From Thermosulfuriphilus ammonigenes (lineage in GTDB: Bacteria; Desulfobacterota; Thermodesulfobacteria; Thermodesulfobacteriales; ST65), in assembly GCF_011207455.1 (NCBI RefSeq), contig NZ_CP048877.1:178576-242575 (forward strand): a DNA stretch of 64,000 nt. Direction: 5' to 3'. Position numbers and translations under genes: made by a program. Below, piece by piece: positions 1 to 64,000 of the stretch (positions are counted from its first letter, which is position 1; the number at the start of each line of letters is the position of its first letter). Below the pieces are notes generated by a model. It had not been told where the DNA came from and ran no database searches. It worked only from the letters and a program-made list of their open reading frames with translations.

Positions 1-550
1 GGCTGTCTTTTAAAGCTCGAAAGAGAAGAACTTCTATTTCTTCTGGCTCAAGGGCCTTAAGGACCAAGGTTTTGGCTCGGGACAAAAGAGGAGCAATGAC
101 CTGGAAGGAGGGATTTTCTGTAGTTGCCCCAATAAGGGTGAGAAGACCTGTTTCCACGTGAGGAAGAAGAAAATCCTGTTGGGCTCTGTTAAAGCGATGT
201 ATTTCATCAATGAAAAGCACCGTTCGTTGGCCCCTTAAAGCCTGCCGTTTGGCCTCCTCAACAATCTCCTTGAGTTCTTTGACTCCAGAGGTTACCGCCG
301 AAATGGAGACAAAGTGGGCCCCGGCGGCCTGAGCGATAAGGCGGGCCAGGGTAGTCTTACCACAACCTGGGGGCCCCCAGAGAATAAGGGAGGGAACCGT
401 TTTTCCCTCAAGAAGGCGGGAGAGAATCCGGCCTGGGGCCAGGAGGTGTCTTTGGCCCACGAACTCTTCCAGGCTGGCCGGACGCATCCGCTCGGCCAAA
501 GGGGCCTTAGGGGAGAAGAGACTGACTTCTAGCGATCTTCCTTTAGACAC
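1..550 (-). CDS. rarA: Replication-associated recombination protein A, AAA+ ATPase (5' part only)
   Basis: RarA (MgsA) is a clamp-loader-like AAA+ ATPase that acts at stalled replication forks. The visible N-terminal part has the family signature ending in [19 protein letters not shown], a Walker A motif (GPPGCGKTT) and a Walker B motif ([17 protein letters not shown]), followed by the sensor-type segment [11 protein letters not shown]. The gene runs off the left edge of the window, so the C-terminal helicase-clamp domain is not seen. The proposed start is GTG at 550, the first start codon after an in-frame stop that leaves the usual short N-terminal tail; it has only a weak ribosome binding site. 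It lies inside the preceding 45-codon gene, so translation may be coupled. Family call is firm, start is not. Confidence 0.9.
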
Positions 551-666
551 CGATCGCTCTTTGAGCCTTTTTTCTTACCCATAAAAAGACGGGTGAAGCA
601 AAAGGTGGTCAGGCTGGCCACAAAGCACCAAGAAAAGAGCATAAACAAAAGGGCCTGCCCGCTCAT
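529..666 (-). CDS. Small single-span membrane protein, candidate partner of the NSS transporter
   Basis: This 45-residue reading frame begins [20 protein letters not shown], forms one hydrophobic segment (about residues 5-29) and ends in a Lys/Arg-rich cytoplasmic tail (GKKKGSK). Its ATG overlaps the stop of the transporter in an ATGA arrangement, the classic layout for translational coupling. Tiny one-span proteins are known beside bacterial neurotransmitter:sodium symporters, for example MetS beside MetP in Corynebacterium (Pfam family of putative methionine/alanine importer small subunits). Size, topology and position match that, so I infer the same role here. It is too short for most gene-calling cut-offs. 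rarA seems to start within its 3' end. Confidence 0.72.
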
Positions 667-2192
667 CGATGGTTCCTCCTCTGAGAAAGATAAACCAAAA
701 GGCCCAGGAGGAAAAGGATTCCCACCATGATCTCTCGGGCCACCCAGGCCGTCCAGTGGCTTTGAAGAAGATAGTCAGGAAGAACCTTAAAGAACCACCA
801 AATAAGGATGGCCAAGAGAAAGGTCGGGGTTACGTAGCGCATGATATAGAAAAACAGGCGAGGAAGCTTGATTATCCCCCCCCGGTTAATCTCTCGCCAG
901 GCCTTGTCCGCTGGAAAGAGCCAGAAGAAAACGATGACCTCAATGAGGGCGAAAAGAACTACAAAAAAAGTCCCGGCCCAGAAATCCATTTCATCCAGGG
1001 CCCCGGCCAGAAAGATGGGCACATGGGCAATACCAAACAGAAGCCCCATACTGGCAAAGACAGCAATTTTGCGAGAAAGTTTAAATTCGTCTTCTAGGAA
1101 GGCCACTACCGGCTGAATAATGGCCACCGAGGAGGTTAGACCGGCAAAGAAGAGCAGGAAGAACCAGAGGAAACCAAAGATCTGTCCCAAGGGAATGTTG
1201 GCAAAGATGGCCGGGAGACTGACAAAGGCCAGGTTAAAGGCCCCGGAGCTGGCGATAGTCTGGGCAGCAGCCGCTCCAAAGAAGGCTGCGGCAGCAGGAA
1301 TGGCTATGGACCCTCCTAAGACCACCTCGGCCAACTCATTGAGAGAAGAGGCCGTGAGGGCCGAAAGGGTAATGTCGTCGTTTCTTTTAAGGTAGGAGGC
1401 ATAGGTAATAATGGCCCCGAATCCTAGACTCAGAGTGAAAAAGACCTGTCCTGCCGCCGCCAACCAGACCTTGGGATTAGTCAGCTGGGACCAGTCCGGC
1501 TTCCAGAGAAAATTTAATCCCTCCACCGCCGTGCCATTGGGGGTCTCCAGGGTAAACACCCGGATCATCAACACCACAGCCAGAATGAAGAGCAGGGGCA
1601 TGGCCACCTTGGCCAGTCGCTCTATTCCTCCGGAGATGCCTCGCACCAAAATAAAGACGTTAAGGGCCATGGTAACAAGAAAAAAAATGTAGGCCATCAG
1701 AGAGGGCTTGAAGATCTCGGTCCCCCGCATACCGGTATAGTCGGCCAAAAAGTCATTAAAAGGTTTAAGGTATTCCTGGGCATTTACCCCGGAGGCCATC
1801 ATGCTGTTTGGGAGTTTACCAAGGGCAGCCATAATAGCGTAACCCAAGGTCCATGATTCGATATAAACGTAGTAGCAGGAAACCACAAAGGGAACAAAGA
1901 GCCCCAAGACCCCCAGATATTTGGCCAAAGGATGGGGCCAAAGAAGTTTAAAAATGGCCGGGGTGGTCCCATGGCCTCTTATGCCACCATAGCGGCCGAT
2001 CCCCCATTCGATCCACATTAGGGGAATAGCTATTAGGGCCAAAGAAATCATATAGGGAATCATAAAGATACCCCCGCCATTCTGGGCCGCCTGGGTGGGG
2101 AAACGGAGGAAGTTTCCCAGCCCCACGGCATTACCAGCCATGGCGAGGATGAGCCCAATTCGACTGGCCCAATGCTCTCGTTTAGAGCCCAT
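663..2192 (-). CDS. Sodium-dependent transporter, neurotransmitter:sodium symporter (NSS/SNF) family
   Basis: LeuT-fold secondary transporter that couples uptake of an amino acid to sodium entry across the inner membrane. The N-terminus carries the family hallmark [20 protein letters not shown] followed by [14 protein letters not shown], which forms the broken TM1 and the sodium/substrate site; about 11-12 hydrophobic segments follow. The start is placed at ATG 2192 because GGAGG lies five bases upstream; an earlier in-frame ATG at 2222 has no such site. The protein is then 509 residues. It overlaps by 4 nt with a 45-residue membrane protein downstream that is likely its partner. The substrate cannot be read from the sequence; bacterial homologues move Met, Ala, Leu, Trp or Tyr. 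Confidence 0.92.
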
Positions 2193-2362
2193 GCGCCCTC
2201 CAGACCTGCGTTTTCTGCCCATAATCGGGCTTAGTAATTAAACTTTATCCGGCCTTCAAGTAAAATCTTATAGCCTTTAATGTGGCGCCAGGAACTTTTC
2301 TGGATTCTTTTTCGTCTTATAGTTTGAGAGTAGGTTTTGAATTATTAACCAGGGGGAGCGAG

Positions 2363-2824
2363 ATGGGAGTTTATAAGGAGATTCGGTTCGATGGCCATAC
2401 CGTTTTGGTAGGGTTTCCCCGGGAGACGGACTTAGAGAAATTAAAGAAAATGGGCTATGAGGTGATTATAGATATTGAGGCCCGAGAGAGAGAAGGCTCT
2501 CTGCTTGCCAGATGGGCCCAAGAACACGGCCTAAGATATATTCCCATAAGAATCGGAGAATGTGATTTTACTCAATGTGAGATTGATGACGAGCGAGTGT
2601 TAGAGTGGTTCAGGTTGACAGACGAGCTTCGCGAACCCTATATCCTGAGCACCCATGATGAAACCCTGGGAGTCTTGCTGGTGATCATTCATCAGGCCCT
2701 TCATCAAGGCCATGATCATCAGTGGATAAAGAAGCGCTTTGAGTCCCTAGGTTATAGTTTGAGGCCGGATCTGGAGGGGTTTTTCCGAAAGTTTTGGGCC
2801 CACTACGGGGTGGAAAAGGCCTGA
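2363..2824 (+). CDS. Phosphatase-like (dual-specificity/tyrosine type) protein, probably inactive
   Basis: A 153-residue protein whose layout resembles small cysteine-dependent phosphatases: an N-terminal VLVGFPRETDLEKLKKMGYEVIIDIE segment like the strand-helix start of such folds, then YIPIRIGECDF, then a candidate catalytic-loop position YILSTHDETLGVLL. The usual HCxxGxxR catalytic loop is not present: the Cys and Arg are missing. I infer a degenerate or pseudo-phosphatase, with moderate confidence only. The start is ATG 2363, with AGGGGGAG just upstream; an in-frame ATG further up (2282) lacks one. It is followed two nucleotides later by deoC, so the two are co-transcribed. Confidence 0.5.
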   Translation: MGVYKEIRFDGHTVLVGFPRETDLEKLKKMGYEVIIDIEAREREGSLLARWAQEHGLRYIPIRIGECDFTQCEIDDERVLEWFRLTDELREPYILSTHDETLGVLLVIIHQALHQGHDHQWIKKRFESLGYSLRPDLEGFFRKFWAHYGVEKA

Positions 2825-2826
2825 AA

Positions 2827-3492
2827 ATGACACCTGAAGAGCTGGCTGCCCGCATTGATCACACCCTTCTTCGCCCCACAGCCACCGCCAATGAGATCAA
2901 ACGTCTTTGTGAAGAGGCGGTAAGGTTCGGTTTTGCCTCTGTCTGTGTCCCTCCAACCTTTGTCCCCTTGGCTCGAGAGAAATTAAAGGGAAGAAAGCCT
3001 CGTGTCTCCACTGTAGTGGGTTTCCCCTTGGGCTTTGAGATGACCTCGGTCAAGGTCTATGCGGCCCGCGAGGCCTTCTTCGCCGGGGCCAGGGAGCTTG
3101 ATGTAGTCATTAATCTGGCCTGGGTTAAAGAGGGGCGCTTTGATTTTATCGCCGGAGAGATTGAATCCATTTGCGAGGCCGTTCCCGAGGCCACGATAAA
3201 GGTAATCATTGAGTGTGCCTACCTGAGTCAGGAAGAAAAGGTTGCCGTTATTGAAGCCTTAAGGGAAGGTAGGGCTCACTACATAAAGACTTCCACCGGC
3301 TTTGCCTCTCAGGGGGCTACCGTAGAGGATGTAAAGCTCATCCATGACCTCACTTTAGGGATGAAGAAGGTCAAGGCCGCCGGTGGCATCAGAACCCTCC
3401 CGCAGGCCCTAGAGCTTATCAGAGCCGGGGCTGACCGCCTGGGAACCAGCGCCGGGGTTCAGATCATGAACGAAGCCCTCTCCCCCTCCTGA
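2827..3492 (+). CDS. deoC: Deoxyribose-phosphate aldolase
   Basis: DeoC reversibly cleaves 2-deoxyribose 5-phosphate to glyceraldehyde 3-phosphate and acetaldehyde, salvaging deoxyribose carbon in the cytoplasm. The 221-residue TIM-barrel protein shows IDHTLLRPTA at the N-terminus, the proton-relay region ELDVVINL, the Schiff-base lysine in YIKTSTGFA and the second lysine in VKAAGGIRT. The C-terminal RLGTSAG binds phosphate. The start at ATG 2827 lies just after the stop of the preceding gene with a GGAAAAGG site. Other deo/nucleoside-catabolism genes are not adjacent. Confidence 0.95.
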   Translation: MTPEELAARIDHTLLRPTATANEIKRLCEEAVRFGFASVCVPPTFVPLAREKLKGRKPRVSTVVGFPLGFEMTSVKVYAAREAFFAGARELDVVINLAWVKEGRFDFIAGEIESICEAVPEATIKVIIECAYLSQEEKVAVIEALREGRAHYIKTSTGFASQGATVEDVKLIHDLTLGMKKVKAAGGIRTLPQALELIRAGADRLGTSAGVQIMNEALSPS

Positions 3493-3500
3493 AGTTTTCC

Positions 3501-3529
3501 TTGCAAAGTCTGCTCTTATGTGTCATAGC
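3501..3529 (+). promoter_or_regulatory. Weak candidate promoter for the flavoprotein gene
   Basis: In the 108-bp gap after deoC, TTGCAA (3501-3506) is followed after 17 bp by CATAGC (3524-3529). Both hexamers match the housekeeping sigma consensus only partly, so this is a weak call. A short palindrome (GGCCC-TTTA-GGGCC, 3560-3573) lies downstream in the leader. Confidence 0.25.
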
Positions 3530-3600
3530 CCCTAATTTAAAATCTTACGGTCACTCCGAGGCCCTTTAGGGCCAGATTTAGGGCACTTGAGGAGGGAGAG

Positions 3601-4569
3601 ATGGAACAGGTTTCTTTAGTTGTCGTAGGTGCCGGCCCGGCAGGAATCGCCACGGCCTGTGAGGCCAAAGCCGCGGGTATTAAAAAGGTGGTAGTTTTGG
3701 AAAAGGCCCCTCACTTTTGCGACACCATTGTCCGTCTCTATCATGAGGGCAAGAGGGTGGATCCGGTCTTCCTTAAGAAAAAGATCGATCCCATCGGTCT
3801 TCTCTCCTTTGACACCGAATCCAAGGAAGAGTTCCTGGAAAGGATGAAGGGATTTATCTCAAAATATGATCTTGATATTCGCTACAAAAGTGAGGTCACC
3901 AAGATCGAAAAAGACAACCATCGTTTTATCATCTGGGTCAACAACCAGAAGGCCTTTGAGGCCCCGGTGGTGGTAGTGGCTATAGGGGTCTTCGGTCGTC
4001 CGGTAAAACCAAGTTATCCCATCCCCAAGGAAGTCCGAGACAAAGTCTTCTTTGGCATGCCTCTTTCAGCCCCCGAGGGCAAAAAGATCCTAGTGGTAGG
4101 TGGTGGGGATACCGCGGCCGAGACGGCCTGCTTTCTGTGCGAAAAGAATGAGGTCTATCTCTCTTATCGCCGACCGGAGTTTTTCCGGATAAATCAGGAA
4201 AACCTTTGCGCCCTAGAGGGCAAGTGCAAGGAAGGCCGGGTTAAGTTGATGATGGCCACCGATATCGAGAGTCTGGAGGCCGAAGGGGATAAGGTCAAAG
4301 TAAATTTTAAAGACGGTCAGTCTAAGGTGTTTGACGCTGTCTACTATTGCCTGGGAGGTTCAACCCCTGAGGCCTTTCTTCAGGCGGCCGGAGTGGAGCT
4401 AGATGGCAAACGTCCCCGAGTGGCCCCAGACGGTGAAAGCAACATCCCGGGGCTCTTTCTGGTAGGCGATTTGGTGGCTGATAAGGGAACCATTATGGCG
4501 GCCTTTAATTCAGCCAAGCTGGCCGTTGAGGGGATCCTCTCTAAATATGGAGATCGCCTCAAAGGGTAG
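3601..4569 (+). CDS. FAD/NAD(P)-dependent oxidoreductase, thioredoxin-reductase-like without the CXXC (YpdA-like)
   Basis: A 322-residue two-dinucleotide-binding-domain flavoprotein. The FAD motif GAGPAG lies at residues 10-15, the NAD(P) motif GGGDTAAETA at about 164-173, and a C-terminal FAD-binding GLFLVGDLVADKGTIMAA. The CXXC redox pair of thioredoxin reductase is absent, which is typical of YpdA-like (bacillithiol disulfide reductase-like) and ferredoxin-NADP reductase-like members. The true electron acceptor is unknown. GAGGAGGGAGAG directly precedes the ATG. It is a single gene, convergent with the M48 protease 18 nt away. Confidence 0.8.
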   Translation: MEQVSLVVVGAGPAGIATACEAKAAGIKKVVVLEKAPHFCDTIVRLYHEGKRVDPVFLKKKIDPIGLLSFDTESKEEFLERMKGFISKYDLDIRYKSEVTKIEKDNHRFIIWVNNQKAFEAPVVVVAIGVFGRPVKPSYPIPKEVRDKVFFGMPLSAPEGKKILVVGGGDTAAETACFLCEKNEVYLSYRRPEFFRINQENLCALEGKCKEGRVKLMMATDIESLEAEGDKVKVNFKDGQSKVFDAVYYCLGGSTPEAFLQAAGVELDGKRPRVAPDGESNIPGLFLVGDLVADKGTIMAAFNSAKLAVEGILSKYGDRLKG

Positions 4570-4587
4570 ACGAAGGTTCCGGTTTCT

Positions 4588-6402
4588 TCACAAAGGCGTG
4601 GACCCCTTCTTTTTTTCTTTGGCCTTAAGAAAGCGCTTAAGCTGGGCCCGGTAGTGCTCTTTATTCTTCTTGGCCAGGGAGAGGGCCTTTTTCTGGGTGG
4701 CTATAGCTTTTTCCAGGTCTCCGTTTTCAAAATAGGCCAAGGCGAGGGTGTCCAGGACATAGGCCTCCGGGGAAATTCTGGCGGCTTTAAGGGCCAATCG
4801 TAAGGCCCGGGTGGGATTTCGTCGCTGAGGGTCTTTTATAGTCAGATAAAGCCAGGCCAGATTGTTGAGGATCTCCGGATCTTCTGGGGCCAGAGATAGG
4901 GCCTCTTCTAAAGTCTCCAGGGCCTTTAGCTCTTCTCCAATTTCCAGATAGAGACTGGCCATAATCTTGTACCAGAGAGGTCTTCTCTGGGGGTCAGAGT
5001 TTAGCTTCTCCTCCACCATCGCCAGAAGGAGCCTGGCCCTGCCGCCGCTTTCGATCTTCTCAAGAGGCAGACTCCTTAAAGAGATAATGATCATCATCAC
5101 CGCAAGGAGATATATCCCTAAGGATCTCCTGACCTTTTTATGATGTTTTTGAACAAGGTCGGGGTGATGACGGCAGGCCTCAAGGAACTCCACTCTTTCT
5201 CGAATACTGAAATGGTGCCAGCTTGGCAAATCCCTTATTCCGCCGGCCAGATAGCCGATCTTCTCCAGGGCTCGAATAAGCCCATCCGGCCTTCCCAAGG
5301 TCAAGAGGGCATAAAGATCGGCCTCTCTTTCAAAGTTTCGCATAAAAAAACCCACTATATATCGGAAATAAATCACCAGAAGAATAAGCACCGGCAGAGA
5401 AAATCCCAAAAATAAGAGGTCTTCTCCCCGCTGGGGGTGGGAGACAAGGTAGTCCAGGACCGGCCTCCAATAGGTAAGGGCATAGAAGGCGGGTTCAAGG
5501 AGGAAATAGCCCAAAAGGCCATAAATGAGAAGAAAAAACAGATAATAAAAGAGATGGTAGCGCTTTATGTGTCCAACCTCATGGGCCATTACGGCCAGAA
5601 GTTCTTCATCATCAAGGATACTTAACAGTCCGGGAGTAATGAGGACATATCTCAAGGGACCGATAAGTCCCATAACCCCGGCCGTGTAGAGCCGGCCGGA
5701 AAAAATGGGCCATACGAGAATATCCCTAAAGGAGAGCCCCTGACGCCGGAGAAAATTTTCAAGCATATCCCTTAAAGGGCTGGCCGGTAAAGGCCGGCAC
5801 CCCCAGAGATGGCGGATAAGAGGGGGGATGAAGAGGGCCATAATAAGGAGAAAGACAATGAAGAATCCCAGCTCGTAAAGAGGACTCTGGCTTAAGGTCT
5901 TTAGTAGCGGCAGGGGCAGGGTAGGAAGAACGTCAGCCAAAAGACTCACCAGAATCCAAGGGATAAGGGCCGGCAAAAGGAGACGAAACTGTCCAGCCAC
6001 ATAGCCCTTAGGGGCAGGGCGTTCACCTAGGCGGCCCTGGCAGGCGGCCACCTCATGCCAGACAATAAACAAATAAAGTAGAAAAAAAACGATTCCTCCC
6101 AGATCAAGAAGGGTAGGCCAAAGATTGGTAGCCAGGGAGAGTATTTGGGTTTTAAGGTCTAGGAGGTAGACGTCTAATCCATAAAATAGCAGGGCCAGGA
6201 TGGAAAGCCTCTCCTGATAGATCAGGGCTCCGGCTATACTGCGAACCCTTCGCAGAAGATGGCGGCAGACAAAAAAGAAAAGGAAGAGCTTGGCCAGATA
6301 AAGGCCGGCGGCCAGAGGCAGGGGAATAATCGGAGGGCCAGCCGGCCAACTGGCAAAAAGAACCATGGCTACCAAGAGATAAAGGATAGTTGAGGTGAAC
6401 AT
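4588..6402 (-). CDS. M48-family membrane zinc metalloprotease with C-terminal TPR repeats
   Basis: A 604-residue integral membrane protein. Several hydrophobic segments surround the zinc motif HEVGH (about residues 271-275) in VMAHEVGHIKRYH, and the third metal ligand is in FEREADLYALL, the usual M48 (HtpX/Ste24-like) arrangement. After the last membrane segment (about residues 430-445, LGIYLLAVMMIIISL) come TPR units from about 455 to 600 (EIGEELKALETLEEALSLAP, FENGDLEKAIATQKKALSLA). The TPR tail would be on the side that binds partner proteins. The role is probably membrane-protein quality control by analogy with HtpX; substrate unknown. Confidence 0.85.
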   Translation of the reverse strand: MFTSTILYLLVAMVLFASWPAGPPIIPLPLAAGLYLAKLFLFFFVCRHLLRRVRSIAGALIYQERLSILALLFYGLDVYLLDLKTQILSLATNLWPTLLDLGGIVFFLLYLFIVWHEVAACQGRLGERPAPKGYVAGQFRLLLPALIPWILVSLLADVLPTLPLPLLKTLSQSPLYELGFFIVFLLIMALFIPPLIRHLWGCRPLPASPLRDMLENFLRRQGLSFRDILVWPIFSGRLYTAGVMGLIGPLRYVLITPGLLSILDDEELLAVMAHEVGHIKRYHLFYYLFFLLIYGLLGYFLLEPAFYALTYWRPVLDYLVSHPQRGEDLLFLGFSLPVLILLVIYFRYIVGFFMRNFEREADLYALLTLGRPDGLIRALEKIGYLAGGIRDLPSWHHFSIRERVEFLEACRHHPDLVQKHHKKVRRSLGIYLLAVMMIIISLRSLPLEKIESGGRARLLLAMVEEKLNSDPQRRPLWYKIMASLYLEIGEELKALETLEEALSLAPEDPEILNNLAWLYLTIKDPQRRNPTRALRLALKAARISPEAYVLDTLALAYFENGDLEKAIATQKKALSLAKKNKEHYRAQLKRFLKAKEKKKGSTPL

Positions 6403-6447
6403 TATGGCAGGTTTATACAGCCATTTGGCCTGGGTGGCCAGGGAGAG

Positions 6448-7380
6448 TTAGCTGACAATGGCGTTGCTTAACCAGGATTCAACAATTACCGGACCCAGGG
6501 CTTCAAATTGATCGGCAAGCTCCGAGAAGGTCTCTTCAGAGAGCCCCAGACGCTTTAGCACCGGGCCAATGGCCGCCTCCTGACCCCCGGGGATCCGGCC
6601 TATCTGATATCGATGGGCTAGGTGATCGGCCACCTGACAGATGGCGGCAACCTCTTTGAACCCCTTTCTGGTAAAGGGATGATGATGATAGCGAATGGCC
6701 TCAATGACAAAACCGGGGAGTTTCCAATACCTGGCCAGCCAGCGGCCCACCCAGGTATGGGGGACATCCAGGGAGGCCTCGGCCTCAAGTAGGTGGCAGC
6801 CGGTTTCTCGCTGGACTTTGAGAATGGCCCGAAACTCATCTGGAAACTGAGTAGCCAGTACCGCCCGGCCCAAATCATGGAGAAGGCCACAGACAAAGAA
6901 GACCTCATCGTCAGGGCGACCAAGGGCTCCGGCGATGATCCTGGCTCCGAGGCCAACGGCAATGGAGTGGAGCCAGAAATCATTAAGGCTGAAGTCCTCA
7001 AATTCCTCCGGGGTTTTAAAAATGCTGATCATCATGATGGAAAGAGCAATGTTGCGAACCTCATCGAGGCCAAGAGCAATTATGGCCCGCTTAACAGTAG
7101 TAATGGGGACACGATGGCCATAAAAGGCGGAATTGGCCACGGAAAGGACTTTGCTGGTCAGGGATTGATCATAACGAATGATATCCTCAAGCTCCTCTAC
7201 TGTAACTTCAACGTTGCCCAGGCTCTCAATAAGGCGAAGAATAGTGGCCGGAACGGTAGGAAGATCTTCCACCTGAAGGATACGGTTGCGCAGATTCTGA
7301 TAGGGAGCCAGCTCCTGTATCTTAGTTTTTATTTGGCTACCGCTCTGCTGAGTCTGGGTCATGTTTGGGCTGAGTTTCAC
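6448..7380 (-). CDS. HDOD-domain signalling protein
   Basis: A 310-residue cytoplasmic HDOD protein. The domain starts with LPTVPATILRLIESLGN and shows the family blocks DQSLTSKVLSVANSAFYG, IKRAIIALGLDEVRNIALS-type helix, the HD-like FFVCGLLHDLGRAVLA and IRYHHHP. HDOD proteins lack HD phosphodiesterase activity in most cases and act as regulatory partners in chemotaxis, DNA repair or c-di-GMP circuits. No fused output domain is present. GTG at 7380 is chosen because GAGG precedes it; an ATG at 7362 is the alternative. It is divergent from the unknown gene at 7533. Confidence 0.85.
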   Translation of the reverse strand: MKLSPNMTQTQQSGSQIKTKIQELAPYQNLRNRILQVEDLPTVPATILRLIESLGNVEVTVEELEDIIRYDQSLTSKVLSVANSAFYGHRVPITTVKRAIIALGLDEVRNIALSIMMISIFKTPEEFEDFSLNDFWLHSIAVGLGARIIAGALGRPDDEVFFVCGLLHDLGRAVLATQFPDEFRAILKVQRETGCHLLEAEASLDVPHTWVGRWLARYWKLPGFVIEAIRYHHHPFTRKGFKEVAAICQVADHLAHRYQIGRIPGGQEAAIGPVLKRLGLSEETFSELADQFEALGPVIVESWLSNAIVS

Positions 7381-7532
7381 TTAGGGCCTCTTTAAGTAAG
7401 TATGATGTTATTCTTTTGATCGGTTTCTTTTTAAAAAAGCTAAAGTCGGCCGTCTTGACCCCTTGGGCATCATGGCTACCTTCTCCTTGAAAACCGCCAA
7501 ATCTAGGTAAAACCGAAAAGGGGAGGTCAGTT

Positions 7533-8627
7533 ATGGCCCGATGGATATATGGCCCCGTAAATGGCCCGGCTGACATCAGGCGAATTAACTGTATTATCCG
7601 CGATGAAATGCTGGAGATCGAATCAGAGGACAAACTTACCGAGCTCAAAAAACGTTCTGATTATCTCTGCACCCTGACCCACAGCCCCTTTTGGGCCAAA
7701 AAGTTTGGCCCTCGTCTGGAGGAACTTCGTCAGGTTGCCCTGGAGGAAAATGCTGCCACCACCAGAGAGGCCAATTTCCTGGCCCGTTTTTATGGCTGGG
7801 AGAGGGAGTACAGGCCTTTTGGCCAGGCCGTAAACCTTGAGACTGAGCTTGAGGACCTTGATGATGCACTGATCAAAGAAATCGAAACGGCCAACCCGAT
7901 AGAGATAATCCGCTTGGCCGAGGCCCTCGAATTTCGAAGGGAGTTTTGTTCCTTAAGAAAGGCCATGCTCTATGTGGATTCGGCTGAGGAGCTGGAAAAG
8001 CTAAAGGCCTACGCTGACTTCCTGGTTACCCTTACCTATCTGAAGGAGATGGAAGCCAGGCTGGGTGATGATCTCAAGCCTTTCAGAGAGGCCGTCCTCA
8101 AAGACCATGCCCGAACGGTGAGGCTGGCCAATGTTATTGCCGCCGTAGCTGGTTTTGAGATCCTTTTTGAAGACTTTAACGAAGACCATCTCGTCCAGGA
8201 AGAAGACATCGAGGCCTATGTCTCCCGAACCATCGAAGAGGAAAAGCGAGGTGATGTCTATATCCCCTCTGAGTCCCGCTATCGCCAAGGGCGGGTAATC
8301 TGGCTAGAGTATGTGAGCCCTCACGAGTACAAAGGCGGGCGCCGGTACCCCCGACGGAGGGTAAAGAGAATCTACTTACCCGGAGATGCCCATGATCTCC
8401 AACTTGAGGGACCGGGCTGGTTTATTACCCGTTTTGGCCGCAAGGTCTTTGGGGTAAAACTCACCTACAAGACAACCCTTTCCCCCACCACCATTCACCG
8501 GGCCGGTCGGGTGATCAGGCTTCCGGAGCGTGAAATAAGACGAAGTAAGATAATCACTCTGGATGAAGGGGCCACGGAGATTAAAATCCTTGAACAACGC
8601 CCTGAAGGGGCCTATCCGGTGGCCTAA
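7533..8627 (+). CDS. Unknown protein with an internal 65-residue tandem duplication
   Basis: A 364-residue protein that I do not recognise. Residues 25-89 and 144-208 align without gaps over 65 positions with 22 identities; both copies carry the pattern LxxLKxxxDxLxTLT, then a helix with LxxxRxxxLxxxAxTxRxANxxA. The two copies are predicted to be helical bundles. The C-terminal 125 residues are of a different kind, basic and strand-rich (RRYPRRRVKRIYLPGD, GWFITRFGRKVFGVKL), suggesting a DNA-, RNA- or polysaccharide-binding module, but this is only composition. A good GGGGAGG site precedes the ATG. It overlaps the TraB-like gene downstream. Confidence 0.75.
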   Translation: MARWIYGPVNGPADIRRINCIIRDEMLEIESEDKLTELKKRSDYLCTLTHSPFWAKKFGPRLEELRQVALEENAATTREANFLARFYGWEREYRPFGQAVNLETELEDLDDALIKEIETANPIEIIRLAEALEFRREFCSLRKAMLYVDSAEELEKLKAYADFLVTLTYLKEMEARLGDDLKPFREAVLKDHARTVRLANVIAAVAGFEILFEDFNEDHLVQEEDIEAYVSRTIEEEKRGDVYIPSESRYRQGRVIWLEYVSPHEYKGGRRYPRRRVKRIYLPGDAHDLQLEGPGWFITRFGRKVFGVKLTYKTTLSPTTIHRAGRVIRLPEREIRRSKIITLDEGATEIKILEQRPEGAYPVA

Positions 8628-9303
8628 GACCACCGGCTTGATTCTTGTTGGCACTATCCACCGCCTCCCCAGGGGGGAGGAAATGCTCTTCCAGGTTCTC
8701 GAGCATCTGTGCCCAGCGGCCATTTCCCTGGAAATGAGCCGTTTTTCTTACCGTTTTAGACAAAGACAACGCCACCGGTGGCTCAAGCGCCTCCAAGAGC
8801 TGGCCTTTGCCCTAGACAAGGCGGCCCTTGAGGGGCTTCAGCGTCTAATAGACCTTCCCTTTGAATTTAAGGCCGCTCAAAGATACGCCCGTAAACATCG
8901 TCTTCCCCTTTATCTGACAGATCTCTCAGCCCCAGCGCAAAAGTATCTACGTCAGCTTGATCATCTTCTTGAAACGGGGGATATCTCTTTTCTTAAGCGT
9001 CTCGGGCAGGCCCTGTGGGAGGAGCCCCAAAAACATCTCTCTCTGGCCCCCAGAGCAATTCAAAATCCAGAACGTTTCTTTCTCCATTTTAACTGGCGCT
9101 GGAAGCCCGAAGACTTAAGGCGAGATTCCATCCTCGCATCCCGGATCAGACGGCGCCTGCGTCACCGAACCCCCCTGGTCCACATTGGGGGTTATGAACA
9201 TCTTCTGCCTTATCCAGGACGCCTCCTGAAACAACTTGAAGACCTGAAACCAGCGGTGATATTCCTCTGGGAGAGAAATCCTGCCAAGGAGGCCGAGGGA
9301 TGA
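8563..9303 (+). CDS. TraB/PrgY/Tiki-like domain protein
   Basis: A protein of about 246 residues with two blocks typical of the TraB/Tiki/ChaN-like fold: ILVGTIHRLPRGEEML, carrying the GxxH motif, and near the end LVHIGGYEHLLPYP with the HxGxxH-type block. Between them is ISLEMS, where an acidic residue sits at the usual position. Families with this fold are putative metal-dependent hydrolases; PrgY/TraB act on peptide pheromones and Tiki proteins are proteases. The start is uncertain: the ATG at 8563 lies inside the previous gene and lacks a clear ribosome site, while a TTG at 8638 would start just before GTIH. Overlaps yjbQ by ATGA. Confidence 0.6.
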   Translation: MKGPRRLKSLNNALKGPIRWPKTTGLILVGTIHRLPRGEEMLFQVLEHLCPAAISLEMSRFSYRFRQRQRHRWLKRLQELAFALDKAALEGLQRLIDLPFEFKAAQRYARKHRLPLYLTDLSAPAQKYLRQLDHLLETGDISFLKRLGQALWEEPQKHLSLAPRAIQNPERFFLHFNWRWKPEDLRRDSILASRIRRRLRHRTPLVHIGGYEHLLPYPGRLLKQLEDLKPAVIFLWERNPAKEAEG

Positions 9304-9689
9304 TTAAAACTATCTCCGTTAAGTCAAACCAGAAGACAGAGTTTATTGATATCACCGAGGCTGTAAATCGAGAAATAGACATAGACGAGGGCCTCTGTAT
9401 AGTCTACTGCCCTCATACCACCGGCGGGATAGTGGTCAACGAAGGGGCTGATCCGGCTGTGGCCGAGGATGTGATGGCTGTTCTTAACGAGATTGTTCCC
9501 TGGAGGTTTCCCTATCGGCACCTTGAGGGCAATTCCCCCGCCCATGTCAAGTCAAGCCTTACCGGCCCTTCGGTCTGCCTTATAGTAGAGGGCGGGAGAC
9601 TCCGGCTGGGGACATGGCAGCGGGTGTTCTTTTGCGAATTTGATGGCCCCCGAAACCGAAAAGTCTGGATCAAAACCATTCCAGGTTAG
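9300..9689 (+). CDS. yjbQ: YjbQ/UPF0047 family protein
   Basis: A 129-residue member of the YjbQ (UPF0047) family. The signature is seen in CPHTTGGIVVNEGADPAVAEDV, in YRHLEGNSPAHVKSSLTGPS and in LRLGTWQRVFFCEFDGPRNRKVW. The conserved His residues form a surface cluster; E. coli YjbQ shows weak thiamine-phosphate synthase activity that rescues thiE mutants, but the real function is not known. Its ATG overlaps the preceding stop (ATGA at 9300-9303), so it is translated with the TraB-like protein. Its stop TAG shares TTAG with the stop of the opposing gene. Confidence 0.9.
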   Translation: MIKTISVKSNQKTEFIDITEAVNREIDIDEGLCIVYCPHTTGGIVVNEGADPAVAEDVMAVLNEIVPWRFPYRHLEGNSPAHVKSSLTGPSVCLIVEGGRLRLGTWQRVFFCEFDGPRNRKVWIKTIPG

Positions 9690-10099
9690 GAATAGTCCCC
9701 TCGGCGAATCTTAAGGGCCTCCACGGTGGCCAGAGTGGCGACCTCCTCCATGAGGCTTTTGGCCGGGCCTGGCTTTAAAGTCTCTGCCAGACGGGAGAGC
9801 TCAAGCCCTCGCTCTTCAAGGCTCTGAGCCGAAGAGCTCCCGGAAAGGGGCCCCTGGCTTGCGAGCCGAGCGATATTATCCATAATAGAGAGAATTTCTT
9901 CAGCCTGTCTTATGCCTTCCAGCTCCTCTGGCTCAAGGGAGATAACCGGCGGGAAGGAAACCGGTGTCGAAGGATTTGTCTCTGGAGGCGAGGTCAGGGC
10001 CTGATCCAGTATCTCTTTGAAGCCCCCTGTCTTGGTTTTTTCTTGAGGTCGAGAGGAGCTCTCAACTCCGAAAGAAGGGAAGATCTTTTCTATCTTCAT
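9686..10099 (-). CDS. Hypothetical protein, no recognised family
   Basis: A 137-residue soluble protein with no signal peptide. The first 60 residues are low-complexity and Pro/Ser/Thr-rich, the rest is helical, with LEPEELEGIRQAEEILSIMD and LEERGLELSRLAETLKPG as likely amphipathic helices. The pattern of a disordered N-terminus and a short helical C-terminus is common in flagellar or secretion-linked small proteins, but there is no flagellar gene nearby and I do not assign a role. An AAAGGAG site lies before the ATG. The gene ends tail-to-tail with yjbQ. Confidence 0.6.
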   Translation of the reverse strand: MKIEKIFPSFGVESSSRPQEKTKTGGFKEILDQALTSPPETNPSTPVSFPPVISLEPEELEGIRQAEEILSIMDNIARLASQGPLSGSSSAQSLEERGLELSRLAETLKPGPAKSLMEEVATLATVEALKIRRGDYS

Positions 10100-10115
10100 G
10101 GCGTTCTCCTTTTGT

Positions 10116-10146
10116 AACCTGACCAGAGTTTACAACGGATCAGGTT
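10116..10146. promoter_or_regulatory. Inverted repeat between divergent genes
   Basis: AACCTGA (10116-10122) and TCAGGTT (10140-10146) form a 7-bp inverted repeat with a 17-bp centre; the arms extend by CC/GG if one base is bulged. It lies between the divergent starts of the hypothetical gene and the BON lipoprotein gene, so an operator is possible. No function can be read from it. Confidence 0.35.
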
Positions 10147-10188
10147 GAGTTACCATAATCACGTTACTTCTTTCAGGGGTATTTGTTT

Positions 10189-10803
10189 ATGATATCGGCC
10201 AAACCCATTTATCTCTCTATCTGGATAAAGCCTCTTTTCGTCTTCCTTGTGCTCTTTGCTGTGGGGGGATTGCTTTCTTCCTGTGGTCCAGTAATTGTAG
10301 GGGCCGGAGCCACTGGGGCCTATAAGGTAGCCACAGACGAGCGAACCCTCGGGCGTCAAGTGGACGACGCTACCATTACTGCTCGGGTAAAGGCGGCCCT
10401 GGCCAAAGATCCTCAGACTAAGGCCCGAAAAATAGACGTCGACACCTTAGATGGGACAGTTACCCTGACAGGAATAGTCTCCAGCAGAGATGAGGCCCAA
10501 AGGGCGGTAGAGATTGCCCGTAAGATTCCGGGGGTGGTTCGGGTTCGCAATAACCTTCAGGTGGGCAAGCGATCCTTGGGTCGCCTTATTGATGACAAGA
10601 CTCTAGGGGCCAAGATTAAGGCCAAGCTTCTGGTCGAGCCGGGAATAAGGTCTCTTTCTATTGATGTTGATGTCTTAAATGGTGTGGTTACCCTGACAGG
10701 GATAGTCAATAACAGAGATCAAATGCGGCGGATTCTGGAAATTGCCCGCCAGACCAGGGGCGTTAAGAAGGTGATTAATAACCTTAAATTAGAAAAGAAC
10801 TGA
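10189..10803 (+). CDS. BON-domain lipoprotein (OsmY/BON-type)
   Basis: A 204-residue lipoprotein. A hydrophobic signal peptide ends in the lipobox LLSSC (Cys about residue 31), so the mature protein is lipid-anchored in the periplasm. Two BON domains follow, each with an [14 protein letters not shown]- or [14 protein letters not shown]-type helix, a GTVTLTGIV or GVVTLTGIV strand block, and a final helix plus [10 protein letters not shown] or [13 protein letters not shown] domains bind phospholipid membranes and are linked to envelope stress. The ATG at 10189 is preferred over a TTG at 10183 because AGGGG lies nine bases upstream. mnmG follows after 2 nt. Confidence 0.85.
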
Positions 10804-10805
10804 AG

Positions 10806-12698
10806 ATGTCTGTTTATCCCAAAGCCTTTGATGTCATTGTTATTGGTGCTGGTCACGCCGGTTGTGAGGCCGCTTTGGCTGCGGCCAAGATGGGCTGTGA
10901 AACCCTGGTCCTGACTATCAACCTGGATAACATCGGAGCTATGAGCTGCAACCCGGCCATTGGTGGCCTGGCCAAAGGGCATCTAGTCAAGGAAATAGAT
11001 GCTCTCGGTGGGGCCATGGCCAAAAATATCGACGAGACGGGGATTCAGTTCCGAAGACTTAACACCAGCAAAGGGCCGGCCGTCCGAGCCACCAGAGCCC
11101 AGGCGGATCGGCTCCGATATCGTCTTCGGATGAGGCGGGTCCTTGAAGATCAGCCCAGACTGGAGATTAAGCAGGCCAAGGTGGCCAAAATTTTAGTAAA
11201 AGAGGGCCGGGTGGCAGGAGTGGAGAGCTCGGTGGGAGAGATCTTTCAGGCTCGGGCCGTGGTCGTTACCACCGGGACCTTTCTCCGGGGCCTTATTCAT
11301 ATCGGCCTTAATAACTTTCCGGCCGGTCGCATGGGTGATCCGCCTTCAAATAAGCTTTCTGAGTGCCTTAAGTCTTTGGGGCTAGAGATGGGCCGCTTAA
11401 AGACAGGCACTACTCCTCGCCTTGATGCCCGAAGCATAGATTTTTCCCGGCTAGAGATTCAGTACGGAGACGATCCTCCACCGCTGTTTTCCTTCGCTAA
11501 TCAGGGGAAACGTCCCCTACTTCCTCAACTTCCCTGCTATGTAACCTACACCAACGCCCGAACCCACGAAATCATCCAGGCAGCCACTGACCGCTCCCCT
11601 CTCTTTACGGGAGTCATTAAGGGGGTAGGGGCCAGATACTGTCCCTCCATTGAGGATAAGGTCTTTCGCTTTCCGGAAAAGCAGCGGCACCAGGTCTTTT
11701 TAGAGCCAGAAGGGATAGACTCTATAGAAATCTATCCCAACGGGATCTCCACCAGTCTGCCGGTGGATGTCCAACTGGCCATGGTTCGAAGCATTGAGGG
11801 GTTAGAGGAGGCTCGGATTCTAAGACCAGGATACGCCATCGAATATGATTATGTCGATCCCATCCAGCTCAAGGCCTCTCTGGAAACCCGAACCGTGGCC
11901 GGGCTATTTCTGGCTGGTCAGATAAATGGCACCTCAGGCTATGAAGAGGCTGGTGCCCAGGGACTGGTAGCCGGAATAAATGCCGCCCGTTATGTAAAAG
12001 ATGAAGAGCCGGTAATCATTGACCGCTCTCAGGGATATATCGGCGTCCTTATTGATGATTTGGTGACCAAAGGCACCCAAGAGCCTTACCGGATGTTTAC
12101 CTCCCGGGCCGAATATCGACTCCTGCTTCGTGAAGACAATGCTGATCTCCGGCTCACTGAGCTTGGCTGGCGTCTTGGGCTGGTATCCGAGGAAGACTAT
12201 CGCCGCTATGAGTCCAAAAAGGCTCTCATAGAGGAGACCCTCTCCCGACTTAAAACCGAGAAGGCCAGTCCTGACAGGGTCAATGGTCTTCTGGCCTCCC
12301 TTGGGAGCTCTCCCCTTAAAGAATCAATAAGTCTCTTTGATCTTTTACGTCGGCCGGAGGTAAGCCTCTCAGCCCTGGCCAAAATTTATCCATTTTTAGC
12401 CCAGCTTCCCCCTCCAGTGGCCGAAACCGTAGAGACAGAGACCAAATACGCCGGTTATGTGGCCCGTCAGCGGGAAGAAATCGAACGTTTCCGCCGCTGG
12501 GAAGCTATGCGTCTTCCAGAAAATCTTAATTACTGGGAGATACCCGGCTTGTCCACAGAAGTACGGGAGAAGCTCTCCCGAGTACGCCCAACCAGTCTGG
12601 GGCAGGCCTCAAGAATCTCGGGAATCACTCCGGCGGCCATCTCGGCCATCCAGATTTATCTTAAAAAACATGGCCTCAAGGGGAAAAGGGCCGCCTGA
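10806..12698 (+). CDS. mnmG: tRNA uridine-5-carboxymethylaminomethyl modification enzyme MnmG (GidA)
   Basis: MnmG works with MnmE to install cmnm5 at wobble uridine 34 of tRNAs, using FAD and a folate one-carbon unit. The 630-residue protein has the FAD motif [12 protein letters not shown] at the N-terminus, the conserved [23 protein letters not shown] region, [12 protein letters not shown], the second FAD block [21 protein letters not shown], and the C-terminal tRNA-binding region with [18 protein letters not shown]. Length is standard for the long (alpha-GidA) form. mnmE is not in the window. It follows the BON lipoprotein by 2 nt. Confidence 0.97.
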
Positions 12699-12722
12699 TA
12701 ACAGTTTTTTTCAGATCAACAC

Positions 12723-13085
12723 ATGGAGAAACAGACGGACAAAGTGAAAGTTTTGGTCTTTGACCGCCCCTGTCTGGTGAGTGAGTGCACCGGTGAGGCC
12801 TGTATGCCCGGACCGGCAGCCCGGTGCAGTCTGGGTAAGGAAGTGAGAGATCAGTTCGAGATTCTCAAAGAAGAAGTTGAGCGTCGGTTTGGCAATCAGG
12901 CCGAGGTTATCTATATTGACGTTAATCGTGACGAAAGGGCCAACCGATACGAGGCGGCCATGGCTGTCTTGGCCCGGATGGTAGAGCCCCCCGTGGTAAC
13001 CGTTGAAGGGGAGGTCATTGGCTCCGGGGAGATCCCTGTAAAAAAGGTCATCGACTATCTTCAAGGCTTCTTGGCGAGGAATTGA
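12723..13085 (+). CDS. Small Cys-rich protein, candidate thioredoxin fold
   Basis: A 120-residue cytoplasmic protein. VKVLVFDRP is a first strand, followed by a cluster of four cysteines (C17, C22, C27, C35; spacing CX4CX4CX7C) in place of a CXXC motif. The rest follows a thioredoxin-like order: a long helix, the strand AEVIYIDVNRD, a helix and then a cis-Pro-type segment PPVVTVEGEVIGSGEI and a final helix. It partly resembles YuzD-like disulfide oxidoreductases, but I cannot confirm the family. No clear ribosome site precedes the ATG. It sits between mnmG and rpoH. Confidence 0.55.
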   Translation: MEKQTDKVKVLVFDRPCLVSECTGEACMPGPAARCSLGKEVRDQFEILKEEVERRFGNQAEVIYIDVNRDERANRYEAAMAVLARMVEPPVVTVEGEVIGSGEIPVKKVIDYLQGFLARN

Positions 13086-13114
13086 TTGTCTCACCTGGAA
13101 AAACCTGATATTTT
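13086..13114 (+). promoter_or_regulatory. Candidate promoter for rpoH
   Basis: TTGTCT (13086-13091) and TATTTT (13109-13114) are separated by exactly 17 bp; each matches four of six consensus bases. They lie about 75 bp upstream of the rpoH start. An alternative is that rpoH is read from mnmG. Confidence 0.4.
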
Positions 13115-13187
13115 GGTAACTCGATCGTCTTTATTCACTATGTTCAGCTCACCCATCCGACCACAAAACCAAAGATAAGGGAGTTTC

Positions 13188-14213
13188 ATGGTCAAAGCTG
13201 CCAAAGTGAAGTCGGCCAAGGTATCCCCAGGCAAAAAAAGCCGCCGAGGAAGAAAAAAGTCAGAGTCCCAAGACGAATCCAAGTTTCTCCCTCTTCCACT
13301 GGAGAACAAGATTCCTGTGCCTGCCGGCCAAGATGAGGAACTGGCGCCGGCAGTCGCTGATCCTCTGCAGCGGTACCTGGCGGAAATAAGTCGCTACCCC
13401 CTTCTTTCTCGGGAGGAGGAAGAGAGGCTGACTAAAGAATATTACGAGACCAGGGACCCTCGCCTGGCCTACAAGCTGGTAACCTCTAATCTCCGCTTGG
13501 TGGTCAAGATTGCCCTTGATTTCCAAAAGTTCTGGATGCAAAACTTCCTAGACCTTATCCAGGAGGGTAATATTGGCCTGATGCAGGCGGTCAAGAAGTT
13601 TGATCCCTACCGAGGGGTCAAATTTTCTTATTACGCCTCATTCTGGATCAAGGCCTATATACTCAAGTTTATCATGGATAATTGGCGCCTGGTAAAGATT
13701 GGCACCACCCAGGCCCAACGAAAACTTTTTTATAATCTCAAAAAGGAGAAGGATCGCCTAGATGCCCTTGGCTTTGAACCCTCTTCAAAGCTCATCTCTC
13801 AAAGGCTCAAAGTCAAAGAAAAGGATGTCATTGAGATGGAGCAGCGCATGGGAGCCTGGGAGGTCTCCCTGGATGCTCCGGTCAGAGAGGACTCTGACGA
13901 GAAATATCAGGATTTTCTCCCCAGCAATGATCCCCCGGTAGAAGATCAGGTGGCCCGGGATGAAGTAGGCGAAAGGCTTCGTCAGGTGCTGGCCGAATTT
14001 GGCCGGGGGTTAAAGGACAAAGAAAAAGTAATTTTTGAAGAAAGATTGTTGGCCGAAGAACCCCTTACTCTGCAACAGATAGGCTCTCGTTTTGGCATCT
14101 CACGAGAACGGGTGAGGCAGATTGAAGAGCGACTTCTTAAAAAACTCAAAAAATTTCTACAGGAGAGACTACCCGACATTGAGAACTATCCTCTGGCCCT
14201 GGAAGCATCTTAG
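13188..14213 (+). CDS. rpoH: RNA polymerase sigma-32-type (heat-shock) factor
   Basis: A 341-residue sigma-70-family factor without region 1.1. Region 1.2 starts at PLQRYLAEISRYPLLS, region 2 is LVTSNLRLVVKIALDFQKFW-MQNFLDLIQEGNIGLMQAVKKFDP with the RpoH-like YRGVKFSYYASFWIKAYILKFIMDNWRLVKIGTTQAQRKLFYNL, and region 4 is the HTH GSRFGISRERVRQIEERLLKKL. The segment after 2.4 (QAQRKLFYNL) is the RpoH box. The N-terminus has an unusual Lys/Arg-rich extension of about 45 residues. An AAGGGAG site precedes ATG 13188. The TPR gene starts inside its 3' end, so both are linked. Confidence 0.92.
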   Translation: MVKAAKVKSAKVSPGKKSRRGRKKSESQDESKFLPLPLENKIPVPAGQDEELAPAVADPLQRYLAEISRYPLLSREEEERLTKEYYETRDPRLAYKLVTSNLRLVVKIALDFQKFWMQNFLDLIQEGNIGLMQAVKKFDPYRGVKFSYYASFWIKAYILKFIMDNWRLVKIGTTQAQRKLFYNLKKEKDRLDALGFEPSSKLISQRLKVKEKDVIEMEQRMGAWEVSLDAPVREDSDEKYQDFLPSNDPPVEDQVARDEVGERLRQVLAEFGRGLKDKEKVIFEERLLAEEPLTLQQIGSRFGISRERVRQIEERLLKKLKKFLQERLPDIENYPLALEAS

Positions 14214-15897
14214 CCTGGTATTTGGTCTTCTTCTTTTTCTGATTTCCCCAGCCGGGGCCTATCCAGACTTAAGTCCGCGGGCTGAGGCCTATTACCAGTT
14301 TCTTCGGGGGGAGTATGAGGCCTTTAACGGCCGTTTTGATGAGGCCACCCTTTGTTTTGAACGGGTTGTTCGTTTAGATCCAAAGGCTGTTTTACCCATG
14401 GTGGAGCTGGCCCGGCTTTATGCCTCAGAGGGCCGCTTTGACGAGGCCCTTCGATATGCCGAGAAGGCCTCAAAAAAGCGGCCCAGGGATGTCTCTATTC
14501 TTATCCTTCTGGGACGCATCTATGCCTCTCAAGGGCGGTATCAGCGGGCCACTGAGACCCTTTCGCGAGCCCTGGAGATAGATCCTGGTCAGACCGAAGC
14601 CCTTATGCTCATCTCTAGCATCTATGCCCAGAATCGGGACTATAAAGGGGCTATAAAGGCCCTGAAAGATTTTCTTAAGGTCAAAAGAGATTCCTTCATG
14701 GGCCATTATTATCTGGCCCGTATCTATCGCCAAATGGGCTCCTATGAAGAGGCCATTAAAGAATACCGCCGCACCATAGAACTTAATCCCCACTTTGAGG
14801 GGGTCTGGTTGGAGCTGGCCGGCCTGTATGAAAAGCTCGGTCAACCCGATAAGGCTCTGGCCACTTATAAAGAGTGCCTGGATAAGAATCCCCAGAGCCA
14901 GGAGGCCCGAGAAAGGTTGGTGGAACTTCTCATCCGCCAGGGAAAGCGAGAAGAGGCCCTGGCAGCTATAAAACGCCTTTCCTCGAAGCTCAATGATCAA
15001 AGGGCCCTTAGACTCAGGGGAGCTCTGATCCTGCTGGAACTCAATCGGACTGATGAGGCCATAGCCGAACTTAAGGAGTTGGTCCAAAGGGCCCCTGAAG
15101 ACAACCGGATCCACTTTTATCTGGCCCTAGCCTATGAAACCAAAGGAGAGCTAAAGAAGGCCCTTTCCGAATACGCCTTGGTCTCCCGGGATTCCAACTT
15201 CTTTCCTGAGGCCATAAATCGCCGGGCTCTCTGTCTTGTCCGTCTTGGCCACAATCAGGAAGCTATTTCCCTTCTTAAAGAGGCCATAAAGACCTTTCCC
15301 GACCGAATCCAGTTTCGCCGCACTTTGGCCTCCATCTATGAACAGGACGGACACCTTGATCTGGCCGAGGAAACCCTTCGGGAGGCCTTAAAGCTTCGTC
15401 CGGAAGATACAGAACTTTTACTGGAGTTGGCCTACGTTTTAGAGAAGGCTGGCAAAAGAGAGGCGGCTCTTTCGGCGGCCCAGAAGATCCTCCAAAAGGA
15501 ACCCGATAATCCGGCGGCCCTTAATTTTGTTGGTTATACCTGGGCCGAGATGGGGATAAACCTTGATCAGGCCGAGAAGATGATCCAAAAGGCCTTAAAG
15601 GCTCGTCCTAACGATGGCTATATTATCGACAGCCTGGGCTGGGTTTACTACAAAAAGGGAGATTACAAAAAGGCCCTTGACCAGTTAAAAAAGGCCATCT
15701 CCCTGGTGCCCGATGATCCTATAATCAACGAACACATGGCCGATGTTTACCTCAAATTGGGAGAATACAATAAGGCCCTCCGCTTCTATCAAAAGGCCTC
15801 CTCCCTTTTCAAAAAGGATAAAGATCGGCGTCGGATAAAGAAAAAAATTAAAAAGACCCGTGTACTTCTGGAAGAGGCCCAAGACTTTCTTCCTTAG
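14179..15897 (+). CDS. Exported TPR-repeat protein
   Basis: A protein of about 572 residues with a signal peptide (WPWKHLSLVFGLLLFLISPAGA) and then TPR units covering nearly all of the rest, for example GRFDEATLCFERVVRLDP, GRYQRATETLSRALEIDP, GSYEEAIKEYRRTIELNP and GDYKKALDQLKKAISLVP. It should act as a periplasmic or outer-membrane scaffold. I place the start at TTG 14179, with AGGAG at 14161-14165; an upstream in-frame TTG at 14122 would put about 19 charged residues before the signal peptide. It overlaps rpoH by 35 nt and the next lipoprotein gene by 38 nt. Confidence 0.82.
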   Translation: MRTILWPWKHLSLVFGLLLFLISPAGAYPDLSPRAEAYYQFLRGEYEAFNGRFDEATLCFERVVRLDPKAVLPMVELARLYASEGRFDEALRYAEKASKKRPRDVSILILLGRIYASQGRYQRATETLSRALEIDPGQTEALMLISSIYAQNRDYKGAIKALKDFLKVKRDSFMGHYYLARIYRQMGSYEEAIKEYRRTIELNPHFEGVWLELAGLYEKLGQPDKALATYKECLDKNPQSQEARERLVELLIRQGKREEALAAIKRLSSKLNDQRALRLRGALILLELNRTDEAIAELKELVQRAPEDNRIHFYLALAYETKGELKKALSEYALVSRDSNFFPEAINRRALCLVRLGHNQEAISLLKEAIKTFPDRIQFRRTLASIYEQDGHLDLAEETLREALKLRPEDTELLLELAYVLEKAGKREAALSAAQKILQKEPDNPAALNFVGYTWAEMGINLDQAEKMIQKALKARPNDGYIIDSLGWVYYKKGDYKKALDQLKKAISLVPDDPIINEHMADVYLKLGEYNKALRFYQKASSLFKKDKDRRRIKKKIKKTRVLLEEAQDFLP

Positions 15898-16570
15898 TCT
15901 TTTTGTCCTTTTGACCTCCTGCGCCCTCTCTCCCCTTAAGGAGGTACCCCGTTTGGAGCGGGAAAGACTCCAGAGGCTGACTCCCCCGGGGGCCTTGGCC
16001 ATCTTTGACTTCCAGGCCCAGGTCCTCTCTCGCAAATTTTATGGTTCGGCCGTTCTCAACTCCCAGGAGGGGTGTCTTCGTCTGGAAGTGCCCTCGGTGT
16101 TAGGCCCGCCGGTCATTATAGCCTATCTGGCCCGGGAGAATATACAAATAGCCCTTCCCCTTGAGGGACGGGCCTTGATAGGAAGCCTTGATAAAACCTT
16201 ACCCCAGGGCCTCCTTCGCCACCCCCAGGGGCTGATCCAGGGGCTCTTTGATTCCCGCTGGGGAACCTTAAAAGACCTTAAACAAAAGAACAATTGGCTT
16301 TATGCAGTCTTATCCTCTCCACCACATTCTATTCGTCTAAAGATGGATCGTGAAGGAAGACTTTCCTGGCTTAAAGTTCTCAACAGCCAAAAACAGATTA
16401 TCCTTAGTATATATTATCACCCCTCTGGACTAAACCTTGATTACTGGCCTCTTTCCCTTTCCCTTAAAGTCGAAAACCTTCACCTAGAAAGATCACTCCT
16501 TGACTGCCAAGATTTATCATTTAAGATTCCTTCTAATTTTCAGATCTCAATCCTCAAGGAGAGGCGATGA
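15860..16570 (+). CDS. LolB-like outer-membrane lipoprotein
   Basis: A 236-residue lipoprotein with an N-terminal hydrophobic segment ending in the lipobox LLTSC (about residues 17-21). The mature part has the strand pattern of the LolA/LolB-type half-barrel (AIFDFQAQVLSRKFYGSAVL, CLRLEVPSVLGPPVIIAYL) and a DUF4292/LolB-like order, suggesting lipoprotein binding at the outer membrane. Similarity is by pattern only. GTG 15860 is the only sensible start before the signal peptide. It overlaps the TPR gene by 38 nt and the next gene by ATGA, so the three are one operon. Confidence 0.55.
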   Translation: MYFWKRPKTFFLSLFVLLTSCALSPLKEVPRLERERLQRLTPPGALAIFDFQAQVLSRKFYGSAVLNSQEGCLRLEVPSVLGPPVIIAYLARENIQIALPLEGRALIGSLDKTLPQGLLRHPQGLIQGLFDSRWGTLKDLKQKNNWLYAVLSSPPHSIRLKMDREGRLSWLKVLNSQKQIILSIYYHPSGLNLDYWPLSLSLKVENLHLERSLLDCQDLSFKIPSNFQISILKERR

Positions 16571-17175
16571 AGGCTATTGTCTTTATGGGAAGCCCCCGGA
16601 TAAACGGCAACACCCATTTGCTCTCTTGGGCCTGGTTTGAGGCCTTTAAGGAGGCCGGAGGCCAGGCTGAATTTGTGCCCCTGGCCCAAAGGAAAATCAC
16701 CCCCTGCCTTGAATGCGGGGGCTGTGACGAGACTGGAGAGTGCATCCTTGAAGATGACATGACCGAGATCTACACCCAACTGGCCGAAGCAGACACCATA
16801 GTAGTGGCCTCGCCCATATTTTTTTACAATATCACCTCTTTCACCCAGGCCCTGGTGGAAAGGAGTCAGGCCTGCTGGGTAGGAAAGTATCGTTTAGGCC
16901 GCCTCTTAGGGAGCAAAGGCCGAACCGGAATTTTTCTTTCCCTGGGAGCCACCAAGGGAAAGAGGCTTTTTGAAGGCCCCCAACGGACTATCAGGTATTT
17001 TTTTGACGCCATCGATGCCACTTATGTCGGTGGACTTTTTTATCGAGGAATCGAAGCCCGCGGGGCTATCAAAGAGCACCCCCGGGCCTTGACCGAGGTT
17101 CGAGCCTTGGCTAAGGCTGTAGCCCAGGGCCTTCCTGTAGAATCCTGGCCTCTAATCAACGACCCCTGCCCCTGA
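16567..17175 (+). CDS. Flavodoxin-fold NAD(P)H-dependent reductase, iron-sulfur flavoprotein-like
   Basis: A 202-residue FMN protein of the NADPH-dependent FMN-reductase type. The FMN phosphate loop GSPRINGNTHLL is at residues 9-20, and TIVVASPIFFYNITSFTQAL binds the flavin ring. A cysteine cluster CLECGGCDETGEC (about residues 46-58) matches the compact Cys motif that holds a [4Fe-4S] cluster in archaeal-type iron-sulfur flavoproteins (Isf). I infer an Isf-like electron carrier of the anaerobe. Coupled by ATGA to the lipoprotein gene. Convergent with the methyltransferase, 8 nt away. Confidence 0.82.
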   Translation: MKAIVFMGSPRINGNTHLLSWAWFEAFKEAGGQAEFVPLAQRKITPCLECGGCDETGECILEDDMTEIYTQLAEADTIVVASPIFFYNITSFTQALVERSQACWVGKYRLGRLLGSKGRTGIFLSLGATKGKRLFEGPQRTIRYFFDAIDATYVGGLFYRGIEARGAIKEHPRALTEVRALAKAVAQGLPVESWPLINDPCP

Positions 17176-17183
17176 AGGTGAGC

Positions 17184-18275
17184 TCAGAGAAGATGAAGAC
17201 GATTTCTTATAGCCAGCCCCGGAGAGTGATAGGCAAAATCACCCTTTTTCTGCAAAAAAACAGAGTGGCTTTCCCCAAGACCTTGAGGAAAGATAAGAAG
17301 TTTTAGTTGGTTCATCTCCTTTGGGCCCTGAGGGGGAAGGCGAGAGAGAATCTTCTCCAGCCCCACAGAGACCAGATAAGTTCCTTGAGGAATAAATCCC
17401 AGGGGCTCAAGCCCTAGGGGTTCTCCCCAGCGTTTAAGGGCACTGAAATTCACATGGGCCGTGATATCCTGTTCACCTACCCGCTGGTAAGGATCCTCCA
17501 CCAACCGATGTCTCCAGTAGCTCATAAGGGTTCCCCGTGCCCGGTACGGTGCGTAGTAGATGGCCTCTGGGTAGCCGTAGTCGATGGTAATAATCAGGCC
17601 CCTTTTCAGGACTTTCGCTAGGGTAGTCAAAAGCTGCCTTGAGGCGGGATGAAGCTCAGTACGGTATCCCTCGGGCCAACGAGGAAAGAATTGAGCCACC
17701 TCCGAAAAGAACTCCTCAGAGGAAAGAGGGCCCAAGACTTCAAAGATGCGCCCTGACTCAGCCGAAACATAGACTTCCTTTAGCTCGGAGCCTCTTTTCT
17801 CCACCAAGTGGACAGGAAGGGCATCGAAGACTTCATTGCTGAGAATAACACCGGTTATCTCTCCAGCCTCCTCCGGCCTCAAAAGCCATTGCACCTGCCA
17901 TGGGCCATCAAGACGGGCCTTCTGGGTAGGGATCATCTTCCGGCGAGGTTCGACAATAACGTAGGTAATGGTTTGGGCCAGCTCCGGGATAAGGCTAGAG
18001 AGAAAGTCCCGGGCCAGATATCCCTCACCAGCCCCCAGCTCCATCACCGTGAAATTTTCTGGACACCCCAGGGCCTTCCAGAGGGTTTCGGTTTCAAGGG
18101 CCAGGGCTGCCCCAAAGGCAGGATGGACATGGGGGCTGGTGTAATAATCTCCCGTCTTTCCAATCCGGCCGGGCCGGCTATAGTAGCCCTCCTCAGGGTG
18201 GTAGAGAGCCCACTGCATAAATTGGGCAAAGGTTACCGGCCCTCTTTCTGAAAGAAGACGAATAATTTCTACCAA
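17184..18275 (-). CDS. SAM-dependent methyltransferase of the MidA/NDUFAF7 family
   Basis: A 363-residue class I methyltransferase (DUF185). The family N-terminus FAQFMQWALYHPEEGYYSRP is present, followed by GDYYTSPHVHPAFG and the SAM-binding glycine motif VMELGAGEGYLARD. In mitochondria NDUFAF7 methylates an arginine of a complex I subunit; bacterial targets are not established. The start is TTG at 18275, immediately after the stop of the CBS gene; no better start is visible. The two genes are probably one transcript. Confidence 0.88.
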   Translation of the reverse strand: MVEIIRLLSERGPVTFAQFMQWALYHPEEGYYSRPGRIGKTGDYYTSPHVHPAFGAALALETETLWKALGCPENFTVMELGAGEGYLARDFLSSLIPELAQTITYVIVEPRRKMIPTQKARLDGPWQVQWLLRPEEAGEITGVILSNEVFDALPVHLVEKRGSELKEVYVSAESGRIFEVLGPLSSEEFFSEVAQFFPRWPEGYRTELHPASRQLLTTLAKVLKRGLIITIDYGYPEAIYYAPYRARGTLMSYWRHRLVEDPYQRVGEQDITAHVNFSALKRWGEPLGLEPLGFIPQGTYLVSVGLEKILSRLPPQGPKEMNQLKLLIFPQGLGESHSVFLQKKGDFAYHSPGLAIRNRLHLL

Positions 18276-18276
18276 G

Positions 18277-18678
18277 TTACTGGCTGACTACCCTGACAAT
18301 ATCGATGGCCGAGAGAATCCCCACCGGGAGAAGGCGTCCCATATGAGAGGAGAAGACAATAAGACGATGGACACCATTATTAATCATCTTTACTGCTGCC
18401 TCTTTGAGAGAAGCATCTCCTTTCACATAATAGGGTTTGGGGCACATGATATCCTCGGCGGTAAGTTCGAAGATCTTCTGGCCCCGACGGGCCAGGGTCT
18501 CGATTATGTCCGAATGGCTAACAACCCCCATAAATTCCCCATCCTTGGCGGTAACAATTACTGCGTGGACCTTGTTCTCCAAAAGTTGATTAAGTATCTC
18601 CTCCAGACGGGCCTCAAGCCCTACGGTTACCACCCCACGACTCATAACCTCTGAGACTTTGATTTTGGCGATGTCCAT
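18277..18678 (-). CDS. Stand-alone CBS-domain pair protein
   Basis: A 133-residue protein made of two CBS motifs and nothing else: VSEVMSRGVVTVGLEARLEEILN with GVVSHSDIIETLARRG, then AEDIMCPKPYYVKGDASLKEA with VGILSAIDIVRVV. Such pairs bind adenine nucleotides or SAM and act as energy sensors on a partner. The start is ATG 18678, preceded by AGAGGGGG; a longer frame reaching 18714 has no ribosome site. It lies just upstream of the methyltransferase gene. Confidence 0.88.
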   Translation of the reverse strand: MDIAKIKVSEVMSRGVVTVGLEARLEEILNQLLENKVHAVIVTAKDGEFMGVVSHSDIIETLARRGQKIFELTAEDIMCPKPYYVKGDASLKEAAVKMINNGVHRLIVFSSHMGRLLPVGILSAIDIVRVVSQ

Positions 18679-18821
18679 AATCCTACCCCCTCTGGCTGGT
18701 TTAATTTGCTTCAATTTGAATCATATCTCAGCCAGCAATTGCTGCCTAGAAGTTTTTGGCCATCCAAACGCTGTCCTCAATGGGGTAAACTCCACAGACG
18801 CCTTTCCCCGGGGGGTTCTTC

Positions 18822-20594
18822 ATGATATTAGGCTCTTCCGTGAAGAAGTTTGTCTTTCTCGACACCGCAAGAAAAGATAGCGAAAATACCCAGAGTCTCC
18901 TTTTTACGAATCCCATAGATGAGATCTGGCTCCGAGACCTCAAGGATCTAAGACGCCTCAAAGAGGCCCTAAATGAAGGCCTCTTTGTCGCCGGATATCT
19001 GAAATACGAACTGGGATATCTCCTTGAGCCGAAACTTTACTCCTTGCTCCCTAAAGAAGAGCACTTAGGATGGCTGGGAGTCTTTAAAGCCCCCGAAGCC
19101 ATCTCCCCCGGCGAAGTCCCCTGGTCGAAAGAAGAAACGGTAGAAATAGACCATCTTCAGGCCAACCTAAGCAAGCAGGAGTACCTTTCCTGCATAAGGA
19201 AGATCAAAAATTATATCGCTCAAGGCGACACTTATCAGGTAAACTTCACCTTTAAGCTTAAGTTTTCCTATCGGGGCTCTCCCTTCGCCCTTTATAACCG
19301 CCTGCGACGCCAGCAGCCTGTAGCCTACGCCGCCCTCATTAATGACGGACAGGGCTACTGTCTTTCTCTCTCTCCGGAACTTTTCTTCCGGATGGTCCCT
19401 GGAGAGATCTGGTCCCGGCCCATGAAAGGCACGGCCCCTCGGGGTAGGACTTTGGCCGAGGATGAGCTTCTCAGAAAGTCTCTGGCCTCTGACCCTAAAA
19501 ATCGGGCCGAAAATGTGATGATCGTTGATCTTATAAGAAACGATCTCGCCCGTATCTGTGAGCCTGGAAGTGTCTATGTCCCCCGTCTCTTTGAGGTGGA
19601 ACGTTACCGAACCGTTCATCAAATGACCTCCACTGTCTGGGGAAAGCCCGAAGGCCGGCCTGACCCCGAGATTGTCCTTAAGGCCCTTTTTCCCTGCGGT
19701 TCGGTTACCGGAGCTCCCAAGATCCGAACCATGGAAATTATTGCCGAACTCGAGAAAGAGCCCCGAGGAATCTATACCGGGGCCATAGGTTACTTCTCCC
19801 CCCAAGGAGAGGCCTGCTTTAACGTGGCCATCAGAACGGTAATCCTTCGGGAGGGTAGGGGGGAGATGGGAATTGGCAGCGGCATCGTCTATGATTCTGA
19901 TCCTCCGACCGAATACGAAGAGTGTCTCTTAAAGGGGCGTTTCCTCTGTGAGAGGTTGCCAGAGTTTGCCCTCATAGAGACCATCCTTCTTGAAGACGGA
20001 AGTTTTTACCTTCTCGAAAACCACCTAAGGCGCCTTAGGACCTCGGCGGCCTATTTTCAGTTCTCCCTTGATGAAGGCTCTATTCGCAAGGATCTCTCGT
20101 CCCTGGCCACCTCCCTTGGACGTGGAAGATTCAAGGTGAGGCTCCTCCTTGAGGAAGACGGCCGTCACCAGCTCGAGGCCTCTCCCCTTAGTCATTCTCC
20201 CCCGGTTCCCCTACGTTTTACCCTGGCCCCAGAAAGGGTTAACTCCCTAGACCCCTTTTTCTACCATAAAACCACTTACCGGCCTCTTTTTAACCTCTGG
20301 CAGAAGAGGCTTCAGAAGCTGGGGCTTGACGAGGTGGTCTTTCTCAACGAGCGAGGGGAGCTCACCGAGGGCACTATTTTCAACCTCTTTTTGGAGCTTG
20401 AGGACGGGATGGTTACTCCGGCTCTTACCTCGGGACTCCTTCCGGGAACCCTAAGAGAGGAGCTTTTAAGAAAAGGAATCTGTAAGGAGAGGGTCCTTTA
20501 CCCCGATGATCTTCGCCGGGCCCAGAGAATCTTTCTTGGCAACTCGGTAAGGGGACTTCTGAGGGCTGAATTTGTGGAAAATGGAGTAGGGTAA
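18822..20594 (+). CDS. pabB: Fused aminodeoxychorismate synthase component I and aminodeoxychorismate lyase
   Basis: This 590-residue protein makes p-aminobenzoate for folate. Residues 1 to about 380 are the chorismate-binding PabB part: PMKGTAPRG near residue 199 has the Lys that marks ADC synthase rather than anthranilate synthase, and NVMIVDLIRNDLARI and GSVTGAPKIRTMEII are conserved. The C-terminal part from about 385 is a class IV PLP enzyme (PabC): FALIETILLEDGSFYLLENH, the PLP lysine in FYHKTTYRPL (near 481), NERGELTEGTIFNLF and TSGLLPGTLREEL. PabB-PabC fusions are known in several phyla. No PabA glutaminase is adjacent. Confidence 0.93.
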   Translation: MILGSSVKKFVFLDTARKDSENTQSLLFTNPIDEIWLRDLKDLRRLKEALNEGLFVAGYLKYELGYLLEPKLYSLLPKEEHLGWLGVFKAPEAISPGEVPWSKEETVEIDHLQANLSKQEYLSCIRKIKNYIAQGDTYQVNFTFKLKFSYRGSPFALYNRLRRQQPVAYAALINDGQGYCLSLSPELFFRMVPGEIWSRPMKGTAPRGRTLAEDELLRKSLASDPKNRAENVMIVDLIRNDLARICEPGSVYVPRLFEVERYRTVHQMTSTVWGKPEGRPDPEIVLKALFPCGSVTGAPKIRTMEIIAELEKEPRGIYTGAIGYFSPQGEACFNVAIRTVILREGRGEMGIGSGIVYDSDPPTEYEECLLKGRFLCERLPEFALIETILLEDGSFYLLENHLRRLRTSAAYFQFSLDEGSIRKDLSSLATSLGRGRFKVRLLLEEDGRHQLEASPLSHSPPVPLRFTLAPERVNSLDPFFYHKTTYRPLFNLWQKRLQKLGLDEVVFLNERGELTEGTIFNLFLELEDGMVTPALTSGLLPGTLREELLRKGICKERVLYPDDLRRAQRIFLGNSVRGLLRAEFVENGVG

Positions 20595-20676
20595 AGAATT
20601 TTTTGCGGTTTACAGAAAGCCCTCTTTTGCGCTAGTTCTAAGGCGGCCTAGTCTCTTTGCGAGGTGGAGCAAAATC

Positions 20677-21822
20677 ATGGTCCTCAACCGGCAAAATGGC
20701 CAAAGGCTGGCCCTTTTTTTCCTCTTTGCGGCCCTGATTGGGGTGCTTGTTTGGGCCTTTGTCTTTATCCGCCACCGAATGAATTACGCGGTGACCAACG
20801 CCGTCTTCGTGGAGACCAACAATATCATTAACCTGGGGTTTAACCGGGTCTCAGGACGTCTTCTTTATCTGAGCAAAGAAGAGGGAGATCCGGTAAAAAA
20901 GGGAGAGATCCTGGCAGAAATCGACCCCAAAGACTATCAACTCAGAGTGGAGAGACTTAGCCGGGAGCTCAAGGCCCTTGAGAAGGAGCGAAGCCAGAAG
21001 GTTATTGCCCTTAACCGCTTAACAAAAGAGGTTTCCCTCAAGGAGGCCATGGCCAGGGCCGGTCTTATGTCTTTAAAAGAGAGGCTCTCGGCTATAAGGT
21101 CTCGGATAGAGGGCCTTTCAGCGGTGGTAAAGCAACTTACCCGAGACAGAGACCGTTTTGTCTCCCTTTATCAGGCCAGGGTGGTCTCAAAGCGGCGGCT
21201 TGAAGACATCCAAACTCGCCTGGCCCAGCAGGAGGCAGAAAGAAAGGCCCTATTGGCCCGCGAAAGGGCCCTTCTGGCCCAGATCAGGGCGGCCGAAGAT
21301 AAAATCCGTCTGACCCAGGCGGAGAAGGCCCGAGTAGAGGAGGGGAGGAAGGCCCTGGCGGCCCTTGATGAGAGGCTGGCCTCCCTCAGGGCCCAGCTTC
21401 TTGAGGCCCAGCGCCTGGTAGCCTACTGTCGCCTTAAAAGCCCTATCTCTGGCCGGGTGGCCAAAAAGTACGCCAGTGCCGGAGATGTGCTTCGCCCTGG
21501 GGCTCCGGTGTATGCCTTGGTTAATCCCAGAGATGTCTACATCTTGGTGCTTCTTGAAGAGAACAAGCTCCAGGGGATCAAGATCGGGGCACCGGCCAGA
21601 ATAACCATTGACGCCTTTCCCAGAGAAGTCTTTCAAGGGGTGGTCAGCGAGATCTTGCCCACTTCGGCGGCTAAGTTTGCCCTGGTCCCTCGGGATATCT
21701 CTGCCGGTGAGTTTACCAAGGTGGCCCAGAGGATCCCCATCAAAATTAAGATCACCAAAGGTCCGGTGGAGCTGCTCCGCATAGGTCTTGGAGGCGAGGT
21801 AGAGATCAAACGCCAGCCATGA
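20677..21822 (+). CDS. HlyD/EmrA-type membrane fusion protein
   Basis: A 381-residue periplasmic adaptor. One N-terminal membrane anchor (ALFFLFAALIGVLVWAFVFI), a lipoyl-type half (GRLLYLSKEEGDPVKKGEILAEIDP), a long coiled-coil hairpin from about 90 to 250, the second lipoyl half (LKSPISGRVAKKYASAGDVLRPG) and a beta-barrel (IKIGAPARITIDAFP). With the following MFS pump and an outer-membrane channel it would form a tripartite efflux system. GAGGTGGAG lies before the ATG. It overlaps the pump gene by ATGA. Confidence 0.92.
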   Translation: MVLNRQNGQRLALFFLFAALIGVLVWAFVFIRHRMNYAVTNAVFVETNNIINLGFNRVSGRLLYLSKEEGDPVKKGEILAEIDPKDYQLRVERLSRELKALEKERSQKVIALNRLTKEVSLKEAMARAGLMSLKERLSAIRSRIEGLSAVVKQLTRDRDRFVSLYQARVVSKRRLEDIQTRLAQQEAERKALLARERALLAQIRAAEDKIRLTQAEKARVEEGRKALAALDERLASLRAQLLEAQRLVAYCRLKSPISGRVAKKYASAGDVLRPGAPVYALVNPRDVYILVLLEENKLQGIKIGAPARITIDAFPREVFQGVVSEILPTSAAKFALVPRDISAGEFTKVAQRIPIKIKITKGPVELLRIGLGGEVEIKRQP

Positions 21823-23408
21823 ACCAACAAGGGGTAAGGCCCATTTATGAGACCATTTCTCCCGCCCTAAGAGCCCTTTTGACCTTTGTGGTCATGACCG
21901 GGGCTTTTATGGCCATTTTGGATACCACCATTGTCGATGTAGTCATCCCCAAGATGATGGCCCCTTTGGCCACGGATCTCTATGGCATCCAGTGGGTGAT
22001 CACCGCCTACATGACTGCCGCCGCCGTAGGCCTTCTTCTTATCGAATCTTTGGCCCGGGTCTGGGGTCTCAAAAGACTCTTTCTTACCGGATTAGCCACC
22101 TTCACCGTCTCTAGCGCCCTCTGTGGTCAGGCCGGCAGCCTCCCGGAGATGATAGTCTCCCGGGTGGTCCAGGGCCTGGGAGAGGCCTTCATTATGGCCT
22201 CAGCCCAAACCATTCTTCTCTCTATCTATCCCCCGGAGCGCCGGGGACTGGCCATGGGAATCTTCAGTCTCGGGGTAAGCTTCGCCCCGGCCCTGGGGCC
22301 CACCCTTGGAGGGTGGCTTACCGAACACCTCTCCTGGCGGTGGGTCTTTTATGTCAACCTGCCGGTGGGCAGTCTCAACTTTCTGGCCGGTCTGGCCCTT
22401 TTGCCTTCGGCCTTGGGCAGGAGGGGAGGCTTTCAGTTTAATTTCATAAGTTATTTTTTTCTGGCCGGCTTTACCGTCTCTCTGCTTATTCTTCTCTCCA
22501 AGGGCCAACAACTGGGGTGGTTTCAGGCCGACCTTATTGTTTACCTGGGGTTTGGGGCCGCCGTACTTCTTATTCTCTATCTCATATCCGAGCTTCTTTC
22601 ACCAAGGCCTTTGATAGATTTTTATATCTTTACTCTAAAGGAGTATGGTCTTTCCATGGGGTTTTATTTCTTCGTTCTGGGCTTTTCCATGTATCAGATC
22701 TTCTATCTTCTGCCCCTTTATTACGAAGGCCTCAAACAACTGACCACCTTCCAGACCGGCCTTCATATGCTGGCCTTTGCTGTCTTTATCGGCATGTTTT
22801 CTCCCATCTCAGGCCTTCTGAGCGACAAGATTGGTCCGGAAAAGGTTCTAAGCCTCTGCCTGGCCCTTTACCTTTTTACCGCCTATTTTCTTGTTCCTTC
22901 TCTCAACTACTACACCCCGGCCACCAGGGCGGCCCTTCTGACCATCCCCTTTGGCATCTCCCTGGGGACCTTCTTTGCTCCCCTTACCACTTTGGCTCTG
23001 AGGAATCTGGGAGAGAAGACCAGCCTAGGGGTCAGTCTCATGCATTATTTACGTTTTGTCGGTGGATCATTTGGCACAGCCATTGCCACCAATACCCTCA
23101 AGCATCGCTGGGCCCTTCACTATGACGAGATAAGCGCCCTTCAGAATACCACTTATCTAGCCAGGTTCATTGAAGAGGGGAGCCAGCGGCTCAGGGCCTT
23201 CTTTCCTGAGACCCTGGCCACAAAAAAGGCCAAGGCCCTGATGTATCATGTTCAGGGGCTTCAGAGTCTAAGTCACGCCTTCCAGGACACCTTCAGGCAC
23301 AGTTTTTATTTTGCCCTTCTGGGAAGTGCCTTTTTAGTGACCCTGATCATCCTAAAGGCTAAAGAGGGGCCGCCTGTCTCCAGGCGACCCCGGCAGGTGG
23401 GGAGCTAA
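21819..23408 (+). CDS. EmrB/QacA-type MFS drug efflux pump (DHA2 family, 14 TM)
   Basis: A 529-residue major facilitator with about 14 membrane spans. TM1 ends in [13 protein letters not shown], the standard DHA2 motif, and motif C is seen in [13 protein letters not shown] followed by [11 protein letters not shown]. It exports drugs or other hydrophobic compounds against protons and pairs with the EmrA-like adaptor, whose stop it overlaps (ATGA). The outer-membrane partner is not in this window. Its stop shares CTAA (23405-23408) with the stop of the chemoreceptor gene on the other strand. Confidence 0.92.
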
Positions 23409-25036
23409 ACAACGAATGAACCCAAAATTTCTCTCAGCTTTACAGCCTGCTCCTTTAGCTGGCTAGCTGTCTTCTGGGCCATCTCCGAGCCTTGGGCTGT
23501 CTGAGAGCTGGCCTCCGTAATCCCCTGACTCTGATGAACAAGATCAGAAGCATGGCTGGCCACGGTCTGGGCGTTCCGGCTGACCTCATTGACTACCGCT
23601 GTTTGCTCCTCGACGGCGGCGGCCACGTTGTTAGCCAGTTCGGTAACGGATTCAATGACCTCGGCGTTGCGGGAGGTAGCAGAAGAGACTTCCTCCACCC
23701 GGCCAAGAAGGGTGCTTACCGCGGTCTCGATCTCTTTGACCAGTTTTTCTGTCTGCTGAGCCAGATCCTTGACCTCGCCGGCGACCACGGCAAAGCCCTT
23801 GCCGGCCTCTCCAGCCCGGGCGGCCTCAATGGTAGCATTTAAAGCCAAAAGATTTGTCTGCTGGGCGATGTCACCGATGAGTTTGCTTATCTCACCGATC
23901 TTCCGGGAAGCGCTGTTTAGTCCTTCTACGGCATTTAAGGCCTGGGCCGACTCTTCTCGGGCGTCCTGGGCCTTCTGACTGGCCGAAGTTGTGTGCTGGG
24001 AAATCTCGGAGATGGTCGCTGTCATCTCCTCCATGGCCGCCGCCACGCTTTGGACTTGTTCGCCTACGGCCTGGGCCGCCCGGGAGACTTCTTCTGACTG
24101 GGCCTGGCCCTCCACAGCCGTGCTGGCCAGCTGCTGGGCCAAGCTACTCAGTTGGACCACCTCCTCGGCCACCCGTTCTCCAGCACCCCGGGCCTCTTTA
24201 ATAAGCTCCTGAATACGCTGGATGAAGGAGTTAACCAGGCTGGCCAGCTCGTCAAGCTCGGTCTTCCCCCGGACAGGAATCCTCTTGGTAAGATCGGCCT
24301 CCCCGGTGGCCACCTCCCGCACCCGGCCGGTAACCTCACCGAGCTTGCCGCTTATGCCAAAGAAAACAGCCAGCCCTCCTAAGGCCCCGATAAGGACAAT
24401 GGCTCCCAGAGAGACAATGAGATCTTTAAGGATCTTTTCATTCTGGCGGCGGGCCAGAAGAGAGGCATCCTGGTTGAGCTTTTCGACGATGGCCTTAAAC
24501 TCTGTGGCCAGGGAGTCAAGCCTTGAGGCCGGCTCTTTTAGGCCCTCTCTAAGACCACTGGCCTCTTCCTGCCCCTCTTCTCCCAGGGCCTTAAAATAGG
24601 TGCGAGCCTCCTGATCATAGCGAGAGTATACGCCCCGAAAGTCTTTGACGATCCCCTTGGCCTGATGGAGAAGCCCGTCTTCGAGATCCGAGAGACGGTC
24701 ATACTTCTCAAGCAGCCCCTCGGTCTCATCGAGCAGGCGGCGAATCTGGCGGGAGTTTTCGAAAAAAACGGCACCGCTGGTATCAGCGGTGGTCAGACCG
24801 GTCTGGACTTTCTGATTGGCCAGGAGGCTCTCGATCCCGGTCATAAGGGCCATAAGAGGAATATTTCCCTGAACAATGGTGGTCACGGTGCGATTCATGG
24901 AACGGGTGCTTGAAACTGCCAGGGCCCCAACCAAGACCAGCATCAAAGAAAAATATAAGATTAGTCCGGCTAGAGTGTATTTAATCTTAAAATTCTCAAG
25001 AAGTTTCTTAAAAACGTTCATCTTGCTACTACTCAT
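23405..25036 (-). CDS. Methyl-accepting chemotaxis protein
   Basis: A 543-residue transmembrane chemoreceptor. TM1 at about residues 20-42, a periplasmic helical (four-helix-bundle type) sensor of about 165 residues, TM2 ([20 protein letters not shown]), HAMP, and a long cytoplasmic coiled coil with the CheA/CheW-contacting tip [21 protein letters not shown]. The ligand is unknown. Other che genes are not in the window. AAGGAGG lies eight bases before the ATG. The gene is divergent from a multi-sensor kinase, with a long AT-rich region in between. Confidence 0.95.
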
Positions 25037-25562
25037 AAAAAACCTCCTTAAAGCTAAGAATTTGTGAAAATTATATCTTTTATTTTTTAAACTTAATAAT
25101 TAACTAAACCAAATGGTAAATAGTTAATTAGTTAAACAACTAATTAATCCAAATCTGTCTAAAGGCTCCACACAGATTGCTATATCGGTCTTAAAAAGAA
25201 GAAGATTAATATACACATTTAGGCACAATAAATCTTAAATAGATTAAGATTGTTTACCAAAACCAATCAATTGATTAATTACAGTTAGAAAAAGCATTTA
25301 GTGATTATGGCTGAGGGTAGCAGGAAAGGACCTAGGGAATACCACTAAGAAAACTAAAAAGAACTCTATCTTTATGACTTAGCTTAAAACAGCTAACCTT
25401 AGAGAGCCGGGCAAACAATTTAAGAAAATCAAAAGATGTAACTTATTGGTAACAAAAAATTAAAAAAATAGCAAATGATTGACCTTTTTCGGCCAAGGTC
25501 TTAATTTTGCTCTGATATTAGAAAGCGGTCGTCTTTTCGTGGATCCTAAAGGACTAACCTCC
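25037..25562. promoter_or_regulatory. AT-rich control region between divergent MCP and sensor-kinase genes
   Basis: Over 500 bp without a plausible gene and much richer in A+T than its flanks. On the minus strand a perfect TATAAT (25075-25070) lies 34 nt before the MCP start, but its -35 is poor, which suggests an activator. Upstream of it is a perfect inverted repeat TTAATTAGTT-AAAC-AACTAATTAA (25124-25147). A 12-bp palindrome AATCAATTGATT is at 25265-25276. TTGACC (25479-25484), 17 bp before TAATTT (25502-25507), is a candidate promoter for the kinase. I did not find a known riboswitch motif here. Confidence 0.55.
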
Positions 25563-28500
25563 ATGAAAATCGGTATTCTCTTTAAAAGGCCGACCCGGCT
25601 CGAAGGAATTCTCACGGAGATCTCAAGCTTGGGTCTAAGTCCTCTTTTTTTAGACCCAGGCTCCATCCCAGCCGGGCTTGATTTGCTTTTCGTAGATGAT
25701 GACCACCTCCCTCTGGTGGAATCCTTCTTTAAGGAGAGGAGGGCTAAGCTTCCCCTAGTGGCCCTCTTTAGCGACCAGCAGAGGAAGAGCCCCCCTTCTG
25801 GGCTTATCTCAGAGATTTTCTTCCTCAATGAGGACTCAGAGAAACTGATCTATCGTCTAAGACGCTTTCTTCATTTGGCCCGCTGGATAACAAGACTTCA
25901 AGAAACCCAGCAGATGTTTGCCGCCCTTACCGACCAATCCTTGGTGGGGATATACCTTTTTGATGGCCAGCGTTATCTCTATGTCAATCGGGCCATGAGT
26001 ACCATTACCGGGTACCCCGAAGAGGAGATCCTTGGCCACTTAAGGCCCCTTGATCTCGTCCACCCTGATGATCGGCCTCTGGTGGAAAAGATGATCCGGG
26101 CCCGACTGGAGGGCAAAATGGAGGCTGTCCGCTACACTGTTCGGGGGCTCCGCAAAGATGGCCAGGTGGTCTATGTGGAGGTCTTCAGCCGCCGAATAGA
26201 CTACTCCGGCCGGCCGGCCATCCTTGGGGCCTTAGTGGACGTGACCGAAAAGGTCCAGATCCAGCACAGGCTCCAGAGAAGCAACCGGGCCTTAAGGGTC
26301 CTTAATCTCTGCAACCAAGCCGTTATCAAGGCCCGAGAAGAGAGTTGGCTCCTCAAGGAGGTCTGTCGTCTCCTGGTGGAGGAGGGCGGATACCGTCTGG
26401 CCTGGGTAGGTTACAAGCAGGATGATCCCAACAAGACTGTTCAGCCCGTAGCTCAGGCCGGCTATGAGGAAGGCTACCTGGAATCAGTGTGGATCTCCTG
26501 GGGGGAAAACCCTTACGGCCGGGGGCCTACTGGAGAGGCCATCCGCCAGGGCCGACCGGTAGTAAATCAGGATATTCTCTCCAACCCTCTTTATACGCCC
26601 TGGAGAAAAGAGGCCCAAAAGCGGGGATACGCCTCCTCGGTGGCCCTGCCTCTGGTAGGAAACGGTCAGATCTTGGGGGCCCTGAACGTCTATGCCGCCG
26701 ACCCCCAGGCCTTTGATGAAGAAGAAGTTCACCTCCTTGAAAGTTTAGCTCGAAATCTGGCCCACGGAATCCTGTCTCTCAGGGCCCGGGCTGAGCAGAA
26801 AAGGGCCCGCCGGATTTTAGAGATCCAAACTCGACAGCAGAAGGCCGTGGCCGCCCTTGGTCAACTGGCCTTAAGGATCAGGGACCTTGACACCCTTTTT
26901 CTGGAAGCCCTCAAGACCCTGCTGGAGATCATCGAGGTGGATTACGCCAAGGTTCTTGAACTTCTGCCCGACGGCCAGGAACTTCTCCTTCGCTGTGGCC
27001 TTGGCTGGAAAGATGGCCTGGTGGGCCGGGCCCGGGTGCCAGCGGATATCGGTTCCCAGGCCGGCTATACCCTGATCTCTAAGGGCCCGGTAGTGGTTGA
27101 GGATTTTAAGCAGGAGAGACGCTTTAAGCCCCCTCAGCTCCTCATAGACCATAAGGTCCGAAGCGGCATAAGCGTCATCATTGGCCCTGTGGACAAACCC
27201 TACGGTGTCCTCGGAGTCCATTGCCGCCGCCCCAAGTCTTTCAGCCCCGATGATGTAAGCTTCTTTCAGGCCATAGCCAATATCCTGGCCGAGGCCATCG
27301 AGCGAGAAGGGGCCCGAGGGGCCCTTGAGGCCCACGCCCAGAGACTGGAGGTCCTCCACCAGATAGAAAGGTTGATCCTGGAGGCCCGTTCTCTGGAAGA
27401 TATCGCTCAGGTAGCCCTTCCAAGGGTCTGCCAACTAACTTCAGCCCAGAAGGGGGCCCTCTTTCATCTGCCCCGAGAAGGGACAATCCGGGGCCTGACT
27501 ATTCACACCTGCGGCAAACCCGAACCAGACAGGGACTGGATGGCTTCTCTCCCCCTGGCAGAAGAAGACCTAAAGTCCCTGACTCGGTTTAAGATGGTCA
27601 ACGACCTTAAAGACCACAACCCCCTTTCTGCTTTTGAAGCAAGGCTTAGGGACGAAGGGGTTCGTTCCTATGTCAACATTCCCCTCTATGTAGCCGAAAG
27701 GCCCATCGGTCTGCTTCATCTGAGTTCAGAGAAACCGGGATTTTTGGCCTCTGAGAGCCTAGAGATCGCCCGGGAGGTGGCTGATATTTTGGCCATCGCC
27801 TTTCAGCAGGCCGAGCTCAACGAACAGATCCGTCGCCACGCTAAGGAGCTGGAGCAAAAGGTGGCCGAAAGAACGAAAAGCCTACGAGAGACGGCCCAAA
27901 GGCTCCGGGAGGCCAACAAGGAGCTTGAGGCCTTTGCTTACTCCGTCTCTCACGACCTTCGGGCTCCTCTGAGGGCCATGGAGGGCTTTGCCCAGGCCCT
28001 CCTTGAAGACTACGGTCATCTGCTTGACTCTACCGGCCAGGATTACGCCCGCCGGATTGTGGCCGCGGCCGAGACCATGGACAACCTCATCCAGGATCTT
28101 TTGGATTACAGCCGTCTTCTTCGTCAGGAGATAAGGCCCCGGAAGGTTAATCTTGACGACGTCATCGATCAGGTTCTGGCCCAGCTGGCCGGAGAAATCG
28201 AGACCTCTAAAGCCAAGGTCGAGGTCAGACGCCCTCTGGGGCTAGTCCTGGGACAACCGTCAGTGCTCGTTCAGATATTTAGCAACCTTCTGAGCAACGC
28301 CCTGAAATTTGTCCCCCCGGAAGTGCCGCCGGAGGTCACTATCCGCACCGAAGACTTAGGAGAAAGACTTAAAATCTGGGTGGAGGACAACGGCATCGGA
28401 ATCGCCCCTGAGTATCAGGAGCAGATATTCCGTATCTTTGAACGCCTCCACGGAGTGGAGAGCTATCCGGGCACTGGAATTGGCCTGGCCATCGTTAAAA

Positions 28501-28598
28501 AGGGGGTGGATCGCCTCGGTGGCCGAACCGGGGTGGTCTCCTGGCCCGGGAAGGGAAGTAAGTTTTGGATCGAGTTAAAGAAAGGAGAGTCTCGATGA
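25563..28598 (+). CDS. Soluble multi-sensor histidine kinase (receiver-like, PAS, three GAF-like, HisKA, HATPase)
   Basis: A protein of 1011 residues. Order: a receiver-like N-terminal region of about 110 residues; PAS (about 125-235, QQMFAALTDQSLVGIYLFDG, RYLYVNRAMSTITGYPEEEIL); a GAF domain (265-405); two more GAF-like regions (430-570, 600-755); a coiled coil; HisKA with SVSHDLRAPLRAMEGF; and HATPase with NLLSNALKF, DNGIGIAPEY and GTGIGLAIV. It has no membrane segment. Start: ATG 25563, with AAAGGA nine bases upstream; an earlier in-frame TTG at 25479 overlaps the promoter. It overlaps the response-regulator gene by ATGA. Confidence 0.9.
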   Translation: MKIGILFKRPTRLEGILTEISSLGLSPLFLDPGSIPAGLDLLFVDDDHLPLVESFFKERRAKLPLVALFSDQQRKSPPSGLISEIFFLNEDSEKLIYRLRRFLHLARWITRLQETQQMFAALTDQSLVGIYLFDGQRYLYVNRAMSTITGYPEEEILGHLRPLDLVHPDDRPLVEKMIRARLEGKMEAVRYTVRGLRKDGQVVYVEVFSRRIDYSGRPAILGALVDVTEKVQIQHRLQRSNRALRVLNLCNQAVIKAREESWLLKEVCRLLVEEGGYRLAWVGYKQDDPNKTVQPVAQAGYEEGYLESVWISWGENPYGRGPTGEAIRQGRPVVNQDILSNPLYTPWRKEAQKRGYASSVALPLVGNGQILGALNVYAADPQAFDEEEVHLLESLARNLAHGILSLRARAEQKRARRILEIQTRQQKAVAALGQLALRIRDLDTLFLEALKTLLEIIEVDYAKVLELLPDGQELLLRCGLGWKDGLVGRARVPADIGSQAGYTLISKGPVVVEDFKQERRFKPPQLLIDHKVRSGISVIIGPVDKPYGVLGVHCRRPKSFSPDDVSFFQAIANILAEAIEREGARGALEAHAQRLEVLHQIERLILEARSLEDIAQVALPRVCQLTSAQKGALFHLPREGTIRGLTIHTCGKPEPDRDWMASLPLAEEDLKSLTRFKMVNDLKDHNPLSAFEARLRDEGVRSYVNIPLYVAERPIGLLHLSSEKPGFLASESLEIAREVADILAIAFQQAELNEQIRRHAKELEQKVAERTKSLRETAQRLREANKELEAFAYSVSHDLRAPLRAMEGFAQALLEDYGHLLDSTGQDYARRIVAAAETMDNLIQDLLDYSRLLRQEIRPRKVNLDDVIDQVLAQLAGEIETSKAKVEVRRPLGLVLGQPSVLVQIFSNLLSNALKFVPPEVPPEVTIRTEDLGERLKIWVEDNGIGIAPEYQEQIFRIFERLHGVESYPGTGIGLAIVKKGVDRLGGRTGVVSWPGKGSKFWIELKKGESR

Positions 28599-29047
28599 TT
28601 CCTTCTTCCCTCATTCTCCTGGTAGAAGATGATCCCAATGACGTCATCCTCATCAAAAGGGCCTTTGATCGGGCTAGAATCGCCAATCCTATTCAGGTGG
28701 CCCAGGACGGAGAAGAGGCTATAGCCTATCTTGCCGGATCTGAACCCTACCACGATCGAAGTCTCTACCCCCTGCCTATGCTCGTTCTCCTGGATCTCAA
28801 GATGCCCCGTAAGTCGGGCTTTGATGTCCTGGCCTGGATCCGGGCCCAGGAAGTACTCCGCAGGCTTCCGGTAGTGGTCTTGACCTCTTCTAAAGATACC
28901 CCTGATATCAACCGAGCTTATGATTTAGGGGCCAATTCATATTTGGTAAAACCGGTGGCCTTTGAGGCCCTGATCGAGATGGTCAAGACCTTAGGGCTTT
29001 ACTGGCTGATACTTAATCAGAAACCCACCTTAACTCCCCCTGAGTAG
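28595..29047 (+). CDS. Single-domain response regulator, Rcp1-like
   Basis: A 150-residue receiver with no output domain. Acidic pocket in LLVEDDPNDVILIKRAF, the phospho-acceptor Asp in VLLDLKMPRKSGFDVL, the Thr/Ser in VVVLTSSKD and the Lys in YLVKPV. The EDDPNDVILIKRAF start and the long loop GSEPYHDRSLYPLP are typical of Rcp1-type regulators that pair with phytochrome-like or GAF-type kinases. The start overlaps the kinase stop (ATGA), so the upstream kinase is the likely phospho-donor. Confidence 0.93.
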   Translation: MIPSSLILLVEDDPNDVILIKRAFDRARIANPIQVAQDGEEAIAYLAGSEPYHDRSLYPLPMLVLLDLKMPRKSGFDVLAWIRAQEVLRRLPVVVLTSSKDTPDINRAYDLGANSYLVKPVAFEALIEMVKTLGLYWLILNQKPTLTPPE

Positions 29048-29048
29048 C

Positions 29049-31403
29049 ATGGAAAAGATTAAGAAACTGAGAATACTTCTCCTAGACGACAGCCCAGATG
29101 ATCGCCTGCTGGCCAAAAGGGCCCTAACCAAGGCCTTTGAAGAGGTCCAATTCTTGGAGCCCATAGACGAAGGCCAGCTAGCCAAGATCATGGACGAAGG
29201 TGGTTTTGACCTTGTCATCACCGATTACCAACTTCGCTGGACCAACGGGATTAAGGTCCTTAAAACGGTGAAGGAACGTTATCCTCTCGTGCCGGTGATC
29301 ATGTTTACGGCCACCGGGAGTGAGGAGATTGCCGTCTCGGCCATGAAGGCCGGCCTGGACGATTACATACTGAAATCGTCCCGACAGTTTGTTCGTCTGC
29401 CAGCCGCTGTCCAGTCGGCCTTGGTCCGGGCCAAAGAAGTCCGGCGCCGCTGGAAGACCGAAGAGGAGCTCCTTAAGGCCCGGAGGGAGTGGGAGGCCAT
29501 CTTTCAGGCTATCGGCCAGCCGGCGGTGGTCATTGACCCCAACTTCAACATTCTGGTGGCCAATCGGGCCGCTATCGAAAAGGCCGGCGGCCCGGAGAAG
29601 ATCATCGGACATCACTGCTACCAAGTCTTCTACGGTAGCCAGGCTCCCCGGCCCGGATGCCCGGTGCACAGGCTTCTTTCCTCAGGCACAGCCGAGACCG
29701 TCACCGCCGAGATGAAGGTCGGCGATCGCTTCTATATTATCTCCTGCACCCCCCTTTTTGATGAAAAAGGCCAGATCAGCAAAATAATCCACATTGCTAC
29801 CGACATCACCACCCAGAAAAGAACAGAACAGGCCTTAAAGGAGGCCGAAGAACGCTACAGCGACTTACTGGAGCGAGCCACCGATCTCATCATCAGCCTA
29901 AGCCCTGAGGGGCGTTTTATCTATGTCAACCGGGCCGGCCGGGAGGCCCTTGAGTATTCCCAGCAAGAGCTTAAGGGGCTCTCCATCCTTGAGGTCATCC
30001 ATCCGGAGGCCAGGCTTCTCTTTAAAAGCGTCTTAAGGCGCCTTCTTAAGGGAGAGGCCGTGGATCAACTCTCCCTGCCGGTGATCAGCAAATCTGGACG
30101 CTCGCTAGAGCTTCTTGGCAACCTCAATGTCAAGATGGGCCCCAAAGGTCCAGAATATATCCGGGGTATCTTCCGAGACATCACCCGAGAAAAGGAGATG
30201 GAGGAAGAACGCAAACGTCTTCAGGCCCAGCTCCTCCAGGCCCAAAAAATGGAAGCCATCGGGACCCTGGCCGGTGGTATTGCCCACGACTTCAATAACC
30301 TCCTTATGGCCATTCAGGGATACAATGAATTGGCCTTAATGAAAACAGACCCCAATTCACCCGTTTATCGTCATCTCCAGCAGATGAGAGAGGCCTGTCA
30401 TCGGGCAGCCAGCCTCATCAAGCAACTTTTGCTTTTTACCAAAAAGCAGTCCCTGGAGTTCAGGCCCCTTAACCTGAATCGCATCATCCACGAACTCTCC
30501 CAGATATTTCGGCGTCTGATTGGAGAAAACATCAAGGTGGATCTTCAGCTGGAGGCCGAGCTGTGGCCCATTAGGGGGGATACGGCCTCCCTGGAGCAGG
30601 TCATTATGAACCTGGTGGTCAATGCCCGAGATGCCATGCCCCACGGAGGGGTTCTCACCATCAAGACAGAAAACCTCCTTCTTACCCCCGGCAGCCCTCG
30701 ACTGCATCCCGAGGCCCGGCAGGGAAGATGTGTCCGGCTGGTAATCGAAGATACCGGTATCGGCATGGATCGAGAGGTCCTCGAACATATCTTTGAACCT
30801 TTTTTCACCACCAAGGAGGAAGGCCGGGGGACTGGTCTGGGGCTTTCGGTAGTCTATGGAATTGTCAAACAACATGGGGGCTGGCTCAATGTCAACAGCA
30901 AACCGGGCGAGGGTTCAAGTTTTGAGATTTATCTTCCGGCAACCAGGGCTTCAGCCAGAGTTGAGGCCGAAGACGAGGGGGCTCTTCCGGATTTAAGGGC
31001 TCAAGGGGAGGGAGTCCTTCTGGTGGAAGACGAAGATATGGTTCGGGAGATGGCTGCCGACTTCTTGAGAGAACGGGGGTTCACGGTCTTTACGGCCTCT
31101 TTGGTTAAGGAGGCCTGGGATATCTTTCAGCGTCATGGAAAAGATATCCACTTACTTTTTACCGATGTGGTTCTGCCAGATGGAACAGGTCTTGATCTGG
31201 CCGAGTCTCTCCTGGCCATCAAATCCGATCTTAAAGTGCTGGTAACCACTGGCTATACCGAACAGGAAGTCCCCAAGGTCAAGGGAGATCAGAGAATCCG
31301 TTTTCTCCAAAAGCCCTATCCCTTGAGGACCTTGCTAATGGCCCTTAACGAGCTCCTGCAACCGGCCTCTGTTCAGCAATCTGCGGAAGAGGGCAGGGGA
31401 TAA
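29049..31403 (+). CDS. Hybrid histidine kinase (REC-PAS-PAS-HisKA-HATPase-REC)
   Basis: A 784-residue cytoplasmic phosphorelay protein. An N-terminal receiver ([17 protein letters not shown], phospho-acceptor in [10 protein letters not shown]), PAS1 ([16 protein letters not shown], with a GCPVH Cys segment), PAS2 ([20 protein letters not shown]), a HisKA of the [13 protein letters not shown] type, HATPase ([35 protein letters not shown]) and a C-terminal receiver ([42 protein letters not shown]). It starts 1 nt after the Rcp1-like gene, completing a kinase/regulator/kinase cascade. Its 3' end overlaps the antiporter gene on the other strand by 69 nt. Confidence 0.93.
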
Positions 31404-32513
31404 GAAAGACGAAACCAGGGCCAAAAGCACCAGGGCGTCTCTGGTCTCGCCTGGGATAAGGCCTTCTTTAACCCCGATGGTTGCAGCCGCAATTAGAAGA
31501 CTCAGACGGGCCGAGAGCAAAACTCCAGCGGCCGCTACCTCCCTGAGACCAAAGCCCTTTAGCCTTAAGAGCTGGGCGGGGATAAGCTTGACCAGGAAAG
31601 AAATGAACCACAGCCCGACAAAGGCCAAAAGGGCCTCTCGGTGGAGAAGGCCCTTAAGGTCCACCTCGGCCCCTATATGGATGAAAAAGAAGGGCGTCAG
31701 AAAGCCATAGGCCAGGGCCGAGATTTTTTCCTCCAAAAGTCGCCTTTCCCTGAAGATGAGGCTCAGAACGGTCCCGCCAAGAAAGGCTCCCAGCACCGGT
31801 TCAAGCCCTACCAGCTGCGAGAGTCCCACCAGAACAAAGAGCACGGCCAGACAGAAGCGGACCCCAAGCTCGCTGGCCTCAGTCCGGCCGAGGAGAAGGG
31901 CCGCCTTATCTGGATTCCACCATACCCATTGCTTGATACTCCAGAGCATCAGTCCAAAGAAACCGAAAACGGCCAGGGGAGCCAGAAGCCTTAAGGTAGC
32001 CCCATAACGGACTACCAGAATATAGAGGGTAATGGAGAAAAAGGTTAAAAAATCTCCCAGGGTGGCCGAGACAAGAATACTCTGCCCCAGAGGGCTCCGG
32101 ACAATCCCCCTGTCTTTAAGGCAGGAGAGAACCACCGCCAGAGAGGAGGTAGCCAGGGAAAGCCCCAAGAAAAGGCTCCAGCCGAAGATAATTGCGGCGG
32201 CCAGGGCCAAAGAAAGAGTGACCCCAAAAACAGATAGGTAGAGAAGAATTCCGCGGGCCGACTCCCGCTTGAGGGCCCAAAAATCCACCTCGGCTCCGGC
32301 CAAAAACATAAGCATCAGAAAGCCCAGTTCTGCCAAAAAGGGCAACCAGTGCCCTCCTATCTCCAGGCCAAGGAGGCCGCCGCCAATAAGGAGCCCAAAG
32401 AGAATCTCCAAGACAGCCGAGGGTATTTTAAGGCGCTGAGCTATGCCGGGCAGAATGGCCACGGCCGTAGTGATGATCATCAAGGAAAGATGAGTTGACA
32501 ATCCGTCCATCAC
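31335..32513 (-). CDS. Cation:proton antiporter (CPA2/Kef-type membrane domain)
   Basis: A 392-residue membrane protein with about 12-13 spans and the CPA2 order: VLEILFGLLIGGGLLGLE, LGFLMLMFLAGAEVDFWALK, a TM5-6 region with SLATSSLAVVLSCLKDRG, and LSQLVGLEPVLGAFLGGTVLS. It exchanges Na+ or K+ for H+. Unlike KefB/KefC it has no C-terminal RCK domain; that part is supplied by the TrkA-Usp gene directly upstream, whose stop is next to this GTG/ATG start (32513 or 32510). The 3' end overlaps the hybrid kinase gene. Confidence 0.88.
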   Translation of the reverse strand: MMDGLSTHLSLMIITTAVAILPGIAQRLKIPSAVLEILFGLLIGGGLLGLEIGGHWLPFLAELGFLMLMFLAGAEVDFWALKRESARGILLYLSVFGVTLSLALAAAIIFGWSLFLGLSLATSSLAVVLSCLKDRGIVRSPLGQSILVSATLGDFLTFFSITLYILVVRYGATLRLLAPLAVFGFFGLMLWSIKQWVWWNPDKAALLLGRTEASELGVRFCLAVLFVLVGLSQLVGLEPVLGAFLGGTVLSLIFRERRLLEEKISALAYGFLTPFFFIHIGAEVDLKGLLHREALLAFVGLWFISFLVKLIPAQLLRLKGFGLREVAAAGVLLSARLSLLIAAATIGVKEGLIPGETRDALVLLALVSSFLSPALFRRLLNRGRLQELVKGH

Positions 32514-33926
32514 CTAAGAGGTAACCACCACGGTTGTGATCGGAGATCGGCGAACAATGGCCTCACCGATGTGGGGCCTCAAAAACGGAACCTCCCTGGT
32601 GCTGCTTCCCAGCACCAGGAGATCAAAGTCCCGGGCCAGACGGACCACCTCTTTTACCGGATTTCCCTCAAGAAGGATGACATCTATGGCGAACTGAAGG
32701 ATCCTGGCCGTCTCCTGGGCCCTATCCAGGGCCTCTTTGGCCCAACGGCGGGATTCCGGTCCGGCGATAAAGGTTGGTTCAGCTACGGTAACCACCGAAA
32801 CTTCGGCCTTGAGCTGGCAGGCAAGATCAATGGCTAACTCCAGGGCCAAAGAGGCCCTGGAGGTTGCGTTATAGGGGATTAGAATCCGGTGATAGGGATG
32901 GCTCTGGCGACAGACCCAAAGAGGACAGGCAAGCTGATGGGCTAAAGGAATAATGGCCCAGGGGCCAAGGATACGACTCCAGAGTCCCTTGGCTGGGGGC
33001 CAGAGGAGGACCGAACCAATGCTTTGTCGGACACTTAACCGGGCCAGCTCCTCGACCAGGTCGCCCTCTAAGGTGAGGACCTCATATTCCGTGGCCCCCA
33101 GCAAGTTTCGAATCTCAAGATCAAACTCTCTTTGGGTCTCTTTAAGCATAAGAAGGGCCACGACCTGGGCCCGGGTATTTTTCAGGAGATAGGTGGCCTC
33201 TTTGAGCAGAGAAAGTTCTCCCTTACCCCTTAAGACTACCAAGAGCTTCTGGCCATAGAGGAGAGGAAAGGCCGGCTCCCGGTGAGAGAAAAGCTGGGCA
33301 ATGGCTCGATAAAGATCGGAGTGTCCGATAAAGACCGCCCGATCACCGGCCTCAATAACCGTATCTCCATGAGGAATTATGAGTTCGCCGCCCCGGTAAA
33401 TGGCCGCCACAAGCCAGTTTCTGGCCGAAAGCTCCCGCACTCTCCGCCCCACCACCGGGGCTGTGGGAGGCACCTTGATCTCTAAGACCTCACCCTTTCC
33501 TTGACCAACAGTAGTCACCAAAAGATTGGGGCTTTCCAGGTAGAGTTGAATTTCCCGGGCGGCCAGATAGCTCCAGCAAACCACCCTTACCCCCAAGTCC
33601 TCGAAGGCGGGGAGGTTGGAACTGTCATTAACCATAGCCACAATATTTTCCGGACCCCTCTCCCTGGCCTGACGACAGACTTCCAGATTGACATCATCTC
33701 TGTTGGTAGCCGCCACCACAAAATGACTCTCCGTAAGGCCAGCCTCCCGGAGGACCAGAGAGCTGGAGGCATCTCCCAGTACGGTTTTCACCACCTGGGG
33801 GAAATCTTTCTCTAGATGAAGAAGTCTGTCCGGGGTAATATCCACCAGGGTGACCTGCCAGGTCTCCCCCAGGCGCCTTAAGATCTCTCTGGTTACTTTA
33901 CCGGCCCCGGCAATTAGAACCTTCAT
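32514..33926 (-). CDS. TrkA-N/TrkA-C (RCK) protein fused to universal-stress domains
   Basis: A 470-residue cytoplasmic regulator. Residues 1-130 are an NAD-binding RCK/TrkA-N Rossmann domain (VLIAGAGKVTREILRRL, VKTVLGDASSSLVLREAGL), 145-225 the TrkA-C domain (EVLEIKVPPTAPVVGRRVREL), then a degenerate Usp-like region and a clear C-terminal Usp domain (HRILIPYNATSRASLALELA, LLVLGSSTREVPFLRPHIGEAI). I infer gating of the adjoining antiporter by NAD(H) and by an ATP-type stress signal. Start ATG 33926 has GGGAG upstream; a longer frame to 34007 would run into the divergent marC promoter. Confidence 0.85.
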   Translation of the reverse strand: MKVLIAGAGKVTREILRRLGETWQVTLVDITPDRLLHLEKDFPQVVKTVLGDASSSLVLREAGLTESHFVVAATNRDDVNLEVCRQARERGPENIVAMVNDSSNLPAFEDLGVRVVCWSYLAAREIQLYLESPNLLVTTVGQGKGEVLEIKVPPTAPVVGRRVRELSARNWLVAAIYRGGELIIPHGDTVIEAGDRAVFIGHSDLYRAIAQLFSHREPAFPLLYGQKLLVVLRGKGELSLLKEATYLLKNTRAQVVALLMLKETQREFDLEIRNLLGATEYEVLTLEGDLVEELARLSVRQSIGSVLLWPPAKGLWSRILGPWAIIPLAHQLACPLWVCRQSHPYHRILIPYNATSRASLALELAIDLACQLKAEVSVVTVAEPTFIAGPESRRWAKEALDRAQETARILQFAIDVILLEGNPVKEVVRLARDFDLLVLGSSTREVPFLRPHIGEAIVRRSPITTVVVTS

Positions 33927-34005
33927 CACCGCTCCCGTTTTTGAAAACAAATTAATCATTGACCGGGGTTCAGGAGCCTTAATGTCCTTAATAAGGAGGT
34001 AGCCC

Positions 34006-34638
34006 ATGGTGGGTTTTGTCCTTCAGGTGCTGATGGCCTTTCTGGCCATCATGAATCCCATAGGCAACACGCCTATCTTTCTCGGTCTGGTAGAGGGGCT
34101 GGAGGAGAAGGCTCAGCGGGAAGTGGCTCGTCGGGCAGTCACCGTGGCTTTTTTTATTGTGGTCCTCTTCGCCTTGGCCGGAAATGTTATCTTCCGTCTA
34201 TTTGGCATCACTCTGGCCGCCTTCCGGATTGCCGGGGGCATTCTGGTTTTTCTCATCGCCTATCACCTTTTGCGGGGCAAAAGATCCCGCCAGCATCATC
34301 CCGCGGCTGAGGAAAGACCGGAAGACAGCAGTGAAGATGTAGCCATCACCCCTCTGGGCACCCCGATTCTGGCCGGACCTGGCACCATTACTACCGCCAT
34401 GTCTTACGTGGGCAACCACACTGACGCTACCAAAATAGGGTTGGTAATTGCGGCCTTTTTTGTGGTCTGTCTGCTGACTTATTTGTCTTTTTTGTACGCC
34501 GAAAAGGTCCTGGAAAAACTGGGCGGTTCGCTTATCGGGGTGATGACCCGGCTGATGGGGCTCATCCTGGCCGTAATCGCCGTTCAGATGGTCATCGAGG
34601 GGCTAAAGGGAGCCTTCCCCATGCTCAACCAGCCTTAA
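34006..34638 (+). CDS. MarC/UPF0056 family integral membrane protein
   Basis: A 210-residue membrane protein with six hydrophobic segments and the family pattern FLAIMNPIGNTPIFLGL near the N-terminus, a basic loop, then PLGTPILAGPGTITTAMSYV. The function of MarC proteins is not settled; an early link to antibiotic resistance was withdrawn. The start has a strong TAAGGAGG site; that site lies in a small palindrome TCCTTA-A-TAAGGA (33985-33997). It is divergent from the TrkA-Usp gene and convergent with birA, sharing TTAA. Confidence 0.9.
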   Translation: MVGFVLQVLMAFLAIMNPIGNTPIFLGLVEGLEEKAQREVARRAVTVAFFIVVLFALAGNVIFRLFGITLAAFRIAGGILVFLIAYHLLRGKRSRQHHPAAEERPEDSSEDVAITPLGTPILAGPGTITTAMSYVGNHTDATKIGLVIAAFFVVCLLTYLSFLYAEKVLEKLGGSLIGVMTRLMGLILAVIAVQMVIEGLKGAFPMLNQP

Positions 34639-35546
34639 TCTATGTATCTGATCTCGCCAGAGGGAAGGGACAGGCGGGTACCGTCATCGAGTTCCAAGAT
34701 GAGGGCCCCCAGGGGATCAATATCGCAGGTAACTCCCTCAAAAAGAGGGGCCTCAAGGACGTTTTCTCCATATATCACCCGACGGCCCAGACTGCTGGTC
34801 AAACGCTTGAAAGAATCTATCAAGGGAGAACAGGGGTGGTCTTCCTGTTCTAGTTGAGCCTGATATTCCCGCGCCAGCCCAATGTTCCAGGAGAGTTTGG
34901 CCAGGAGCCGGGCCAAAAGCTCCTTAAGATCCACCCTACACTGCAAAATTTCCCTGAAGCTGGTAGCCTCTGAGGCCAGCCAGGCTGGCAGGGAGTTGTT
35001 GACGTTTATACCCAGCCCCAGAATGAGATAGCTTCCTTCTTCGGTCGGGCACTCCTCGATAAGACAACCGGCCAGTTTCTTCTCTCCCACCAGACAGTCG
35101 TTCACCCAGCGAACAGTGGCCATAAGCCGGTAGTCTCGGGCCAGTTCGGTCAGGGCCACGCCGCAGGCCAGACTCACCAGACCAAAGAGTTCAGGGGCAA
35201 GATCCGGATAAAGGACTAGGGCCAGCCAGAGCCCTCCATGAGGGGCTACCCAGGCCCGACGGAAACGCCCCCGGGCTCGGGTAAGAGAGCCGGCCCAGAA
35301 GACCACTCCTGAGGGAAAGGCCTCTCCGGCTTCGGCCGCCTCCCGCACTGCCTGGCGAGCCAGATCCATAGCCCGGGGAACCTCCTCCCAGTAAAGGATC
35401 TTACGCCCAATTTCCTGGCCCCGGGCCATGATTCTGGAAGCCGCTGCCCCAAACTGTCTCTGACGCCGGTAGAGCTCTTGATCCCGGACCTGCCGGAGAA
35501 GCTCTTTAACCCCACTCAGATCGGATGCGGCTGATAATCTTGTCAA
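34635..35546 (-). CDS. birA: Biotin-protein ligase (monofunctional, no HTH)
   Basis: Attaches biotin to the carboxylase carrier protein via biotinyl-5'-AMP. The catalytic domain shows GVVFWAGSLTRARGRFRRAW at the position of the GRGRxGR nucleotide loop (here changed to TRARGRFRR), WLALVLYP, and the RWVNDCLVGEKKLAGCLIE block with the biotin-site Lys. A C-terminal SH3-like domain follows (EGVTCDIDPLGALILELDDG). An N-terminal helix-turn-helix is missing, so it should not be a repressor. The start is not resolved; I use TTG 35546, while a GTG at 35591 is in frame. Last gene of the acc operon. Confidence 0.85.
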   Translation of the reverse strand: MTRLSAASDLSGVKELLRQVRDQELYRRQRQFGAAASRIMARGQEIGRKILYWEEVPRAMDLARQAVREAAEAGEAFPSGVVFWAGSLTRARGRFRRAWVAPHGGLWLALVLYPDLAPELFGLVSLACGVALTELARDYRLMATVRWVNDCLVGEKKLAGCLIEECPTEEGSYLILGLGINVNNSLPAWLASEATSFREILQCRVDLKELLARLLAKLSWNIGLAREYQAQLEQEDHPCSPLIDSFKRLTSSLGRRVIYGENVLEAPLFEGVTCDIDPLGALILELDDGTRLSLPSGEIRYID

Positions 35547-36144
35547 TGTAGGGCAACTGATCCTCAGGGGCGATACCCAGAAGGGGTTCACCCTGTTCGA
35601 CGATCTGGTTGATGGTGAAATAAACTTTAAAGATAACCCCCGGCTCCCCCTGATAGACGATGGGGGTCTCCCGCTTCATAAAAGACATAAGAAGGATCTC
35701 ATCCCCCGGGGAGACATTGGCCCGTCCCTTCTCCAGGGCCTGGGCGATCTCTGAGGTGAAGTAGTATTTGGCCCTCTCCGGGGCGGTAATGATATAGAGC
35801 ACCTCCTTAAGGACAAGGTCAATGACCTCCTCCCGGGAGAGGGGATGCTTGATGGAAAGGACATATTCATTGGCCTCTACAAACTGGCCTTCAAGGTCCT
35901 GACGGAGATTGGTCACCGTACCCTCTACCTGGGCCCGAATAACCTTGACGTTTCTTTCTCTCTCCAGCTCAAATAAAGGAGTGCCAGGCCGTTCACCCCA
36001 GCGGCCCGCAGGGCCAAAGACCTGCTGACCCTCGGCCACCAGAAGGCGGTTTATTCTCCCGGTATGGGGAGTCTCCACCCGATAGATCTCATAGGGACGG
36101 GCCCGATATCTCTCCAGGATGCGGTTTATTTCAAGATCTTTCAT
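35506..36144 (-). CDS. Biotin carrier-like (BCCP-type) subunit with variant biotinylation motif
   Basis: A 212-residue protein. The C-terminal 90 residues have the biotinyl-domain order: ITAPERAKYYF, VSPGDEILL, the modified-lysine loop LMSFMKRETPI (K157), then GVIFKVYFTINQIVEQGEPLLGI. The usual EAMKM is SFMKR: the Met-Lys pair is kept but the flanks differ. The first 95 residues look like another carrier-type half-domain (GRINRLLVAEGQQVFGP, AQVEGTVTNL). Its place between accAD and birA makes it the carrier. ATG lies 2 nt after the accAD stop; it overlaps birA. Confidence 0.8.
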   Translation of the reverse strand: MKDLEINRILERYRARPYEIYRVETPHTGRINRLLVAEGQQVFGPAGRWGERPGTPLFELERERNVKVIRAQVEGTVTNLRQDLEGQFVEANEYVLSIKHPLSREEVIDLVLKEVLYIITAPERAKYYFTSEIAQALEKGRANVSPGDEILLMSFMKRETPIVYQGEPGVIFKVYFTINQIVEQGEPLLGIAPEDQLPYIDKIISRIRSEWG

Positions 36145-36146
36145 CT

Positions 36147-38384
36147 CTACCGATAGTAAAGGTTTTTGCCTCCCATACGAACCAGGGCATCATAGAGATT
36201 CTTACGAAACTCCCGTCTGTCCCAGATGCCCTGGATGTGTCCTCGTCTGAGGGCGTTGGTGGCACTATGATAGTCTGGAGGGACGTCCTCTCCGGTGGTC
36301 TCCCGGATGACCCTGGGGCCGGCAAAACCTATCCGGGAGCTCCGAATGGCAAACTGGTAAGGAGCGGCCCCCAGAAAACTGGCTACCGGTCCGGCATATG
36401 AGTTGTTGTCATAGACAACGATATAGAGCCCCCCGGCATCTACATACTCCCTTACAGCCATGGTACACTTGGGCATCTGAACCACCCCGATGGTCCCCTC
36501 GTGGATCCTTATGCCACCGGTGGTATGAATATAGGCCAAAAAGGGCCGGCGCATAACCCGGGCCTTATCAATAGCCCGGACAAACTTCTCCCCTTCGGCA
36601 GCTCCTACCGTACCCTGGCGAAAATCGGCGATGAGCATAGCCACAATCAGCGAAAGCCGGTTTATCTGGGCGTGGAAGGTTAACATCCCTGAGAAGCGGC
36701 CGGTGCGTTTGACACTCTGCTCAAGTTTTTTGTCAAACCCCTCATAACCCAGGGGGTTAGTGGAGGCCACGTCCTGATTAAATTCCCTAACAGACCCGGG
36801 ATCAAAGAGGTTGCGGATATACCAGTCGTATTCCAGAGGAAAATGGTGCCCACAGTTGGGACAGACACCGCAGAATTCCCCATAGAGGTCTGGCACCCAA
36901 ATGTCCTGGCAACCATACTTGGCGGCATTGGGGCAGGAGACCGTCCGGTCCTCCAGGGCGATGGGGGAGACGTAAAGCTCACCCCATTCTTCCCGGAGCT
37001 CTGGTTCGATGATCTTTATCTTGCTGGGGCGCCTCGATCCGGCGATGACGTCATAGACAGCCTGGATAGGCTCGGTTACTTGAGACAAAAGGGCCGTGGC
37101 CTCGCTGGAGACGTCCTCCAAGATCTTCTGGACCTGCTTCTGGTGGGTTTTAAGGATGCCGTAGCGAATTTCATAGTAGATCTGACTGGCCTTGTCCCGG
37201 AAAGATTCCATGCACTTCTTAAGTGAGGAGTCTCCCTCACGGTAGGCCCAGGTGGCCATCTGACGGTATTTTTTGGATCTTAAATCGAGAAGTCTCTCGA
37301 CCTCGGTCTCCGAAAGTTCCCAGGAAATATGAACGTCAAACTCCTCTGGGGGATCGGCCTCTTCCTTTTTGCGCTCCAGGGCATAGGCCCTAAAGGCCTT
37401 GAAGCTCTTGGTCTTTAAGACCACCTCATCGGTGGCCCTAATAATCTCGTAGCGCAGGCGTTTAAAGAAACGAAAATCATCCCTCTTGGCCCCCAAGGGA
37501 GGTTCGGGAACGATACGGTCTATTGTCCCCAGCTTGAGGTTATCTTCAGCCGTCAGCTTTAGCTGACGGGCACACCATTCTAGAAGCTCAGGGGAAGCCT
37601 TCTGCCCCTCTTTGAGTTTGGCCTCAATCGCCGCCGCCCCTTCAGGGGAGATAACCGAGTAGTAGCCCCGACTGGCCATAAGCCTTAGATCTGTAAGCCC
37701 AATAGCCTCTGCCCCTCCGGAACCCCCTTCAGAGATGAAGGAAACCATGGGAACCCTGAGTTTGGCCATCGAATAAAGATTGCGGGCAATCTGCTGTGCA
37801 GCTCCCGGGTAATCCTCAATGGGGTAAGAGCCCGGGGTAAAGATATAAAAATGTATGGGAATCCCCTCGGTCTCGGCCACCTTCATGTAACGGAGGGCCT
37901 TCTCATTACCCCAGGGTTTGGCACACCCACCGTTGCGATACTCTTCTCCCTGACCCTTCTCGTGGCCAATAACCATAACCTGATGGTTATAGACCCTTCC
38001 TTTGACCACCCGGGTTATAGTCGCTCGGGCCACTACCACCGCAGGATCGATATTAATTTCGTTCTCTCCTCCCAGCTCGGTGTAGTGGTCATAGACGTTT
38101 TCCAGAATGTCCTGAAGGGTAAACCGCTGAGGATTGCGGACAATCTTGACGATCTCCCAGGGGGTGAGGTCTTCAGCAGCTTTGGTCTCAAGGAGACTTA
38201 AGTGGCTTTCCAGACGGTTGGCCTTCTCCTGGAGTTCCTCTTGAGGGAGATCATGGACCTGGGCCCTCAAGAGCTCAAACTCCTGATGGAGATAAGAAAG
38301 CTCGGCCCAATTAGGGCCCTTTATGTCTTCCAGATAAATTACCCGGTCGATGAGGCCTTTGAGCCTCTGGATAAGCTCCTTCAT
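36147..38384 (-). CDS. Fused acetyl-CoA carboxylase carboxyltransferase, alpha then beta
   Basis: A 745-residue single chain that would transfer CO2 from carboxybiotin to acetyl-CoA. Residues 1 to about 320 are AccA-like (LTPWEIVKIVRNPQRFTLQDIL, GCAKPWGNEKALRYMKVAE, SEGGSGGAEAIGLTDLRLM). After a linker (about 320-470) comes AccD: a zinc-finger segment with CPNAAKYGC and CGVCPNCGHHF, then PLGYEGFDKKL and crotonase-like blocks ending in RVIRETTGEDVPPDYHSA. Two-gene accA/accD is the usual state in bacteria; this order of fusion is found in Desulfovibrio-type organisms. It overlaps accC by ATGA. Confidence 0.9.
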   Translation of the reverse strand: MKELIQRLKGLIDRVIYLEDIKGPNWAELSYLHQEFELLRAQVHDLPQEELQEKANRLESHLSLLETKAAEDLTPWEIVKIVRNPQRFTLQDILENVYDHYTELGGENEINIDPAVVVARATITRVVKGRVYNHQVMVIGHEKGQGEEYRNGGCAKPWGNEKALRYMKVAETEGIPIHFYIFTPGSYPIEDYPGAAQQIARNLYSMAKLRVPMVSFISEGGSGGAEAIGLTDLRLMASRGYYSVISPEGAAAIEAKLKEGQKASPELLEWCARQLKLTAEDNLKLGTIDRIVPEPPLGAKRDDFRFFKRLRYEIIRATDEVVLKTKSFKAFRAYALERKKEEADPPEEFDVHISWELSETEVERLLDLRSKKYRQMATWAYREGDSSLKKCMESFRDKASQIYYEIRYGILKTHQKQVQKILEDVSSEATALLSQVTEPIQAVYDVIAGSRRPSKIKIIEPELREEWGELYVSPIALEDRTVSCPNAAKYGCQDIWVPDLYGEFCGVCPNCGHHFPLEYDWYIRNLFDPGSVREFNQDVASTNPLGYEGFDKKLEQSVKRTGRFSGMLTFHAQINRLSLIVAMLIADFRQGTVGAAEGEKFVRAIDKARVMRRPFLAYIHTTGGIRIHEGTIGVVQMPKCTMAVREYVDAGGLYIVVYDNNSYAGPVASFLGAAPYQFAIRSSRIGFAGPRVIRETTGEDVPPDYHSATNALRRGHIQGIWDRREFRKNLYDALVRMGGKNLYYR

Positions 38385-39790
38385 GAAAAGATTAAAATCT
38401 CCTCAAGACGCTCTTTAAGGTAGGTAATGTTGGTCAGAAGGGGTTGGCCATGGCTGTCTTGCCCCTCAATGGTTGTTTCGGCCAAAAAAGTCCGCCCTCT
38501 GGCCTTGGCCTCGGTGGTATCTTTCCCCCAGATCACGGCCAGGGCCAGGTTGGGATCGTACTCGGTGGGAATACGATAGGGACGATCCCGGGGAACATGG
38601 CTGTAGATTGTCAGCCAGTCGTAGTCTGGATAGGCGAACCTGGTAATCACCCCGGCCGAAGGGATAAAACCTCGTTTGGTATCTTCGGCAATAAGACGAA
38701 ACTCGATGCTGGTTCCCTCAAAGGTGATATCCTCTTGAGCATAGCCCATCTTATCTCCCAGGGCCAGACGGATCTGCTCCTCCACCAGATTGGGAACCCG
38801 CCCCCCTATGCGGGAGATCTTGGCTGAGACATCGTTTTCTACCTGAATGCGGGTATTAATTTCCATCAGGTAGGCGTTTCCATCCCGGGTAACCAGCCAT
38901 TCCCAGGTGCCGATGTTATCATAGCCCACGTGTTTGGCCAGCTTAAGGGAGTCAGAGATGATCTTATCCAGTACGGCCCGGGCGTCAAAGGGATAGCTGG
39001 TGTATTCCGGATCAAAACCGGGGGCAATCTCGATCCGCTTCTGTCGGCCAGTACTCTGAATAGTGCAGTTGCGACTGCCAAAATGGACGTATTCACCGTG
39101 CCGGCTGGCCAGAATCTGGACCTCCAGATGATGATAGTCCTTTAGGCAAAGCTCAATGAGGACCCCTTCGTCACCGAACTGGCGACGGGCGTAGTTGCGC
39201 ACTCGCCGCCAGATGCGCCGAAACTGCTCCATGTTGTTTACTTCTTCAATTCCCATACCCCCGCCGCCGGCGGCGGCTTTAACCAGAAGGGTGGGGTTCT
39301 TGATACCTGAATCCTCCAGGCTGTAGAGTATCTCCTCGGCTGCAGCCTCGGCCTGAAGCTCATTGTAGAGCGGACCGGCTGTCCCAGGAATGGTGGGGAT
39401 ATTGAGCTCCCGGGCAATCATTTTGGTGTTAAGCTTATTGCCCAGATCCCGGATAACCTCCCATCGGGGGCCAATAAAGACAAGGGGACGACTCCTCTTT
39501 ACAACCCGACGGGCAAAGCGGAAATCCTCGGCAAAGAAACCATAGCCCGGGTGAATGGCTGTGGCCTGGGCTTCATCAGCCACCGCCAAGATATCGTTGG
39601 GATCTCGGTAGCTTGAGACCCGATAGATGCGACGCCGGTCTCCAGAATCTTCCTGGGCCAAACGCACATGGAGGCTCTCCTCATCGCCTCGGGTGTAAAC
39701 ACAGACATAATCGAGCCCCAGGCGTTTGCAGGCCTCCATGATACGAATGGCTATCTCTCCCCGATTGGCAATCAGAATTCGATCCTTCAT
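38381..39790 (-). CDS. accC: Biotin carboxylase, acetyl-CoA carboxylase subunit
   Basis: A 469-residue ATP-grasp enzyme that carboxylates carrier-bound biotin with bicarbonate. The N-terminal ILIANRGEIAIRIMEACKRLG, HPGYGFFAED and the glycine loop VKAAAGGGGMGIEEV are standard; the catalytic region reads NCTIQSTGRQKRIEIAPGF (the usual RRxQK is slightly altered), and MEINTRIQVENDVSAKISR is the active-site Glu/Arg block. First gene of the operon accC-accAD-carrier-birA. There is no clear ribosome site before ATG 39790, and the nearest promoter candidate lies very close to it. Confidence 0.95.
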   Translation of the reverse strand: MKDRILIANRGEIAIRIMEACKRLGLDYVCVYTRGDEESLHVRLAQEDSGDRRRIYRVSSYRDPNDILAVADEAQATAIHPGYGFFAEDFRFARRVVKRSRPLVFIGPRWEVIRDLGNKLNTKMIARELNIPTIPGTAGPLYNELQAEAAAEEILYSLEDSGIKNPTLLVKAAAGGGGMGIEEVNNMEQFRRIWRRVRNYARRQFGDEGVLIELCLKDYHHLEVQILASRHGEYVHFGSRNCTIQSTGRQKRIEIAPGFDPEYTSYPFDARAVLDKIISDSLKLAKHVGYDNIGTWEWLVTRDGNAYLMEINTRIQVENDVSAKISRIGGRVPNLVEEQIRLALGDKMGYAQEDITFEGTSIEFRLIAEDTKRGFIPSAGVITRFAYPDYDWLTIYSHVPRDRPYRIPTEYDPNLALAVIWGKDTTEAKARGRTFLAETTIEGQDSHGQPLLTNITYLKERLEEILIFS

Positions 39791-39801
39791 CTGGCCAGCA
39801 C

Positions 39802-39830
39802 CAAATACCCGATTTCCACGGAGGCGTCAA
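39802..39830 (-). promoter_or_regulatory. Candidate promoter for the acc operon
   Basis: On the minus strand TTGACG (39830-39825) and TATTTG (39807-39802) are 17 bp apart. Transcription would begin about 5 nt before the accC ATG at 39790, where no ribosome site is seen. The -10 match is only three of six, so it is tentative. Confidence 0.35.
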
Positions 39831-39847
39831 TTTGTTTCATTTTGCGC

Positions 39848-39876
39848 TTGACAAGCCCAGGGAATGCCTTTATATG
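39848..39876 (+). promoter_or_regulatory. Strong sigma-70-type promoter for the XRE-cupin/spe genes
   Basis: Perfect TTGACA (39848-39853), 17-bp spacer, TATATG (39871-39876). Transcription would begin near 39883, upstream of the regulator ATG at 39918. Confidence 0.72.
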
Positions 39877-39893
39877 AGGCGCGCGAAGTAAAA

Positions 39894-39910
39894 CTAAACC
39901 AACAGTTTAG
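39894..39910. promoter_or_regulatory. Inverted repeat in the leader of the XRE-cupin gene, possible operator
   Basis: CTAAAC (39894-39899) and GTTTAG (39905-39910) are separated by CAACA. The site lies about 11-27 bp after the predicted transcription start, a position suited to self-repression by the XRE protein encoded next. Not tested. Confidence 0.45.
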
Positions 39911-39917
39911 AGATTTT

Positions 39918-40460
39918 ATGAGCCTGAGAATCGGTGAAAGACTGCGTAAATTGAGAATTGCCAATGCCCTTACCCAGGAGGAGCTGGCTAATCGTGCCGG
40001 GTTGACCAAGGGCTATATTTCTCAGCTTGAGCGAGATCTTACCTATCCGTCAATCCCCACGCTCAAGGAGATTCTGGATGTCCTGGGGGAGGACTTGGCC
40101 TCCTTTTTCAAAGAAGATGGTGAAGAACGGGCCGTCTTTCGCCGCAACGATCGCCTGGAGACGGCGGACTCCCACCCTGGCTGCCGGGTGGAGATACTGG
40201 TACCCCAGTCTCAAAAAAAAATGGACCCGGTCCTGGTAACCCTGGCCCCTGGAGAGCGCACCAGAGAGGATGGGTCTCACGAGGGCGAGGAGTTCGGGTT
40301 TGTCCTCAAGGGCACGGTGGCCTTGCACCTGGACCAGAAAATTACCAAACTACGCAAAGGGGATTGTTTCTATTTTCGGGCCAATCGGCGCCACTTTCTG
40401 GAAAATTGCGGTCGGGTGGTTGCCCAGATCATCTGGGTCGTCTCCCCACCGACCTTCTAA
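39918..40460 (+). CDS. XRE-family regulator with C-terminal cupin domain
   Basis: A 180-residue transcription regulator. The N-terminal HTH is clear (IGERLRKLRIANALTQEELA, GLTKGYISQLERDLTYPSIPTL), and a cupin follows (LVTLAPGERTREDGSHEGEE, FGFVLKGTVALHL, RKGDCFYFRANRRHFLEN). PuuR-like HTH-cupin proteins often control polyamine or amino-acid use; the next genes speD and speB support that. The start at ATG 39918 is chosen since the upstream extension of the frame covers the promoter and operator-like site. It could also act on the divergent acc operon. Confidence 0.85.
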   Translation: MSLRIGERLRKLRIANALTQEELANRAGLTKGYISQLERDLTYPSIPTLKEILDVLGEDLASFFKEDGEERAVFRRNDRLETADSHPGCRVEILVPQSQKKMDPVLVTLAPGERTREDGSHEGEEFGFVLKGTVALHLDQKITKLRKGDCFYFRANRRHFLENCGRVVAQIIWVVSPPTF

Positions 40461-40470
40461 TTTTGGGAGC

Positions 40471-40506
40471 GGCCTTTTGAGGCCGAGGCTAGCGGCCGGA
40501 GTGCCG
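40471..40506 (+). promoter_or_regulatory. Structured speD leader with mutually exclusive hairpins
   Basis: Three overlapping stems can form in the gap before speD: GGCCT-TTTG-AGGCC (40471-40484), GGCCG-AGGCTAG-CGGCC (40481-40497) and CGGC-CGGAGT-GCCG (40493-40506). The first and second share GGCC, and the second and third share CGGC, so they exclude one another. The speD ribosome site GAGGAGGG follows at about 40520. A switch is possible, but short GC-rich stems also arise by chance. Confidence 0.45.
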
Positions 40507-40533
40507 AAGAAAAACATCTGAGGAGGGATTGCC

Positions 40534-40971
40534 ATGGAGAAGATCGAGTACGGCTTCGGCCAGCATCTGATGCTAGATGGCTATGGTTGTGATCGGGAAA
40601 AACTGATGGACATCGATCTCATCTACGATTTTTTGAGCAACTATCCGGCCGAGATCAAGATGACCAAGATCATGCCCCCCTATGTTTTCAAGTATGCCGC
40701 ACCGGTGCCTGAAGACTGGGGGATCTCCGGTTTTGTCATCATCGCTGAAAGCCACATCAGTATCCATACCTTTCCAGAAAAGCTTTACCTGAGCCTGGAC
40801 ATCTTTTCCTGCAAGGACTTTGATGTAGATAAGGCCATCCGGGATGTCACCAGGATCTTTGATATCAAGAAAAGTGAGGTTAAGCTCCTGGATCGAGGCC
40901 ACGAATTTCCTCGCTCTATCCGCACGGTGGAACGGTTCATCAGAGCCGAGAGAAGTCAGCTCACTGTTTAA
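40534..40971 (+). CDS. speD: S-adenosylmethionine decarboxylase proenzyme (prokaryotic class 1)
   Basis: Makes decarboxylated SAM, the aminopropyl donor for spermidine. The proenzyme cleaves itself before the Ser in the motif ESHISIHTFPE, which becomes the pyruvoyl group; other conserved parts are GQHLMLDGYGCD and DIFSCKDFDVDKAI. At 145 residues it is slightly longer than the common SpeH size of about 120-130. TGAGGAGGG precedes the ATG. It lies between an XRE-cupin regulator and speB. Confidence 0.95.
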   Translation: MEKIEYGFGQHLMLDGYGCDREKLMDIDLIYDFLSNYPAEIKMTKIMPPYVFKYAAPVPEDWGISGFVIIAESHISIHTFPEKLYLSLDIFSCKDFDVDKAIRDVTRIFDIKKSEVKLLDRGHEFPRSIRTVERFIRAERSQLTV

Positions 40972-40973
40972 AA

Positions 40974-41001
40974 GGAGAGGCCCCGATAAGAGGGCCTCTC
41001 C
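40974..41001 (+). other. Perfect 10-bp hairpin between speD and speB
   Basis: GGAGAGGCCC (40974-40983) and GGGCCTCTCC (40992-41001) pair fully around an 8-nt loop, three bases after the speD stop. No T-run follows, so it is not a classic terminator. It could protect the speD mRNA end or lower speB expression. Confidence 0.6.
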
Positions 41002-41020
41002 AGCAAGATAATCTTGAAAA

Positions 41021-41905
41021 ATGCTCTCCTATCGCTTCCTTGGGCTCCCGGAGCCTCTAGCCGACATTGAGCGGGCTGGCATAGTGATTTTGCCAGTAGC
41101 CTATGATGCTACCGCCTCTTATCGGGCGGGCACTAGAGAGGGACCGGCCCGCATTATCGAAGCCAGCCGGTATCTTGAGTGGTATGACGAAGAGACGGAA
41201 ACCGAGGTCTATCGTTTGGGGATTGCCACCCATCCGGAACTTGAGCCCGTGGCCACAGGGCCGGAGGCTATGGTGGAGGAGGTCTATCGGGCCGTAAGTG
41301 GGATCTTGGCCTCCGGGCAGTTTCCCGTAATTTTGGGAGGGGAGCACACTGTTTCTCTGGGGGCTATAAGAGCCGCTATTGAGACTACCCCCAATCTGGT
41401 CGTTCTCCAGCTGGATGCCCACGCTGACCTCAGAGACACCTATCAGGGAAGCTCCTTCAGCCATGCCTGTGTTATGGCCCGGGTGGCCGAAATTTGTCCT
41501 TTTATTCAGGTAGGGTTGCGCAGTCTCTCCCGGGAGGAGGCCCTCTGGCTTAAAAAAAGGGGCCTGCGTCCCTACTGGGCCCGGGAGGTGGTCGGCAGGG
41601 GAGAGGAGGTGGCCCGGCAGATCGTCTCTCAGGTGGCCGGACGTCCCCTTTACGTAACCATAGACTGCGATGTCTTCGACCCGGCCATCATGCCGGCTGT
41701 GGGCACGCCAGAACCAGGAGGGCTAAGCTGGTTTGAAGTCATCACCATCCTCAGAAGTGTTTCTCAAACTACTCAGATAGTGGGTTTTGATGTGGTTGAG
41801 CTGGCCCCTATCGCCGGCCAGGTAGCCCCGGACTTTCTGGCTGCCAGACTGGTCTATAAATTTCTCTCTTACATTTTCTCTCGCTCTTTACGGAGCGAGG
41901 CCTGA
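41021..41905 (+). CDS. speB: Agmatinase-family ureohydrolase
   Basis: A 294-residue manganese enzyme of the arginase/agmatinase fold. The metal ligands are seen in GGEHTVSLG, LDAHADLRDTYQG with FSHACVM, and TIDCDVFDPAIMPAVGTPEPGG. It removes urea from agmatine to give putrescine, or, as in thermophiles such as Thermus, from N1-aminopropylagmatine to give spermidine. The speD gene next door supplies the aminopropyl donor and fits both. No aminopropyltransferase or arginine decarboxylase gene lies in the window. Confidence 0.9.
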   Translation: MLSYRFLGLPEPLADIERAGIVILPVAYDATASYRAGTREGPARIIEASRYLEWYDEETETEVYRLGIATHPELEPVATGPEAMVEEVYRAVSGILASGQFPVILGGEHTVSLGAIRAAIETTPNLVVLQLDAHADLRDTYQGSSFSHACVMARVAEICPFIQVGLRSLSREEALWLKKRGLRPYWAREVVGRGEEVARQIVSQVAGRPLYVTIDCDVFDPAIMPAVGTPEPGGLSWFEVITILRSVSQTTQIVGFDVVELAPIAGQVAPDFLAARLVYKFLSYIFSRSLRSEA

Positions 41906-42673
41906 TTGTTACCTTCCACAACTATTATGGCCCCGCTGGTGGAAGTTAAAGAGGTCTCCTTTAAGTACGGTCATCTTCAGGTGCTTGAGAGGGTCAGTTT
42001 AACCATAGAGCCAGGAGATTTTCTGGCCATTATTGGCCCCAACGGAAGCGGTAAGTCCACTCTTATTAAGATCATCCTCGGACTCCTTGAACCTACAGAA
42101 GGGGAAGTCTTTCTCTTTGGTCAAGACCTTCGTCACTTCCATGATTGGTATCGTTTGGGATATGTACCCCAGAAGGCGGCCCATATGATTGACCCCGTCT
42201 TTCCCCTAACGGTGGAAGAGGCCGTCTCCCTGGGCCTCCTTTCGCGAAAACGCTTTCCCCGCCTGATTGGTCGGGCTGATAGACCAGCCATCAAAAAGGC
42301 CCTGGAGACAGTAGAAATGGCCCCCCATGGGGAGAGACGGATAAGTGAGCTGTCTGGCGGACAACAGCAACGGGTTCTTATTGCTCGGGCCATTGTTAGT
42401 GCCCCGGACATCCTCTTTTTGGATGAACCCACCGCCGGGGTAGATGCCCGGGGCCAGGACCGGTTCTATGGCCTACTTAACCAGCTAAACCAAAAAGGCC
42501 TGACTATTGTTATGGTTACCCACGATATCTCTGTGGTCAGCCGATTTGTGACCAAAGTGGCCTGTCTTAATCGACGTCTATATTTTCATGGAAGCCACGA
42601 AGAGTTTTGCAGTTCTCCCCGGATAAGAGAGCTTATTGCCGGGGAGGATCACATCATAGTTCATCGGCACTAA
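41906..42673 (+). CDS. Metal (zinc/manganese-type) ABC transporter ATP-binding protein
   Basis: A 255-residue ABC ATPase of the ZnuC/MntB type. Walker A GPNGSGKST, Q-loop in YVPQKAAH, signature SGGQQQR, Walker B ILFLDEPTAGVD and the H-loop VTHD are intact. The spacing and the DPVFPLTVEEAV block match metal-chelate-type importers. The start is taken at TTG 41906, right after the speB stop, with GGAGCGAGG upstream; an ATG at 41927 is the other option. It joins the permease gene by a TAATG overlap. Confidence 0.9.
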   Translation: MLPSTTIMAPLVEVKEVSFKYGHLQVLERVSLTIEPGDFLAIIGPNGSGKSTLIKIILGLLEPTEGEVFLFGQDLRHFHDWYRLGYVPQKAAHMIDPVFPLTVEEAVSLGLLSRKRFPRLIGRADRPAIKKALETVEMAPHGERRISELSGGQQQRVLIARAIVSAPDILFLDEPTAGVDARGQDRFYGLLNQLNQKGLTIVMVTHDISVVSRFVTKVACLNRRLYFHGSHEEFCSSPRIRELIAGEDHIIVHRH

Positions 42674-43491
42674 TGGACACCTTGACCTTCTTTTCCCTTT
42701 TTACCTACGGATTTGTCAAAAGGGCCCTGGTGACCGGGGTCTTTTTTTCCTTTACCTGTGCCTTACTGGGAGTCTTTCTTCTTTTGCGCAAGGAGGCCAT
42801 GATCGGCCACGGTCTTTCTCATATCGCCTTCGGCGGCGTGGCCGTAGCCCTCTTTCTGGGCCTTGCTCCGTTACCGGTTACCCTGGCAGTGGCCGCAATA
42901 GCAGCCCTGATCATCTTGGGGGTAAGGGAGAGGGCCGGGCTTTATGGAGACACCATTATTGGTATTCTCTCCAGTCTGGGAATGGCTGGTGGCATTATCC
43001 TGGCCAGTATTTCGCGCCATTTTAATGTTGACCTTTTTGGCTATCTCTTTGGCAATATTTTGGCCATCTCCCGTCTGGAGATGGGCACTGCCGTGGCCCT
43101 GTCTCTTCTCAGTCTGGCCCTTATTGTTCTCTTTTACTACGAGCTTATCTACGCCACCTTTGACGAAGACTGTGCCCGGGTAGCCGGAATTTCGGTCAGA
43201 AGGCTCGATGCCGTTTTGGCCGTCTTGACCGCCGCCACCGTAGTAGTAGGGATGAGGGTGGTAGGGTTGCTTTTGGTCTCGGCCCTTTTGGTTGTGCCGG
43301 CGGCCACCGGATTGCTTCTGGGAAAAAGCTTCTTCCGGGCCATCGGTATCGCGGTGGCCACCTCCTTTATCGCCGTCTTGTGCGGCTTGATTCTGGCCTT
43401 CTGGTTTGACTGGCCCGCCTCAGGAACGATTGTCCTCTTCTCTGGTATCCTTTTTGGCCTGGCCTATCTTCTCAAGCGATTAAAGGACTAA
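42673..43491 (+). CDS. Metal ABC transporter permease (ZnuB-type)
   Basis: A 272-residue ABC-3 family permease with about eight membrane spans: LLLRKEAMIGHGLSHIAFGGVA, LGMAGGIILASIS, and VVVGMRVVGLLLVSALLVVPA are conserved. The ATG at 42673 overlaps the ATPase stop by one base. A binding protein (ZnuA) is not adjacent and the metal cannot be deduced. The stop shares CTAA (43488-43491) with the opposing Usp gene. Confidence 0.92.
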   Translation: MDTLTFFSLFTYGFVKRALVTGVFFSFTCALLGVFLLLRKEAMIGHGLSHIAFGGVAVALFLGLAPLPVTLAVAAIAALIILGVRERAGLYGDTIIGILSSLGMAGGIILASISRHFNVDLFGYLFGNILAISRLEMGTAVALSLLSLALIVLFYYELIYATFDEDCARVAGISVRRLDAVLAVLTAATVVVGMRVVGLLLVSALLVVPAATGLLLGKSFFRAIGIAVATSFIAVLCGLILAFWFDWPASGTIVLFSGILFGLAYLLKRLKD

Positions 43492-44432
43492 TCCTCCATA
43501 CACACTAAGGCCAGGGTGGGATTGACTATCCGGTGAAGAACGGTGGCGCTGACACTCCCCAGGACAAACTCTTTGATATGGGAGCGACCGCGGCGCCCCA
43601 TGACAACCAGATTAAACCCTCCCTCTTCGGCTAGGCGAACGATTTCCTCCGCCGGCCGGCCAAGACGAACCTCTCTTTTTAGTATTTCATCAGGGATACC
43701 AGCCTCAAGGAGAATCTCCCTGGCTGTGGCCAGGATGTCTTCCCCCTCTAAACGTTGACCGTCGTTTAACCTCTCTCCCAGGGCGATATCAATGACATGG
43801 AGGAGAGCTATCTCTTCGATCCAGCCCCTGCCGGCGATCTCCGCCAGACAGGCCACCTCCTTTACCGCCGCCAGCGAGTTGGGGGAGCCATCTATGGGGA
43901 TAAGAACCCGAGGGATGGGGCAACCATTTACCAGAACCTTCTGGCCTACGACGTAGGTGGTGTGACACCCGGACCGGTGGATGACACTCTGGGTAACGCT
44001 CCCCAAGACAAATTCTTTAAGGGGAGAAAGCCCCCGGCGCCCCATAATAATCGTGGAGTAGCCATTTTCCTTGGCGAAATTGACGATCTCCCGGGCCGGA
44101 TCGCCATCAAGGACCACCTCCTCTACCGGAACAGTCAAGCCCAGAGAGCGGAGGGTTTCTTTGGCCTCCGCAAACATGGGCCTGATATTTTTCTCTAGAT
44201 ACTGCTCCTTTAGGCGTTTGAATTGCGCGGTCTCTTTTAGGATCTCGGCCCGGATATCAATATTGGCCATATGGCTGGAAAGATAGCCCCCGCCTAAAAC
44301 GTGAATCAGGGTGACCCTTTTAACCTTCTCCTTAAAGGGAGAAAGAAGACAGGCGGCAAACTCTAGGGCCCTTTTGCTGGGAAGACTGCCATCTATAGGA
44401 AGAAGAACCTTCTCTATGGTGCAGACTCTCAT
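43488..44432 (-). CDS. Tandem universal stress protein (two Usp domains)
   Basis: A 314-residue protein of two UspA folds: KVLLPIDGSLPSKRALEFAA with GRRGLSPLKEFVLGSVT, and RVLIPIDGSPNSLAAVKEVA with GRRGRSHIKEFVLGSVS. Both carry the GxxG-x9-GS motif, so both should bind ATP. It is coupled to the ArsB/SLC13-type transporter upstream (12 nt gap), as Usp genes often are with ion transporters. Convergent with the ABC permease gene. Confidence 0.9.
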   Translation of the reverse strand: MRVCTIEKVLLPIDGSLPSKRALEFAACLLSPFKEKVKRVTLIHVLGGGYLSSHMANIDIRAEILKETAQFKRLKEQYLEKNIRPMFAEAKETLRSLGLTVPVEEVVLDGDPAREIVNFAKENGYSTIIMGRRGLSPLKEFVLGSVTQSVIHRSGCHTTYVVGQKVLVNGCPIPRVLIPIDGSPNSLAAVKEVACLAEIAGRGWIEEIALLHVIDIALGERLNDGQRLEGEDILATAREILLEAGIPDEILKREVRLGRPAEEIVRLAEEGGFNLVVMGRRGRSHIKEFVLGSVSATVLHRIVNPTLALVCMED

Positions 44433-44444
44433 ATGCTCACCCCT

Positions 44445-46199
44445 TTAATAGAAAATAAGCAGCCAGATATTGCTGATGGCCACACTAATAACCATATAGA
44501 CAAAACCAACCTTCATGTACTCGAAAAACTTGACCGGGTAACCGGCGCTTTCGGCGATCCCCAGGGTGACCACATTGGCGCTGGCCCCAATCATGGTGCC
44601 ATTTCCTCCGAAACAGGCTCCTAAGGCTAGGGCCCACCAGAGGACATTGTTTTCGGCCCCTGGAATGACCCGGGTAAGATAGGCCGTGATGGGAAGCATA
44701 GTGGCCGTAAAGGGGATGTTATCTACAAAGGCGCTCATGATGGCCGAAACCCAAAGGATAAGGCAAATGGCTGCCACCAGATTGCCGTGGGAAAGCTTAA
44801 GGACCCAATCGGCAATAATGGCCAAAAGACCGGTTTCCTCCACCGCCCCCACCAGAATGAAGAGGAAGATAAAAAACAGGAGAGTCGTCCATTCGATGTC
44901 TTTTTCTACTAACTCCAGGAGTTTGATCCGCTTGGTAACGATGCCGTAGGTAAAAAGCAATGAGGCCCCAAAAAGGGCGGCCACAGAGACCTCCATATGC
45001 CAAATGCCATGGGTGATAAAGAAGAAGATAACCACGGCCATGATGATAAGACCCACGGTAAGAAGGGTGGCGTCAGTAATACGATACTCCTCTCGCAGCT
45101 TGGCGATGTGGGCCTCGACATCGGTGATGGTCGCCTTTTTATATTCCCGGCCGTAGTAAACCTTGAAGAAACCATAGAGAACAATCATAGATATAGCCAC
45201 CACCGGCCCCAAATTGATGACAAAATCCATAAAGGTGAGGCCGGTATAGGAGCCAATCATAATATTCGGTGGGTCTCCAATAAGGGTGGAGGTGCCACCT
45301 ACATTGGAGGCCAGAATCTCTGGAATCAAAAGAACCGCCGGATTAAGGCCCAGGGAAAGGGCTATTTCTATAGTCACCGGAGTTAAAAGGAGCATGGTAG
45401 TTACATTATCTAAAAAGGCCGAAGAGATGGCCGTAAAGGTAGTCAAAATAAGGCAGAGGACAAAGACATTACCCCGGGCCATCTGGTAGCTCTTGTAGGC
45501 ACACCACTGAAAGACCCCGGTGTTTTTAAGGATGCCAACGATGATCATCATCCCCATAAGGAGGAAGATGACGTTCATATCGATGGCGGCGATAGCCCGC
45601 TCATAGGAGATAATATGATACTGGGGGTTAATGACCCCCACGGTATAGGTGATGACAAGCATAATGGCCGCCCCCAACATGGCGGCTACTGTTCGGTGGA
45701 GGAGTTCAAAGCTGATAAGAATATAGGCCAGGAGAAATACTACGGTGGAGATCCAGAAGGCCGGCCCGAGACTCCTTTCCAAGATGACGTCCTTTACGGC
45801 AAAGTAGTGCTGGCCGTTGTAGGCGAGGTGGTCTTGGGGAATCTTGACCCGGACTTCCTTAAAACTGGGTTTGAAGATGTCTATTTCAATCTCGGCCTGA
45901 GGCAAGAGCCCCTTTTGGACCTCGATAACCACCTGATAACTGCCGTCGCTCTCGCTCTTGAAGTATTCCAGCACTTGATGCCCGTGAGCCCCTTTGCGGA
46001 CCTTCTGAAGCTGGCCATTGATAAAGACCCTGATCTCGGCCTCATCTACTGGCTCTTTATGATTGTCAAGGATGCGTCCTGAAAGATGAAGTATCTCTTT
46101 GTCTGGAGGAGCTGCCGGTGCCTCATCAAAGGCCTCAACCCCGCTACCAATTACAAGAAGCACCATAAGAGCCGCAAAGCACCAGAGAACCTTTCTCAT
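44445..46199 (-). CDS. ArsB/NhaD/SLC13-type ion transporter with N-terminal periplasmic domain
   Basis: A 584-residue protein. A signal-like hydrophobic segment (residues 1-23) is followed by an exported domain of about 110 residues with the carboxypeptidase-regulatory-like pattern LSGRILDNHKEPVDEAEIRVFI and GSYQVVIEVQKGL. Then come about 11 membrane spans of the ion-transporter superfamily: FLDNVTTMLLLTPVTIEIA, LIPEILASNVGGTSTLIGDPPNIMIG and FVDNIPFTATMLPI. These signature repeats are seen in NhaD-type Na+/H+ antiporters and in P-protein homologues. The extra N-terminal domain is unusual. Start ATG 46199 has GGAGGAGG upstream. Confidence 0.85.
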   Translation of the reverse strand: MRKVLWCFAALMVLLVIGSGVEAFDEAPAAPPDKEILHLSGRILDNHKEPVDEAEIRVFINGQLQKVRKGAHGHQVLEYFKSESDGSYQVVIEVQKGLLPQAEIEIDIFKPSFKEVRVKIPQDHLAYNGQHYFAVKDVILERSLGPAFWISTVVFLLAYILISFELLHRTVAAMLGAAIMLVITYTVGVINPQYHIISYERAIAAIDMNVIFLLMGMMIIVGILKNTGVFQWCAYKSYQMARGNVFVLCLILTTFTAISSAFLDNVTTMLLLTPVTIEIALSLGLNPAVLLIPEILASNVGGTSTLIGDPPNIMIGSYTGLTFMDFVINLGPVVAISMIVLYGFFKVYYGREYKKATITDVEAHIAKLREEYRITDATLLTVGLIIMAVVIFFFITHGIWHMEVSVAALFGASLLFTYGIVTKRIKLLELVEKDIEWTTLLFFIFLFILVGAVEETGLLAIIADWVLKLSHGNLVAAICLILWVSAIMSAFVDNIPFTATMLPITAYLTRVIPGAENNVLWWALALGACFGGNGTMIGASANVVTLGIAESAGYPVKFFEYMKVGFVYMVISVAISNIWLLIFY

Positions 46200-46282
46200 A
46201 GAGAACCTCCTCCATAGGCTGGATCTTCCCACCTAATATCGGCAGGGGAAGTTGATTACATAACCTAAAGAAATGGCTATTT

Positions 46283-47383
46283 CTAGTCGATTTGAGGACC
46301 TTTTAAGAGATCTTCGCTGGCTTCAGGCCTTACAAAAAGATGGACGTCCCGCTGGGGGAAGGGGATGGTTATTCCTGCCCGGGCAAAGGCCTGATCAATG
46401 GCCTTGATAAGCTCATGACGGGCCAGGCCCTTTAAGGCCGGCTCCTCCACCCAACACAGGAGTTCCAGATTGATGGAGGAGTCAGCAAAGGCCCGAAGTC
46501 TTACCCGGGGAGCCGGATCCTTGACCACCCGGGGATGCTGGTGGGCCACCTCCAAAAGAACCCTCTCCACTAGATCAAGATCGCTTCCATAAGCTACTCC
46601 TACCGGCACCCGGAGGCGGAAGCGGGGCACCGGGGCACTTTCATTGATGATTTTGGAGTTGGCCATAATGGAGTTGGGGATCGTAATCAGAACATCATCT
46701 CTCGTCTTTATCTTGGTAGAGCGGATGCCAATATCTACCACCTCTCCTCGCTCACCAGAATCAATAATAATGTAGTCTCCCACCCGGTAAGTTCGGTCAA
46801 TAAAGATGCTTATCCCGCCAAAAAAGTTGGCCAACGTCTCCTTGGCCGCCAGGGCCAGAGCAATCCCCGCAATGCCTGCGGATGCAAAAAGAGGGGTTAA
46901 ATTTATCTTCCAGATGGAAAGGATTACCAATAAGCCAACGATAACGGCAATGGCCCGGAGGAGGTTTTTAAAGAGATAAAGTATATCCCGACCAATGCGT
47001 CCCTGGGCAATGAGGTATAGAAGTCTTTTTTCTGTCAGCCAGTTGATAAACCGGAGGGCCGTTACCCACCAGATAAGGGCGATGAGCGTCTTTATGGCGG
47101 CCAGAAGATAGGCCTCAAGCCTATCTTGAGTCAGAAGGTCCAGGACATATACGGGGCCAAGGAGACTTATTGTCCAGAAGACCGGACGATGGACAAGCTC
47201 CAGGATTTCATCGTCAAAGGAAAAGGAGGTCCTCTGGGCCAATCGTTTTAAGACCTGGTCAATGAGGAGATCAGCCAGTTTTCCTAAAACAAAAAAGCCC
47301 AAAAGATATAAGACGGCTTTGACCCAGATGTTTGTCTGAAAGAGCTGTTCTAGATAAATTTTCAAGTCGGTCATATTTGACAC
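46283..47383 (-). CDS. MscS-type mechanosensitive channel
   Basis: A 366-residue small-conductance channel. About four or five membrane spans precede the pore helix LFASAGIAGIALALAAKETLANFFGGISIFIDRTY-type block, which is followed by the beta domain YRVGDYIIIDSGERGEVVDIGIRSTKI and the C-terminal cage. It releases solutes on hypo-osmotic shock. GTG 47383 or ATG 47374 may be the start. The rpsT promoter overlaps this start region on the other strand. Confidence 0.92.
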   Translation of the reverse strand: MSNMTDLKIYLEQLFQTNIWVKAVLYLLGFFVLGKLADLLIDQVLKRLAQRTSFSFDDEILELVHRPVFWTISLLGPVYVLDLLTQDRLEAYLLAAIKTLIALIWWVTALRFINWLTEKRLLYLIAQGRIGRDILYLFKNLLRAIAVIVGLLVILSIWKINLTPLFASAGIAGIALALAAKETLANFFGGISIFIDRTYRVGDYIIIDSGERGEVVDIGIRSTKIKTRDDVLITIPNSIMANSKIINESAPVPRFRLRVPVGVAYGSDLDLVERVLLEVAHQHPRVVKDPAPRVRLRAFADSSINLELLCWVEEPALKGLARHELIKAIDQAFARAGITIPFPQRDVHLFVRPEASEDLLKGPQID

Positions 47384-47405
47384 CGCCTGCGGCCTGTATT
47401 ATATA
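47377..47405 (+). promoter_or_regulatory. Strong promoter for rpsT
   Basis: Perfect TTGACA (47377-47382), 17-bp spacer and TATATA (47400-47405), followed by a leader of about 40 nt. It overlaps the start codons of the divergent mscS gene. Confidence 0.72.
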
Positions 47406-47448
47406 GGCTGCCGACCAGAATAAAGCAACTAAACAAGGAGGAGTTACC

Positions 47449-47733
47449 TTGGCCAATCATCCTTCAGCCAAAAAACGGGCCCGGCAATCTGAGAAAAGAC
47501 GTCTGCGCAACAAGGCTATAAGAACGAGGGTTAAAAACGTCAGCAAGGCCGTGCTGGCAGCTGTTAACAAAGGTTCGGTGGAGGAGGCCGAGGCCGCCTT
47601 TCGCAAGGCTCAGAGCACTATCCAGTGGGCCGTTTCCAAGGGGGTGCTTCATTGGAAAAAGGCTGGTCGGAAGATCTCCCGTCTGGCCGCCAAGGTCAAC
47701 AACCTTAAAGCAACCAAGCAACAGGCCGCTTAG
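47449..47733 (+). CDS. rpsT: 30S ribosomal protein S20
   Basis: A 94-residue ribosomal protein with the family pattern ANHPSAKKRARQSEKRRLRN and AVSKGVLHWKKAGRKISRLA. It begins with TTG (47449) after a strong AAGGAGGAG; a TTG start is also used by E. coli rpsT, where it takes part in autoregulation. Monocistronic and convergent with lptE, sharing TTAG. Confidence 0.97.
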   Translation: MANHPSAKKRARQSEKRRLRNKAIRTRVKNVSKAVLAAVNKGSVEEAEAAFRKAQSTIQWAVSKGVLHWKKAGRKISRLAAKVNNLKATKQQAA

Positions 47734-48230
47734 AAATACTCCATAATCTGGTGATAAATCATCTCTGCCAAATCATAGGCCATCTTCTCTAAAATTCGTT
47801 CTTTATCAGCCTGAGAGCCGGTGGCATAGGTCTCTTCTCGATAAAGAGAACGGTTTTCCCAGATGATTTTCCCATCTCGGCGGGAGGTAAGCCTGGCCCG
47901 GGCCCTGAGGATAAGCCGGTTTTCTACTCCCTGGGCATAACTTTGATAAGAAAGCCCCCTTTGCTCAAGGGAGACTATCTCTCCGGTAAGGATCACATCG
48001 GCCTTATCTTCGGGGGCCAGCCTGAGCTTCCCTCCCCTCTCAAATTGATTGCGTATTTCTGTGGCTATCAGGGCCCCAAAACCAGCCTCCTGACTGCGAT
48101 CTTCCCAGGTGGCTACATAGACCGTTTTTATCCAGGGAGGGAGGTTTGACCCTGTACCAGCAAAGTGATAGCCGCAACCAAGAACAAACAGGCTAACCAA
48201 CCACAATATTGACCAGTTTCTTAGGAACAT
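47730..48230 (-). CDS. lptE: LPS-assembly lipoprotein LptE
   Basis: A 166-residue outer-membrane lipoprotein that plugs the LptD barrel in lipopolysaccharide export. The signal peptide ends in lipobox [10 protein letters not shown] (Cys about 19), followed by [17 protein letters not shown], the [11 protein letters not shown] strand and [16 protein letters not shown]. The start lies inside the leuS end (38 nt overlap), a common leuS-lptE order. Its presence implies an LPS outer membrane. Confidence 0.9.
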
Positions 48231-50784
48231 AGATCACCTTACGGAGACTTTTGCCTTCGAGATACTTCCTGACATTGGTCAGGGAGAGGGCCTTGTCTTT
48301 TATCTCCTCATCAGAGGCCTCTGCTGGAACCAGCACCTGCCCCCTCACCCGGCCGTTTACCTGAACAACTATCTCTATCTCTTCCGCCGTGGCCACCTGC
48401 GGGTCGTATCCTGGCCAAGGCCTCTCAAGGATAAAACCTTTCCCCCCAAGAAGGTGCCAGAGTTCTTCACATATGTGGGGCACAAAAGGAGAGAGAAGGA
48501 CAACAACCGTCTCTAAGGCCTCCCGAACCACCGGCCAGAAGCCCTCTGGCCGATCTTTGCGGTTGAGCAGGGCCGATATCTCGTTGGTCAACTCCATAAT
48601 GGCGGCAATGGCCGTATTAAAACGGTACCGATCCTGGATGTCTTCCGTAACCTTCCTGATGGTCTGGTGCGTCTTGCGACGCAGAGAGCGCAGGTCAGCA
48701 GAAGGTTTGGTGGGCAGGTCACCTGCGGCCAGAAGATCATCTCTGTTTTCGGCCACCAGACGGAAAATCCGGACAAGAAAGCGGTGAGCTCCTTCTATAC
48801 CCTGCTGGCTCCACTCAAGGTCCTTTTCTGGAGGGGCGGCAAAGAGCATGAAAAGTCTCACCGTATCCGCCCCGTAGCGTTTGATCATCTCTCCAGGATC
48901 AACCACGTTGCATTTGCTCTTGGACATCTTCTCTGGAGAGCCAAACTCCACCGGAGCGCCACAACCCTCCCGACGGCAACGCCCCTCAGGAGAAACCTCC
49001 TCAGGATAAAGCCAACCGTGGACCGGACAACGGTGGGTCTCCTTAAGAACCATACCCTGGGTAAGAAGGCGTTTAAACGGCTCATCTATAGAAAGGTACC
49101 CCAGATCTCTGAGGACCTTGGTAAAAAAACGGGCATAGAGGAGGTGAAGAACAGCGTGTTCAATCCCTCCTATGTACTGGTCCACCGGGAGCCAATAGTC
49201 TACCCGGGTCTTATCCAGGGGGCCTTCATGGTAGTCAGGACAACAGTAGCGGGCAAAGTACCAAGATGATTCCACAAAGGTGTCCATGGTATCGGTCTCC
49301 CGCCGGGCCGGAGAACCGCAACGAGGACAGCTAGTCTTCACAAAAGACTCCAGTTCGGCCAGTGGACTGCGACCGCTTCGATCCAGGTTGGCCGACAGGG
49401 GCAACTCCACCGGAAGACCCTCCTTCCTGACAGGAACAATCCCACACTCCGGACAATAAACCACCGGGATAGGGGCCCCCCAATAGCGCTGGCGAGATAT
49501 CCCCCAGTCTCTAAGACGATAGGTGATCCTGGCCCGGCCAACCCCCTTTTCCTCCAGGTATTTAACAACTTCCCGCTTTCCTTTTTCGCTTTCCAGACCG
49601 GTAAAGGGCCCGGAATTGACCATTACCCCCGGGGCCTCATAGGCCTGGGTCATCTCCTGAGGACGAAGTTCCTCACCGGGAGGGGTGATGACCACCACGA
49701 TGGGAAGCCCATATTTTTTGGCAAACTCAAAGTCCCTCTGATCATGGGCCGGCACAGCCATCACCGCCCCGGTCCCATACTCCATGAGGACAAAATTGGC
49801 GGCGAAGATAGGGACTTTTTTCCCTGTCAGGGGGTGAATGGCATGAGCTCCCAGAAATATCCCTTCCTTCTCGAAATCTCCCTCCAGAAGACGGCGACGG
49901 TCAAGGCGCCTCATTCTCTCCAAAAAGGCGCTCACCTCGGCCTCTCGGCCGCTTTCTCTGGCCAGCTCAAGGGTCAGGGGGTGTTCTGGGGCCAAGGAGA
50001 TGAAAGTCACCCCATAGAGGGTATCTGGCCTGGTGGTAAAGACCTTGATCTTCTCCGAACGGCCTTCCACGGGGAATTCTATTTCCGCCCCCTCACTCTT
50101 GCCGATCCAGTTCTTCTGCATGAGAATAACCTTCTCCGGCCAGCCCCCCTTGAGTTTTTCCAGATCCTCCAGGAGTTCTTCGGCGTAGGCCGTAATCTTT
50201 AAGAACCAGCCCCACATCTCCTTCTGGACCACCTGACTGTCACAGCGCCAGCAGGCCCCCTCGATAACCTGCTCATTGGCCAGCACCGTCTGACAGCTTT
50301 CGCACCAGTTGACCAAAGTCTTCTTACGATAAGCCAGGCCCTTTTCCAGCATTTCAATAAAAAAGAGCTGCTCCCAGCGATAATAACCAGGGTCACAGGT
50401 GGCCAGTTCCCGAGACCAGTCATAGGAGAATCCCAGACGACGCAGTTGCTGCCTCATGTAGGCGATGTTTTCGTAGGTCCACTTGGCCGGATGGGTCCCA
50501 TGCCTTATAGCCGCCCCCTCTGCCGGGAGCCCAAAGGCATCCCAGCCCATAGGGTGAAGAACATTCTTGCCCTGCATACGGAGAAAACGGGCGATGACGT
50601 CTCCGATGGTATAGTTGCGCACATGCCCCATATGAATACGCCCTGAAGGGTAGGGGAACATCTCCAGGACATAAAACTTTTCTTTGGCGGGATCTTCACA
50701 GACCTTAAAAATCTCGGCCTCTTCCCACCTTTTCTGCCACTTTTCCTCTATCTCTTCAAACTTATACGCTTTTGACTTAGCCAT
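48193..50784 (-). CDS. leuS: Leucyl-tRNA synthetase
   Basis: An 863-residue class I synthetase of the bacterial type. The HIGH motif is HMGH (about 51-54), followed by [10 protein letters not shown]; a CP1 editing domain is in the middle ([14 protein letters not shown]); the catalytic [16 protein letters not shown] and KMSKS (near 618) loop are present, plus a zinc-type insertion with CPVHGW and CRREGCG. The start at ATG 50784 has GGAGG eight bases upstream; an ATG six bases earlier is too near. It follows nusB and overlaps lptE. Confidence 0.97.
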
Positions 50785-50821
50785 GCTCATCGCCTCCTCT
50801 GTCTCACCGAAAAGCAGTTCT

Positions 50822-51256
50822 TCAGGAAACTCTGGCCGCCCGGCTCATCCCGCCCAGCTCCTGCCGGTAAATAGCATCCAGGATCCCGTTGACAAAGGAG
50901 GCCGACTCCTCGCTACCAAACCTCTTGGCCAGTTCGATGGCCTCATTGAGGCTCACCTTGGGGGGGATATCCGGACGGAACAAAAGCTCATAGGTGGCGA
51001 TCCGCAGAATATTGCGGTCAATGGAGGCCATCCTCTCCAGACGCCAGTTACGGGAATGTCTCTGAATAATAGAGTCTATCTCCTCCCTCCGGGCCCAGAC
51101 CCCCAAGACCAGTTCCCGAACAAAGTCCTTGGCCACTGGACGGACAGCAAAAGTTTCCATATAGGAGGAGAGGGCCTCCTCAGGGGAGGTTCCGGTGATC
51201 TCCATTTCGTAGAGGATTTGGAGGGCCGCCTCCCGGGCCCGACGTCTGGCACTCAT
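50822..51256 (-). CDS. nusB: Transcription antitermination factor NusB
   Basis: A 144-residue all-helical protein that joins NusE (S10) in rRNA antitermination. [19 protein letters not shown] starts the family, then [32 protein letters not shown] and [26 protein letters not shown]. It follows ribH by 2 nt, the usual ribH-nusB order. Confidence 0.95.
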
Positions 51257-51258
51257 CT

Positions 51259-51732
51259 CTAGGAGGGAATCTTTTGGAGCAAGTTGGCCATTTCTATGGC
51301 CACCATGGCCGCCTCAAAGCCTTTATTGCCGGCCTTGGTGCCGGCCCGTTCTATGGCCTGCTCAATGGTGTCAGTAGTCAGAACACCGAAGGCAATAGGG
51401 ACTCCGGTCTCCAGCATCACCTGGGCAATACCCTTGCTGGCTTCGGCAGCCACATACTCAAAGTGGGGGGTAGCCCCCCTTATGATGGCCCCAAGGCAGA
51501 CAAGGGCCTGGTAGCGGCCGGAGGTGGCCAGCCTTTTGGCCACCAGCGGGATTTCAAAGGAGCCCGGAACCCAAAAGACATCTATATCTTCCTCCCGAGC
51601 TCCGTGGCGTTTTAGGGCGTCTAGGGCCCCGGCAAGCAGTTTCCCGGAGATGAATTCGTTAAACCGCCCCACGATGATAGCCAAACGGAGCCCCCTGGCC
51701 TGAAAATCTCCTTCGAATCTCTGATAAGACAT
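51259..51732 (-). CDS. ribH: 6,7-dimethyl-8-ribityllumazine synthase
   Basis: A 157-residue subunit of the icosahedral lumazine synthase, the penultimate step of riboflavin synthesis. [52 protein letters not shown] and [11 protein letters not shown] are all standard. ATG 51732 follows GGGAGG; an earlier in-frame codon at 51777 would add 15 residues with no ribosome site. Confidence 0.96.
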
Positions 51733-51801
51733 CCTACCTCCCGATAGAAAAACTTTTGCCCGCCCTTTATACCCCAATAGTGTGTCCGAGCCAACGAGGT
51801 C

Positions 51802-53013
51802 TTAGTAATCAGAAACCACGCTAAGAAGGTGCCCCAACTTCTCCCTCTTGCAACGAAGATAACGGATATTTTCCTTGTGTGGCGGGATCTCAATGGGAAC
51901 CCTCTCCACCACCTCCAGGCCATAGCCCTCCAGGCCGACGATCTTGCGGGGATTATTTGTCAGCAGTCTAAGCTTCCTTACGCCCAAATCTCGCAAAATC
52001 TGGGCTCCGATACCATAATCCCTGAGGTCGGCCTTAAATCCCAGGGCCTCATTGGCCTCCACCGTATCTTTACCGTGGTCTTGAAGAACGTAGGCCTTAA
52101 GCTTGTTGATCAGACCGATACCTCGTCCCTCCTGACGCATGTAAAGAAGAACCCCCTGGCCCTCCTGGGCGATCTTCTCCATGGCCCGCCAAAGTTGAGG
52201 GCCACAATCGCAACGGAGACTGCCGAAGACATCCCCTGTGAGACATTCGGAATGAACCCGAACCAGAATGGGCCGGTCAGGATCAATCTCTCCCATGATG
52301 AGGGCCACGTGGGTATGGGGATCAATGTCGTTGGTGTAGGCCACCAGGCGCCACTGCCCAAAGTCATTAGGGAGCCTGGTTTCCACCTCCCGGTGAACAA
52401 AGCTTTCGGTACGCAGGCGATAGGCGATAAGATCCTGGATGGTGACAATCTTAAGCCCGTGCTCCTCGGCAAAGCGTTCCAGATCCGGTAGCCGGGCCAT
52501 GGTACCATCGTCTTTCATTATCTCACATATGACGCCGGCCGGTTTAAGGCCGGCCAACCTGGCCAGATCTACTGAGGCCTCAGTGTGGCCGGCTCGCACC
52601 AAAACCCCTCCCTTTCGGGCCTTGATGGGGAAGACGTGTCCCGGGGTGACGATATCCTCAGGGCCGGCCTCATCGGCAATGGCCACCTGGATAGTCCGAG
52701 CCCGATCGTGGGCTGAGATGCCGGTAGTCACCCCGTGGCGGGCCTCAATAGAAACAGTAAAGGCCGTCCCATAACGGGCATGGTTTCTGGCCGGCATCAT
52801 GGGTAGTTCCAGCTTTTCTACCTGTTCTGGAGTCAGGGTGAGGCAGATGAGCCCCCGACCATAGCGAGCCATAAAGTTTATGGCCTCCGGAGTGACCTTC
52901 TCCGCTGCCATAACCAGGTCGCCTTCGTTCTCCCTGTCTTCGTCATCGACAACGATAATGATGCGCCCGGCTCGGATTTCTTCAATAGCCTCTTCTATGG
53001 TATGGATGGGCAT
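51802..53013 (-). CDS. ribBA: Bifunctional 3,4-dihydroxy-2-butanone-4-phosphate synthase/GTP cyclohydrolase II
   Basis: A 403-residue fusion. Residues 1-200 are RibB ([37 protein letters not shown]-type block, [17 protein letters not shown]), and residues 210-400 are RibA with the zinc cysteines in [21 protein letters not shown] and [13 protein letters not shown]. It supplies both precursors of lumazine. AAAGGAG precedes the ATG. It follows ribE by 11 nt. Confidence 0.96.
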
Positions 53014-53024
53014 GGCAGGCTCCT

Positions 53025-53669
53025 TTAGTCGAAAAATCCGTGCTGCTTAAGAAACTCTTGATCTATAGCCGTGCTATTTTTCCAAGGAGAGAGCAGCTTT
53101 TCGATATACTTACCAATAATATCTACCTCAATGTTTACCAGATCTCCTGGTTGACGGTAGCCGATGGTTGTCAGGCTAGCGGTATGAGGAATAATGGCCA
53201 AAGAGAGTCGGTGATCGCGGATATCGTTTACCGTAAGGCTTATACCATCTATAGCAATAGAGCCTTTTTGAATTACATAGCGAGAGAGTTCAGAGGGAAT
53301 CTGGACCTCATAAAATAGAAAATCTCCCTGAGAACGACGAGAAAGTACCCGGCCAACACCATCCACATGACCACTAACAATATGCCCTCCCAGCCGATCT
53401 GAGGCCCTAAGCGCCCGTTCGACATTTACCCTGTCTCCCGGTTTAAGGCCCCCCAGGGTGGTTCGAGAGATGGTCTCTGGCGAGATGTCAAAGGTTGCCG
53501 TCTGGCCATCTATATGGGTTACGGTAAGACAGACCCCGTTTACAGCTACGCTTTCACCAAGTGTAAGTTCCTGGGCAGAAAATGGGGGGATAAGGCGGAT
53601 TTTAAGCCCCCCTCCTGACCTCTCCAGCCCTCTTATCTCCCCTAGACCCTCAATAATCCCCGTAAACAT
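53025..53669 (-). CDS. ribE: Riboflavin synthase, alpha subunit type
   Basis: A 214-residue protein of two similar barrels: [12 protein letters not shown]-...[17 protein letters not shown] and [29 protein letters not shown]. It dismutates two lumazines to riboflavin. [14 protein letters not shown] is the inter-barrel active site. It lies between ribD and ribBA in one operon. Confidence 0.96.
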
Positions 53670-53725
53670 CTTCTTCTCTCAAACGGCTGAAGCCTATTTT
53701 AGCCCAGAATGAAATTTTTGTCTTC

Positions 53726-54871
53726 TCAAAGGCTAAAGATATTCTTGTTGCGGCCCTCAAGATCCCTTAGCCAGTCTTTAAGAGAGCGGATATATCCCCG
53801 AACAAGAAGGGATTTGCCTATACGCCTGGTGCTTATCCGGGAAAGCCAGAAGGCCTCCCCCAGGCTTCCGGCCCCCTGGCCAGCCACTGCTGCCGGGGCC
53901 TGGCTCCCGCCGATGACCACCGGACCATAATAAAAAGCAATTTCATCCACCAGACCGGCGTCGAAGAAGGCCCCGTGGAGGGTAGCCCCGCCCTCAAGGA
54001 GAAGGGAAAGGATCCCTCGATCTTTAAGTTCGGTTAAGGCCTGGAGTAAATCAGGACGCCCGGCCCTAAGAGGAACCCTGATGACCTCGGCTCCTCGATC
54101 CCGAAGGGCCTTCTCCTTGACCGCCAAGGCCTCAGGACCACAGATAATAAAGACTCTGGCCGGGGAATCGGCAGCCAGAATCCTGGCCGAAGGGGGTGTT
54201 CTTAAATGGGTATCAAAGATGACCCGATGGGGATCACGCCCCCGGGGAAGACGGCAGGTAAGCCGGGGGTTATCAGCCAAAACGGTGCCAACTCCAACGG
54301 CGATGGCGTCTAAAGTCTTCCTTAAGCGATGGCCATCTTGCCTGGCCTTCTCATCAGTGATCCACTTTGAGTCGCCCCTGTAAGTGGCAATACGGCCATC
54401 AAGGCTCATGGCCGCCTTGGCCAAAACCCAGGGACGTCCTTCAGTGACCGCTTTAATAAAGAAGCGGGTAAGCTCTAAGGCCTCCTCGGCCAAAACCCCG
54501 CTTTTGACCTCAAGGCCGTGGGAGCGCAAAAATTCAAGCCCCCCGGCGGCCTGGGGATTGGGGTCTCTTAAGGCCACCACTACCCGAGCGATACCAGCCC
54601 GGAGAATAGCCTGGGTACAGGGGGGGGTGCGACCATGGTGATTACAGGGCTCAAGGGTAATATAGATGGTGGCTCCGCGAGCCGCCTCGCCAGCCTGAGC
54701 CAAGGCATAGACCTCGGCATGGGGCTTACCGGCCTGAGGATGGTAACCCCGGCCAATGATCCTCCCCTCCTTAACCACCACCGCCCCCACCGGGGGGTTG
54801 GGACTGGTGCGCCCCAGCCCCCGGCGCCCCAAGGAGAGGGCCTTTTTCATAAAATAAATGTCCTCGTCCAT
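53726..54871 (-). CDS. ribD: Bifunctional riboflavin deaminase/reductase
   Basis: A 381-residue fusion. The deaminase has the zinc motif HAEVYAL with TLEPCNHHGRTPPC; the reductase part has KAAMSLDGRIATYRGDSKWI and LLLEGGATLHGAFFDAGL. First gene of ribD-ribE-ribBA-ribH-nusB-leuS-lptE. I find no FMN riboswitch in the 235 bp before it. The AGAAGGGG site precedes the ATG. Confidence 0.95.
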   Translation of the reverse strand: MDEDIYFMKKALSLGRRGLGRTSPNPPVGAVVVKEGRIIGRGYHPQAGKPHAEVYALAQAGEAARGATIYITLEPCNHHGRTPPCTQAILRAGIARVVVALRDPNPQAAGGLEFLRSHGLEVKSGVLAEEALELTRFFIKAVTEGRPWVLAKAAMSLDGRIATYRGDSKWITDEKARQDGHRLRKTLDAIAVGVGTVLADNPRLTCRLPRGRDPHRVIFDTHLRTPPSARILAADSPARVFIICGPEALAVKEKALRDRGAEVIRVPLRAGRPDLLQALTELKDRGILSLLLEGGATLHGAFFDAGLVDEIAFYYGPVVIGGSQAPAAVAGQGAGSLGEAFWLSRISTRRIGKSLLVRGYIRSLKDWLRDLEGRNKNIFSL

Positions 54872-54910
54872 GGCCCCTTCTGGTACCAGATCTTAAGAGG
54901 ATGACAAGGA

Positions 54911-54932
54911 CGAGAAAGAAATTTCTTTCTCG
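54911..54932. promoter_or_regulatory. 22-bp perfect palindrome, candidate activator or operator site
   Basis: CGAGAAAGAAA followed directly by its reverse complement, 54911-54932. The core heptamer GAGAAAG/CTTTCTC recurs at 54943-54949 and 55002-55008. The site lies about 135 bp upstream of a sigma-54-like -12 element, a normal distance for an enhancer-binding-protein site, and 40 bp before ribD on the other strand. Confidence 0.6.
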
Positions 54933-55010
54933 GAAGAAAAATCTTTCTCAAGTGGAAAACATTTTCCCGAAGCTCCATCCAGAACTTGGCCTTTTATTTA
55001 TGAGAAAGTG

Positions 55011-55029
55011 GCCTCTTTTTAAAAGAGGC
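55011..55029. repeat. Inverted repeat upstream of the sigma-54-like promoter
   Basis: GCCTCTTTT-T-AAAAGAGGC, perfect 9-bp arms with a one-base centre. It lies 14 bp before the -24 element. On RNA it could form a stem; as DNA it could be a binding site. Confidence 0.5.
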
Positions 55030-55042
55030 ACCATACATAAGA

Positions 55043-55058
55043 TGGCCTGCCACTTGCA
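55043..55058 (+). promoter_or_regulatory. Sigma-54-type promoter for the PEP-CTERM gene
   Basis: TGGCCTG-CCAC-TTGCA matches the -24/-12 consensus TGGCACG-N4-TTGCW at 10 of 12 defined bases, with exact spacing of GG and GC. The start codon lies about 49 bp after it. PEP-CTERM genes are often under RpoN control with the PrsK-PrsR system. Confidence 0.7.
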
Positions 55059-55106
55059 TAATGAAGGCTCTCGCAAATTATAGAATTTTATAGAGGAGGT
55101 TGATGC

Positions 55107-55796
55107 ATGAAGCGGTTTTTGTCTCTGATGTCTCTGGTCTTTCTGTTGGTTTTAGCCGGTATCAACCCGGCCAGGGCCACAATTTACGTCCCTGCCGGGG
55201 GAGACACTGGCTGGCAGACCTTCTCCTTCACCTTTCTCTATGACTTTAGTGGAGATTTGACCTTTCTGGTCAGCGACTATGGCGACACCGTTGTTTCTTC
55301 CTACCTTCTCCTAGACAACCTTAGTGCCGGCCCCTCGGGCAACACAGGTTTTGAGCTGGGAGATTTTACAGGTTACATCCCTTTAGGAGTGACCAGCGTG
55401 GTTACTAGCTTTACCAGCCCCATAAATCCTTCTGCCTCATATACTCCCACCGAGGGAAGCTACATGGCCCTTCTTGACTCCTATGACGGCGACACCGGGG
55501 TTTCCACCAGCGCCTTAGGGGGAACAGACGGTTCGCTTCTTTACCTTTCAGGGATGAGCTTTGCCTCTGGAGAGACCTTCTCCTTTGACTGGGCCTTTAT
55601 CACCGAAGACTATCCTCCATATCAGGATTTTGCCGCTTTCATTATAGAGGGAAGCTACTCCCTGCCTGGAGGAGGAACACTTCCGGTATATGAGGAGTAC
55701 CGGCTGGCCCAAGTGGCTCTTCCAGAGCCTGCCACCCTGGTGCTTGTTGGCTCAGGTCTCTTTGGTCTGGCTGGCTTTGGTCGCCGGAGAAAATAG
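55107..55796 (+). CDS. PEP-CTERM sorting-signal protein
   Basis: A 229-residue exported protein. A signal peptide (LSLMSLVFLLVLAGINPARA) precedes an extracellular part rich in Ser, Gly, Thr and Asp with predicted strands. The C-terminus has the tripartite sorting signal: the PEP motif in ALPEPATLVLVGSG, a hydrophobic segment, and the basic end FGRRRK. Exosortase (EpsH/XrtA) recognises this tail, and the protein is expected to be attached to the cell surface or exopolysaccharide. The middle is not a known domain. AGGAGG precedes the ATG. No exosortase is in the window. Confidence 0.9.
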   Translation: MKRFLSLMSLVFLLVLAGINPARATIYVPAGGDTGWQTFSFTFLYDFSGDLTFLVSDYGDTVVSSYLLLDNLSAGPSGNTGFELGDFTGYIPLGVTSVVTSFTSPINPSASYTPTEGSYMALLDSYDGDTGVSTSALGGTDGSLLYLSGMSFASGETFSFDWAFITEDYPPYQDFAAFIIEGSYSLPGGGTLPVYEEYRLAQVALPEPATLVLVGSGLFGLAGFGRRRK

Positions 55797-55819
55797 TTTT
55801 TATTGAAAATATCTTACTT

Positions 55820-55850
55820 AGGGGGGCCGGGGTGCCCCCTTTTTTATTTT
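55820..55850 (+). terminator. Rho-independent terminator after the PEP-CTERM gene
   Basis: AGGGGGG pairs with CCCCCT around a short loop (55820-55840), followed by a run of T's. It lies 24 bp after the stop codon and before the opposing kinase stop. Confidence 0.78.
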
Positions 55851-55868
55851 TGGCTTCCAGAGCCCGGC

Positions 55869-58289
55869 CTACTCTGAGGCCAGAATCTCTGAGACCTTAG
55901 CTAAAAGTTCGTCCAGGTAAAAAGGCTTTCTGAGGTAACCATCAGCCTCCCTGAGGAGGGGATCCATGCGGGGGTCAAGATCAAGACCGCTGGCGATAAG
56001 GACCTTTACCCCGGGAATTTTTCCTCTTAGGCGGTTAAAGGCCTCCCGGCCGCTGAGAAGAGGCATATTTATATCCAGAATAACCAGATCCAGGTTTTGC
56101 CCCTCCTCATCGGCGACCTCTAAGGCCTCCTGACCATTGGCGGCAGTAACCACTCTGTGGCCGGCCCGCTCAAGAATGGTCTTTAGCATCTCCCGAATAG
56201 GTTCTTCATCATCCACCACCAGAATGAATCCCCGAGCTCGAGCCCCTTTGGCCAGCGTTACCTCTTTAGGAGAAGGGGACTCTGCTTTCTGGCCTTCGTC
56301 CACCGGAAGATAGATATGAAACGCGGTTCCCCGACCGAGACGACTTACTACCTGACAGTGGCCTCCGTGCTCATGAATAACGTTGGCCACCATGGCCAGC
56401 CCTAGCCCTGTCCCCCGACCTTCTTTGGTGGTGAAAAAAGGTTCAAAGATGTGGGCCAAGGTCTCCTCGTCCATCCCTTGCCCGGTATCAGCTACCACCA
56501 GATGAACATATCGACCTGGCCGAACCCCTACAGGATTGTTCTCATCCATATAGACGAGAGAGGTCATCAAAGAAAGAATCCCTCCCTCAGGCATGGCCTC
56601 ACAGGCGTTAAGACAGAGGTTCATGATCATCTGTTCCAGTTGAGTGGAACTTCCCTTTATCGGGGGCAGTTCTTCAAGCTCAAGCCTTATACGGATACGC
56701 CGATCGATAGTATGTTTGAGAAGATCAACCACATTTTTGACTGATTGGTTGACATCAAGGGGTTTAAAGTCCCACTTTCGCTGTCTGGCGAAAGACAGAA
56801 GACGACGGCTCAACTCTGCCCCTCTCTCGGCGGCCCGCTCTATGGTCTCCAGAGCCCGAAGCTCGCCCTTGTCCAGGTGGGGGCTTTCTTTGAGGATAGA
56901 AATATGACCCATTATGGCACAGAGGACATTGTTGAAGTCGTGGGCGATACCACTGGTGAGGGTGCCGATAGCCGTAAGTTTTTCGGCCTCCACCAACTGA
57001 CGCTGGGTGGCATTGAGCTCTTTAATCTTATCCTCAAGATCAGTGTAAAGATCGATATTTTCCAGGGCCACAGAGATACTGCTGGCCAGAATACCAAAAA
57101 GATTAATCTCCTCCTCAGAGAAGCCCTGCGGATGATTGATAAAGACCAAAGCCCCCAAGACCCTGCTTTTGGTCATCAGCCAGAGAATCAGAAAGTTCTT
57201 CAGTTCAAAATCCGGGGGAAGGGATCCTAGAGGCCATTTGGTGGCCGCATCTTTTTGGCAGACAAGGGGTTTCCCCTGACCTTTGGACCAGGCGCCCTCC
57301 AGAGTCTGAGGAGGTATAGATATCTTGATCTCTCTGCCTTCCTGGCTTCTTAAACGGAGCATATAAGGAGAACCCTTAATGGCTATACCCCAAAGCTGGG
57401 TTTCAGTAAGATCTTTTAACTCCTCCAGACATCTTTCGATTATATATTCTTTGTCTAACTTCGAATGAATTAATATGGTTAATTTATGTAGATTATACAA
57501 TCTATTTAAGTATGTTTTTATTTTTACATCTCTTTCATTCAATGATGACCTCATTTTATCTATAGCCTTGAATATCTGCCCAAATTCATCTTCATATAGT
57601 GGGAAGTCTTTTGGAGTATAATCTTCTTTTTCGATACTCTCTATGGACTTCAATAAATCTTTTACTGGTGATATAATGCTAGTCGTTAGATATTTTGCTA
57701 CCAGGAGAGCAGAAATTAAACTTATTATTAAAATAATACTTAAATCTTTAATAGTTTTCTTGATGGTAGATATTAAAGTTTGTGTCTTTTTATGTAGATC
57801 TATCGATGCTTTGTGGATTATATTATGGACATGTTTTGTAATATCTTGCCCTAAAGATATTATTTCTTTAATCTCTTCGGTTTTGATTTCTTCATGACTT
57901 ATGATTTTATTTATTCTTTCTTTATAATTTTGAAATTCTCTTTCTATATGTTGAATTTTTCTTTTGGTGTTTGGCTGATGATGACACCCTTTACATTCCA
58001 AAATGATTCCATCTATTTCTTCTAAATCAAATGATATCTTGTTTGGTCTTTTTTCTTTGAAGCTAAATTCATATAAATTGTTTTGAATATTCTGAAAATG
58101 TATTAAAAGATTCTGACGGAGACTTTCTACCTCATGAATCTTAAGTTGATACCTTAAATTGGAGGAAAGGAAGAGGAGGTTATAGAAGGCGGCCCCTATA
58201 GCCACACTAAAGAAGAGAAATACGCCTAAAAAACTTAGAATTATGCGTTTCTTCATCTTGAAAAAGGTATGTTTAAGAAATTTTACCAA
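55869..58289 (-). CDS. Membrane hybrid histidine kinase with CXXCH motif in its periplasmic sensor
   Basis: An 806-residue protein. TM1 (about 15-40), a periplasmic helical sensor of about 140 residues with CKGCH (99-103), the heme-c attachment motif, TM2 (183-206), HAMP, a GAF region (270-420), HisKA of the HDFNNVLCAIMGHISIL type, HATPase (DTGQGMDEETL, GTGLGLAMV) and a C-terminal receiver (ILVVDDEEPIREMLKTIL, VILDINMPLLSG). I infer a redox or gas-sensing kinase. The gene is mosaic: the first 285 or so codons are AT-rich, the rest GC-rich. TTG 58289 has AAGGT upstream; ATG 58256 is the alternative. Confidence 0.88.
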   Translation of the reverse strand: MVKFLKHTFFKMKKRIILSFLGVFLFFSVAIGAAFYNLLFLSSNLRYQLKIHEVESLRQNLLIHFQNIQNNLYEFSFKEKRPNKISFDLEEIDGIILECKGCHHQPNTKRKIQHIEREFQNYKERINKIISHEEIKTEEIKEIISLGQDITKHVHNIIHKASIDLHKKTQTLISTIKKTIKDLSIILIISLISALLVAKYLTTSIISPVKDLLKSIESIEKEDYTPKDFPLYEDEFGQIFKAIDKMRSSLNERDVKIKTYLNRLYNLHKLTILIHSKLDKEYIIERCLEELKDLTETQLWGIAIKGSPYMLRLRSQEGREIKISIPPQTLEGAWSKGQGKPLVCQKDAATKWPLGSLPPDFELKNFLILWLMTKSRVLGALVFINHPQGFSEEEINLFGILASSISVALENIDLYTDLEDKIKELNATQRQLVEAEKLTAIGTLTSGIAHDFNNVLCAIMGHISILKESPHLDKGELRALETIERAAERGAELSRRLLSFARQRKWDFKPLDVNQSVKNVVDLLKHTIDRRIRIRLELEELPPIKGSSTQLEQMIMNLCLNACEAMPEGGILSLMTSLVYMDENNPVGVRPGRYVHLVVADTGQGMDEETLAHIFEPFFTTKEGRGTGLGLAMVANVIHEHGGHCQVVSRLGRGTAFHIYLPVDEGQKAESPSPKEVTLAKGARARGFILVVDDEEPIREMLKTILERAGHRVVTAANGQEALEVADEEGQNLDLVILDINMPLLSGREAFNRLRGKIPGVKVLIASGLDLDPRMDPLLREADGYLRKPFYLDELLAKVSEILASE

Positions 58290-58349
58290 TCAGACCTTGA
58301 GCTTCAAAATACTTGCTATCTTTTTAATTTTCGTAATCAAATTAACTAT

Positions 58350-58364
58350 GTTTATATAATAAAC
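58350..58364. promoter_or_regulatory. AT-rich palindrome in the kinase upstream region
   Basis: GTTTAT-ATA-ATAAAC (58350-58364), 6-bp arms. A further sigma-54-like site lies at 58386-58401 on the minus strand, TGGCAT-N5-TTGAA, but its -12 GC is changed to GA. The region 58290-58480 has no gene. Confidence 0.35.
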
Positions 58365-58480
58365 CTGTTTATTTTATGCTACATATTCAATATTAATGCC
58401 AAAAGCTGATTTTAAGTTTTTAAGAATCTCAATTCCTAATAGGAGAATTTGGTTTCACAATCAAGTATTTTGACAAGGCT

Positions 58481-58509
58481 AAAAAATCATTCGCCAGGTA
58501 AGGCCCTGG
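58481..58509 (-). terminator. Candidate terminator after the SpmAB-like gene
   Basis: On the minus strand CCAGG (58509-58505) pairs with CCTGG (58498-58494), and a run of six T's follows at 58486-58481. The stem is short, so termination may be partial. Confidence 0.45.
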
Positions 58510-58520
58510 TTCAGGGAAGT

Positions 58521-59801
58521 TTAACTGCCGGGGTAGGTCAGATGACATATAAAAGTGGCCGCCAGGATCCCGGCCAGATCGGCGGCCAGGGCAGCCCAGA
58601 TAGCATAACGGGGGTCTTTGATACCTGCGGCCCCAAAATAGACCGCCAGGACATAAAAGGTTGTCTCTGTAGAGCCTTGAATGGTGGAGGCCAGATAGGC
58701 AGCAAAGGAATCCGGAGCCCGAGAGACGATCTCGCTCATCAGGGCAAAGGCCCCGGAGCCAGAAAGAGGCCGTAGGAGAGCCACAGGGAGAACTTCTACC
58801 GGAAGGCCCACAAGGGAGGTCAGGGGCTCAAGCACCTTGGCCATAGCCTCAAAACCTCCCGAGGCCCGGAACATACCCACAGCGGTAAGAATGATCACCA
58901 GGTAAGGGATAATCCTTACGGCCACCTTAAATCCTTCCTTGGCCCCCTCGCAGGCGGCCTCATAGACGGGAACCTTCTTTACCAGACCATAGCTGGCCAG
59001 AGCCAACATAAGCAGCGGGACAAACCAGTTGGAGAAGACATCAGCCAGGGCCGCTCGAGAATCATCCGCCTCCAGAATACTCCAGGCAGCCCGAATCAGG
59101 AGAAAAAAGAAGAGAAGAATCAAGCCCCACTTGATGAGGGGCTGACTGGCCGGAACATCATCTAACTCTTCCGCAGTGGTTTGAGGGGGCTGGTCTTCAA
59201 GTATGGGAGGAGGCTCTTCATGTTTTCGAGCCAGGGCCTTGGCGGCCACAATGGCCACCAGAGTGGAGACACCAGTGGCAAATATGGTCGGTAGAATAAT
59301 GGCCGCCGGGTCCTTGGCTCCGGCTGCCGCCCTGATGGCCATTACTCCTAAGGGAAGAAGGGTAACATTGGAGGTATTTATGGCCAGAAAGAGGCACATG
59401 GCATCACTGGCTACCCCCGGGCGAGGATTTATCTTCTCCAACTCCACCATAGCCTTCACCCCAAAAGGGGTGGCCGCATTACCAAGCCCCATCATGTTGG
59501 CCGAAAGGTTTAGGATCATGGCGCTCATGGCCGGATGTTCTGGCGGGACCCGAGGGAAGAGACGAACCATAAGCGGTCTTAAGGAACGGGCTAAGACCTT
59601 AAGAAGCCCTCCCTCTTCGGCAATCTTCATCAGCCCCAGCCAGAGGGCCATCGGGCCGATGAGCCCCAGGGCCAGATTAACGGCCGCCTTGGCCGTATCA
59701 AAGGAGACTTTGGTCACCTCTTCCATCCGGCCGGTTATGGCTGCGGCCAGGACTGCGGCCAGGAGAAGACCAAACCAGATGGCATTCATGGGAGATCTCA
59801 T
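58521..59801 (-). CDS. Fused SpmA-SpmB-like nucleoside-recognition (Gate-domain) membrane protein
   Basis: A 426-residue protein in two halves, each a Gate (nucleoside recognition) domain. The SpmA-like half has ILNLSANMMGLGNAATPFGVKAM and FLAINTSNVTLLPLGVMAIRA; the SpmB-like half has VRIIPYLVIILTAVGMFRASG, LLRPLSGSGAFALMSEI and TIQGSTETTFYVLAVYFGA. A charged linker (about 195-222) joins them. In Bacillus these are spore maturation proteins, but fusions occur in non-sporulating Gram-negatives, where the role is unknown. It follows the HD-hydrolase gene by 2 nt. Confidence 0.9.
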   Translation of the reverse strand: MRSPMNAIWFGLLLAAVLAAAITGRMEEVTKVSFDTAKAAVNLALGLIGPMALWLGLMKIAEEGGLLKVLARSLRPLMVRLFPRVPPEHPAMSAMILNLSANMMGLGNAATPFGVKAMVELEKINPRPGVASDAMCLFLAINTSNVTLLPLGVMAIRAAAGAKDPAAIILPTIFATGVSTLVAIVAAKALARKHEEPPPILEDQPPQTTAEELDDVPASQPLIKWGLILLFFFLLIRAAWSILEADDSRAALADVFSNWFVPLLMLALASYGLVKKVPVYEAACEGAKEGFKVAVRIIPYLVIILTAVGMFRASGGFEAMAKVLEPLTSLVGLPVEVLPVALLRPLSGSGAFALMSEIVSRAPDSFAAYLASTIQGSTETTFYVLAVYFGAAGIKDPRYAIWAALAADLAGILAATFICHLTYPGS

Positions 59802-59803
59802 CC

Positions 59804-60472
59804 CTAAGCCCGACCCTCCACCTCGTCTGTCAATCGGCGGAAAAATTCCTCCATAAAACGATGCCTGTCCTCGGCCATCCGCCGGCCGGTCTCCGTAAGC
59901 ATGGAATCTTTTATGCGGGAGAGCTTGACTACAAACTCCCGCCAGGCCGTATCTTCCGGGCCATAAGGCTGGGTTTTGTCTATATCCACCTCAGGGTTAT
60001 GAAGTCTGGCTCCGACCTCACCGGCAAAAAGAAAGGCCCGTCCGATGCCCACGGCCCCCAGGGCGTCAAGTTTATCGGCATCGTAGAGACAACGGGCCTC
60101 CGGTGTTTTGGGAACCTTATTGTTGCGAAAACGGTGAGCAGCGATGGCCTCACAAACAGCAGCAATGATTTTTTCATCTAGGCGGTATTTTTTGAGGATC
60201 TTGGCCGCCTCCCGGGCCCCCCACTGGGCGTGACAGACCCTGCCCCGGGTCTTCTTCTCTTCGTTGCGACCAATATCGTGAAGAATGGCCGCCAGACGGA
60301 CAACTAATGGGTCCGCCCCCTCGGCCTCGGCCAGCCTTAAGGCCAGACGTTCGACCCTCTTTACGTGATCATAACGATGACTGGCCGGATCACTTTGGTA
60401 ATAGGTCCGGGCCTCGGCCTCAATGGCCTCCAGAACCTCCGGAGCCAAGAATTTCAAATCTTTCTGGGCCAT
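59804..60472 (-). CDS. HD-domain phosphohydrolase
   Basis: A 222-residue protein with the HD metal residues in HRYDHVKRVERLALRLA and LAAILHDIGRNEE, and a later RCLYDADKLDALGAVGIGRA. This pattern is of the YedJ/YpgQ-type HD hydrolases, which act on nucleotides or similar phosphates. An AGAGGTG site precedes the ATG. It overlaps the radical SAM gene by 19 nt and lies in a tight run cca-radical SAM-HD-SpmAB. Confidence 0.88.
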   Translation of the reverse strand: MAQKDLKFLAPEVLEAIEAEARTYYQSDPASHRYDHVKRVERLALRLAEAEGADPLVVRLAAILHDIGRNEEKKTRGRVCHAQWGAREAAKILKKYRLDEKIIAAVCEAIAAHRFRNNKVPKTPEARCLYDADKLDALGAVGIGRAFLFAGEVGARLHNPEVDIDKTQPYGPEDTAWREFVVKLSRIKDSMLTETGRRMAEDRHRFMEEFFRRLTDEVEGRA

Positions 60473-61416
60473 TTTTCACCTCTGCGCTTTCCCTGCCAAA
60501 GATCACGGCTGACAAGGGTGGTCTCAATGGCTGAAAGAATGAGATTCTTCTTCAGGGTCCATTCCGGGGCCACAAGCCTGTCCCGGGGTGGATCCGAACT
60601 TAGACGCTGAATAACTACTGACCAAGGAAGAAGGGAAAGGGCCTCGGCGACAAGATCCACATACTCTCCCAGAGAAAGAGGATGGTATTCCCCCCGACGA
60701 TAAAGTGTTTCAAGGGGCGTTTTCTTAAGTACGTAAAGGGCGTGAAACTTAAGCCCATCTATCGGGGCTTGAGACAGGGCCTCGATGGTCTCCAGCATCA
60801 TTTGGTAGTCTTCACCTGGAAGCCCAAAGATCACGTGGACACAGACCAGAAGCCCGGCCTTCTTGGCTAAATCAAGGGCCCGATAAAACTCGGCCACTCC
60901 ATGGCCACGGTTTATCCTCCGGAGGGTCACTTCGTGAATAGACTGAAGCCCGAGTTCCAGCCAGACCTCAAGCCCTCTTTGACGATAAGAGGCCAGAAGG
61001 TCTACTACCGCCTCATCAACGCAGTCTGGCCTGGTGCCTACGGAGAGTCCGATAATTCGGTCATCAAGGAGCACGCTATCGTAGAGACCCTTTAGTTTTT
61101 TTATAGGACCATAGGTATTGGAAAATGACTGGAAATAGACCATAAATCGCTGGGCCTTAAAACGGCGCGAAAGCTGCTCCAGACTTTGGAGAACCTGATC
61201 CTTAAGGCTTTGTCCCCGGAAATAGGCCCCGGAGCCGGAGCCAAATTCGTCACAATATATACAACCGCCCCGGCCTCTTTGACCATCTCGGTTAGGACAG
61301 GTAAAGCCAGCATCCAGAGATATTTTATGGACCCGGAGCCCGTAACGCTTTCGGAAATAAAGGGAAAGGGAATGAAAGCGTTTAAGTTCTTCCAGCCTCT
61401 TTGCTCCAGCCTGCAT
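60454..61416 (-). CDS. Radical SAM protein, YhcC/TIGR01212 family
   Basis: A 320-residue enzyme. The cluster motif is spread in AGFTCPNRDGQRGRGGCIYC, with the first Cys 12 residues before the CIYC pair, typical of YhcC. GLSVGTRPDCVDEAVVDLL, GLEVWLELGLQSIHE and VHVIFGLPGEDYQMML are the remaining barrel blocks, also shared with the Elp3 fold. Substrate unknown. It overlaps the CCA gene by 35 nt. Confidence 0.9.
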   Translation of the reverse strand: MQAGAKRLEELKRFHSLSLYFRKRYGLRVHKISLDAGFTCPNRDGQRGRGGCIYCDEFGSGSGAYFRGQSLKDQVLQSLEQLSRRFKAQRFMVYFQSFSNTYGPIKKLKGLYDSVLLDDRIIGLSVGTRPDCVDEAVVDLLASYRQRGLEVWLELGLQSIHEVTLRRINRGHGVAEFYRALDLAKKAGLLVCVHVIFGLPGEDYQMMLETIEALSQAPIDGLKFHALYVLKKTPLETLYRRGEYHPLSLGEYVDLVAEALSLLPWSVVIQRLSSDPPRDRLVAPEWTLKKNLILSAIETTLVSRDLWQGKRRGEKWPRKI

Positions 61417-62839
61417 TCAGACCCTCTTGCCTGAGGATTTGGGCCACCAAGGAAAGGGCCTCGTGGCGGTCTTTAATCTCTCCCAAAATAGCCGCCTCCT
61501 CCACGGCCTCAAGAAGCCGCCGAAATATGGGCCCCGGGGTAAGACCGAACTCAACAATTAGATCATCTCCCGTAATAAGACGGGGGGCCCTGATCACTGG
61601 CTCTACCTGTTGATGGTAGAAGCGATCAAGCTCCCAGAAGAGGGCGGCCAGGGTCTGCTCGGCATCTTTTGGTTTGGCCGGGCCAGCGCTGGCCAAGGAA
61701 TCAGCCATGGCCACTAAAAAGAGATCAGGATAACTTTTTCCCGTCTCCTTAAGAAGCCTTCTTTGGGCCCGGCCAGTCAGGCTCTGGGCCTTAAAATCTC
61801 GCAAAAGATAAAAGGGCCGCATGTGGAGCCGGATCAGATGGGCCACCGTCTCGGCCTCTTTAAGATTCATCCGCCATCTTTTGGCCCAAAGGAAAAAAAG
61901 CTCGGCCCCCACTCGATCGTGATTATAAAAGGTGGGCCGATGCCCTTTATAGGCCAAGGTCTTGGGCTTGCCTACGTCATGAAAGAGAGCGGCCAGTTTG
62001 AGTAACCTCTGCCGATCAGACTCCGCCCCGGAGGGAAAGGCCGGGTGGAGGCGGCCAAAATATTTCTCCGGGGCTTTTAGGACAGCCTCCATCATATTTA
62101 AAGACTCAAGGGAATGTTCCAGAACATCTAAATGATGAAAAGGGGGTTGCTCGATTCCCGCCCCATCAAGAAGTTCGGGAAAGATAACCTCAAAGAGACC
62201 ATCTTTCCGTAATTCGGTGACGGTCCGAGCCGCCCTTGGAGTTTCAAAGATGAGATTCAGTTCGTAGATAACCCGTTCGGCAGCCACCTGGCGTAAAGTT
62301 TTCCGAAGGCAGGATATGGCCTCCAAGGTCTTGGGTTCTATCCGGAAGGAGAGCTCAGCGGCCAGGCGATGGGCCCTTAAAAGGCGCAGGGGATCCCGCT
62401 TCAGGGCCTCCTTTGAGGTGGCGCGAATTGTCCTTCTGGCTAGGTCAGCAAGCCCACTGGTGGGGTCAATAATAAGGGCCCGGGAAGCCAGAAGACTCCT
62501 AACCTCACAGGCCATGGCGTTTATGGTAAAATCTCGTCTTCTTAAATCCTCTTCAATGCTCTGACTTCCCTCCCGGAAGTCAGAAAAATCAAGGACCAAC
62601 CCTCCTTTGACCACCCGGGCCACGCCCTCGGTCTCGTCAAGGAGGACGAAGACCCCGTTAAGCTTTTGGGCCACCTCTTGGGCCAGGGAGATGGCTCCCC
62701 TGGGCACAGTAAGATCAATATCCCGCACCCTTCGCCCCAGCAGAAGATCCCTTATCGTGCCCCCGGCCAGGTAGGTAGGGGAGGGCAGGGGAAGTCTGGC
62801 CAGAAGATCCCTGGTTGGAGAAGGCAGGTCAAGTTTCAT
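61382..62839 (-). CDS. cca: CCA-adding tRNA nucleotidyltransferase / poly(A) polymerase family with HD domain
   Basis: A 485-residue class II nucleotidyltransferase. TYLAGGTIRDLLLGRRVRDIDLTV has the catalytic aspartates, and RRDFTINAMA and KEALKRDPLRLLRAHRLAAEL are conserved; a C-terminal HD region has ALFHDVGKPKTLAY and NHDRVGAELFF. It adds or repairs the 3' CCA of tRNAs; PcnB-type polyadenylation is the alternative. The start at ATG 62839 is used since the upstream extension translates through the fmdB terminator stem. Confidence 0.9.
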   Translation of the reverse strand: MKLDLPSPTRDLLARLPLPSPTYLAGGTIRDLLLGRRVRDIDLTVPRGAISLAQEVAQKLNGVFVLLDETEGVARVVKGGLVLDFSDFREGSQSIEEDLRRRDFTINAMACEVRSLLASRALIIDPTSGLADLARRTIRATSKEALKRDPLRLLRAHRLAAELSFRIEPKTLEAISCLRKTLRQVAAERVIYELNLIFETPRAARTVTELRKDGLFEVIFPELLDGAGIEQPPFHHLDVLEHSLESLNMMEAVLKAPEKYFGRLHPAFPSGAESDRQRLLKLAALFHDVGKPKTLAYKGHRPTFYNHDRVGAELFFLWAKRWRMNLKEAETVAHLIRLHMRPFYLLRDFKAQSLTGRAQRRLLKETGKSYPDLFLVAMADSLASAGPAKPKDAEQTLAALFWELDRFYHQQVEPVIRAPRLITGDDLIVEFGLTPGPIFRRLLEAVEEAAILGEIKDRHEALSLVAQILRQEGLNAGWSKEAGRT

Positions 62840-62843
62840 AACC

Positions 62844-62871
62844 CAAAAATAAAGGCGGGCCCAGGCCCGCC
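62844..62871 (-). terminator. Rho-independent terminator between fmdB-like gene and cca
   Basis: On the minus strand GGCGGGC-CTGG-GCCCGCC (62871-62854), then TTTATTTTT (62853-62845). A perfect 7-bp GC stem with T tail. It ends only five bases before the cca start. Confidence 0.75.
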
Positions 62872-62895
62872 CCAAAAGCAAATTGACCTTTAAGG

Positions 62896-63132
62896 CTACT
62901 TCTTTTGCTCTGTCTTCTTCTCAGACTGGCCTTCTTTCTTTTCGCCGCCTCCTTTCCGAGCATAGTCTGTGACATACCAGCCTGAGCCTTTAAGCTGAAA
63001 AGAGGTATGGCTAATGAGTTTTTTTACCGGCCCCCCACAACTCTGACAGACTTCAAGAGGCTTCTCGGAGATCTTCTGCCAGACCTCAAAGATCTGACCA
63101 CAGGATTGACACTGATACTCATAGATGGGCAT
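62896..63132 (-). CDS. FmdB-family zinc-ribbon protein
   Basis: A 78-residue protein. [19 protein letters not shown] and [16 protein letters not shown] give the two CXXC knuckles; [20 protein letters not shown] is the usual tail, ending Lys/Glu-rich. The role is a putative regulator. AAGGAGGTG lies eight bases before ATG 63132, so the longer frame to 63156 is not used. A terminator follows. Confidence 0.92.
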
Positions 63133-63152
63133 GGATAGGCACCTCCTTCGCT

Positions 63153-63656
63153 TCAATTGGTGTTGAGATAAAGTCGATCGAACCTGACCATAACCCGATC
63201 AAGGTTTTTGATTTTAACTCCAGCCAGGACCTTTTTCACTATCTGATGGACCCATCTTTCTTCGGAAAAGTCTCTAAGCTCCGGAAGATGTTCAAAGCGG
63301 CTAAAGCGTACCATATGGATCAACTCATGGGTGAGGATGTAGATCAAAAATGGCAAAAGAAGACCGGGCAATCCCCCACCGGTGGCCCTCAGGATCCGCC
63401 CATCGTTTAAGGCCACTAGATAAAGACGATCTCTTGCCTCCGGAAGATTCCGGGCCTCAAAGGGAACCTGAAGGATCAAAAGCTGGGCAAAGGCCTCGAG
63501 CCCCTCTGGCCAGGAATACCGTTCAAGGGTCAGAATATCATACGGCAACCGAAGCCAATCTCTGGAGGAGAAGGCATAATAATCATGCACGGCCTCTTCG
63601 GCAATCTCTTGAGCCTCGGCCAGAAGGGTCAGATCTTCTTCCCTGAAACGGATCAT
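63153..63656 (-). CDS. Putative zinc-metalloprotease-like protein (HExxH)
   Basis: A 167-residue protein with [16 protein letters not shown], an HExxH motif in a predicted helix, and further acidic and His residues in [15 protein letters not shown] that could be a third ligand. No signal peptide or membrane segment. I do not know the family; active-site shape suggests a minimal metallopeptidase. It lies 20 nt upstream of the fmdB-like gene, in the same direction. Confidence 0.7.
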
Positions 63657-63666
63657 CTCTTACGAG

Positions 63667-63694
63667 AAGCTAAAGGAACATCTTAGCTTGTCAA
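63667..63694 (-). promoter_or_regulatory. Candidate promoter for the metalloprotease-like/fmdB-like genes
   Basis: On the minus strand TTGACA (63694-63689), 16-bp spacer, TAGCTT (63672-63667). The -35 is perfect, the -10 weak. The 190-bp gap to the cytochrome gene otherwise holds AT-rich sequence with no clear further signal. Confidence 0.4.
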
Positions 63695-63846
63695 GTTTTT
63701 CACTTACCAAAAATAGTTATCTTTTTCACACTTCATATTGGCATTTTCGATAGCCTTTATTAGTTTTTTAAATTAAAAATTATCTTGTTAACTAAATGTG
63801 GTTTTGCTAAGTTTTGCCTAAATAAATTTTATAAGGAGGTCTTTTT

Positions 63847-64000
63847 ATGAGGAGGTCGTTTCTTTTCGCCCTTATCTTTTTGTTATGGGCTAGTCCTGGT
63901 TTTTCAAAGTTAACCTTTCCCAACAAACCTATCGATGATTTCGAAACTTTTGTTAAAACCTATGACTCCAAACGTTGCATGGAGTGCCATGAAGACATTT
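63847..64000 (+). CDS. Exported c-type cytochrome (5' end only)
   Basis: A strong AAGGAGG site precedes ATG 63847. The protein starts with a signal peptide (MRRSFLFALIFLLWASPGFS) and about 45 residues in has the heme-c motif CMECH. The window ends just after, so size and heme number are unknown; multiheme cytochromes of sulfur or nitrogen metabolism start this way. Confidence 0.85.
   Translation, partial: MRRSFLFALIFLLWASPGFSKLTFPNKPIDDFETFVKTYDSKRCMECHEDI

Follow-up and report, generated by a model that had tools for sequence, protein, structure and literature searches.

Promoters of the sigma-54 type were described ahead of PEP-CTERM genes by Haft et al. (2006), who reported a 17-nt box ending in TTTACA and predicted PrsR as the protein reading it (PMC1569441). 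For the sigma-54 response regulator DVUA0057 of Desulfovibrio vulgaris, two reports place five PEP-CTERM genes among its DAP-chip targets (PMC3333781; PMC4641369), and pepA of Aquincola tertiaricarbonis was demonstrated to be RpoN-dependent by primer extension and with an rpoN mutant (PMC9850573).

We analyzed the region upstream of a PEP-CTERM gene within a 64-kb stretch of DNA (the window), which an earlier note had regarded as the control unit of a regulon. From that proposal, a sigma-54 promoter combined with an array of enhancer type that is common to PEP-CTERM genes could be retained, while the repeat unit, the regulator and the scope given to sorting had to be changed. Judged from its sequence, the region 54912-55058 very probably represents an enhancer-plus-promoter unit by which one activator would switch on a set of PEP-CTERM genes.

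Anatomy of the promoter region

All elements listed in the earlier note for positions 54901-55106 (heptamers, palindrome, inverted repeat and -24/-12 site) were recovered (Table 1), and the distance of 135 bp between the palindrome center and the -12 element agreed with the figure given there. The -24/-12 element had been called near-consensus, and TGGC and TTGCA are indeed exact in TGGCCTGCCACTTGCA, but the AC of TGGCAC is missing. As matches to TGGC-N7-TTGC with at most one mismatch are commonplace (63 seen versus 54 expected), the TGGCCTGCCACTTGCA site draws its meaning from its context. It consists of GG-N10-GC in a TGGC/TTGC setting, with a gene carrying a ribosome-binding site downstream and, upstream, putative enhancer-binding-protein sites in the form of tandem dyads, located 83-124 bp from the -24 element and common to the sister promoters. 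Transcription of the PEP-CTERM gene is predicted to start near 55068. Moreover, the 16 strong enhancer-binding proteins of the genome imply the presence of rpoN.

Table 1. Features in and around the region upstream of the PEP-CTERM gene, in window coordinates.
Feature	Position	Strand	Remarks
ribD	53726..54871	-	Divergent neighbor beyond the intergenic region; context
Perfect 22-bp palindrome CGAGAAAGAAATTTCTTTCTCG	54911-54932		
GAGAAAG/CTTTCTC heptamers, four exact	54912, 54925, 54943, 55002		
Dyad 1 GAGAAAGAAATTTCTT	54912..54927	.	Left part of the palindrome; 12.4 bits, sister-family-only matrix
Dyad 1' AAGAAATTTCTTTCTC	54916..54931	.	12-bp overlap with dyad 1, jointly the palindrome 54911-54932
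Dyad 2 AAGAAAAATCTTTCTC	54934..54949	.	16.7 bits, rank 2 in the 64-kb window
Dyad 3 TGGAAAACATTTTCCC	54953..54968	.	Nearest the promoter; 21.3 bits, rank 1 in the 64-kb window
Stray GAGAAAG heptamer	55002..55008	+	Outside any dyad and outside the array
19-bp inverted repeat GCCTCTTTTTAAAAGAGGC (GCCTCTTTT-T-AAAAGAGGC, 9-bp arms)	55011-55029		Between array and promoter
Sigma-54 -24/-12 element TGGCCTGCCACTTGCA	55043-55058	+	GG 55044-55045, GC 55056-55057
Ribosome-binding site GAGGAGG	55093..55099	+	Sequence
PEP-CTERM protein gene, 229 aa	55107..55796	+	PEP-CTERM at residues 206-228
Terminator-like hairpin and T-run	55820..55841	+	
Hybrid histidine kinase (HAMP, GAF, HisKA, HATPase, receiver)	55869-58289	-	Convergent with the PEP-CTERM gene

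The encoded 229-aa protein scored 23.7 bits against PF07589 (cut-off 20.7), and its N-terminus, read by eye, resembles a signal peptide. A terminator-like hairpin follows the gene, which probably forms an operon by itself; terminator-like sites are no commoner in the stretch than in shuffled versions. The convergent hybrid histidine kinase is, by position only, a possible signaling partner. No RNA families were found in the 64-kb window.

The 9-bp inverted repeat between the array and the promoter is present as described, but four of the five sister promoters lack a counterpart. At 2044 kb of the same genome (L004), a hairpin with 16-bp arms, CGGCCATTTTGGCCGC...GCGGCCAAAATGGCCG, is situated, like the 19-bp repeat of the window, between dyads and -24 element; the other four promoters have no equivalent.

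A 16-bp dyad as the conserved unit

The earlier note took the heptamer GAGAAAG/CTTTCTC as the repeated element. Across the window, 32 heptamers were counted versus 18.8 expected, and four within 97 bp correspond to a Poisson P of ~2e-7 before correction, the two copies in the palindrome not being independent; the copy at 55002 is probably a chance occurrence. When the upstream regions of other PEP-CTERM genes were checked, the heptamer was absent from those at 363k, 2045k and 1882k, and was otherwise found once ~60 bp above the dyads at 898k and once just before the gene at 1321k. It is thus not common as a regulatory element of the sister promoters, an outcome that would refute it under the criterion set by the earlier note, while the underlying dyad is, and we rejected the heptamer as the unit, regarding it as a by-product.

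The conserved unit is a 16-bp dyad, RRGAA-N6-TTCYY, with a palindromic consensus of about GGAAAAATTTTTCC; the repeat had been mis-parsed. The window array comprises four dyad copies, two of which overlap by 12 bp and together account for the 22-bp palindrome (the 2.29-Mb genome contains a single match to the pattern GAGAAAGNNNNNNCTTTCTC). The strongest copy, dyad 3, is not among the heptamers and had been overlooked. In five upstream regions, GAA-Nk-TTC with k=6 was found 16 times versus 1.3 expected (maximum of 7 in 2000 shuffles), and 12 times versus 1.1 expected when the window's own promoter was left out, with no more than two occurrences for any other k from 0 to 15; these counts are partly circular, as the dyad was first spotted by eye in the same five regions. 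The independent tests of the dyad are rather the genome pattern search, the relatives, and a matrix built from 30 sites of the sister family (f3) alone, whose scores are therefore non-circular for this genome.

The arrangement of the dyads is regular. Across 19 promoters, dyad centers lie 50-136 bp from the G of the -24 element, and adjacent dyads are mostly 18-23 bp apart (~21 bp, about two helical turns). The phase of the dyads relative to the promoter is modestly non-random (P ~0.008, against a null in which each array was shifted rigidly). Dyad 3 stands 74 nt from the -24 element, with similar distances at the other promoters, which falls within the 32-92 nt that Haft et al. (2006) gave for an activator box before the sigma-54 motif.

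Sharing of the unit among PEP-CTERM genes

The genome was then searched for a combined pattern of two dyads followed, after 44-74 or 47-77 bases, by GGC-N7-TTGC. Only five promoters matched in the 2.29-Mb genome, all five ahead of PEP-CTERM genes, and the reversed pattern, used as a control, gave none. There are ten PEP-CTERM matches in the genome, eight of them over the cut-off, whose upstream regions were compared. At a sixth gene, 1321k, two dyads accompany a weak -24 element. By sequence, the dyad/sigma-54 unit is common to at least five PEP-CTERM genes of this genome, with 1321k probably a sixth member; the sister-family matrix detected two to four dyads at each of these six single genes. 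Simulated windows also yield single sites with such scores by chance, so weight attaches to the cluster and not to a lone site. A search for one dyad plus promoter retrieved three genuine PEP-CTERM sites along with three other sites, 6 in all versus 2 in the control, and gives no ground for adding members to the regulon.

At three clustered PEP-CTERM-type genes at 683-687 kb (L002, L008 and L009), neither a sigma-54 site nor a dyad above 10 bits was found; the genome may hold two differently controlled groups of sorted proteins.

The sorting machinery itself was represented by an exosortase (TIGR02602, 206 bits) at 622.9 kb. The regions read around exosortase/EPS genes, at 615.8-655.6 kb in this genome and next to the exosortase of a sister genome, showed no dyad-plus-sigma-54 unit. 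The array marks the sorted proteins, and what had been termed a regulon for surface-protein sorting appears, as seen in these sequences, to be a set of sorted proteins.

Occurrence in related genomes

Across the taxonomic order, the combined pattern was found in this genome and, within the sister family, in five of ten genomes; Thermodesulfatator is a named member of that family, in which the layout is as in the window. None of 30 genomes of the other family (f2) contained the pattern. A similar distribution was observed for the exosortase (this genome, 10/10 f3 genomes and 4/30 f2 genomes). Thirteen distinct f3 promoters were examined, a number that includes orthologous promoters, so that not all are independent. 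For eleven of them the downstream gene is intact, and each of these eleven genes encodes a PEP-CTERM-type C-terminus, one with PES for PEP; as for the other two promoters, the gene after one extends past the contig end, and the stretch examined for the other contains no frame. With the matrix from f3 sites, the window sites at 54953 and 54934 rank first and second of the 64 kb.

Elsewhere in the phylum, the combined pattern precedes some PEP-CTERM genes (L074, L100 and L117) and also other genes. Two loci of a same-phylum family (L094 and L096, family f34) have two dyads and a conserved ATAGATTATAACTAATTGAA-like block before sigma-54 sites; the proteins downstream lack a PEP-CTERM end, and one f34 genome (G183) has canonical PrsK/PrsR. 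In addition, a dyad/sigma-54 stretch in genome G210 (L083) recurs on four contigs, in four copies that seem identical; no open frame was found after the copy read, and the stretch is perhaps a mobile or repeated element. Moreover, in family f80 (L098, L099 and L121), a conserved 93-aa protein (MNLAMVKRELPVTAITKNKRI...) is preceded, at a distance of 40 bp, by a conserved dyad/sigma-54 unit.

Search for the activator

The earlier note expected a PrsR-type regulator. No protein of this genome or of five dyad-bearing sister genomes exceeded the PrsR or PrsK family cut-off, the tests being curated family models, under which a strongly diverged orthologue could score below the cut-off. The best PrsR score (TIGR02915) in this genome was 447.4 bits for a cut-off of 502.6, and the best PrsK score (TIGR02916) was 136.4 bits for a cut-off of 300, obtained with the C-terminal kinase part only; in a control genome of the phylum, adjacent genes reached 551.4 and 358.2 bits, respectively. 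Furthermore, within 400 bp upstream of nine PEP-CTERM genes there was no TTTACA or TGTAAA, and motif 1 of Haft et al. (2006), the 17-nt box ending in TTTACA, was likewise absent there.

Seventeen proteins of the enhancer-binding type were compared, seven of which have a reciprocal best hit in sister genome G204 and none in f2 genome G065. One of them, L019 (G000:C1:1533.3-1534.4 kb), is our preferred candidate for the activator of the set, though at a rather low probability. It has no receiver domain, and its gene adjoins that of an NDP-sugar epimerase both here and in two of the sister genomes. The sister genome holds a reciprocal best hit for it and the single f2 genome tested holds none, a distribution that several other enhancer-binding proteins share. 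No dyad precedes L019's own gene. Among the named genomes, L019-type proteins are carried by Thermodesulfatator autotrophicus and relatives and by Thermodesulfobacteriales MAGs, and no promoter with two dyads turned up within 10 kb of the candidate in the scan of these named genomes.

A relative of L019 in a Desulfobacterales MAG has a nearly identical recognition helix and sits between a PEP-CTERM gene, which it adjoins, and a locus with a lipoprotein-like TPR protein and EPS-type genes (identities by eye). The EPS operon there has a sigma-54 promoter with dyad-like sites upstream, but at the neighboring PEP-CTERM gene the sites are of the TGTAA type and not the dyad, so that this locus is at best suggestive for L019. 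The promoter of that EPS operon (L263:12900-13480) reads TGGCACACTACTTGCT, and its upstream sites mix TGTAA and TTCTC halves.

Other candidates were set aside: L015 and L020 have nearby sigma-54 sites without a dyad upstream; L016 is NifA-like, with its reciprocal best hit beside nif-type genes in the sister genome; L011 and L021, which are close together, L021 with FlbD-like scores, may at a guess be flagellar; and L024 lies near a molybdoenzyme-type gene.

Discussion

The anatomy of the sites, their sharing, their specificity for PEP-CTERM genes, their regular spacing and the lack of PrsK and PrsR scores over cut-off were all read from sequence; that an enhancer-binding protein binds the dyad, which protein this is, and that the promoters are in use is what we infer. 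RNA polymerase with sigma-54 would wait at 55043-55058 as a closed complex, and the tandem RRGAA-N6-TTCYY dyads would be occupied by dimers of an enhancer-binding protein that has a Fis-type helix-turn-helix. The ~21-bp spacing would align the dimers on one face of the DNA, where they could form the ATPase ring that opens the promoter, and one activator would thereby bring about joint expression of surface-sorted proteins in this genome and in the Thermodesulfatator family.

The same observations could be read as a classic PrsK/PrsR regulon, in which the activator is PrsR and the dyad a diverged PrsR box. The geometry is alike, with a sigma-54 promoter, a box ~60-80 bp upstream and single PEP-CTERM genes (PMC1569441), and the 14-bp TGTAA-N4-TTACA and GGAA-N6-TTCC are of equal length with similar inner A/T halves. 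The scores below both cut-offs here and in the five sister genomes, against a control genome above both, and the lack of TTTACA/TGTAAA upstream of the nine genes make such a regulon improbable. Slightly less probable still is that the dyads bind another regulator, for instance a repressor or a nucleoid protein, which modulates sigma-54 promoters whose activator binds at other sites. Sequence cannot by itself separate an enhancer-binding protein from another dimeric factor, and dyads as AT-rich as these might be used by some other binding protein or cause DNA bending; against this, the dyads are the element common to all these promoters, in tandem at the distances given above, and they appear specifically with sigma-54 sites. 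Sigma-54 promoters require an enhancer-binding protein, which also counts against it. Finally, although lone TGGC-N7-TTGC matches are common and the single-dyad search was not clearly above its control, chance AT-rich heptamers and a palindrome near a chance GG-N10-GC can be dismissed as the origin of the whole array, given a combined pattern confined in this genome to PEP-CTERM genes with an empty control, its recurrence in the sister family and the matrix ranks of the window sites.

The enhancer-plus-promoter unit would then represent a variant form of the sigma-54/PEP-CTERM regulon already known, distinguished by its operator, and the variant presumably uses an activator different from PrsR. 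It is possible, though rather unlikely, that the regulon is PrsK/PrsR-independent in a specific manner, with a receiver-less enhancer-binding protein, encoded beside an exopolysaccharide-type sugar epimerase gene, reading the new operator and linking sugar/EPS state to surface proteins; if true, that state, and not a two-component signal, would drive surface-protein production. Overall, sequence alone defines a compact regulon of surface-sorted proteins in the thermophilic Thermodesulfobacteriales, and provides an operator that can be tested, some six target genes and a few candidate activators. As far as the tests reach, it keeps the sigma-54 logic while the PEP-CTERM regulator pair and operator are not retained, which suggests that sigma-54 control of PEP-CTERM genes may outlast PrsK/PrsR or arise without it.

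Compared with described systems, the unit resembles the PrsK/PrsR/sigma-54 system of Proteobacteria in that a -24/-12 element stands ~50 bp ahead of a lone PEP-CTERM gene whose upstream region is long, with an activator box another 32-92 nt upstream of the element (PMC1569441). It differs from that system in carrying two to four tandem copies of RRGAA-N6-TTCYY instead of the 17-nt TTTACA box, and in that PrsR and PrsK were not found over cut-off here. The pepA gene of Aquincola tertiaricarbonis likewise combines a PEP-CTERM gene with a -24/-12 promoter and an upstream enhancer box, in an organism that has PrsK/PrsR (PMC9850573). DVUA0057 offers a direct precedent for one activator acting on many PEP-CTERM promoters; it differs in being a response regulator with a receiver domain, and its PEP-CTERM targets had been predicted earlier by Haft et al. 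(PMC3333781; PMC4641369).
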